Source of the DNA: Anaerolineae bacterium
GTDB lineage: Bacteria > Chloroflexota > Anaerolineae > Anaerolineales > Villigracilaceae
Assembly: GCA_018648605.1 (NCBI GenBank)
Contig: JABGQU010000017.1
Coordinates: 1-33,653, forward strand
DNA: 33,653 nucleotides
Reading direction: 5' to 3'
In this document: positions 1 to 33,653 of the stretch, in pieces
Layout: each line of letters begins with the position of its first letter
Numbering within the stretch: the first letter of the stretch is position 1
The notes under the pieces: model-generated
Told to the model about the DNA's origin: nothing
Database searches by the model: none
Seen by the model: the letters and a program-made list of their open reading frames with translations, nothing else
Translations under genes and position numbers: made by a program

Positions 1-49
1 CAAGGATGCCAGATTTTTCTATATCCGTCAATTCTTGTTTGCCAAACTA

Positions 50-1366
50 CTAGGGCTCAAATTGAAAATACCATTGCACCTCATCTTGAGTAGCTGTCGA
101 ATCTTCTTTCAGTACTTCGTAGAAGGTGCGCCCAGGTTTAAGAGAGAGGGGCATCCCGTTCAGGTCGGTGATTAGCAGAGGCTGATCAATGGCGATCCGC
201 CGCCAATATGCCGGTAGCACGACCCCATCCCGGAAGAGATACGCTTTTCCTGATCCGATCGGGTCTATATGGTAGACCTCGTCCTCTTCCTGGAATTGAT
301 CTGTAAAACTGTGTGGCACAAAAAGGAAAACGATATTATCTGCCGAAACTTGCTGCCCGGTTAGCATGTCGATCAATGGAGCATAGCTGGGGAGTTTTCC
401 GTCGCGTGTATCGGTGATTTCCTGCTGGCGATAATAGCGTTGATTGAGCGGCTCATATCCCCAGTAGTGATAATCATCAACAGAGTAGTATGTGAAGATG
501 CGCAGGGCTTCTTCGGCAAAAGCAGGCGGACTCCCACTAAAATACCCTGCGCGCAGAGTGGGGCGAGAGTTATCGAGCTCCTTCTTTTCAAGACAGGCAC
601 CGAAGCGAGTTAGGTCAAAATAGATATTGTTGTAAGTATCGCGATCTTCTTTGCCAACAAAATAAGGTGGGCAACTTGCGATTGTAGGGAGTGCCAGAAA
701 TTCGCTCACATCAGTGGCTTTCAGGTAATCTAAAACACGTGGATCAGCAAATTTGAAAACAAGATAAGACTGATACATATGCATAATATGCTCGTCGAAA
801 AAGCGCCCGGATCGTACAGGTCCGATCTGAGTGGGGTTAGTGCCGTAAAAAACGGCAATAAAGCGCGTTAGGCCACCCTCAATATAATACTCAAAAACGA
901 CATCTGCCATTGTCAGCGCAGATTGCGGACGAGCCGAGCGCGGATATAGCGTTATCTTGCTCGCAACAGGGCGCCGATCCAGGAATTCTGGCAGCATGGG
1001 GGCTTTGCCTGTGAGAGGGTTGATCCCTTCGGGGAGGGAATAGGGTGTGATATTGGAAAGGGTTGGCAAAGCCAATGGGATGGCCGTTGGATATTGCCCG
1101 TCCTCATATACAACGGTCGGACGTGGCGTTGGGCTTGCTGCCGTTTCAATGACATCTTCAAAAGGAAAGACATCAAGCTCACCACCTGGCAAAAATGGTG
1201 TTGGCGATGCCATGACGCTTAGAAAGTGATCGGTATTTTCGGATGCTTGTGCTGCGCTTCTTCCCTCGTTGATGGCAAAAACAAGAAAAACCAAAAAGGT
1301 AAAAAAGACCAGCCCTCCGAAGAATTTTAGATATTTGATTGATAGCGTTATTTTCTTTTCGCTCAT
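50..1366 (-). CDS. DUF3048 (YerB-like) membrane-anchored protein
   Basis: 438-aa protein with a short basic N-terminus and one hydrophobic segment at about residues 11-31, so it is probably anchored in the membrane with the rest outside. A proline/serine/threonine-rich stretch follows to about residue 110. The remainder matches the DUF3048 family (Bacillus YerB type): it begins with NPLTGKAP, has conserved RPVASKI and IGPVRSGR motifs and a C-terminal DUF3048_C-like half. No enzymatic activity is established for this family; a cell-envelope role is the usual guess. The start at 1366 is the first Met before the hydrophobic helix; only a weak AAGG lies upstream. It is transcribed away from the NuoM-like operon. 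Family call fairly sure, function unknown. Confidence 0.85.
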   Translation of the reverse strand: MSEKKITLSIKYLKFFGGLVFFTFLVFLVFAINEGRSAAQASENTDHFLSVMASPTPFLPGGELDVFPFEDVIETAASPTPRPTVVYEDGQYPTAIPLALPTLSNITPYSLPEGINPLTGKAPMLPEFLDRRPVASKITLYPRSARPQSALTMADVVFEYYIEGGLTRFIAVFYGTNPTQIGPVRSGRFFDEHIMHMYQSYLVFKFADPRVLDYLKATDVSEFLALPTIASCPPYFVGKEDRDTYNNIYFDLTRFGACLEKKELDNSRPTLRAGYFSGSPPAFAEEALRIFTYYSVDDYHYWGYEPLNQRYYRQQEITDTRDGKLPSYAPLIDMLTGQQVSADNIVFLFVPHSFTDQFQEEDEVYHIDPIGSGKAYLFRDGVVLPAYWRRIAIDQPLLITDLNGMPLSLKPGRTFYEVLKEDSTATQDEVQWYFQFEP

Positions 1367-1466
1367 GGGGAACCTTAGTTTAGGATTTGCCTTGAAGGGC
1401 AGGTTGATTTTACAACAAAAACATTCATTTCTTCCTTACAAAGCTGATAAAATAGATTACTCTTTA

Positions 1467-1480
1467 GTACGATACCGTAC
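1467..1480. promoter_or_regulatory. Small perfect inverted repeat before the NuoM-like operon
   Basis: GTACG-ATAC-CGTAC, a 5-4-5 perfect inverted repeat, ends 8 bases before the ATG at 1489. A TAAAAT that could be a -10 box lies at 1448-1453, but I see no convincing -35 box. It could be an operator or a chance palindrome. Confidence 0.25.
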
Positions 1481-1488
1481 ACAACCCT

Positions 1489-3048
1489 ATGCCTATTCTA
1501 ATTACGATCCTGATCCTTTTCCTCACGGCGCTGACTTTATTGCTTCTGCGCCTCTTTCGACCAGATTTCCGCTACTCATGGTTATTGGCTGTTGCTGGCG
1601 CTTTTTTGGCGTGGTTGAGCCTTTTCTTTTGGCAATTGGATATGCCGCTGGTTTTATCTTTGCCGCCATGGGAGCCGGCATTTCTCTTTTCTGATCCCCC
1701 TCTCTTGCTAGCTGATCATCTTTCCTGGGCTTATGCCTTTAGTCTCGTTACCTTGGCACTAGGTACATTGCTCACGGCTGTTGCCCGTGAGAACTTCCCC
1801 AGCGTCCCCGCTTGGGCAGGGACGCTCTCCCTCAGCGGCATTGGGATATTGGCGATCCTGGCAGATAATCCCCTCACTTTGGTGTTGGCGTGGACAGCCA
1901 TCGACTTGGTGGAACTAGTCACCTTATTAGGGTCAGTACACGGCAAAGAATTGCGAGAACGTGTTGTCATTGCCTTTACCATGCGTGTCTTGGGCTCTGG
2001 CTTCCTGCTGTGGGCTGGCTTAGTGAGTGCTGCGGCAGGCACTTCTCTCAATTTTGTTGCCGCACCCAAACAGGCAGGAATTTATATGCTCATCGCAGCC
2101 GGTTTGCGGATGGGCGTTTTACCGATACATTTGCCCTTCAAAACGGAATCAGCCCTACGTCAAGGCTATGGGACGATGCTACGTCTCACCTCGGCAGCCT
2201 CCAGCCTGATCCTGTTGGCACGCATCCCTTTCAGCAGCCTTCATTCCCCTCTAATTCCATATATTTTAGGGCTAGTCACCTTGGCAGCCCTCTACAGCAG
2301 TTGGATGTGGGTCCGCGCTACGAACACGCTTGATGCCCGCCCCTATTGGCAGCTAGGCATGGGGTCATTGGCCCTTGCTGCAACATTACGGGCAAATCCT
2401 GTTGGCAGTGTTGCCTGGGGAGTTGCGCTGATCTTGGGCGGCGGTATGTTATTCCTTTCTTCACTACATAATAAATGGCTCAATCGTCTCCTTTTGCTCG
2501 GCATCCTTTCCATGGCCGCTTTGCCAATAACGCTGACTGCAACAGCCTGGGAGAGCCAAGTCAGCTCTTGGTGGGGCTTTCTGCCTCCGCTGCTTCTGGC
2601 ACATGCTCTCCTTTTATCAGGATATTTTCGCCACGCACGCCGTGCAGAAAAAAAAGAATTCAAAACCCAAAACCCATTTGCCCGTCTCATGTATCCGCTT
2701 GGCATTAGTGTTTTTCTCTTCGCTTTATTTCTTCTGGGATTTTGGGGTTGGCAGGGAGCTTTCTCAATCGGTATTTGGTTCTTTGGCGCAGGCGTTATCT
2801 TGCTCATGTTTTTGCTCATTTGGCTACGGCCGCGTGTCCGTGCACTAAACCCTTTACAGGCACATTGGATCAAACCAGATACAGAAAGAAGCTTTCATCG
2901 TCTTTATAGCGCCTTCTGGGGACTTTACTATTTTCTGCGTAATCTGAGTCGTCAAATATCCAATATTCTTGAAAGCGATGGCGGTATTCTCTGGGCACTC
3001 CTTTTCATCATTCTCTTCGCATCGCTACTTTCAGGAGGCATCCGCTAA
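1489..3048 (+). CDS. NuoM/HyfB-like antiporter-type membrane subunit
   Basis: 519-aa protein made almost entirely of hydrophobic helices (about 14), of the proton_antipo_M (NuoL/M/N, MrpA/D, HyfB) superfamily. The helix-5 region (AWTAIDLVEL, near residue 140) keeps a Glu in the place of the conserved one. The helix-7 motif, usually VKMPVVPLH in NuoM, reads LRMGVLPIH, so the key Lys is apparently Arg; the next conserved Lys also seems to be Arg (TMLRLTS). The C-terminus is an extra helix after a polar loop. The stop overlaps the next start (TAATG), so translation is coupled. No quinone- or flavin-binding subunits are nearby. The protein is probably part of an orphan ion-translocating membrane module; the exact family is uncertain. 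Confidence 0.75.
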   Translation: MPILITILILFLTALTLLLLRLFRPDFRYSWLLAVAGAFLAWLSLFFWQLDMPLVLSLPPWEPAFLFSDPPLLLADHLSWAYAFSLVTLALGTLLTAVARENFPSVPAWAGTLSLSGIGILAILADNPLTLVLAWTAIDLVELVTLLGSVHGKELRERVVIAFTMRVLGSGFLLWAGLVSAAAGTSLNFVAAPKQAGIYMLIAAGLRMGVLPIHLPFKTESALRQGYGTMLRLTSAASSLILLARIPFSSLHSPLIPYILGLVTLAALYSSWMWVRATNTLDARPYWQLGMGSLALAATLRANPVGSVAWGVALILGGGMLFLSSLHNKWLNRLLLLGILSMAALPITLTATAWESQVSSWWGFLPPLLLAHALLLSGYFRHARRAEKKEFKTQNPFARLMYPLGISVFLFALFLLGFWGWQGAFSIGIWFFGAGVILLMFLLIWLRPRVRALNPLQAHWIKPDTERSFHRLYSAFWGLYYFLRNLSRQISNILESDGGILWALLFIILFASLLSGGIR

Positions 3049-3650
3049 TGATTGCGCAAATCTTTTCCTGGGCTTTAGTGGTGCTTTTATTTGCGGCTTC
3101 GCTAGCTATATTGCTAACGCGTGACTGGCGTCGCAGCCTTGCTTTTTTGGCTATTCAATACCTGGGTGTCTTTTTGCTCACTCAAACGCACTGGACGCTT
3201 TCAATGGCAGCTGTCAAATTGGTAACTGGATGGATGGTCGCCACCATTTTAGGGATTACGCGTACCGCTCTTGACCCAGAACTTGCTACCTCGCCCGATC
3301 GTTCTCTGCCAGAGAGCAGACTCTTCCGCATCCTCGCTGCGATCTTATTGCTTTTGGTTGTCTTTTCTGCCACCACCAGCTTGGTGGACCTTCTGCCTGG
3401 TATTGGCGTACCAGAAGTTGCTGGAAGTCTTATTCTTATGGCGATGGGTCTTCTCCACCTTGGTCTAACGATCCAACCACTTCGCGTCGTGATTGGGCTG
3501 CTCACTGTTCTGGCAGGGTTTGAAATTATCTACGCTGTAGTGGAAACATCCACGCTTGTTGCGGCGCTCCTCTCAGTGATCAATCTTGGCTTGGCGTTGG
3601 TGGGAGCCTATTTGCTCACTGCCGGTTCTGACGATTTGGAAGCAATATAA
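3048..3650 (+). CDS. Small multi-helix membrane subunit (HyfE/NuoK-like)
   Basis: 200-aa protein with about six transmembrane helices and short loops. Its place between two NuoM/NuoN-like genes, with TAATG overlaps on both sides, mirrors the HyfE or MrpC/NuoK-type subunit found beside antiporter subunits in membrane hydrogenases and Mrp complexes. A polar loop near residues 75-95 (ALDPELATSPDRSLPESR) separates the first three helices from the rest. I see no cofactor motif. By analogy it would sit in the membrane arm and bridge two antiporter modules. Homology is too weak by eye to assign a symbol; HyfE-like is the best guess. Confidence 0.6.
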   Translation: MIAQIFSWALVVLLFAASLAILLTRDWRRSLAFLAIQYLGVFLLTQTHWTLSMAAVKLVTGWMVATILGITRTALDPELATSPDRSLPESRLFRILAAILLLLVVFSATTSLVDLLPGIGVPEVAGSLILMAMGLLHLGLTIQPLRVVIGLLTVLAGFEIIYAVVETSTLVAALLSVINLGLALVGAYLLTAGSDDLEAI

Positions 3651-5050
3651 TGAGCGCACCCTTTATTTGGATTATCCTGCCCATCATCCTCGCTATTTTG
3701 CTTTGGATACCTCGTCGTGCGAATATTACAGCTTTCCTTGGTGGCTTAAGTGCCCTCTTTCTTGCTGCTTTGGCTTGGCTATTGCCAATTGATACGGCTT
3801 TACGCCTCAGTGCAACCGTATCATTTAAGCTCTCGGCTTCCCTTGAGATCCTGGGTCGCCAGATTTCTATTTCTTCCGAAGAAGGACCCTTGCTGGTTCT
3901 TATCTATGGCATTGCTTCGCTTTGGTTTTTTGGCTCTAGTGCAGCAGGTATTGCCCGCCGTCTTGTGCCTATAGGTATGGCGATCACGGCATTATTTGTT
4001 GCTTCGTTGGCTGTAGAACCTTTTCTTTATGCTGCACTGATTATCCAAACCGCAACTTTGATCGCTGTTCCACTCCTTTCTCCCCCCAAACAAAAACCGG
4101 GACGTGGCATCATTCGCTTTTTGATCTATCAAACGCTGGCGATGCCCTTCATTCTTTTTGCAGGCTGGCTTTTGGCAGGTGTTGAATCCAGCCCGGGGGA
4201 TATCGAACTTGTGGTCCAGTCAGCTACATTGCTTGCTTTGGGTTTCTCTTTTCTTTTGGCGATCTTTCCTCTATATACATGGATCCCTCTCATAATAGAA
4301 GAAGCTACGCCTTATGCGGTGGGCTTTATTTTATGGTTGCTCCCCAGCGCAACTTTTCTCTTTATGCTTAGCTTCTTAGATCGTTATGCCTGGTTACGCG
4401 AGTTCCCACAATTGCCTATGGCTTTGCGCGCTGCCGGTCTCTTGATGATAACGACGGGGGGAATCTGGGCCGCTTTTCAACGTCATTTAGGGCGCATGAT
4501 GGGTTATGCTACCATCGTCAATACGGGCTTCTTGCTTCTTTCCCTAAGCCTGTTTCGGGACTATCAGCTTTCTGCCTTTTTCTTACTTTTAACACCTCAA
4601 GCCTTGGGTTTGGCAGTTTGGGCACTTGCACTATCGGTATTGAAATTACGTGAAGGCTCTCTTGAGTTTAGCGACATACAAGGCACTATTCAGCGTTATC
4701 CGATTGTTTTTACAGGGTTACTTTTAGCCCATTTTTCTGCAGCAGCCTTACCTTTGCTGGCAAGTTTTCCTCCGATCCTGGCTGTTTGGGAGGGGATTGC
4801 GCGGCAAACATTGGTTGGGGCACTTTGGCTTGGTGCGGGGCTGGCAGGTCTTTTTACAGGAGCGATCCGCACGCTTGCGGTTTCCGTCATGGCTTCTGAA
4901 AAATCATTCTGGGAAATTAATGGCAGTTGGCTGCAAAATACCCTGATCGGTATAGGTGTTCTTTTTATCCTGATCCTGGGTGTTTTTCCGCAATTGCTGC
5001 ATCCGCTATTGGTCAATTTACCGCTCGCATTTGAGCATCTTGGCGGATAG
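3650..5050 (+). CDS. NuoN/NuoM-like antiporter-type membrane subunit
   Basis: 466-aa polytopic protein of the proton_antipo_M superfamily, third gene of the coupled set. The diagnostic loop reads FLLAIFPLYTWIPLIIEEATPYA, which aligns with the NuoM/N motif V-K-M-P-x-x-P-x-H-x-W-L-P-x-A-H-x-x-A-P. The conserved helix-7 Lys is apparently Leu and the His is Tyr, while the W-x-P and the acidic/ATP end survive. Loss of the central Lys suggests this subunit may not move protons like canonical NuoM/N. It starts at the ATG overlapping the previous stop (TAATGA). A new promoter follows its stop, so the operon probably ends here. Confidence 0.75.
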   Translation: MSAPFIWIILPIILAILLWIPRRANITAFLGGLSALFLAALAWLLPIDTALRLSATVSFKLSASLEILGRQISISSEEGPLLVLIYGIASLWFFGSSAAGIARRLVPIGMAITALFVASLAVEPFLYAALIIQTATLIAVPLLSPPKQKPGRGIIRFLIYQTLAMPFILFAGWLLAGVESSPGDIELVVQSATLLALGFSFLLAIFPLYTWIPLIIEEATPYAVGFILWLLPSATFLFMLSFLDRYAWLREFPQLPMALRAAGLLMITTGGIWAAFQRHLGRMMGYATIVNTGFLLLSLSLFRDYQLSAFFLLLTPQALGLAVWALALSVLKLREGSLEFSDIQGTIQRYPIVFTGLLLAHFSAAALPLLASFPPILAVWEGIARQTLVGALWLGAGLAGLFTGAIRTLAVSVMASEKSFWEINGSWLQNTLIGIGVLFILILGVFPQLLHPLLVNLPLAFEHLGG

Positions 5051-5067
5051 TTGACGCGTGCTATAAT
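5040..5067 (+). promoter_or_regulatory. Promoter of the coiled-coil/selB pair
   Basis: A perfect TATAAT at 5062-5067 with TTGGCG at 5040-5045 and a 16-bp spacer. Transcription would start near 5075. A strong ribosome site TTGGAGG (5084-5090) precedes the ATG at 5096. Confidence 0.55.
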
Positions 5068-5095
5068 CTGCCGAGATCGTCACTTGGAGGTATCT

Positions 5096-6280
5096 ATGGA
5101 ATTCGAACAAATTGTCAAACAACTTGATTGGCTGGACGAAGAACGTCGTAAGGACAAAGCCACAATTGCAGCGCAGGTAGAACATATTGCTGTCTTGAGT
5201 TCAACCGTAAGGTCTTTGGATGAGAAAACAAAGAGACTTGAAAAAGAAGCCTCTGGCTATGCTTCTTTAGCTGCCAGAGTAGAGCAGTTTGATGCTTTTC
5301 TGGCACAGCAGCGCGAGGAAATGAATGAAACCTTTGAGAAGCTGAATAAGAATGCCAAAAGACGCGAAAAGGAACGTACAGAGCGCTCTCAAAAGGAATT
5401 CACATCTCTTAGTGAAGCCGTTACGGATCTTCGCGACAAAGTAGATATTGCTGGTATTCGGCGTGATTTAAAAACGAGAGAAAGTGAAGAGGTTCGTTTG
5501 AATGCGGCCTTTACAGAGGTTAAGGGAAAATTTGATGCTGTATTGAAGAGCAATAAAGATCTGCAATATGCGCAAGAACTTTCTGAAGAAAATCGTCGCC
5601 AAGACCAGAAGCGTTTTGCAGATGCTCAAGGTGAAATTGTTGCTTTACGCAAACGGTTGGATGAAGAACGCGAGAAACGCCAATTAAATGCAGATAATCT
5701 TAAAAATATTGATGCACGCGTGGCTGATGTGCTGGCAAATGAACATAAACGCAAACAAGAACAAACTGAATTTATTGATCGGCAACAACTCAAAACGGCG
5801 GAGCGTGAGCGCACTTGGAAAGAGTGGCTTGTGAAAGCTGAGAATTTGGAAGAGCAGGCAGAAGTACTCGAAACACGATTGCAGATAGTGGGCGATGCAA
5901 CCCGCTCTGCAAAAAAAGCCGAAGAGACCTACGCTGATATTAGCCAGCGCATTGAGCGCCGAGTACACGAGATTACTGAAATGCAACGCCTCGCTGAAGA
6001 TCGCTTGCGGCAAGAATGGGTCACTTTCAAAGCCGATGACCAAAAACGCTGGACAGGTTACGGACTTTCGCAAGATGAAACTGTGAAAAATATGCAAAAA
6101 ACATTAACGAAGCTCGAAGAACGGATGACTTCTTTAGACGATACTTCTCAAACACTTCAAGACAAACTCGATCAAACCACAGACGTGACAGAACACCAGA
6201 TGCAGGAATTGATGAATTGGGCGCACGAATGGTTGACCTCTTACGAGCGCGTAATGGGGCATACAAAGAAAAGTAGCTAA
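5096..6280 (+). CDS. Long coiled-coil protein, function unknown
   Basis: 394-aa protein if started at ATG 5096, which has TTGGAGG five bases upstream; an upstream TTG at 5051 overlaps the promoter and is rejected. The sequence is dominated by Glu, Lys, Arg and Gln with heptad-like spacing over nearly its full length, and has no signal peptide, membrane helix or recognisable catalytic motif. It therefore looks like a soluble, elongated, all-helical coiled-coil protein, reminiscent of structural or chromosome/cell-division scaffold proteins, but I cannot place it in a family. The stop lies 3 bases before the selB start, so the two genes are probably co-transcribed; why they would be linked is unclear. 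Confidence 0.75.
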   Translation: MEFEQIVKQLDWLDEERRKDKATIAAQVEHIAVLSSTVRSLDEKTKRLEKEASGYASLAARVEQFDAFLAQQREEMNETFEKLNKNAKRREKERTERSQKEFTSLSEAVTDLRDKVDIAGIRRDLKTRESEEVRLNAAFTEVKGKFDAVLKSNKDLQYAQELSEENRRQDQKRFADAQGEIVALRKRLDEEREKRQLNADNLKNIDARVADVLANEHKRKQEQTEFIDRQQLKTAERERTWKEWLVKAENLEEQAEVLETRLQIVGDATRSAKKAEETYADISQRIERRVHEITEMQRLAEDRLRQEWVTFKADDQKRWTGYGLSQDETVKNMQKTLTKLEERMTSLDDTSQTLQDKLDQTTDVTEHQMQELMNWAHEWLTSYERVMGHTKKSS

Positions 6281-6283
6281 TTT

Positions 6284-8254
6284 ATGCGAGTAATCGGCAC
6301 CGCCGGACACGTAGATCACGGTAAATCCACCCTTATCGCAGCGCTGACGGGTGTGCATCCCGACCGCTTGAAAGAAGAGCAAGAGCGCGAGATGACCATC
6401 GAACTCGGCTTCGGCTGGCTAACGCTGCCCGATGGCGAAGAAATTGGTATTGTGGACGTGCCTGGTCACCGCGATTTTATCGGCAACATGCTCGCGGGCA
6501 TCGGCGGCATTGATGCCGTTGTGCTTGTTATCGCCGCAGACGAAGGTGTGATGCCCCAAACCAAAGAGCATCTCGCCATTCTTGACCTGCTCCAAATCCC
6601 CTCCGGCATGGTCGCCCTCACCAAAACCGATCTCGTCCCCGATGCTGAGTGGCTCGATCTCGTTGAAGCTGAGATTCGCGAGAGTCTTGCCGGCACGGTA
6701 CTTGCAAATGCGCCTTTTGTGCGTGTCTCTGCCAAATTGGGTACGGGGCTGGAAAACTTGCTCGAAACCCTCAGCAAACTCCTCAAAGAAAAACCCGAAC
6801 GTCTTGATCTTGGTCGTCCACGCTTGCCGATTGACCGCGCCTTTAGCATCTCTGGCTTTGGCACGGTCGTCACTGGTACGCTTGCCGATGGCAATCTGAG
6901 CCTTGGCGACGAAGTTCTCGTTTTGCCTTCGACACAAAAAGGACGCGTGCGCGGTTTGCAAACACACAAGAAAAAAGAAGAAATTTCTATTCCAGGTAGT
7001 CGTACTGCTGTCAATATCTCCGGGATTTCGTTGGAAGATATTCGGCGTGGCGAAGTGGTTATCAAGCCGGGACAATATGAGACAACGCGCCGATTGGATG
7101 CGCAATTTCGTCTCTTGGATGATATTTCTCAGCCGATCAAACATGATACCGAAGTGAAACTCTTTGTCGGCGCATCGGAGACGATCGCCACCCTGCGCTT
7201 GCTCGGTGCCGAAATACTTAATCCCGGCGAAGAAGCGTGGATTCAACTAGAACTCCGCGACCCGATCATCACCGTGCGTGGCGACAGATATATTCTGCGT
7301 CGACCATCTCCCGCTGAAACCCTCGGCGGCGGTGTGATTATTGACCATCAACCCAAAGGTCGGCATAAACGCTTCGATGAACGCATTATCGAAAAGCTGA
7401 CATCTCTCGCCGAAGGCTCACCCGCCGATGTGCTCTACGAAGCATCATTGGCAAATGGCGCGGATACACTATCCAATCTCATTCGCGATGCCCGTCTCGA
7501 AGAAGCGGATGCGCAGGAAGCTGTCGAAGAACTCTTTGTTGAAAATAAAATTTTTAATTTAAACGAAAGTGGTGCATTGCATCTAACAGATGCGTTGCAC
7601 CACGAGTCTGCCCCAGAAAGCCGAACTGCAACGCACCCAAAGGCAGATGCAATGCAATTCTCTCTTAAAGATTTTGTGATTGCCACAACACATTGGGATG
7701 CACTCAAAGAACGCACGCTTAATATGGTGAGGGCATACCATGAAAAATTCCCATTGCGGCGCGGTGTTCCCAGAGAAGAACTGAAAAGTAGATTGAAAAT
7801 AAAGACGAAACTTTTCAACGCCATGATCGAGAATTTGCTCAAAACAGAAGATGTTGACGACGCGTATCGAAGCGTCCAATTGCCCGGGCATCGCATCACC
7901 TTTGGGAGCACCGAGCAAGCCAAAATTTCTGGTCTGATGCGTCAATTCGATGCGAATCCCTTTGCGCCGCCGACGATCAAATCATCCACAGAAGAAGTTG
8001 GCGAAGAAATCTTCAACGCTTTGCTCGCTCTCGAAGAGTTTGTGCAACTGTCTCCCGAAGTCGTCTTCCGAAAATCTGATTATGAGAAGGCAATTGACAT
8101 GCTGCGCGAATATCTGGCAAAAAATGGCAAAATTACCGTTGCCGACGCGCGCGACTTGTATGGCACGAGCCGCCGCTATGTGCTGGCGCTGCTTGAGCAT
8201 CTTGACTCGCAACGCGTGACGATGCGCGATGGTGATTTTCGGAAATTAAGATAA
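6284..8254 (+). CDS. selB: Selenocysteine-specific elongation factor SelB
   Basis: 656-aa translation GTPase that delivers selenocysteinyl-tRNA to UGA codons marked by a SECIS hairpin. GTPase motifs are clear: G1 GHVDHGKS (residues 8-15), G3 DVPGHRDF near 59, and G4 as TKTD near 112, the SelB variant of NKxD. Two beta-barrel domains follow to about residue 350, then the C-terminal winged-helix repeats that bind SECIS RNA. The linker around residues 430-458 is encoded by a nested palindrome and looks inserted. The start follows the coiled-coil gene by 3 bases without a clear ribosome site, suggesting coupling. selA, selD and tRNA-Sec are not in the window, but SelB implies that the organism makes selenoproteins. 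Confidence 0.95.
   Translation: MRVIGTAGHVDHGKSTLIAALTGVHPDRLKEEQEREMTIELGFGWLTLPDGEEIGIVDVPGHRDFIGNMLAGIGGIDAVVLVIAADEGVMPQTKEHLAILDLLQIPSGMVALTKTDLVPDAEWLDLVEAEIRESLAGTVLANAPFVRVSAKLGTGLENLLETLSKLLKEKPERLDLGRPRLPIDRAFSISGFGTVVTGTLADGNLSLGDEVLVLPSTQKGRVRGLQTHKKKEEISIPGSRTAVNISGISLEDIRRGEVVIKPGQYETTRRLDAQFRLLDDISQPIKHDTEVKLFVGASETIATLRLLGAEILNPGEEAWIQLELRDPIITVRGDRYILRRPSPAETLGGGVIIDHQPKGRHKRFDERIIEKLTSLAEGSPADVLYEASLANGADTLSNLIRDARLEEADAQEAVEELFVENKIFNLNESGALHLTDALHHESAPESRTATHPKADAMQFSLKDFVIATTHWDALKERTLNMVRAYHEKFPLRRGVPREELKSRLKIKTKLFNAMIENLLKTEDVDDAYRSVQLPGHRITFGSTEQAKISGLMRQFDANPFAPPTIKSSTEEVGEEIFNALLALEEFVQLSPEVVFRKSDYEKAIDMLREYLAKNGKITVADARDLYGTSRRYVLALLEHLDSQRVTMRDGDFRKLR
7571..7657. 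repeat. Nested palindromic element inside selB
   Basis: Outer arms TGCATTGCATCT (7573-7584) and AGATGCAATGCA (7645-7656) are perfect inverted repeats of 12 bp. Inside them, TGCGTTGCA (7591-7599) and TGCAACGCA (7627-7635) are perfect 9-bp arms. The left half also folds locally (7571-7601, 12 of 14 paired). The block is about 29 codons long, stays in frame, and encodes a polar His/Ala/Ser-rich linker between the barrel and winged-helix parts of SelB. This is how in-frame coding palindromic repeats look. Confidence 0.7.
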
Positions 8255-8262
8255 TTGGAGTA

Positions 8263-8351
8263 TGTCATTGCGAGGCAGTTTTATCGCCGAAGCAATCTCC
8301 TTCTTGGAGCGGAGACTGCCGCGTCGGGCTAAAGTCCTCCTCGCAGTGACA
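8263..8351. repeat. Short palindromic interspersed repeat (MITE/REP type)
   Basis: 89-bp unit filling the gap between selB and the SRAP gene. Its ends are inverted repeats, TGTCATTGCGAGG (8263-8275) and CCTCGCAGTGACA (8339-8351), differing at one position. Inside, GCAATCTCC (8292-8300) faces GGAGACTGC (8311-8319). The TGTCATTGCGAGG...GCAATCTC pattern is a well-known kind of dispersed intergenic repeat in many bacterial genomes, probably non-autonomous. Confidence 0.75.
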
Positions 8352-8359
8352 AAAATATC

Positions 8360-9031
8360 ATGTGCGGACGATTCACCCTAACCGTAAACCCTGCCGATCT
8401 AAAAGACGCTTTTGCGAATTTTCGTTTTCCCCCGCGATTTGCACCGCGTTTTAATATTGCGCCAAGTCAGCCGCTTTTGGCGATCCCCAACGATGGACAC
8501 AGGCAAGCGACATTTTTCTTATGGGGATTTATGCCCACCTGGGCGAAGGACGCTAACTTTGAAAGAAGGCTGATCAATGCGCGCAGCGAGACGTTGGCAG
8601 AGAAACCATCCTTTAAGGGGGCTTATAAATATAGGCGTTGCCTGATCTTGGCAGACGGTTTTTACGAATGGCAGGCTTTGGGGAAGGCAAAGACGAAAAC
8701 CCCGCATTATATCTTCATGAAATCGCGCCAGCCTTTTGCCTTTGCCGGTTTGTGGTCTGATTGGGAAAGCGCAGACGGTTCGACTGTCAAAACCTGCACG
8801 ATCATCACTACGCAGCCGAACGAGTTGATGCGCCCCATCCATGCGCGGATGCCGGTCATCCTGCCACCTGCCGCTTACCGAGCCTGGCTCGACCCGCGCC
8901 CGCGAAATGACCTGCAACCGTTATTGAAACCCTACCCCGCTGAAGAGATGGATGCGTACCCCGTTTCGACACTGGTAAATAGCCCCACCAATGACCGCAT
9001 GGAATGTGTAGTACCCAGCACGCTGCTCTGA
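8360..9031 (+). CDS. SRAP-domain protein (YedK/HMCES family)
   Basis: 223-aa SOS response-associated peptidase-like protein. Family members covalently trap abasic sites in single-stranded DNA through the N-terminal Cys2 exposed after Met removal, shielding the lesion. The protein starts MCGRFTL, which fixes the start codon at 8360 even without a clear ribosome site. The other catalytic positions are visible: the Asn in INARSET (about residue 74), the Glu in GFYEW (about 104) and the His in HARMPVIL (about 158). Length is typical. It stands alone between a palindromic repeat and an independent promoter. There is no signal peptide; it acts in the cytoplasm. Function of the family is established, role here inferred. 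Confidence 0.93.
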   Translation: MCGRFTLTVNPADLKDAFANFRFPPRFAPRFNIAPSQPLLAIPNDGHRQATFFLWGFMPTWAKDANFERRLINARSETLAEKPSFKGAYKYRRCLILADGFYEWQALGKAKTKTPHYIFMKSRQPFAFAGLWSDWESADGSTVKTCTIITTQPNELMRPIHARMPVILPPAAYRAWLDPRPRNDLQPLLKPYPAEEMDAYPVSTLVNSPTNDRMECVVPSTLL

Positions 9032-9071
9032 TTTTCCTTTTTTACGAGATTAGAACCCTCTCATCCCTTGC

Positions 9072-9100
9072 TTGACGCTGCATTTTGCCCATGATATGAT
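9072..9100 (+). promoter_or_regulatory. Promoter of the LysM-M23 gene, apparently leaderless
   Basis: TTGACG (9072-9077), a 17-bp spacer and TATGAT (9095-9100) form a near-consensus sigma-70-type promoter. The ATG begins at 9109, nine bases after the -10 box, where transcription would be expected to start, so the mRNA would have almost no 5' leader. There is no Shine-Dalgarno sequence. Confidence 0.7.
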
Positions 9101-9108
9101 GCCGCTCA

Positions 9109-10332
9109 ATGAGTGATATAGATAATAATTATTTGAATGAAAATCCCGAAGCAGAGCAGGGGGAGAATGCTGAGCACGGGAAAAAATCCCGTTCAGAACG
9201 CCCCTCTAGTTTCTTTAGTCGTTCACTGGAGTTATTACTTCAATTAGGCTTGGGCGAATCAACGTTGCGTTTGGCAAGCAACGCTCTTCTTCTGATCGTT
9301 GTTGTTGGTGTTGTTTTTCTCATGCGGGGATTCTACACTGAGCCGCCAGATAGCCCTAGCGGGCAAAGTGTGTTAGTGGCAGAACCCACTCCCATATCGG
9401 CTGTTGAGATCGAAGAAGCTCCGGTTGCGCTTAACGTGAATTCTGGCGGCATCCCACGCATGGCATTGATCCACACGACTATTCCATCTCGTCCACGTTT
9501 GGAAGTAACGACGTATGATGTTCAAGAGGGCGATACTGTTTTTGGGATTGGCGAAAAATATGGATTAACCCCGCAAACAATTTTATGGAGTAACTATAAT
9601 ATTTTGCTCGATGATCCGCATAATTTGCGTGCTGGGCAAGAGTTGAGTATTTTGCCTGTTGATGGCACTTATTATGAGTGGCAAGATGGTGATGGTCTTA
9701 ATGGTGTAGCAGAATTTTTTGGTGTTGCACCTGATGAGATCGTAAATTACGCTGCCAATCGTTTGGACAAGGAAGCTCTTGGCGATTATGCTCTCCCCAA
9801 TATTGTTCCTGGAACGAGATTGATCGTGCCGGGTGGAGAAAGGCTCTTCATCTCGTGGAGCGCGCCAATTGGTGTAACGCGCGAAGATCCTGCAAGTTCA
9901 TATATCCTTGGGGATGGTGCTTGTGAACCTATTACGGGTGGGGCGGTTGGTTTTGGCACTTTTGTCTGGCCCGCCGCTAATCATTATCTTTCTGGCTATG
10001 ATTGGTCGCCTGAGACGAACCACAGGGGTATTGATATTGCCGGACATGAGGGAGCAGGTATCTTTGCTGTTGATGCAGGGGTCGTGGTCTACTCTGGCTG
10101 GAACAACTATGGCTATGGCAATGTGGTTATGCTAGATCATGGAACTGGCTTTCAATCAATGTATGCTCATTTGAGCGCGATCTATGTAGGGTGCGGTCAG
10201 AGTGTTGGGCAGGGTGAATCTATTGGTGCTTTTGGCAGTACAGGGCGTTCATCGGGTGCGCATTTGCATTTTGAGTTGATGACTTCGATATATGGCAAAG
10301 TCAATCCCTGGGATTTTTTGCCACCCCCATAG
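9109..10332 (+). CDS. Membrane-anchored LysM and M23 peptidase protein
   Basis: 407-aa envelope protein. The first 55 residues are polar and acidic and would be cytoplasmic; one helix at about 58-76 (LLLIVVVGVVFL) anchors it; the rest lies outside. A LysM domain at about 133-185 (YDVQEGDTVFGIGEKYGL) and a second LysM-like repeat at about 190-243 should bind peptidoglycan. The C-terminal M23 (LytM-type) domain at about 290-405 has the zinc ligands in HRGID and HLHFEL and the conserved YAHLS and GSTGRSSGAH motifs, so it looks catalytically intact as a cell-wall endopeptidase. A close promoter gives an almost leaderless mRNA. Family call is secure; the physiological role (growth or division) is inferred. 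Confidence 0.92.
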   Translation: MSDIDNNYLNENPEAEQGENAEHGKKSRSERPSSFFSRSLELLLQLGLGESTLRLASNALLLIVVVGVVFLMRGFYTEPPDSPSGQSVLVAEPTPISAVEIEEAPVALNVNSGGIPRMALIHTTIPSRPRLEVTTYDVQEGDTVFGIGEKYGLTPQTILWSNYNILLDDPHNLRAGQELSILPVDGTYYEWQDGDGLNGVAEFFGVAPDEIVNYAANRLDKEALGDYALPNIVPGTRLIVPGGERLFISWSAPIGVTREDPASSYILGDGACEPITGGAVGFGTFVWPAANHYLSGYDWSPETNHRGIDIAGHEGAGIFAVDAGVVVYSGWNNYGYGNVVMLDHGTGFQSMYAHLSAIYVGCGQSVGQGESIGAFGSTGRSSGAHLHFELMTSIYGKVNPWDFLPPP

Positions 10333-10347
10333 ATGAAGCTGCTCGCC

Positions 10348-10376
10348 TTGTCAAAGCATTTAGACTCAGCTATAAT
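10348..10376 (+). promoter_or_regulatory. tRNA-Val promoter
   Basis: TTGTCA (10348-10353), a 17-bp spacer and perfect TATAAT (10371-10376) lie just upstream of the tRNA, placing the expected transcript start a few bases before its 5' end. Confidence 0.75.
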
Positions 10377-10387
10377 CTCGCCGCAAC

Positions 10388-10461
<74 letters not shown>

Positions 10462-10476
10462 CAGAATTTAAGAAAT

Positions 10477-10510
10477 CGCCAACAGATGATGTTGAGCGGT
10501 TTTTTTCTTT
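10477..10510. terminator. Terminator between tRNA-Val and the lacI-type gene
   Basis: CAACA-GATGA-TGTTG (10480-10494), extended by CGC/GCG with one bulged A, followed by seven T from 10500 and a further T-rich run. It ends the tRNA transcript. The convergent regulator gene ends at 10511, directly at its edge. Confidence 0.7.
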
Positions 10511-11521
10511 TTATCCCAAGGTCGATTCTCGCAAAATCAATGTAGGCTCTAAGGTTTGCTGACGGATAATATTCTCTTCTCCATTGGTATAGGCTCTAAA
10601 AGCCTGCATTGCGCGATGGCCCAACTCACGCTTGTTTGTGCGTAATGTGCTTAGTTTTGGTTTCATGATGGAGGCAAGGGGTATATCGTCAAAGCCGATT
10701 ACCGCTACCTGGTTGGGGATATCCTTCCCAAGTTCATCGCAAGCTTGTATGGCACCAAAGGCGACCAGATCGTTGAAGCTAAGGATAGCGGTAATATCAT
10801 CCCGACCAGACAATAATGCAGTTGCTGCGTGATATCCACCGGTGGTGTCAGGGGAACAGGGAAGGACGAGGTTTTCATCGTAGGGAATGCTGTGTGTTTC
10901 AAGAGCCTGTATAAACCCCTTGAGTCTACGCTCCCTGCTTATGGATTCTTCTGGCCCCGTGAGAAATGCAATCTTTTTGTGTCCTTGATTCGAAAAATGT
11001 TTAATGGCTAAAGCCGAGCCGTATGCGTCATTAATATTGATGGTTACACAATCACTGCGGGGTGAATTTAATTCTCTGTTGATAAGTGCCGTAAACTGAA
11101 AATGCTCAATATGTTTTTTTAGCTGATCAAAAGGCAGGCGAGGACTGCAGAGAATAACACCATCAACTTGCTTTTCAAATAAAGAATGAAGGGCTTTTAT
11201 TTCCCGCTTTATATCTTCATCTGTATTGACCAGAAAAATATTGTAGCCCATTGCATAAGCAAGATCTTCCGCACCTTTGGCTATCTGAGAAAAGAAGGGA
11301 TTGGTTACATCTGGCATCATCAAGCCAACGGTAGAAGATCGCTTTGTGGCCAGAGCTCGAGCTACTCCGCTGGGACGATAACCAAGCTGGTCTGCGATAC
11401 TTAAAATTTTCTTGCGGGTTTCTTCGCTAAGGCCTGGGCGATTATTCATAGCTCGCGAGACGCTCATCAGTGAGACACCTGCGGCTTGGGCTACATCGGA
11501 GATAGTGGGGCGTTTGTTCAT
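10511..11521 (-). CDS. LacI-family transcriptional regulator of the glucuronide locus
   Basis: 336-aa repressor. The N-terminal LacI helix-turn-helix and hinge are textbook (TISDVAQAAGVSLMSVSRAMN, then ADQLGYRPSGVARAL with the hinge helix). The rest is a periplasmic-binding-protein-like sensor domain (VGLMMPDVTNPFF, VIGFDDIPLASIMKPKLSTL). It is transcribed divergently from the MFS-led operon, and palindromic operators lie between the two starts, one just in front of its own start, so it probably represses both itself and the operon until an inducer such as a glucuronide, glucuronate or downstream acid binds. The ligand is inferred from the neighbours only. Length is normal for LacI. Confidence 0.93.
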   Translation of the reverse strand: MNKRPTISDVAQAAGVSLMSVSRAMNNRPGLSEETRKKILSIADQLGYRPSGVARALATKRSSTVGLMMPDVTNPFFSQIAKGAEDLAYAMGYNIFLVNTDEDIKREIKALHSLFEKQVDGVILCSPRLPFDQLKKHIEHFQFTALINRELNSPRSDCVTININDAYGSALAIKHFSNQGHKKIAFLTGPEESISRERRLKGFIQALETHSIPYDENLVLPCSPDTTGGYHAATALLSGRDDITAILSFNDLVAFGAIQACDELGKDIPNQVAVIGFDDIPLASIMKPKLSTLRTNKRELGHRAMQAFRAYTNGEENIIRQQTLEPTLILRESTLG

Positions 11522-11523
11522 TT

Positions 11524-11539
11524 ACGTTAATCCTAACGT
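11524..11539. promoter_or_regulatory. LacI-type operator O1
   Basis: ACGTTA-ATCC-TAACGT, perfect 6-bp arms. It starts 3 bases from the regulator's start codon and lies just downstream of a possible minus-strand -10 box (TATGAT, 11547-11552), so it would autoregulate the repressor gene. Confidence 0.7.
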
Positions 11540-11553
11540 GACAAAAATCATAA

Positions 11554-11581
11554 TTGAATTTTAGTTTGAAATCCTTATAAT
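11554..11581 (+). promoter_or_regulatory. Promoter of the glucuronide operon
   Basis: TTGAAT (11554-11559), a 16-bp spacer and a perfect TATAAT (11576-11581). Operator O2 begins three bases after the -10 box, covering the start point, which fits repression by the divergent LacI protein. Confidence 0.7.
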
Positions 11582-11583
11582 CT

Positions 11584-11599
11584 ACGTTAGCGCTAACTT
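11584..11599. promoter_or_regulatory. LacI-type operator O2
   Basis: ACGTTAGCGCTAACTT, with the 12-bp core GTTAGCGCTAAC a perfect palindrome and a central CG, typical of LacI-family sites. Its half-site ACGTTA matches O1; the two centres (11531.5 and 11591.5) are 60 bp apart. Confidence 0.75.
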
Positions 11600-11666
11600 A
11601 TTATGCTTTCTGTAGCGCTCTTTGTCAAGTATGTTCTTTCAACTTTATCCAGTAAGGAGAAATAAA

Positions 11667-12950
11667 ATGTCTGAAACTGCTGTGTCTAGTGCTGTGCAAG
11701 ATGAATTTGAGAAACCAAAGGGTCGATGGGGCGGCCTCCTTTCAATGGCATTTTCTTTTGTTGTTGATAACACTGAAGGCGGCTTGATTAATGGTCTTTT
11801 CCCTGTTATTCGAGATGCCCTAGGGCTAAATCTCGGTGCTTTGGGTATTTTTTCAAGTATCAGTAAATTTGCTAGAATGATCTTTGGCCCTCTCTGGGCA
11901 ATGGTGGCAGATAAATATGGTCGCAAAAAGATTTTGGTCTTTATTACAGGCGTTTGGGGGATCTGGACTGCCTTAGCGGGGCTTGCGCAAAATCAGACGC
12001 AACTCTATATCCTGTATACGCTCGGTGTTATCGGCACAGTAGCCAGTGAGCCAATTGCTAACGGCATTATCGTTGACCTTTTTGCATCAACAGAGCGAGG
12101 AAAAGCATATGGCTCATTGCGTGCAATTACTGGATTGCTTAGTGTTATGGTGACCCCGGTGATGGGACAGCTTGCCAATATTGAAAACGGCTGGCGTTAT
12201 GGTATGTATATCATGGGTGGGATGAGTATCTTGAGTGGTATCCTGATCGCTATTTTCCTTAGAGAACCTGAGCGCCGCATTTCAAGCGCTGATGCCGAAA
12301 GTGGCATTGACTGGAAAAAAGCTGTTGCGCTGATGCAAATTCCCACTGTTCGTTTGCTAGCAGGGATGTTGATCTTTGTTACGAGCCTGGTTTTATTTTC
12401 ATTCATGGTTACATTCATGGTGGATGTACGCGGCTTCACTACAGCCGATGCCAATATTGTCTTTGCTGCATTTGGGCTTGGCATGATGATCAGTTCTGTC
12501 CTTGGCGGTCTTTTGGGTGACTGGGCTGAACGCAAAAATCCCGATAAAGGTCGTATTATGCTAATGCAGATATATCTGATTACCTTTGCAGCCTTGACCT
12601 ATCTTGCGACGCAAATTGCCTGGAGCACAACAGGGTTTTATGTGATCTGGTTTGTGACCGGACTTGTTTTTTCAATCGGCTTCTCAGGATGTGTCCAGCC
12701 CATGCTTTCCAATGTTGTGCCACCTAAAATGGCAGGAACCGCTTTCGCTTTGCTCTTTGCGTTTATTCAAGGTTTGATCTCTGCGTTGCTCTCGTTGGCG
12801 ATGGGCTTCCTCGCAGATAAACATGGCTTGCAAGCAGTCATGTTCTGGATGATCTCTGTGCCATACGCACTCAACGCGATCTATTGGTTCTTGTTCTACA
12901 AGACCTATCCAAGTGATGTTGCTAAAATAAAAGCGTTAGCAGCACAATAA
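11667..12950 (+). CDS. MFS transporter, probable glucuronide/hexuronate importer
   Basis: 427-aa protein with about 12 transmembrane helices of the major facilitator superfamily. The loop after helix 2 carries the family motif as ADKYGRKKI (near residue 75), repeated in the second half as GDWAERKNPDKGR. The start is set at ATG 11667, which has AAGGAG at 11654-11659; an upstream ATG at 11622 lacks one. It is the first gene of the operon, 12 bases before the beta-glucuronidase, which has no export signal, so this carrier most likely brings intact glucuronides (or free uronates) into the cytoplasm. Substrate is inferred from context; the superfamily is certain. Confidence 0.88.
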   Translation: MSETAVSSAVQDEFEKPKGRWGGLLSMAFSFVVDNTEGGLINGLFPVIRDALGLNLGALGIFSSISKFARMIFGPLWAMVADKYGRKKILVFITGVWGIWTALAGLAQNQTQLYILYTLGVIGTVASEPIANGIIVDLFASTERGKAYGSLRAITGLLSVMVTPVMGQLANIENGWRYGMYIMGGMSILSGILIAIFLREPERRISSADAESGIDWKKAVALMQIPTVRLLAGMLIFVTSLVLFSFMVTFMVDVRGFTTADANIVFAAFGLGMMISSVLGGLLGDWAERKNPDKGRIMLMQIYLITFAALTYLATQIAWSTTGFYVIWFVTGLVFSIGFSGCVQPMLSNVVPPKMAGTAFALLFAFIQGLISALLSLAMGFLADKHGLQAVMFWMISVPYALNAIYWFLFYKTYPSDVAKIKALAAQ

Positions 12951-12962
12951 AAGGTGATTTTT

Positions 12963-15092
12963 ATGCTATATCCAATTCAAAATGATTTTCGTAATAAACT
13001 TGATATTTCTGGTATCTGGGATTTCCAGATAGATGAAAGTGAAACAGGCGAAGCTGAGGGCTGGTTCAACGGATTACCTGCATCTCGCCCGATGGCAGTA
13101 CCCGGTAGTTGGAACGAACAGTACGAAGACCTTTTCAATTACTTCGGGCTAAGTTGGTATGTTAAACGAACCTATATTCCAAACAGTTGGAAAGGGGATA
13201 ATGTTTATATTCGTGTTGGATCGGCCTGTTATTTTGGCACTGTCTACGTCAACGGAGTAAAAGCCGGTTCGCACGAGGGTGGACACTTGCCCTTTGCCTT
13301 CGACATTTCTGAGCTAGTAAACTGGGGTGCCGAAAATGTGATCGCCATCAGCGTGGAGAACCATCTCAAACCCACACGGGTGCCTTCTGGCAATTTGGGC
13401 GGCGGGCTGGCAACGAATCCCATTATGATGGGTTATCCCGCCACCACCTTCGACTTCTTCCCCTTTGCAGGGCTGCACCGCCCGGTGGTGTTGTACTCCG
13501 TCCCGCAAGCCCATATAACGGATGTGACCGTCGTGACGGAAGTTAACGGCGACAATGCTAAAGTGAAAGTAAATGTCGAAATTAACGGTCAGCAAGATGA
13601 AGGGCGTGTGACTCTGGCGGGCGAAAAAACAGTAGAAGCTGAAGTTACGCTCAAAGATGGTTTAGCGGAAGTTGTTTTAGATGTGCCATCCGCCCGCCTT
13701 TGGTCCGATAAAGACCCTTATCTTTATGATCTGACCATTACAACCAACACGGACAGATATTCACTCAAGGTTGGTATTCGCACGATTGAAGTTCAGGGCG
13801 GGAAAATCCTTCTCAATGGCAAAACTGTGGAACTGAACGGCTTTGGCCGCCACGAAGATTTTTTCGCCAGCGGCAAGGGCCTGAACCTGCCCCTGATGGT
13901 CAAAGACTACCAGCTGATGCGCTGGACGGGGGCCAACAGCTATCGCACCTCGCATTATCCCTACTCTGAAGAAGAGATGATGCTCGCCGACCGTGAAGGC
14001 TTCCTGATCATCGACGAGATCCCTGCCGTCAGCTTGCAATTCGATAACGCAGAAAATATGGCAGAGCGCTACCGCATGTGCATTCAGCAAATCGACGAGT
14101 TGGTCACCCGTGACAAAAACCATCCCAGCGTGGTCATGTGGAGTGTTGCCAACGAGCCGATGCCCGCCGACATGATGGAGCGCTTTACCGGCGGCAAAGT
14201 GGACGAGACGAAAGATGTCGCTAGCACTGAATTTTTGCATGGTTTGGTTGCCCACGCCCGCAAACTCGACCCCACGCGTCCAATCACTATCGTTGGCGTG
14301 ATGGGCGGCCCCACCAACTGGCTCGAAACCTGCGATGTCGCCTGCATCAACCGCTACTGGGGCTGGTACATGCACGGCGGCGAACTCGACAAAGGCATCG
14401 CCATGATTGACCAGGAACTCGATGCGCTCTGGGATGTATGGCAAAAGCCCATCATCGTCGCCGAGTTTGGCACCGATACCCAGCCCGGATTGCACGGTCT
14501 CCCTGCTGTGATGTGGACCGAAGAGTACCAAGTGGCGTTCATCCGCGGCTATCTCGAAGTCGCCGCCAAAAAAGATTTTGTCGCTGGGATGCAAGTGTGG
14601 AACTTCGCCGACTTTGCCGCAGTGCAATCGATCGCGCGTATCGGCGGGATGAACATGAAAGGCGTCTTTACCCGTACCCGTCAGCCCAAAATGGCTGCCC
14701 ATACTTTGAGGGAGTTCTGGGTTGAAAAAGTGGGTGCTGCTTCCAATGCCGCTCCCGAGACGAACGTGCCCGAGCCTGATACTGCCCCCGAAGGTAATAC
14801 CCAATCCTTGCTAGAGGGGCTTGCGAGCCAGCTCAATGGCAAGAAACCTGACCTGACCACAACACTGAAATTCGATTTTCATGATGAAGGCATTTACCGC
14901 TTGATTATTAAGAAGGGTGCCTGTCATATCGAACCTGGCGATGGTGAAGCAACCGCCACGATGCGCATCAAATGGAAGGATGCCCAAAAGCTCTTTGCAG
15001 GCAAGCTCGACCCGATGGTTGCAATTATGACAGGTAAAATCAAGAGCGAAGGTGATGCCCGAGCCTTTATGATCTTACAAGACGCACGATAA
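12963..15092 (+). CDS. GH2 beta-glucuronidase fused to a C-terminal SCP2 domain
   Basis: 709-aa enzyme, about 100 residues longer than E. coli UidA. ATG 12963 follows AAGGTG (12951-12956); the GTG at 12954 overlaps that site. Domains: GH2 sugar-binding (about 15-185), Ig-like (about 190-285), TIM barrel (about 285-600), then SCP2 sterol-carrier fold (about 615-709: LKFDFHDEGIYRLIIKKG, LFAGKLDPMVAIMTGKIKSEGD). Catalytic acid/base Glu398 (ANEP) and nucleophile Glu501 (EFGTDT) are present, as is the N-x-K motif (Asn564, Lys566 in NMKG) that grips the glucuronate carboxylate, so this is a glucuronidase rather than a galactosidase. There is no signal peptide: cytoplasmic. It should release glucuronate from conjugates; the SCP2 domain could hold a greasy aglycone. 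The fusion is unusual. Confidence 0.93.
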   Translation: MLYPIQNDFRNKLDISGIWDFQIDESETGEAEGWFNGLPASRPMAVPGSWNEQYEDLFNYFGLSWYVKRTYIPNSWKGDNVYIRVGSACYFGTVYVNGVKAGSHEGGHLPFAFDISELVNWGAENVIAISVENHLKPTRVPSGNLGGGLATNPIMMGYPATTFDFFPFAGLHRPVVLYSVPQAHITDVTVVTEVNGDNAKVKVNVEINGQQDEGRVTLAGEKTVEAEVTLKDGLAEVVLDVPSARLWSDKDPYLYDLTITTNTDRYSLKVGIRTIEVQGGKILLNGKTVELNGFGRHEDFFASGKGLNLPLMVKDYQLMRWTGANSYRTSHYPYSEEEMMLADREGFLIIDEIPAVSLQFDNAENMAERYRMCIQQIDELVTRDKNHPSVVMWSVANEPMPADMMERFTGGKVDETKDVASTEFLHGLVAHARKLDPTRPITIVGVMGGPTNWLETCDVACINRYWGWYMHGGELDKGIAMIDQELDALWDVWQKPIIVAEFGTDTQPGLHGLPAVMWTEEYQVAFIRGYLEVAAKKDFVAGMQVWNFADFAAVQSIARIGGMNMKGVFTRTRQPKMAAHTLREFWVEKVGAASNAAPETNVPEPDTAPEGNTQSLLEGLASQLNGKKPDLTTTLKFDFHDEGIYRLIIKKGACHIEPGDGEATATMRIKWKDAQKLFAGKLDPMVAIMTGKIKSEGDARAFMILQDAR

Positions 15093-15096
15093 TATC

Positions 15097-15124
15097 GTAG
15101 GGACGGGGATACCCTCGTCCCTAC
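15097..15124. repeat. Hairpin between beta-glucuronidase and uronate isomerase
   Basis: GTAGGGACG (15097-15105) and CGTCCCTAC (15116-15124) are perfect 9-bp arms, with inner GGG/CCC pairing possible. It fills the only sizeable gap inside the operon. No T run follows, so it is not an obvious terminator; it may be a mini-repeat or an mRNA-stabilising hairpin. Confidence 0.6.
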
Positions 15125-15132
15125 CATAATCT

Positions 15133-16512
15133 ATGAACCCGAGCCGTTTTTTCTCCCCCGACCCAACACTCCGCAAACTGGCTCAAGAACTTTATGAGCC
15201 AGTTGAAAATCTGCCCATCATCTCCCCGCATGGGCACGTCGATCCACGTTTATTCGCCGATCTAAATGCCAGCTTTGGCACCCCAGCGGATCTCTTTATC
15301 ATCCCCGATCATTATGTTACGCGGATGCTCTACTCGCAAGGCATCCCTTACGAAGCACTCTTACATGGCGATCACAGAAAAATCTGGCAATTATTTTGTG
15401 CTAACTTCCATCTTTTTCATGGTACGCCTTCTGGCATTTGGCTAAAGCATGAGCTATATCAAGTTTTCGGGATTGAAGAAACGCCTTCCGCTGCTAATGC
15501 AAATAACCTTTACGACCTCATCAGCGAAAAACTGGCATCGCCAGCATTTTCCCCACGTCGCCTTTTCGAGCGTTTCAATATTGAAATCCTTGCGACCACA
15601 GATGCCGCCACTGACACACTTGAGCATCATCAGGCTATTCGTCAGAGCGGCTGGGATGGACAAATCATCCCCACTTTTCGCCCCGACGCGGTCGTCAACC
15701 TCAACACCCAAAATTGGCAAGAAAATATCGCAAAACTCAGCGAAGTAAGTGGCGTGGATATTGTTGACTACACTTCTTATATCCAAGCATTGGAAGAGCG
15801 CCGAGCATTTTTCAAGTCAATGGGAGCGACAGCGACGGATCACGCTTGTGTTCAGCCTGCTACTGTCAAATTGACATTGTCTGAAGCTGACGCTATCTTC
15901 CAACGTGCGCTTAGAGAAGAGGCATCCCCTGAAGATGCGACTGCTTTTACTGCTCACATGCTACTGGAAATGGCTCGCATGAGTACAGAAGATGGCATGG
16001 TCATGCAACTCCACGCGGGCAGCTTCAGAAATCATAATAGCAAAGTCTTCTCAAAATATGGTGCAGATAAGGGGTTTGATATCCCCATACAAGTAGAATT
16101 CACGCAAAATTTGCGAGCCTTACTACAAGAATTTGGCTCTCATCCAAATCTAACACTCATCCTCTTTAATCTCGACGAAACAACCTACACTCGTGAGTTA
16201 GCACCATTAGCAGGTGTGTACCCTTCGGTAAAAATTGGGCCACCCTGGTGGTTCCACGATAGCTTGAACGGTATGACACGGTATTTTGATCAAGTGATGG
16301 AGACAGCGGGTATTTATAATACAGCAGGTTTTAATGACGATACTCGCGCCTTCGCATCCATCCCCGCACGTCATGACCTTTGGCGGCGAGCATCCGCAAA
16401 TTGGGTAGCGGGAATGGTAGCCAGGCATATTATTGATATAGACGATGCCCATACGATGCTCTTTGAGTTATCAGTCGGATTGGCAAAACGGGCATATAAA
16501 TTGGACAAATAA
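15133..16512 (+). CDS. uxaC: Glucuronate (uronate) isomerase
   Basis: 459-aa enzyme of the UxaC family (amidohydrolase-fold TIM barrel) that isomerises D-glucuronate to D-fructuronate, also galacturonate to tagaturonate. Near the N-terminus SPHGHVDP carries the metal-binding His-x-His (the loop that is HCHL in E. coli); further on MQLHAGSFRNHN and GPPWWFHDSLNGM match family motifs, and DDTRAF near residue 403 fits the conserved late Asp. Length is normal. There is no Shine-Dalgarno sequence before ATG 15133, and a hairpin sits in the leader. It acts directly on the product of the upstream glucuronidase. The next gene overlaps its stop (TAATG). Confidence 0.93.
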   Translation: MNPSRFFSPDPTLRKLAQELYEPVENLPIISPHGHVDPRLFADLNASFGTPADLFIIPDHYVTRMLYSQGIPYEALLHGDHRKIWQLFCANFHLFHGTPSGIWLKHELYQVFGIEETPSAANANNLYDLISEKLASPAFSPRRLFERFNIEILATTDAATDTLEHHQAIRQSGWDGQIIPTFRPDAVVNLNTQNWQENIAKLSEVSGVDIVDYTSYIQALEERRAFFKSMGATATDHACVQPATVKLTLSEADAIFQRALREEASPEDATAFTAHMLLEMARMSTEDGMVMQLHAGSFRNHNSKVFSKYGADKGFDIPIQVEFTQNLRALLQEFGSHPNLTLILFNLDETTYTRELAPLAGVYPSVKIGPPWWFHDSLNGMTRYFDQVMETAGIYNTAGFNDDTRAFASIPARHDLWRRASANWVAGMVARHIIDIDDAHTMLFELSVGLAKRAYKLDK

Positions 16513-17345
16513 TGAACTTAGAAGATATCAAAAAACTTTATGATTTCACCGGTAAGACAGTTGTAATTACTGGTGGTACTGGTGTTTTGGGTGGTGAAAT
16601 AGCTTGCGCCCTAGTGGGCTGCGGAGCCAATGTAGTCGTCTTGGATCGGAACACAGATATCCCGGAAATATATCGTCAACCTATGGATGCCGGCCCAGGC
16701 AAATATCTGGTGGTCTATGCCGATGTGTTGGATAGGCAGACTCTGGAAGATGCTCTGGGAAAAATAGAGAGCGATTTCAGCTCTGTTGATATGCTGATCA
16801 ACGCTGCCGGTGGAAATCATCCAAAAGCGACGACTAACCCGGATCTCTCTTTTTTCGACTTGCCACCAGACGCCGTGCAATGGGTATTTAATCTGAACTT
16901 TATCGGCACCTTACTCCCAAGCCAGGTCTTTGGTAAAACCATGATCAAGCAAGGGAGTGGTGTTATTTTGAACCTTTCATCGATGAGTGCTTATCAACCC
17001 TTGACGCGGATAGCAGCTTATTCAGCTGCCAAAGCGGCGGTCAGTAATCTCACGCAGTGGCTGGCTGTCCATATGGCACAGGAATACTCCCCAGATATTC
17101 GCGTAAATGCGATCGCGCCAGGTTTCTTCCTAACTGAGCAAAACCGTTTTCTCTTAACTGATAAAGACAGTGGAGATTTGACACCGCGTGGGCAGTCTAT
17201 CATTGACCAAACGCCACAGGGACGCTTTGGCGATCCTGAAGACCTGCTTGGTGCAACATTATGGCTACTTTCGCCTGCATCCAAATTTGTGACTGGGATC
17301 GTTCTACCAATTGATGGCGGGTTCTCTGCCTTTAGTGGTGTTTAG
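16512..17345 (+). CDS. SDR oxidoreductase, probable fructuronate reductase (UxuB/YjmF type)
   Basis: 277-aa classical short-chain dehydrogenase. The Rossmann motif is TGGTGVLGG (about residues 20-28), beta-2 ends in VVLDRN (an Asp, favouring NAD), NAAGGN is the NNAG-like motif, the catalytic Ser lies in NLSSMSAY, and Tyr-x-x-x-Lys is YSAAK (about 175-179). Bacillus YjmF-type mannonate oxidoreductases belong to this SDR class and resemble it at the N-terminus. Directly after uxaC and translationally coupled to it, it most plausibly reduces D-fructuronate to D-mannonate. Fold certain, substrate inferred; a gluconate 5-dehydrogenase-like activity is the main alternative. Confidence 0.82.
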   Translation: MNLEDIKKLYDFTGKTVVITGGTGVLGGEIACALVGCGANVVVLDRNTDIPEIYRQPMDAGPGKYLVVYADVLDRQTLEDALGKIESDFSSVDMLINAAGGNHPKATTNPDLSFFDLPPDAVQWVFNLNFIGTLLPSQVFGKTMIKQGSGVILNLSSMSAYQPLTRIAAYSAAKAAVSNLTQWLAVHMAQEYSPDIRVNAIAPGFFLTEQNRFLLTDKDSGDLTPRGQSIIDQTPQGRFGDPEDLLGATLWLLSPASKFVTGIVLPIDGGFSAFSGV

Positions 17346-17346
17346 T

Positions 17347-18609
17347 ATGTTGGATGCCAAGATCATTTCTCAACCCGGCACGTTGCTTGGCAATGATGAA
17401 ATCACAACAACGCTACAAAAGGGGCTTGGTGGAAAGTTTAAAAATCAGCGTGTGCTGGTTTTAATCCCCGACCATACTCGTTCACTGCCTTTGCCCTTCT
17501 TATTCTGTGCGTTGGTAGATGTCTTGCGTAATACTAAACAACTTGATTTTATGGTCGCGCTGGGAACACATCCCCCTTTGAGTGAAGATAGCCTGAACAA
17601 GCTGGTTGGTCTTACTCAAGATGAACGCACGTCTGAATTCAAGCATGTTGGTTTGCTGAACCATGCCTGGGATACGCCCTCCGCTTTGACTTCATTGGGT
17701 ATCATTGAGCAGGATGAGATCAAAGAAATCGCTGGAGAGCGTTGGCATTCTTCCCTCCCTAACGAAGTTGATATTCGCATCAACAAAGCGGTATTGGAAT
17801 ACGACCATATCCTTATTCTCGGCCCAACTTTTCCGCATGAGGTAGTTGGGTTCTCTGGCGGAGCGAAATATCTTTTCCCTGGGATTTCTGGGGCAGAAAT
17901 GATCAACGCAACACATTGGTTGGGGGCGTTGGCTGGAGTGGTTGGAACGATTGGGGTGAAAGATACCCCCATCCGTGAGATGATCCATGCAGCAGCCAGT
18001 CGTTTACAAACCCCGTTGACTTTGGTCGCATTAACGGTAGAAGGTAAGGGGCTCGGTGGGCTATTTATCGGCAACCATGTTGAGGTTTGGGGCGAAGCGG
18101 CGGAGCTATCTGCAGAGCGACATATCCAATGGACTGAGAAGCCTTTCCAACGTGTGCTATCGTGTGCACCATCCATGTATGATGAGTTGTGGACAGGTGC
18201 GAAGGCAATGTATAAACTTGAGCCAGCGGTCGCGTTAGATGGTGAAGTGGTCATTTATGCACCCCATTTGGATGTCGTCAGCCACGTGCATGGAAAATAT
18301 ATTTATGAAGTTGGTTATCATATCCTGCCTTATTTTTTAAATGATTGGGATCGATTTAATCATATTCCGTTGGGTGTATTGGCACACTCTACGCATTTGC
18401 GTGGCTCAGGTGTGATGGAAAATGGCATTGAGAAAGCAAATGTGCGTGTAACGTTGGCGAGCAAACTCCCAAAAGAAGATTGCGAAAGGCTTAACCTAGG
18501 TTATATGAATCCTGAAAAAATCAAGATCGAAGAATGGGAAAATCGCGAAGATGAGGGAGTTTTATATGTTCCCAAAGCTGGTGAGATTTTGTACAGGCTC
18601 AAAAGCTGA
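17347..18609 (+). CDS. LarA-family nickel-pincer racemase/epimerase, candidate mannonate/gluconate 2-epimerase
   Basis: 420-aa member of the LarA (DUF2088) superfamily, whose characterised members use the nickel-pincer nucleotide to racemise or epimerise alpha-hydroxyacids. The key positions are visible: DHTR (Asp42-Arg45), His75 in GTHPPLS, His164 in FPHEVVGFSGG, Lys174 (the cofactor-attaching Lys, Lys184 of L. plantarum LarA) and His190 in NATHW (His200 of LarA). The start at 17347 is one base after the SDR stop; an ATG at 17311 lies inside the SDR gene. D-gluconate 2-epimerases are known in this superfamily, and D-mannonate and D-gluconate are C2 epimers, so a role after the SDR fits. LarB, LarC and LarE, which make the cofactor, are not in the window. 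Confidence 0.88.
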   Translation: MLDAKIISQPGTLLGNDEITTTLQKGLGGKFKNQRVLVLIPDHTRSLPLPFLFCALVDVLRNTKQLDFMVALGTHPPLSEDSLNKLVGLTQDERTSEFKHVGLLNHAWDTPSALTSLGIIEQDEIKEIAGERWHSSLPNEVDIRINKAVLEYDHILILGPTFPHEVVGFSGGAKYLFPGISGAEMINATHWLGALAGVVGTIGVKDTPIREMIHAAASRLQTPLTLVALTVEGKGLGGLFIGNHVEVWGEAAELSAERHIQWTEKPFQRVLSCAPSMYDELWTGAKAMYKLEPAVALDGEVVIYAPHLDVVSHVHGKYIYEVGYHILPYFLNDWDRFNHIPLGVLAHSTHLRGSGVMENGIEKANVRVTLASKLPKEDCERLNLGYMNPEKIKIEEWENREDEGVLYVPKAGEILYRLKS

Positions 18610-18611
18610 CC

Positions 18612-19106
18612 ATGTTTGAAGATGTTTTCCGTACCCACTATGATCGTTATCCCGAAATGCAAACTCAGGATCTATACAAGCTGACCCATCAGGCGGCGCT
18701 TGGAAGCGAACATGGCGTGCCAAATCCTGAGTATGTTCGAAAGCGACTGGTGCAAGAATTAGCTGAAATGGGAAAAGATTTTGATGAACCTGTCTTTGAG
18801 CCTATTTCTCCAGATGGGAAAATAGTGCGCGTTCATTTACGCCCCTTTATCGCTCAGGGTGGAAATCCGGAAAATTTGCTTTCGGCCTTCATTCGCACAG
18901 CAGGAGAGTTTAGTGGAGAAAAGGAAACTCTGGAAAAATACTGGGATATTGTCTCTAAGCTAACTGTTTTTCCACAAGAAAAATTGGAGCATTTTATTCT
19001 CCCCCTGCGAGCTAAGAAATATCCTGCGGTGCATCACTCAGAACGGTATAACACACTCTATAAACCTGCTTATCGAGTGATCCTAAAAGAGTTCTTGGAT
19101 GTCTGA
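18612..19106 (+). CDS. Uncharacterised 164-aa protein
   Basis: Soluble protein without signal peptide or membrane helix, two bases after the LarA-family stop; its last codons overlap the start of the transporter. It has several motif-like blocks: QTQDLYKLTHQAALGSEHG (about 18-36), DGKIVRVHLRPFIAQGG (about 73-89) and PAVHHSERY (about 138-146). Conserved-looking His, Glu and Arg could suggest an enzyme or ligand-binding protein. I do not recognise a named domain. Its tight position inside the operon indicates a part in glucuronide or uronate use, perhaps with the LarA homologue, but no function can be assigned. Confidence 0.75.
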   Translation: MFEDVFRTHYDRYPEMQTQDLYKLTHQAALGSEHGVPNPEYVRKRLVQELAEMGKDFDEPVFEPISPDGKIVRVHLRPFIAQGGNPENLLSAFIRTAGEFSGEKETLEKYWDIVSKLTVFPQEKLEHFILPLRAKKYPAVHHSERYNTLYKPAYRVILKEFLDV

Positions 19107-20025
19107 AAAACTCACTCAAATAAAAACTTTCCTTAATACTCGTGGCAAAGGTTTATTACTCTTGATAGCGATGATAATCGGTGCAATTGTGCCGCAAGCG
19201 CATCGCTACTCCTTCTTGATTCAATATCTCTTAATGGTGATGCTTTTCTTTGCCTTCATGGATATTGATTTGAAGCCACGTCTGTCTCAAAAAGGCGTTT
19301 TTTGGATTTTGCTTGCAAACGTGACCATTGCTTTTGCAGTCTATTCACTTCTTGCTCGTTTTGATCTGCAACTCGCACTGGCGGCTTTCCTGACAGCGAT
19401 TGCACCTACTGCCATCTCAGCAGCCGTCATTGTCAGTTTTGTCAAAGGCGATATGGAATATATCCTCGCCTCGATTCTTCTCACAAATATCGTCATTGCA
19501 CTTATCATCCCGGCCGCCTTGCCATCTCTCACTGGCACAGCGACGCAAATCTCACCTGTTGAAGTTTTGCAGTCCACTGCACTAGTCATGTTTGTGCCCC
19601 TGTTTCTAGCTCAGCTGGTTAAAAAACTCCCGTCAGACAGCCAAAAAACCTTGCGACAAGGTAAATCTCTTTCTTTACCGCTTTGGTTACTGACGCTCTT
19701 TATTGTCAGCGCAAAGGCATCCGATTTTCTTCGTAATGAAAATGCTGCATCTTTGTCTACCATTGGCGCTATCGCTCTGGTTTCTCTGATCATTTGTATG
19801 ATTAACTTTGGGGTAGGCGTCCTACTTGGTGGGCGCACTCATTGGCGTGAATCGGGCCAAGCACTTGGGCAGAAAAATCTCACCTTTGTAATTTGGGTTG
19901 CGATAACCTTTGTCAACCCCCTCGTGGCGATGGGACCCATCTTTTATATTATCTACCACCATATCTACAACTCGTGGCTGATCTATCAATTTGAAAAAAC
20001 GAACACATTAATTGTGGAGGCGTAA
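19099..20025 (+). CDS. Bile acid:sodium symporter (BASS/SBF)-like transporter
   Basis: 308-aa membrane protein with about 9-10 helices. The arrangement resembles the BASS/SBF family: MLFFAFMDIDLKP after the second helix, a helix-break motif IAPTAISAAVIVSFVKGDMEY near residue 95 (compare the CPGGTASN-VVTYLAKGD region of bile-acid symporters) and a second motif with QKNLTF near residue 257. Such carriers take up bile acids, pantoate, pyruvate or other organic anions with sodium. Its start overlaps the stop of the preceding gene (GATGTCTGA). In this operon it could move an aglycone, a conjugate or a sugar acid, in or out. Family call is moderately sure and substrate unknown. Confidence 0.7.
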   Translation: MSEKLTQIKTFLNTRGKGLLLLIAMIIGAIVPQAHRYSFLIQYLLMVMLFFAFMDIDLKPRLSQKGVFWILLANVTIAFAVYSLLARFDLQLALAAFLTAIAPTAISAAVIVSFVKGDMEYILASILLTNIVIALIIPAALPSLTGTATQISPVEVLQSTALVMFVPLFLAQLVKKLPSDSQKTLRQGKSLSLPLWLLTLFIVSAKASDFLRNENAASLSTIGAIALVSLIICMINFGVGVLLGGRTHWRESGQALGQKNLTFVIWVAITFVNPLVAMGPIFYIIYHHIYNSWLIYQFEKTNTLIVEA

Positions 20026-21432
20026 ATGAAAGCAAATTTTGGATTTATGGGATTAGGCGTCATGGGACACATGCTCGCCCTTAATGTTGAACGCAACGGA
20101 TTTCACGTTGCCGGATACGACCTTGACGAGAAAAAGGTTGCCGCCTTTGAGCAGAAGTACCCCGAAAAGAACTTGCTTGCCTGCTCCACCCTCGAAGAGT
20201 TTCTTGCTGCACTCGAACGTCCGCGTCGTATTATGCTAATGGTTCCCTCTGGCGTAACAGACGCCGCCATTAACAGCATAAAAGATTTACTCGAGCCCGG
20301 TGATCTACTCATCGACGGTGGGAACACCTTCTTTCAAGATACAGAAAGACGCTCAAAAGAACTCGAAGACAAAGGCATTGTCTATATCGGTACAGGTGTC
20401 AGTGGTGGCGAACAAGGCGCATTATGGGGACCATCGATCATGCCTGGTGGACAGGACGAAGCTTGGGCGCTCGTAAAGCCCATTTTCGAAGCGATCAGTG
20501 CCAAGGTCGAGGGCGAACCCTGTGTCACCTATATCGGTCCACGTGGTGCTGGGCACTACGTCAAGATGGTGCATAACGGTATCGAATATGGTGATATGCA
20601 GCTTATCGCCGAAGCCTACGATATTTTGCATCGAGGGCTTGGTTTGAGCAATGCCGAATTGCATGAAATCTTCGCAGAATGGAATCGTGGCGAATTGGAA
20701 TCGTATTTAATCGAGATCACGGCTGATATTTTTGCCAAGCATGATCCTGAAAGTGGCCAAGCTGTGGTCGACTTGATCCTGGACGAAGCTGCTCAAAAAG
20801 GTACGGGCAAGTGGACATCGCAAAACGCTCTCGATCTGGGCGCACCAACCCCCACGATTAATGCCGCTGTCGAAAGTCGCATTGTCTCTGCCTACAAAGA
20901 AGAACGTGTAGATGCAGCGAAAGTGCTAAATGGCCCTGGCCCCAAAATATCCCTTGATAAAAAAGAAGTTATTAATTGGGTTCGAGATGCTTTATACACC
21001 GCAAAGATCTGTTCTTATGCACAAGGCTTTGCCCTCATGCGATTGGCGAGCGATGAATATAACTATGATCTGGATTATGACGAGATCGCACGCATCTGGC
21101 GTGGTGGCTGTATTATTCGCGCCCGCTTCCTGAACGATATTCGAGAAGCCTTCAAGCGCAACGCAGATTTACCCAACCTCATGGTTGATGCCGAGTTTGC
21201 AAAGGAATTAAACGCTCGTCAGTCAGCATTGCGTAAAGTTGTAGCGCTGGCAGCTGAAAAGGGTATCCCTGCTCTGGCCTTTAGCGCATCCCTCGCATAT
21301 TACGATGCCTATCGCAGTGCGCGTTTGCCTGCCAATCTGACCCAAGCTCAACGCGATTATTTTGGCGCACATACTTATAGACGTGTGGATAAAGAAGGAA
21401 GTTTCCACACGGAGTGGATTGATGAAAATTAA
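20026..21432 (+). CDS. gnd: 6-phosphogluconate dehydrogenase, decarboxylating, probably NAD-linked
   Basis: 468-aa long-form 6PGDH, normal length. It oxidises and decarboxylates 6-phosphogluconate to ribulose-5-phosphate. Visible motifs: GLGVMGHM dinucleotide loop (about residues 9-16), [19 protein letters not shown] (about 127-145), the catalytic [17 protein letters not shown] with Lys and Glu (about 180-196), and the C-terminal [13 protein letters not shown] and FHTEW. NADP-specific enzymes have an Asn-Arg-Thr after beta-2; here the segment reads GYDLDEKK with an Asp, which points to NAD. A GGAGG lies 6 bases before ATG 20026. Its presence in a glucuronate operon in place of an Entner-Doudoroff set argues that gluconate is formed on the way. 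Confidence 0.93.
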
Positions 21433-21440
21433 GGAGCATG

Positions 21441-22523
21441 ATGAAAAACGGACTTAATATACGGAAAGATGCCGCACTTGATTTGGTCTCGCTCGGCGCA
21501 CTGATACATCGTCTCGATCCGGGACAAATACCCTTCCGCAAAGCAACAGAGTGCAAGATCTATGTCAGTGGTGGGGAATTCAACACGGCTGCCAATCTCG
21601 CAGATTGTTTTCGCCTGAAAACAGGTATCGCAACAGCCATGGTCGATTATCCCGTTGGCGCATTAGTTTCTGAACGAGTGCGGGCTATGGGCGTTAAACC
21701 TTTCTATAAGCATTTTGAGCACAACGGAGTTAATGGCCCGAATATGGCAACCGTTTATAGTGACCAAGGCTATGGTGTACGTGCACCGGTTGTTTTTTAT
21801 AATCGCTCACATGAGGCTGGGGCCATGCTCAAGCCCGGTGATTTTGATTGGGATGAGATCTTTGCCGACGGTGTTCGCTGGTTCCATAGTGGTGGGATCT
21901 TTGCTGCCTTATCAGAAACAACAGGCGAAACGATCATTGAAGGAATGAAAGCAGCGAAAGCCGCTGGTGCAGTTACGTCTTTTGACTTGAACTATCGTGG
22001 AAAATTGTGGAATATCTGGGGTGGTTTGGAGAAAGCGCAAAGCGTAATGCGCCGCATCGTAGAGCATGTGGATGTGCTTGTAGGAAATGAGGAAGACCTT
22101 CAACTTGGATTGGGTATTCCTGGCCCTGAAGTGGAGAAAAAGTCTAAGCTGGATCCGAGTGCATTTGTTGAAATGATCGACAAAGTGACCGACAAACATC
22201 CTAATGTCAAGATCGTGGCGACGACCTTACGCGAAGTACACGCAACTAATCACCATAGCTGGAGTGCCGTTGCCTGGATCGATGGAAAGACTTATCAGGC
22301 TCCCACAGCAGAACTGCACATCCTTGACCGCGTTGGTGGCGGTGATGGGTTTGCTTCTGGCTTTATCTATGCGTTACTTTCAGGAGAAGAAGCTCAAGAT
22401 GCTGTTAATCTTGGTTGGGCGCATGGCTCATTAATGACTACTTTTCCCGGTGATACAACCATGGCAACCGTGGAGCAGGTACGTGCCTTTGCAGAGGGTG
22501 GATCGGCAAGGATACAGCGATAA
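21441..22523 (+). CDS. PfkB-family sugar-acid kinase (KDG kinase-like)
   Basis: 360-aa ribokinase/PfkB-family kinase. AAGGAG (21431-21436) favours the second of two tandem ATGs (21441 rather than 21438). The substrate-side GGEFNTAANLA is near residue 45, and DRVGGGDGFASG near 293 is the ATP/catalytic motif with the base Asp in GGGD. SFDLNYRGKLW and VGNEEDL resemble clostridial 2-keto-3-deoxygluconate kinases. In this operon it could phosphorylate KDG (if a mannonate dehydratase lies elsewhere) or gluconate itself, directly feeding the adjacent 6PGDH. It is the last gene of the operon. Kinase family sure; substrate open between KDG and gluconate. Confidence 0.85.
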   Translation: MKNGLNIRKDAALDLVSLGALIHRLDPGQIPFRKATECKIYVSGGEFNTAANLADCFRLKTGIATAMVDYPVGALVSERVRAMGVKPFYKHFEHNGVNGPNMATVYSDQGYGVRAPVVFYNRSHEAGAMLKPGDFDWDEIFADGVRWFHSGGIFAALSETTGETIIEGMKAAKAAGAVTSFDLNYRGKLWNIWGGLEKAQSVMRRIVEHVDVLVGNEEDLQLGLGIPGPEVEKKSKLDPSAFVEMIDKVTDKHPNVKIVATTLREVHATNHHSWSAVAWIDGKTYQAPTAELHILDRVGGGDGFASGFIYALLSGEEAQDAVNLGWAHGSLMTTFPGDTTMATVEQVRAFAEGGSARIQR

Positions 22524-22552
22524 GCGCATGTCTGTTTTTGAAAGAGGGGAAT

Positions 22553-22558
22553 TATAAT
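22553..22558 (+). promoter_or_regulatory. -10 box of the structured RNA candidate
   Basis: A perfect TATAAT 30 bases after the kinase stop. No good -35 box lies 16-18 bases upstream; TTGAAA at 22538-22543 is too close. Expected transcript start about 22565. Confidence 0.45.
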
Positions 22559-22564
22559 AGCAGA

Positions 22565-22823
22565 AAAACATACTTTTGTATGTGCCCTCCCGATTGTCTG
22601 CGCGATCTTATCGCCGCATCTTGAAATTAGCACGTACGTTTGCCGATTTGACGGGGGAGGGGAATATCTAATCCATGCATCTAGCGGAGGTGTTACAACA
22701 TCGCCCGGAGGAGATGATCTAAAAAGCGTAAAGAGTAACTCAGGTCATCGGATTATCCCCTGGAGATTCTAGACGAGAATTCGCCCCTACTACTTAAAAA
22801 GCACCTAAGAAGGGTGCTTTTTT
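22565..22823 (+). ncRNA. Candidate structured non-coding RNA of unknown family
   Basis: About 260 bases with no supportable ORF, behind a TATAAT and ending in an intrinsic terminator. Visible pairings: ACATAC-TTTT-GTATGT (22568-22583); CCCTCCC (22585-22591) with GGGAGGG (22655-22661) enclosing GCGAT-CTT-ATCGC (22602-22614); GGGGA (22659-22663) and TAATCC (22669-22674) with GGATTATCCCC (22750-22760), next to GATGATCT (22713-22720) with AGGTCATC (22742-22749, one G-U); ATTCT-AGACG-AGAAT (22766-22780). The second and third pairings share 22659-22661, so they may be alternatives. I see no hallmark of 6S, SRP, RNase P, tmRNA or a known riboswitch. Confidence 0.5.
22796..22823 (+). terminator. Intrinsic terminator of the structured RNA
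   Basis: AAAAAGCACC (22796-22805), seven-base loop, GGTGC (22813-22817) and six T to 22823; the A run can pair with the T run. It could act in both directions. Confidence 0.8.
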
Positions 22824-22897
22824 CGTTAAAAAACATTTAAAAACGAAATCTGGAGCAGTTTTATAAAAAACCATATCTTTGTTTATGTTGCCTTACT

Positions 22898-22952
22898 TTA
22901 GAGCGCATGGTTCACATCCGTAAGGCCGGGGGTTCGAGTCCCTCCGTGCCCA
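22898..22952 (+). pseudogene. 3' fragment of a tRNA-Val gene (possible attachment-site copy)
   Basis: Ungapped alignment with tRNA-Val 10407-10463 gives 49 identities in 57 bases (22898-22954). It covers the end of the D arm, the anticodon loop TTCACAT, the variable loop, the T arm (GGGGG/CCCTC, still pairable) and the 3' acceptor strand with discriminator A. The 5' acceptor strand and most of the D arm are missing, and the upstream AT-rich sequence has none, so no cloverleaf can form. The orientation is the same as in the intact gene 12.5 kb upstream. Confidence 0.85.
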
Positions 22953-22956
22953 TAAG

Positions 22957-22986
22957 AAAACACCATCATTGTGATGGTGTTTTTTT
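22957..22986. terminator. Strong intrinsic terminator after the tRNA fragment and phoU
   Basis: CACCATCA (22961-22968), TTG loop, TGATGGTG (22972-22979), then seven T; preceded by four A, so it can serve both the plus-strand tRNA fragment and the convergent pst-phoU operon, whose last gene ends at 22997. Confidence 0.85.
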
Positions 22987-22996
22987 GATTCTCTGA

Positions 22997-23656
22997 TCAG
23001 TTAGAAGTATCTGTTTGATCTAATTCTCCGGTGGCGATAAAAACTGTTCGTTCGCAGATATTGGTGACACGGTCACCAACCCGTTCGAGATTATGAGCTG
23101 CCCAAAGCAGCCAATTTGAGCGTTCGATGCCTGTGGGGTCAGCGATGACGTAGGTGATTAGCTCTTGATAAATTTGTGTATAAAGCGCATCAACCACATC
23201 ATCTTCTGTGGGGATACTTTTTGCCGCATTTAAATCTTCTTCGATGAAGGCTGTCAATGCCCGATGAAGCATATCAACAGTTTTTTCTGCCATCAGGGGT
23301 AAATCGACTAAAGGCTTGAGCAATTTTTGTTCACCCATAATGATATTGATCTTCGCAATACCTTTGGCGTAATCGCCCATCCGCTCGAGTTCCCCGGCGA
23401 TGTCCAAAATGGAAGCAAGCAGACGCAGGTCGTGTGCCATCGGCTGCTGGGTAGCAATGGCGACCATCACGGCATTTTCCACTTCAAAACGCTTGGCATT
23501 AATCAAATCGTCATTATCGTAAATTTCCTGCGAGCGGGGAATGTCGCGATGTTTGAGCGCATCCACCGAATCGAGGAGTGCCTGTTCTGCCATGCTGCCC
23601 AATGTAAGGATATTGTCTTTCAGTTGTTGAATTTCGTATTCAAATGTTTTTCGCAT
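22997..23656 (-). CDS. phoU: Phosphate signalling protein PhoU
   Basis: 219-aa all-helical protein with two PhoU repeats, each a three-helix bundle with acidic metal-binding positions (ELERMGDYAKGIAK near residues 90-103 and NLERVGDRVTNICE near 188-201 are the paired signatures). PhoU links the Pst transporter to the PhoR sensor kinase and limits phosphate uptake. It is the last gene of the pstSCAB-phoU operon, 46 bases after pstB, and ends at a strong terminator. It acts at the inner face of the membrane. Nothing unusual. Confidence 0.95.
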   Translation of the reverse strand: MRKTFEYEIQQLKDNILTLGSMAEQALLDSVDALKHRDIPRSQEIYDNDDLINAKRFEVENAVMVAIATQQPMAHDLRLLASILDIAGELERMGDYAKGIAKINIIMGEQKLLKPLVDLPLMAEKTVDMLHRALTAFIEEDLNAAKSIPTEDDVVDALYTQIYQELITYVIADPTGIERSNWLLWAAHNLERVGDRVTNICERTVFIATGELDQTDTSN

Positions 23657-23702
23657 GATGGTCCTCAGTTAGATAAAGTTGAGACATGAAACGGATAATA
23701 GT

Positions 23703-24485
23703 TTAACCAAAACGCCCGGTAATATAATCTTCAGTGGTCTTTTTCTTGGGATTGGTGAAAATTTCAGCCGTAACACCATATTCTTCCAAAACGCCCGCAT
23801 AATCTTCGCCGAGATTAAAGAAAGCCGTGAAATTAGAAACGCGGGCTGCCTGCTGCATATTGTGGGTGACGACGATAATGGTGAAGTCTTTGGCGAGTTC
23901 CTGCATCAGGTCTTCGATCTTTAGCGTCGCAATCGGGTCGAGCGCGGAAGCAGGCTCGTCCATCAGGATGATGTCGGGCTTGACGGCGATGGTGCGCGCA
24001 ATGCAAAGGCGCTGCTGCTGACCACCCGAAAGGGAGAGTCCGCTTTTATCGAGATTATCTTTGACTTCATTCCACAGGGCAGCGCCACGCAGGGATTCTT
24101 CGACAAGGTCGTCCATATTGCCTGTGTAGCCGTTAATCTGCGCACCCCAAGCAACATTATCATAAATGCTTTTCGGGAAAGGATTCGGCTTCTGGAAAAC
24201 CATCCCGATACGGCGGCGCACTTCAACGGGGTCTACATCTTCTTCGTAAATATTTTTGCCATGATAGAGCACAGAGCCGTTTGCGTGTGCGCTGGGGATC
24301 AGGTCGTTCATGCGGTTGAAAGCGCGTAGCACTGTACTTTTACCGCAACCGGAGGGGCCGATCATGGCGGTGATTTTCTGCTTTTCGATCTGGATATTGA
24401 CGTCACGCACAGCCAAAGTCTCGCCGTAATAGAGATTCAGGTCTTTGGCTTCGATAGCGTAGGAATTTATGTTATTTTCTGTCAT
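23703..24485 (-). CDS. pstB: Phosphate ABC transporter ATP-binding protein PstB
   Basis: 260-aa ATPase driving phosphate import. Walker [10 protein letters not shown], a PstB-type Q-loop ([20 protein letters not shown]), the ABC signature [13 protein letters not shown], Walker [14 protein letters not shown] and the switch His (VTHNM) are all present. The start is taken at 24485 (MTENNINSY), which has AAGAGG upstream; the reading frame continues upstream to 24542 but that part is the palindromic spacer and is not expected to be protein. It partners PstA and PstC at the membrane. Confidence 0.96.
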
Positions 24486-24502
24486 TATTATGCCTCTTGA
24501 TT

Positions 24503-24550
24503 CGTGATGAGTGACGAGTGAAACGTGAAAATCACTTCTCACGCATCACG
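24503..24550. repeat. Imperfect palindrome in the pstA-pstB spacer
   Basis: Arms 24503-24520 and 24533-24550 match as inverted repeats at 15 of 18 positions (CGTGATG/CATCACG at the ends). AACGTGAA (24522-24529) and TTCACGTT (24552-24559) form a second offset pair. The repeated words suggest a dispersed palindromic element; as RNA it may modulate the pstB/pstA ratio. Confidence 0.6.
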
Positions 24551-24557
24551 CTTCACG

Positions 24558-25799
24558 TTACAACTTATTACTATACTTATTCCGCAACACAACCGCGACC
24601 GCATTCAGCGAGAGCAGGATCATCAGCAAAACGATGATCGCAGCAGCGGCGATATTTCTGAATTCAGCTTGCGGGCGCGATGTCCACTGGTAGATTTGGA
24701 TCGGCAGCGCCGTAAATTTCGAGAAGGGGCTTTCGGGGTCGAAGGTGATAAAGGTCGAAGCACCCACCACGACCAACGGCGCCGTCTCACCGAGGGCACG
24801 CGAAATTGCCAAAATCGTACCCGTCAGGATACCGGGAATCGAGTTCGGGAGCACATGGTGCCAAATCGTCTGCCATTTGGTGGCACCCAGCCCAAAGCTG
24901 GCTTGCCGCAATGAGCTCGGCACGGCGCGGATCGCTTCCTGGGCGTTGATAATGATGAGCGGCAGAATCAAGAGTCCCAACGTGAGTCCAGCTGACAGGA
25001 TCGTGCGTCCGTTCGCTGTGGTCGGATCCATTGTCCCCAGAAATGCGCCGCTCGTCACGGGTTCCAGCGCACGCACAAAGATCGCCAATCCCAAAATACC
25101 GTAAATGATGGAGGGCACACCCGCCAGATTATTGATATTGGTCTGGATCAGGCGGTTGATCCACAAGTCACCGGCATATTCTTCAAGATAGATGGCTGCG
25201 CCGACGCCCAGCGGGAAGGCAAAAAGTAGTGTGATGAAAATAACCCACAACGAGCCGAGCACGGCCGTGCGGACGCCTGCTCGCTCCGCGTTGGCGGATT
25301 GCGGCGAGACGAGGAAGTTTCCATTAATCCACGACGTGAAGTGTAGATCGGCATTCGGATATTTTTCGGCAACTTCAGCTTGGATCTCGCTCTTGTGAAA
25401 AAGCGAGTCGAAAAGCGACCAGGTGCTGGCGGCTTCCGGCTCCACAACACGCTCGATAACTAGATCGTAAATCTCTTCACGGGTGCGCTGCTCAAAAGGC
25501 ATCTCGTTTTCAAGATTGCGGAAGTACCCAGCCGAAACATTCTGCTTAAGGATATAAGTCAAGTCGATGGGATGTAACTGCTCAAGCGGAATGCCGTTGA
25601 TCGCCAGACTTTCAGGGTCGATCCGGTTTTCGATAGCGACATAACCAAAAGCCGAGTTGGTAATATTCAGCAGCAAGGCGATCAAGGCGACGATGCCTAC
25701 ACCGGTCGAGATGCGGAAAAGGTTTGACCAAAATTGTCCCGAACGATGTCGCTCGGGAAGGTTATCGGCGAAGCCTTCTTTCTTTTTGATTTCGCTCAT
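24558..25799 (-). CDS. pstA: Phosphate ABC transporter permease PstA with long extracytoplasmic insert
   Basis: 413 aa, well above the roughly 290-300 aa usual for PstA. After a cytoplasmic tail and one helix (about residues 27-50) comes an insert of about 115 polar residues (about 52-170) that would lie outside, then the standard binding-protein-dependent permease core with five helices and the EAIRAVPSSLRQASFGLGATKWQT coupling loop that docks on PstB. It overlaps the pstC stop by ATGA, so they are coupled. The insert has no motif I recognise; it could contact the double-domain PstS. Confidence 0.93.
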   Translation of the reverse strand: MSEIKKKEGFADNLPERHRSGQFWSNLFRISTGVGIVALIALLLNITNSAFGYVAIENRIDPESLAINGIPLEQLHPIDLTYILKQNVSAGYFRNLENEMPFEQRTREEIYDLVIERVVEPEAASTWSLFDSLFHKSEIQAEVAEKYPNADLHFTSWINGNFLVSPQSANAERAGVRTAVLGSLWVIFITLLFAFPLGVGAAIYLEEYAGDLWINRLIQTNINNLAGVPSIIYGILGLAIFVRALEPVTSGAFLGTMDPTTANGRTILSAGLTLGLLILPLIIINAQEAIRAVPSSLRQASFGLGATKWQTIWHHVLPNSIPGILTGTILAISRALGETAPLVVVGASTFITFDPESPFSKFTALPIQIYQWTSRPQAEFRNIAAAAIIVLLMILLSLNAVAVVLRNKYSNKL

Positions 25800-26722
25800 T
25801 CATACACCTCACGGAAGCGGCGCACAATACGCTGGCTGATGACGTTCAGGCTGAGGGTCATGAAGAAGAGTGTCAGACCAATCGCAAAGATGCTGTTATA
25901 GTCGATCGAGTCGTAGCTCAGGTCGCCACCGCTGATGCGGACGATATGCCCCGTCATCGTTTCGGCGGCTTCGAAGGGATTGAAAGTGAAGTTCGAGCCA
26001 GCCCCTGCTGCGACAGCGACAATCATCGTCTCACCGATCGCGCGCGAAATCGAGACGATGAAAGCCGCCATGATGCCGGAGATAGCAGCAGGCAAGACCA
26101 CTTTCACGGCAGTTTCAAGTTTGGTTGCACCCAAACCGTAAGCCGCTTCACGCAGGGAGCGCGGCACCGCGCTGAGGGCATCTTCGCTCATCGACGAGAC
26201 CATCGGGATGACCAGAATGCCGATCACAAGTCCTGCCGAAGCAGTATTGTAAATATCGACCACGTTCGCGCCGAAAATGGAGCGCAGCAGCGGGGTCATA
26301 AAGGTCAGGGCAAAGTAGCCGTAAACAACGGTCGGGATGCCTGCCAATACTTCCAGAATAGGCTTTAGGGTCTGGCGTGCCTTATGCGTGGCATATTCGC
26401 TCAGGTAGAGCGCAATACTCAACCCGATCGGCAAGGCGACCAGCATGGCGATGAGCGTCGTCATTAAGGTTGCGTTGAGCAGGGGCCAGATGCCAAACTG
26501 CCCAATTTGGGGATTCCATTTTGTGCCGCTAAAATATTCCCATAAGGAAACTTGAGAAAAGAAATGCATCGCTTCCTTACCCAACTCATAGACAATGCCT
26601 ATGGTGGTCAGGATCGAGAATGCACCTGCCAAAAAGAGCGATGCCTGAATAAGGCTTTCACCCCAGCGTCGCTTTTTACGCAGGTCTACACGAGGAGAAT
26701 TTGCTTGTTTGTTTTCTTGCAT
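25796..26722 (-). CDS. pstC: Phosphate ABC transporter permease PstC
   Basis: 308-aa six-helix permease with the PstC-type LREAAYGLGATKLET coupling loop and a polar segment after helix 1 (FFSQVSLWEYFSGTKWNPQIGQFG) characteristic of PstC. It forms the membrane channel with PstA. It follows pstS by 85 bases containing a strong hairpin and is translationally coupled to pstA. Length is normal. Confidence 0.95.
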   Translation of the reverse strand: MQENKQANSPRVDLRKKRRWGESLIQASLFLAGAFSILTTIGIVYELGKEAMHFFSQVSLWEYFSGTKWNPQIGQFGIWPLLNATLMTTLIAMLVALPIGLSIALYLSEYATHKARQTLKPILEVLAGIPTVVYGYFALTFMTPLLRSIFGANVVDIYNTASAGLVIGILVIPMVSSMSEDALSAVPRSLREAAYGLGATKLETAVKVVLPAAISGIMAAFIVSISRAIGETMIVAVAAGAGSNFTFNPFEAAETMTGHIVRISGGDLSYDSIDYNSIFAIGLTLFFMTLSLNVISQRIVRRFREVYE

Positions 26723-26750
26723 GAAGAATCTCTCTTTGAACGCTCAAAAT

Positions 26751-26769
26751 CCCCATCGCATGGATGGGG
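26751..26769. promoter_or_regulatory. Hairpin in the pstS-pstC spacer
   Basis: CCCCATC-GCATG-GATGGGG, a perfect 7-bp stem with 5-base loop, without a T run on the minus strand. Hairpins here commonly protect the 3' end of the binding-protein mRNA and give excess PstS over permease; that role is inferred. Confidence 0.6.
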
Positions 26770-26807
26770 AAGATGAGCTTGCTGGAAACAAATGTCGAAG
26801 TACTATT

Positions 26808-28715
26808 TTATTGACCCATCGCATCGAGCCAAGCCCGCTGACCAACGGTCACGTCAGCAGGGAAGTAGCCAACTTGGGAAATCTCTTCGTTGACGTAGGT
26901 CAGGAAGAAGTTGATGTAAGCAGCAACCTGCGGTTTTTCCTGCATGATGCTGGCGTCCGAGTAAAGGAAGAGCGGACGAGCCAACGGATAGGTGGCGGCG
27001 TCAACGCTCTCGGCGGAAGGTACGATACCTTCGATGGAGAGCACATTCAGCTTATCAGCGTTTTCGGCATAATAAGCGTAGCCAAAGAAACCGATCGCGT
27101 AGGGACTGCCTTCGATACCCTGAACGAGGACATTATCGTCTTCAGAAAGCTGGGTATTGGAAGCAGAGAGCATGGGTTCTTCATCTTTGGCGAAGATCTC
27201 TTCCACGAAGTAGTCAAAGGTGCCGCTGTCTGTGCCGGGGATGTAGCGCAGGATGTCTTCGGCGGGGTAAGCGGGATTGACATCAGACCATTTCTCGGCA
27301 GTCGAGAAGATCAGCGCCAGTTCTTCTTTGGTAACGTTGGTCAGGAAGTCGTTTTCGGTGCTGACGGTGACTGCCAGAGCATCGGTACCAACACGGAATT
27401 CAACCGGAGTGCGACCAATCGCGGCACAAGCTTCAACTTCGCTGTCTTTGATCGGGCGGGAAGCATTGGCAACATCCGTCTCACCGGAGACACAGAAGCG
27501 TTCATAACCAGCGCCGGAGCCGATCGAGTCGATCGTGATCTGACCAGCAAAACCTTCATCCTGGAAGCGCTCAGCCATCACTTCGGCGAGCGGGAAGACA
27601 GTCGAGCTACCAGCGGAAACCACATCACCGGAAACGGTGGCCGGATTAACCATTGGGAGCATCCCCATTTCTTCAGCGGGCATGGCGGTGACATCAGCAG
27701 CCATTGCATCGAGCCAAGCCTGTTGACCAACGGTGACGTCTGCGGGGAAGTAGCCAACTTGGGAAATCTCTTCGTTGACATAGGTCAGGAAGAAGTTGAT
27801 GTAGGCAGCAACCTGCGGTTTTTCCTGCATGATGCTGGCATCCGAGTAGAGGAAGAGCGGGCGAGCCAACGGATAGGTGGCGGCGTCAACACTCTCGGCA
27901 GAAGGAACAATATCTTCGATGGAGAGCACGTTCAGCTTGTCAGCGTTTTCGGCATAATAAGCGTAGCCGAAGAAACCGATCGCGTAGGGGCTGCCTTCGA
28001 TACCCTGAACGAGGACGTTGTCATCTTCAGAAAGCTGGGTATTGGATGCAGAGAGCATGGGTTCTTCATCTTTGGCGAAGATCTCTTCCACAAAGTAGTC
28101 GAAGGTGCCGCTGTCGGTGCCGGGGATGTAGCGCAGGATGTCTTCTGCGGGGTAAGCCGGATTCACATCAGACCATTTCTCGGCGGTCGAGAATATCATC
28201 GCCAATTCTTCTTTGGTGACGTTGGTCAGGAAGTCGTTTTCGGTGCTGACGGTGACTGCCAGAGCATCGGTGCCGACACGGAACTCAATCGGGGTGCGAC
28301 CAATCGCTACACAAGCTTCAACTTCGCTGTCTTTGATCGGGCGGGAAGCATTCGCAACATCCGTCTCACCAGACACGCAGAAGCGTTCGTAACCAGCGCC
28401 GGAACCGATCGAGTCGATCGTGATCTGACCAGCAAAACCTTCATCCTGGAAGCGCTCAGCCATCACTTCGGCGAGCGGGAAGACAGTCGAGCTACCAGCG
28501 GAAACCACATCGCCGGAAACGGCAGCGGGATCAACCATCGGGAGCATGCTTTCGTGCATTTCTGCAGCAGGCGCTTCTTCCACAGTCGTCTGTGGAGCGG
28601 CGGTATCTCCAGTTTGAGGGGCAGCAACAGGTTCAGCAGCGGCGCCACCACAGGCAGCCAATGCCATGCTGGCGACAACCAAAATCATTATTAAAGCAAA
28701 TAAGTGTTTACGCAT
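26808..28715 (-). CDS. pstS: Double-domain phosphate-binding lipoprotein PstS
   Basis: 635-aa lipoprotein, about twice the usual length. The signal peptide ends in a lipobox, LAAC at residues 18-21, followed by an Ala/Pro/Thr-rich linker to about residue 56. Two complete PstS-type binding domains follow in tandem (282 codons each, about 57-338 and 352-633), joined by a 13-residue linker. Each has AGSSTVFPL, SIGSGAGYERF, ASRPIKDSE and GTDSGTF, which bind phosphate. By eye the units differ at only 7 residues, while many silent base differences exist. It captures phosphate outside the membrane and hands it to PstC/PstA. The start follows AAGGAG 11 bases upstream. It is the first gene of the operon behind a Pho-box-like promoter. 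Confidence 0.94.
   Translation of the reverse strand: MRKHLFALIMILVVASMALAACGGAAAEPVAAPQTGDTAAPQTTVEEAPAAEMHESMLPMVDPAAVSGDVVSAGSSTVFPLAEVMAERFQDEGFAGQITIDSIGSGAGYERFCVSGETDVANASRPIKDSEVEACVAIGRTPIEFRVGTDALAVTVSTENDFLTNVTKEELAMIFSTAEKWSDVNPAYPAEDILRYIPGTDSGTFDYFVEEIFAKDEEPMLSASNTQLSEDDNVLVQGIEGSPYAIGFFGYAYYAENADKLNVLSIEDIVPSAESVDAATYPLARPLFLYSDASIMQEKPQVAAYINFFLTYVNEEISQVGYFPADVTVGQQAWLDAMAADVTAMPAEEMGMLPMVNPATVSGDVVSAGSSTVFPLAEVMAERFQDEGFAGQITIDSIGSGAGYERFCVSGETDVANASRPIKDSEVEACAAIGRTPVEFRVGTDALAVTVSTENDFLTNVTKEELALIFSTAEKWSDVNPAYPAEDILRYIPGTDSGTFDYFVEEIFAKDEEPMLSASNTQLSEDDNVLVQGIEGSPYAIGFFGYAYYAENADKLNVLSIEGIVPSAESVDAATYPLARPLFLYSDASIMQEKPQVAAYINFFLTYVNEEISQVGYFPADVTVGQRAWLDAMGQ
26817..27662 (-). 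repeat. pstS tandem unit 2 (C-terminal copy)
   Basis: 846-bp unit coding for the second phosphate-binding domain. It repeats with a period of 885 bp the unit at 27702-28547; the extra 39 bp code for the linker. Confidence 0.9.
27702..28547 (-). repeat. pstS tandem unit 1 (N-terminal copy)
   Basis: 846-bp unit coding for the first phosphate-binding domain, in frame with and nearly identical in protein sequence to the downstream copy, but with numerous third-position differences. Confidence 0.9.
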
Positions 28716-28755
28716 TTTTTTTCTTTTCTCCTTGTTTATGAATTAACATGCTGGA

Positions 28756-28810
28756 ATAATAGCAAGCACCGATTAAAGTCAATGGAAGAGATTGTTAACA
28801 ACTGTTTAAA
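28756..28810 (-). promoter_or_regulatory. pstS promoter with Pho-box-like direct repeat
   Basis: Reading on the minus strand: TTTAAACA (28810-28803) and TTAACA (28798-28793) form a direct repeat of about 10-11 bp period like PhoP/PhoB sites; 10 bases later TTGACT (28782-28777), a 15-bp spacer and TATTAT (28761-28756). The short spacer fits an activator-dependent promoter. Confidence 0.5.
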
Positions 28811-29118
28811 GTAATTGGATAAAAAAGCATCGCTCCACTTTCAACTTGCTCTTTGCAACCCAAGCGGATGCCCAACATCAACATCATCCTGCCCAAGCCG
28901 TTAAATGAGAGAACGCCCGCTAAATTAACGGACGCTCTCTGCACGAAGGAGGAATACGAGCGAAACTATTGATTACAGAAGAAGATAGAAGCTCGATTTT
29001 TGTAAAAACAGTGCGCTGCCTTACCTATAAAACGAAGATACGAGTATCCCAAACAAAGGGGAAGAAAAAAATATTACAGCGCACTGATATTGTATTTCTG
29101 TTGGGATCAGTGAAAAGA
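28811..29118. other. Intergenic region with two inverted repeats
   Basis: No ORF is supportable here. 28909-28941 folds as an interrupted hairpin (AGAG..CG.CCG facing CGG.CG..CTCT). CAGTGCGCTG (29009-29018) and CAGCGCACTG (29077-29086) are perfect 10-bp inverted arms separated by 58 AT-rich bases. This could be a small RNA or a decayed mobile repeat; I cannot decide which. Confidence 0.4.
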
Positions 29119-29132
29119 ACCCTGAACAGGGT
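29119..29132 (-). terminator. Terminator-like hairpin after the CBS-GAF gene
   Basis: ACCCTG-AA-CAGGGT, perfect 6-bp arms; on the minus strand it is followed by TCTTTTC. The two-base loop is tight and the T run short, so termination may be partial. Confidence 0.5.
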
Positions 29133-29146
29133 AAAGGGATAAAGCA

Positions 29147-30154
29147 CTAATTTGTAAAGAGCATTCTTTTTTGCGATCCCAAATTTGAAGATAAAACAAC
29201 ACGCCGATAGCTATTGGAAGACCCTGTCAAAAGATGTCCTATGATGATGCCCAAATACCAGGCATAATTTTCAGCAAGCTCTTTCTCATTAGCCAAAAAA
29301 GGCGTATGTGCATATCGATATAAAGACAACGTCCCCAAATTCTGCTTTCCATCCGATAATGGGATACCCATCCACGCTTTCCAATCTTTTTTTAGCAAAC
29401 CGTCAACATCTTCTCGAAACAACACTCCATGCTCATCGTCCACACAAATAATCTGATTGAAAGATTCCGGCAACTGATGAAAGGAAAATTCTTTAGCACT
29501 TGGCTGCATCGGACGAATAAAACGCTCGCCTTTAAGATAAAAGGGACAATCTGTTTTATGATGGGTAAAAACCATCGCTTCATGAAAAGGCACAACTTCA
29601 CGCAAGGCATCCATAATCTTTTCTACCCCCACATCTTCCATATCATCTTCAACGATAGCACCACAATTATTCAATTTCATTGCAACTGTGTTCAGGTTTT
29701 CAAGCATACTTGCTTGCACCATAATCAAACTCTGCATATCGAGCAATCGGTATTTGCCTGCATAAAAAACAACAACCGGATGATAAAGCGTTGCATCCTC
29801 GCGGACCAACGCACGCTGAACAGCGTCATCCACACGCATCTCGCCAGGCAAAATAAGCGGCGCAGAAATATGAAGCTCCTGATATAAGACCCTAATCATC
29901 TTATTCAAGAAAAGATCAATGCCATAAGGTCTCCCTAATCTCTCAAAAAGGATTTGGCGCGGAATCATGCCCACAAAATTTTCTTCATCATAAAGCAAAA
30001 CTCCTGGAATTTTCGGATTATCTCTCAGCTTTTTTGCAACATAGCTTGTTGTTTCTCTAACAGAAACAGAGAAATCATACGCTGAAATATCTCCTATACA
30101 GACGGGAGGTTGACGTTTTGCAGTTGCTGAATGTGAAAATCTCTGGGTTTTCAT
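29147..30154 (-). CDS. CBS-like and GAF-domain signalling protein
   Basis: 335-aa soluble protein. Residues about 20-150 resemble the CBS-pair region seen at the N-terminus of many bacterial signalling proteins (GVLLYDEENFVGMIPRQILFERLGRPYGIDLF, then DDAVQRALVRED and VVVFYAGKYRLLD). A short helix leads to a GAF-like domain at about 170-310 (MDALREVVPFHEAMVF, WMGIPLSDGKQNLGTLSLYR). No GGDEF, kinase or output domain follows, so it probably senses a ligand and acts through partners, or is a truncated relative of larger cyclase/kinase proteins. It sits 18 bases after surE and ahead of the pst operon in the same direction. Function not assignable. Confidence 0.65.
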   Translation of the reverse strand: MKTQRFSHSATAKRQPPVCIGDISAYDFSVSVRETTSYVAKKLRDNPKIPGVLLYDEENFVGMIPRQILFERLGRPYGIDLFLNKMIRVLYQELHISAPLILPGEMRVDDAVQRALVREDATLYHPVVVFYAGKYRLLDMQSLIMVQASMLENLNTVAMKLNNCGAIVEDDMEDVGVEKIMDALREVVPFHEAMVFTHHKTDCPFYLKGERFIRPMQPSAKEFSFHQLPESFNQIICVDDEHGVLFREDVDGLLKKDWKAWMGIPLSDGKQNLGTLSLYRYAHTPFLANEKELAENYAWYLGIIIGHLLTGSSNSYRRVVLSSNLGSQKRMLFTN

Positions 30155-30172
30155 TTAGGCACCAGTAAAGTG

Positions 30173-30988
30173 CTATTTCTCTTCTTTTTTAGCGGATGTG
30201 GCTTTTATAGCTTTCTCGCTCCAATCCCATGTATTGAGATCAGTCAGAGCACGGTAAGCCGTCAAGTCAAGATGCAAGGGTGTGATCGAAACATATCTAT
30301 CTGCCAGGGCACCGATGTCGGTACCGCGTTCTGGGACGCCGGTTGGCGCTTCGCCACCGATCCAGTAGTAGGGGCGTCCACGCGGATCCACCCGTTCGTC
30401 GAGGCGACTGTGGTAGACGCGTAATCCTAGACGAGTCAATCTAAATCCGCGTAATTGTTCACTTGGGAGAAAGGGCAAGTTGACGTTCAGGAATGTTTCT
30501 TCCGGCAACTCTTTTGCGAGGACATGTTCGACAACTTGTCGCGCCGCTTTCGCAGCCGGTGCAAAATCCACCATTCCAACATGGTCTTCCGGCACTTCCA
30601 ATGAAACGGCGACAGCCGGAATGCCAGCAATAATGGCTTCCATTGCAGCCGTGACTGTGCCTGAGTAGGTAACATCGTGACCAAGGTTGGCGCCGATATT
30701 GATACCAGAGACGACCAGATCAATTTTCTCTTTGAGATAGCCTAGTGTGGCGAGCGCAACACAATCGGAGGGCGCACCATCGCCCGCAAAGGCTTGTGTT
30801 CCATCTGCAAGGATGACCTCGCGCACGCGCAGGGCACGGTCGAGGGTTTTGACGTGACCGCTGCCAGACCAGTTACGGTCGGGCGCGAGAATACTTACTT
30901 TGCCGAGCTTGCGCATTTCTTGCGCCAAAGCCAGCAGACCCGGGGCGGTCACCCCATCGTCATTTGTTACTAAAATATGTTTTTCCAT
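30173..30988 (-). CDS. surE: 5'/3'-nucleotidase SurE
   Basis: 271-aa SurE-family phosphatase acting on nucleoside monophosphates and related phosphates in the cytoplasm. The N-terminal VTNDDG metal-binding motif (about residues 7-12), PDRNWSGSGH (about 37-46), the GDGAPSDCV motif (about 69-77) and SGINIGANLGHDVTYSGTVTAA are diagnostic. Length is typical. The ATG at 30988 directly adjoins the stop of a small membrane-protein gene (TAAATGG), so the two are probably translated from one mRNA. Its substrate here is unproven. Confidence 0.95.
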   Translation of the reverse strand: MEKHILVTNDDGVTAPGLLALAQEMRKLGKVSILAPDRNWSGSGHVKTLDRALRVREVILADGTQAFAGDGAPSDCVALATLGYLKEKIDLVVSGINIGANLGHDVTYSGTVTAAMEAIIAGIPAVAVSLEVPEDHVGMVDFAPAAKAARQVVEHVLAKELPEETFLNVNLPFLPSEQLRGFRLTRLGLRVYHSRLDERVDPRGRPYYWIGGEAPTGVPERGTDIGALADRYVSITPLHLDLTAYRALTDLNTWDWSEKAIKATSAKKEEK

Positions 30989-31102
30989 TTACCTATTCTT
31001 AAGATTCTTTTGGCGATATTGACCGCGTTTCTGCGCGGTATCAATAGCAATAACGATTACGAATGCAACGATCATCACGATCAGGGATATGATTTCCATC
31101 AT
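30989..31102 (-). CDS. Small one-helix membrane protein (36/37 aa)
   Basis: Short reading frame starting ATGATG at 31102 with AAGGAG (31112-31107) 4 or 7 bases upstream, so translation may begin at either Met. It encodes MEIISLIVMIVAFVIVIAID followed by a basic tail (TAQKRGQYRQKNLKNR): one transmembrane helix with the positive end presumably inside. Its stop touches the surE start. Strong ribosome site, clear helix and exact gene abutment support it as a real gene. No family recognised. Confidence 0.65.
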   Translation of the reverse strand: MMEIISLIVMIVAFVIVIAIDTAQKRGQYRQKNLKNR

Positions 31103-31180
31103 TTTTCTCCTTGTTTACAATCACCATCTTAGTCCGCTATCTTTAAGGATAGATTAAGAGCAGAATAACATTTTGCAAAG

Positions 31181-31215
31181 AAAAAATCCTGCACCAGGCT
31201 GGTATAGGATTTTTT
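31181..31215. terminator. Bidirectional terminator after pncB
   Basis: AATCCT (31185-31190) and AGGATT (31206-31211) close an inner ACCA/TGGT stem; A and T runs flank both sides. On the minus strand it ends the pncB transcript (stop at 31279) and separates it from the small-ORF/surE unit. Confidence 0.75.
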
Positions 31216-31278
31216 ACATTTCAGTTAGGGGATAAAACCATCCCTGTGATGACATTCTGCGCCGTTAAAAAGCCGCCG

Positions 31279-32622
31279 CTAGAAGACCCGTTTAAGGTCA
31301 GGGTTGGGGCTGGGGGCGCGTCCGACTTTTGCCATATCAACCCACTCGTCGTGTATTTTGACGCGGACGACATCGGCGGTGAAGTCGGTGACGGTTTCAC
31401 CGTGGTAATCGAAAAGCGAGGAGCCGACGCCGAAAATATCGACGGGGACATCGAGGTTCTCAAAGCGGCGAATCTTTTCGGGGTTGAATCCGCCCGAGAC
31501 AACGATCTTGACTTGCTGGCAGTATTCTCGTGCGGCAGCCTGTTTGGATTCTGGCAAGTTCCATTCTTCCCATGCAGAATCCAGCGCTTGTCGGGCTAAA
31601 AAGACAAGGCGCGGTGTCACGCCCAAATCAAGGTCGGGGTCGCCGAGCGGAGCGACGGATACATCCCGCAGGCTGCCGCTCGTATCCAGCCGCACACCGA
31701 AAAGGCGATAGCGCTCCGCTTCATCCGCTTTGCCTTCGGAGAGCAGGCGGTCATATTCGAAGAACATGGCTTTGCAAGTGGCGAGTGAGTCGGCGATGGT
31801 GTCGTTGTTGAAATCGACCAGCGCGATGCGCGGAATGTGCGTAGGCAGGGCGCGCGAGAAGGCGAGCATAGCTTCGGGCGTGTCGCCGAGGAAGCAAGCG
31901 AGCACCGCGTGGGCGACCGTGCCGCCGCCCGAACCGCCCCACCAGTCGCCTTGCGCATCCGTTGAGACAAAAGATTCGAGTTTTTGAGCGTAATCGAAAT
32001 TAAAACGCTGCACAGCGATGTCGTAGGCGTAGCCGTCGGCTGCCTGGACTTCATGCAGGTCAAAGCGTGCCGGGAAAAAGAGTACCGGCTTGCCGTTGGC
32101 AGCGACAAGGGTTTTGTAAACATTCGTGGCGATGCGGCTGGCGCGCGTCAGGATGCCAAGCGTAGGGGTTTCGAGCAGGGCAAAATCGCGGTAACGTCCG
32201 CGTATCTTAATAACAGGCTGGACTTTACGCGGCTCGCCGTTGTAGTTGACAATGTCGCCGTCCTGCACCGCCCAAACTTCGAGCTTATCCCAACTTTCGA
32301 CAAAATTCTCGCCTTCCCATGTGCCTGAGCAATAACGGAGCATTTCGAGGGCTTTGTCAACGCCAACGATGACGGTTGTGCCTTTACGGCGTGTGAACCA
32401 CTGCATCTCGACTTCCATATTGCCGACATCAATGCCTGCGCTGGAGACATCTGCGGGCAAATTATTGCGCTCACCCTGATAGGTGTAGCCGCTCTCGGCA
32501 AGATTAGTCAGCAAAATGCTAATATTCTGGAAATATTTATCCGAGTACCAGCCGCGCCGCATCCGCTCGATATCGAGCTTGAAGGTTTCGTTCGTCAATC
32601 GTTTCTTATCAAAAAGGGACAT
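31279..32622 (-). CDS. pncB: Nicotinate phosphoribosyltransferase
   Basis: 447-aa NAPRTase-family enzyme joining nicotinate to PRPP to give nicotinate mononucleotide in NAD salvage. Recognisable parts: LDIERMRRGWYSDKYF at the N-terminus, the central ETPTLGILTRASRIATNVYK, PARFDLHEVQAADGYAYD, the GGSGGGTVAHAV segment, FGVRLDTSGSLRDVS and the phosphate-binding KIVVSGGFNPEKIRRF with VDIFGVGSSLF near the C-terminus. The usual substrate loop order is kept. It lies 3 bases after the nicotinamidase-like gene, so nicotinamide could be deamidated and converted in one operon. Confidence 0.88.
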   Translation of the reverse strand: MSLFDKKRLTNETFKLDIERMRRGWYSDKYFQNISILLTNLAESGYTYQGERNNLPADVSSAGIDVGNMEVEMQWFTRRKGTTVIVGVDKALEMLRYCSGTWEGENFVESWDKLEVWAVQDGDIVNYNGEPRKVQPVIKIRGRYRDFALLETPTLGILTRASRIATNVYKTLVAANGKPVLFFPARFDLHEVQAADGYAYDIAVQRFNFDYAQKLESFVSTDAQGDWWGGSGGGTVAHAVLACFLGDTPEAMLAFSRALPTHIPRIALVDFNNDTIADSLATCKAMFFEYDRLLSEGKADEAERYRLFGVRLDTSGSLRDVSVAPLGDPDLDLGVTPRLVFLARQALDSAWEEWNLPESKQAAAREYCQQVKIVVSGGFNPEKIRRFENLDVPVDIFGVGSSLFDYHGETVTDFTADVVRVKIHDEWVDMAKVGRAPSPNPDLKRVF

Positions 32623-32625
32623 AAT

Positions 32626-33653
32626 CTACTCGAAAATCCCGCCCCATGTTTGCATGGGCTGGGTGGATTTGACAAGATGCATTCCGGCTTCGGCGAATTT
32701 CGCAAAAGCGGCATCGCCAGCATCCGTAAAATCTGCACCGGGGACGACCACGGGCGAAGTGCAATCTTCCAGCAGATAGACTTTCTGCGCCAGCGCGGGA
32801 TCAACCTTGCGCAGGTTGACGAGCAGGTCTTCGACCGTCGCCGCCACGCAATGACTTTTGGCTTGTCCGGCGATAATGAGCGCATCGACATCCCACAGGT
32901 GATCGACCAACGCCATGTCCTGTTCGCCCAGCGTTTCCCCATCGGGACCGTGCAGCACTTCCGCACTCAGGGCAGAGTAGCGTTCGCTGAAGGGCGCTTC
33001 GCCTTTTTCAAGAATTTCCGGCTGGGTGCTGCGTGCCACCGAATGAAAGAAGACCGCTTCCTCAATCAGCGGCACAATTGCGTGCCCAACGCCGCCCAAC
33101 ATGGCATGGTAGGGCCAGATCGTCCAGGCATATTTGCCCTTGCGCGCCAATTCTTTGGCATAGTGCAAAATACGCGCCTGCCCGATCTCGGGTGTGATGC
33201 CAAAATGAGTTGCCAGCGCAGGATTGAAATGCCAACGCTCCGCTTCGAGATCGTCCACTGTGACCATCGTGTACGCAGGCGGATGCTGACCGTCCGCATC
33301 CACCAAAAAGGTAGCGTGGAAAATTTGCATTGTACGATGCGTATCCATCGTCAGGCTAATTTTGCTGATGCGCCCCAAATTACGATAAATAAAAGCAGCT
33401 AAACGACGGCTGTCATCAACGGCGCCCGTGCTGCTGCGCCCGCCAACATAAAGTTCAAAACCTGGCAGAGCAAAGGTGTTTTGCACATCCACCAGAAATA
33501 ACGAGATCCGTTTTTGCGCAGCGCTGGCTGGCTGTAGGGCATGTTGGGCTGCCCAAACTTTGGCGTCAGCCGCGCGGGCTTCATAGTCCACACGCCATTG
33601 TTTGACGTCAGAGTTTGTTAGACAGAAATGGTGAAAATCAAATGGAGACTTTT
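32626..33653 (-). CDS. Isochorismatase-family hydrolase, probable nicotinamidase (5' end beyond window)
   Basis: At least 321 residues of a cysteine hydrolase. LFLVDVQNTF holds the catalytic Asp, TMDTHRTMQIFH resembles the Asp-x-His...His metal site of nicotinamidases, and GQAKSHCVAATVEDL carries the nucleophilic Cys; the catalytic Lys lies in a middle segment such as ARKGKYAW. The only starts inside the window are a GTG at 33591 and the reading frame stays open upstream to the edge (FDFHHFCLTNSDVKQW precedes it), so the gene is probably cut by the window end. It is longer than compact PncA (about 200 aa). Coupling to pncB (3-base gap) supports nicotinamidase. Confidence 0.75.
   Translation of the reverse strand, partial: KSPFDFHHFCLTNSDVKQWRVDYEARAADAKVWAAQHALQPASAAQKRISLFLVDVQNTFALPGFELYVGGRSSTGAVDDSRRLAAFIYRNLGRISKISLTMDTHRTMQIFHATFLVDADGQHPPAYTMVTVDDLEAERWHFNPALATHFGITPEIGQARILHYAKELARKGKYAWTIWPYHAMLGGVGHAIVPLIEEAVFFHSVARSTQPEILEKGEAPFSERYSALSAEVLHGPDGETLGEQDMALVDHLWDVDALIIAGQAKSHCVAATVEDLLVNLRKVDPALAQKVYLLEDCTSPVVVPGADFTDAGDAAFAKFAEAGMHLVKSTQPMQTWGGIFE

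Follow-up and report, generated by a model that had tools for sequence, protein, structure and literature searches.

The window, i.e. the whole stretch of 33,653 nucleotides that was analysed, comes from a draft genome of an Anaerolineae bacterium in the family Villigracilaceae (contig JABGQU010000017.1 of assembly GCA_018648605.1). It carries a predicted glucuronide/uronate operon, which would serve the sugar half of its substrates only, and in this operon a GH2 beta-glucuronidase (GUS) is fused to an SCP2 domain. The features are listed below; residues are those of the fusion protein.

10511–11521, minus strand: LacI-type regulator, divergent from the operon (PF00356/PF00532).
11622–12950, plus strand: MFS transporter, 12 nt upstream of the fusion gene (PF07690; spacing).
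12963–15092, plus strand: GUS-SCP2 fusion gene, a single intact frame of 709 codons (709 aa) and a stop.
12963–14726, plus strand: GH2 beta-glucuronidase part, residues 1–588 (PF02837/PF00703/PF02836; NF007538; end point of the non-fused homologues).
14154–14156, plus strand: predicted catalytic acid/base Glu398, with N397-E398-P corresponding to E. coli N412-E413 (alignment; invariant in the fused set).
14463–14465, plus strand: predicted catalytic nucleophile Glu501, corresponding to E. coli E504 (alignment; invariant in the fused set).
14652–14660, plus strand: predicted glucuronate carboxylate motif N564-x-K566, corresponding to E. coli N566-x-K568 (alignment; invariant in the fused set).
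14727–14798, plus strand: Pro/Ala-rich variable linker, residues 589–612 (low pLDDT, drifting sequence).
14799–15089, plus strand: SCP2 domain, residues 613–709 (PF02036, predicted fold, dN/dS).
15133–16512, plus strand: glucuronate isomerase UxaC (NF002794, 529 bits, cut-off 387).
16512–17345, plus strand: D-mannonate oxidoreductase, SDR family (NF006132, 357 bits, cut-off 281).
17347–18609, plus strand: candidate LarA-like nickel-pincer hexonate epimerase (PF09861; best NCBIfam model NF052594 at 166 bits, below its cut-off of 500).
19099–20025, plus strand: 9-TM membrane protein of 308 aa (about nine hydrophobic segments in a crude scan).
20026–21432, plus strand: 6-phosphogluconate dehydrogenase Gnd (NF006765, 698 bits, cut-off 413).
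21438–22523, plus strand: sugar (acid) kinase of the PfkB type (KDPG/KDG-kinase models, below their cut-offs).

A sequence-only reading had placed a GH2 glucuronidase running into an SCP2 domain at 12963–15092, and translation and Pfam confirm one unbroken frame there. A GTG at 12954 is a possible alternative upstream start. The Pfam domains of the GH2 part cover residues 15–181 (N-terminal), 183–273 (middle) and 275–586 (TIM barrel, E 2.9e-71), and the NCBIfam beta-glucuronidase model NF007538 matches residues 1–588 with 575.6 bits (cut-off 544). Residues were mapped by aligning the protein with an Enterobacter enzyme whose numbering resembles that of E. coli. Glu398, Glu501 and the N-x-K motif, picked out earlier as the catalytic and carboxylate residues, fall on their counterparts in the E. 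coli-type enzyme, and D164, H331, Y465, W468, Y469, and W546 are likewise kept in this alignment. The protein is predicted to be a GH2 beta-glucuronidase with the full catalytic set. No N-terminal signal sequence was seen by eye, so the enzyme is probably cytosolic.

The downstream operon genes, from UxaC to the PfkB-type kinase, are spaced by gaps of 40 nt or less; the LarA-like gene is followed by a gene for an unknown 164-aa protein and then by that for the 9-TM protein. The MFS transporter likely imports glucuronides or uronates, and its homologue adjoins some non-fused GUS genes too. A search for UxuA (PF03786) in the window genome, which is 96% complete, and in two further genomes (G788 and G158) gave no hit. 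The lack of UxuA, together with UxaC, mannonate oxidoreductase, the LarA-like epimerase (group-18 type, below cut-off), Gnd, and the kinase, suggests a route from glucuronate over fructuronate, mannonate, gluconate, and 6-phosphogluconate to ribulose-5-P. Epimerisation of mannonate/gluconate was shown for LarA groups 19 and 20, while hexonate epimerisation by group 18 is only guessed (PMC7583248). The fused locus of the Anaerolineales MAG L051 has a very similar gene order, with UxaE added.

All operon enzymes recognised with Pfam or NCBIfam act on the sugar half, and no genes for steroid or terpenoid aglycones were recognised among them. The 9-TM protein has no sequence match in Pfam, NCBIfam or PDB, and its kinship to bile-acid symporters, which was proposed by eye and would have favoured a steroid substrate, was dropped for want of a Pfam or PDB match. 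The neighbours of other fused loci include a GH3-type glycosidase (homologous proteins in G167 and G144), a melibiase-like protein with L-rhamnose isomerase RhaA (G381), and an enolase-superfamily dehydratase with a sulfatase-like protein (G101). They are too varied to name a single substrate, and the substrates may thus include glycosides from various plant or polysaccharide sources. Elsewhere in the window, 26808–28715 (minus strand) encodes a 635-aa protein of two tandem halves that are 97% identical, by eye probably the phosphate-binding protein of the adjacent Pst-like transport genes.

The SCP2 assignment of the tail, suggested first from the sequence pattern, was borne out by domain search and structure prediction. 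PF02036 matches residues 632–706 of the full protein (E 1.7e-8, 35.1 bits) and the tail alone with E 7.5e-10 and 39.5 bits (cut-off 21.3), and PF14864, the alkylsulfatase C-terminal SCP2-like family, also matches the tail (32.0 bits, cut-off 27). The tail matches SCP2 structures by sequence and, as a profile, reaches E values down to 2.5e-20. An AlphaFold model of the tail alone (pLDDT 89, pTM 0.78) matched 51 PDB chains at Foldseek E ≤ 0.001, with SCP2-fold proteins throughout among the matches listed. In VIA-align the best match is the C-terminal SCP2-like domain of the alkylsulfatase Pisa1 (Z 15.6, 1.9 Å over 100 residues), followed by those of the alkylsulfatases SdsAP (Z 14.3) and SdsA1 (Z 13.3), insect, human, and rabbit SCP2 (Z 11–13), and UbiJ (Z about 10). 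By these scores alkylsulfatase domains stand level with or ahead of the other relatives. The tail is predicted to adopt the SCP2 fold, which is defined by helices packed on a five-stranded sheet; the model aligns with SCP2-fold structures at Z 10–15.6. The full-length model has a mean pLDDT of 67, with parts of the catalytic core below 50 and the linker under 50 over most of its length; it is too weak for the position of the tail relative to the active site to be used.

Thirteen genomes, apparently all from Chloroflexota, carry the GUS-SCP2 architecture. Among 396 genomes searched from the class of the window genome, nine more have an intact fused homologue aligned over residues 1–707 or 708 (G434, G381, G318, G167, G144, G099, G194, G373, and G101), and G158, with an open frame read at 725 aa, is also fused; in G066 the tail-bearing half (residues 433–708) lies on a separate contig. 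Counted from the search rows, 12 of about 50 genomes with a GusA-type gene in the class sample carry the fusion. L051 is the one fused locus found among the best 80 loci of a contig collection with one genome per species. The fusion is absent from the matches examined in other phyla (0 of 11 strong matches in Bacteroidota and 0 of 5 matches in Actinomycetota). That misassembly or a frameshift merged two genes, conceivable for a window from a 211-contig draft, has next to no probability: the identical architecture recurs with divergent sequence in independent genomes from several families. In 11 other genomes the fused homologue is intact and full-length, and in one more it lies in two contig pieces. 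A frameshift or assembly origin was therefore rejected, and the GH2 glucuronidase-SCP2 architecture is confirmed as real.

The fusion is apparently ancient. In a tree with 35 other SCP2 domains the GUS tails group together as a single clade (support 99/98), while the maximum-likelihood tree of the GH2 part requires five changes of the fused state, so the simplest reading of the trees is one fusion in Chloroflexota followed by about four losses. Independent fusions are disfavoured by the single clade of tails; recombination between GUS genes may also have occurred. SCP2 pseudogene remnants were not found 3' of non-fused GUS genes (best E 0.15), thus the losses look clean, and no stand-alone tail of the GUS type was found elsewhere in the phylum (fused tails E ≤ 2e-41, next SCP2 7e-15). 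Non-fused relatives with 64–68% identity lack the tail, which implies that the glucuronidase itself needs none.

Loss in several lineages could mean that the tail is a leftover without present function, nearly neutral and dispensable, which is very improbable given its rates of change. In four of the five closest pairs tail dN/dS is 0.02, 0.03, 0.10, and 0.16, near or under that of the catalytic part (0.10–0.13 in close pairs); the fifth pair, with 0.35 and almost no synonymous change, is uninformative, and in more distant pairs tail dN/dS reaches about 0.3. Among the five closest pairs, linker dN/dS is 0.24 in one and 0.47–0.62 in the others; mean pairwise identity of the linker is 0.21, and its length varies between homologues. 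These estimates indicate strong purifying selection on the tail in close pairs and drift of the linker, and the low values imply that the tail is functional where it is kept.

SCP2 domains are widespread in the class: PF02036 was found in 54 of 60 genomes sampled, mostly stand-alone. A protein of about 1300 aa combines FGGY kinase, 2-hydroxyacid dehydrogenase, SCP2, and class II aldolase (L051:2126–6025, plus strand; also L159, L160, L161, and L258–L262). It lies about 2 kb upstream of GUS-SCP2 in L051, and related proteins are encoded upstream of the fused GUS gene in G099, G194, and G373, the one in G194 (L160) being split over two frames; no strong match was found in the window genome. L256 and L257 have one gene for each of the four parts, side by side, and SCP2 there stands alone. 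In some genomes such SCP2-linked enzymes are just two genes away from SCP2. The four-part fusion is apparently an undescribed SCP2 partnership in sugar metabolism. Ketol-acid-reductoisomerase-like (KARI-like) enzymes also carry a C-terminal SCP2 (L248:668–2191 and L250:658–2139, both plus strand), of the same subtype in the tree as that of the kinase/aldolase fusion. A 662-aa protein of the window genome (contig C37; L172:2611–4596, plus strand) joins a flavodoxin-like FMN reductase to three SCP2 domains and is adjoined by a stand-alone SCP2 gene; similar FMN reductase-SCP2 proteins occur in L249, L251, and L266. An AMP-binding, acyl-CoA-synthetase-like enzyme is also fused to SCP2 in the class.

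Because SCP2 occurs on or near enzymes of polar substrates, its presence on an enzyme of this class is a less certain sign of a lipophilic substrate. In Chloroflexota SCP2 might even be an add-on of general use in carbohydrate and uronate breakdown, present on GUS, on the FGGY-kinase/dehydrogenase/aldolase protein, and on a KARI-like enzyme, and organising soluble or membrane-docked assemblies or carrying a lipid-linked sugar intermediate. This is an unlikely generalisation; if true, it would give SCP2 a role outside lipid and quinone metabolism.

The preferred reading, with a probability of about 0.42, is that a GUS of a glucuronide/uronate operon gained SCP2 by one old fusion and uses it in handling amphiphilic glucuronides or their aglycone. 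The MFS carrier would import beta-glucuronides and the GH2 part would cleave them. The SCP2 domain on its flexible linker would bind the hydrophobic end of the glucuronides and/or the freed aglycone, which could raise the local substrate concentration and relieve product inhibition or membrane damage, and the released glucuronate would pass to UxaC and mannonate oxidoreductase. We infer that the tail binds lipid and that its ligand is the aglycone, as well as the kind of substrate and an effect on catalysis. The SCP2 domain is plausible as an aglycone tether because its nearest fold relatives are SCP2 domains of alkyl-sulfate hydrolases, in which it sits at the C-terminus of a hydrolase for amphiphiles (PMC5426288). 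This precedent lends partial support to the proposal of lipophilic aglycone handling made from the sequence; the sugar-half operon, the relatives with about 65% identity and no tail, the repeated loss, and the SCP2 domains on polar-substrate enzymes count against it. Also counted in its favour are GH2 and SCP2 matches above curated cut-offs, the full catalytic set, the conserved tail beside a drifting linker, the missing Loop 1 (see below), the AMP-binding-SCP2 fusion, and the C-terminal domains of other GUS enzymes, which are reported to favour larger glucuronides.

A serious rival, doubtful in itself, is that SCP2 is an assembly or docking module joining GUS with uronate-pathway enzymes or the membrane, its bound lipid being structural. 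The analogy is with UbiJ, which binds intermediates and organises a complex (PMC6747719). The kinase/dehydrogenase/SCP2/aldolase protein in the L051 operon and near the fused GUS of three other genomes would fit such a role, as would the separate but adjacent four parts of L256 and L257 and the subtype shared with KARI-like enzymes; yet the GUS tails form a clade apart from that subtype (99/98), the window genome is without a strong match to the kinase/aldolase fusion, and the nearest folds are alkylsulfatase domains. It is unlikely that SCP2 mainly sets quaternary structure and active-site openness with no ligand in use, by analogy with the CBM57 and DUF domains of other GUS enzymes. Such C-terminal domains are reported to alter GUS assembly and favour larger glucuronides (PMC6351562), and the tail is placed exactly at the GUS C-terminus, but a long, variable, low-confidence linker is ill-suited to a rigid interface and SCP2 is a dedicated hydrophobic-ligand fold.

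What becomes of steroid, drug, and plant glucuronides depends on beta-glucuronidases, whose accessory domains change which glucuronides are cut. A natural GUS with its own SCP2 module makes it possible to ask directly if a hydrophobic pocket held on a tether guides a glycosidase towards lipophilic aglycones, and natural non-fused relatives with about 65% identity are available as controls. With SCP2 also joined to sugar-acid enzymes, its role in Chloroflexota becomes a new question.

Both halves of the protein are known families, and C-terminal accessory domains are already known separately, on GUS enzymes and, as SCP2, on hydrolases. The combination seems undescribed: the earlier statement that no example was known agrees with a search of the open-access literature, which omits most subscription journals and in which no GH2-SCP2 combination was found.

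The domain order, catalytic pair, and N-x-K motif are common to the window protein and the E. coli GusA type (NF007538), whereas the linker and the SCP2 domain are extra. About 18 residues inserted behind the NEP motif also set the window protein apart from E. coli GusA; its non-fused relatives have them too. E. coli-type Loop 1, which lies over the active site (about 15–20 residues, E. coli ~360–380), is absent: about 19 alignment columns are empty here in the window protein and in the aligned fused members. In GUS enzymes this loop contacts small aglycones (PMC6351562).

Among eukaryotic proteins, MFE-2 and SCPx likewise have SCP2 C-terminal to a catalytic part (1ikt, Z 12.8 to the tail). 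They are peroxisomal beta-oxidation enzymes whose catalytic domains are unrelated to GH2. Type III alkylsulfatases probably use their C-terminal SCP2 domain for alkyl sulfates in the way proposed here for glucuronides, a substrate-handling role that is partly established. These enzymes are likewise hydrolases with a C-terminal SCP2-fold domain and give the best structural matches to the tail, but they act on sulfate esters, where the window protein is a predicted glucuronidase, and in place of GH2 they have a metallo-beta-lactamase catalytic part accompanied by a helical dimerisation domain (PMC5426288); no metallo-beta-lactamase domain was found in the window protein by Pfam scan. UbiJ and UbiT are likewise bacterial SCP2 domains serving as enzyme accessory factors, but are stand-alone proteins of ubiquinone synthesis, whereas the tail is fused (PMC6747719). 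BdGUS and BuGUS of Bacteroides (DUF + CBM57) are, like the window protein, GH2 GUS enzymes with C-terminal accessory domains, which affect substrate handling (PMC6351562); theirs are carbohydrate-binding or DUF domains, whereas that of the window protein is SCP2.
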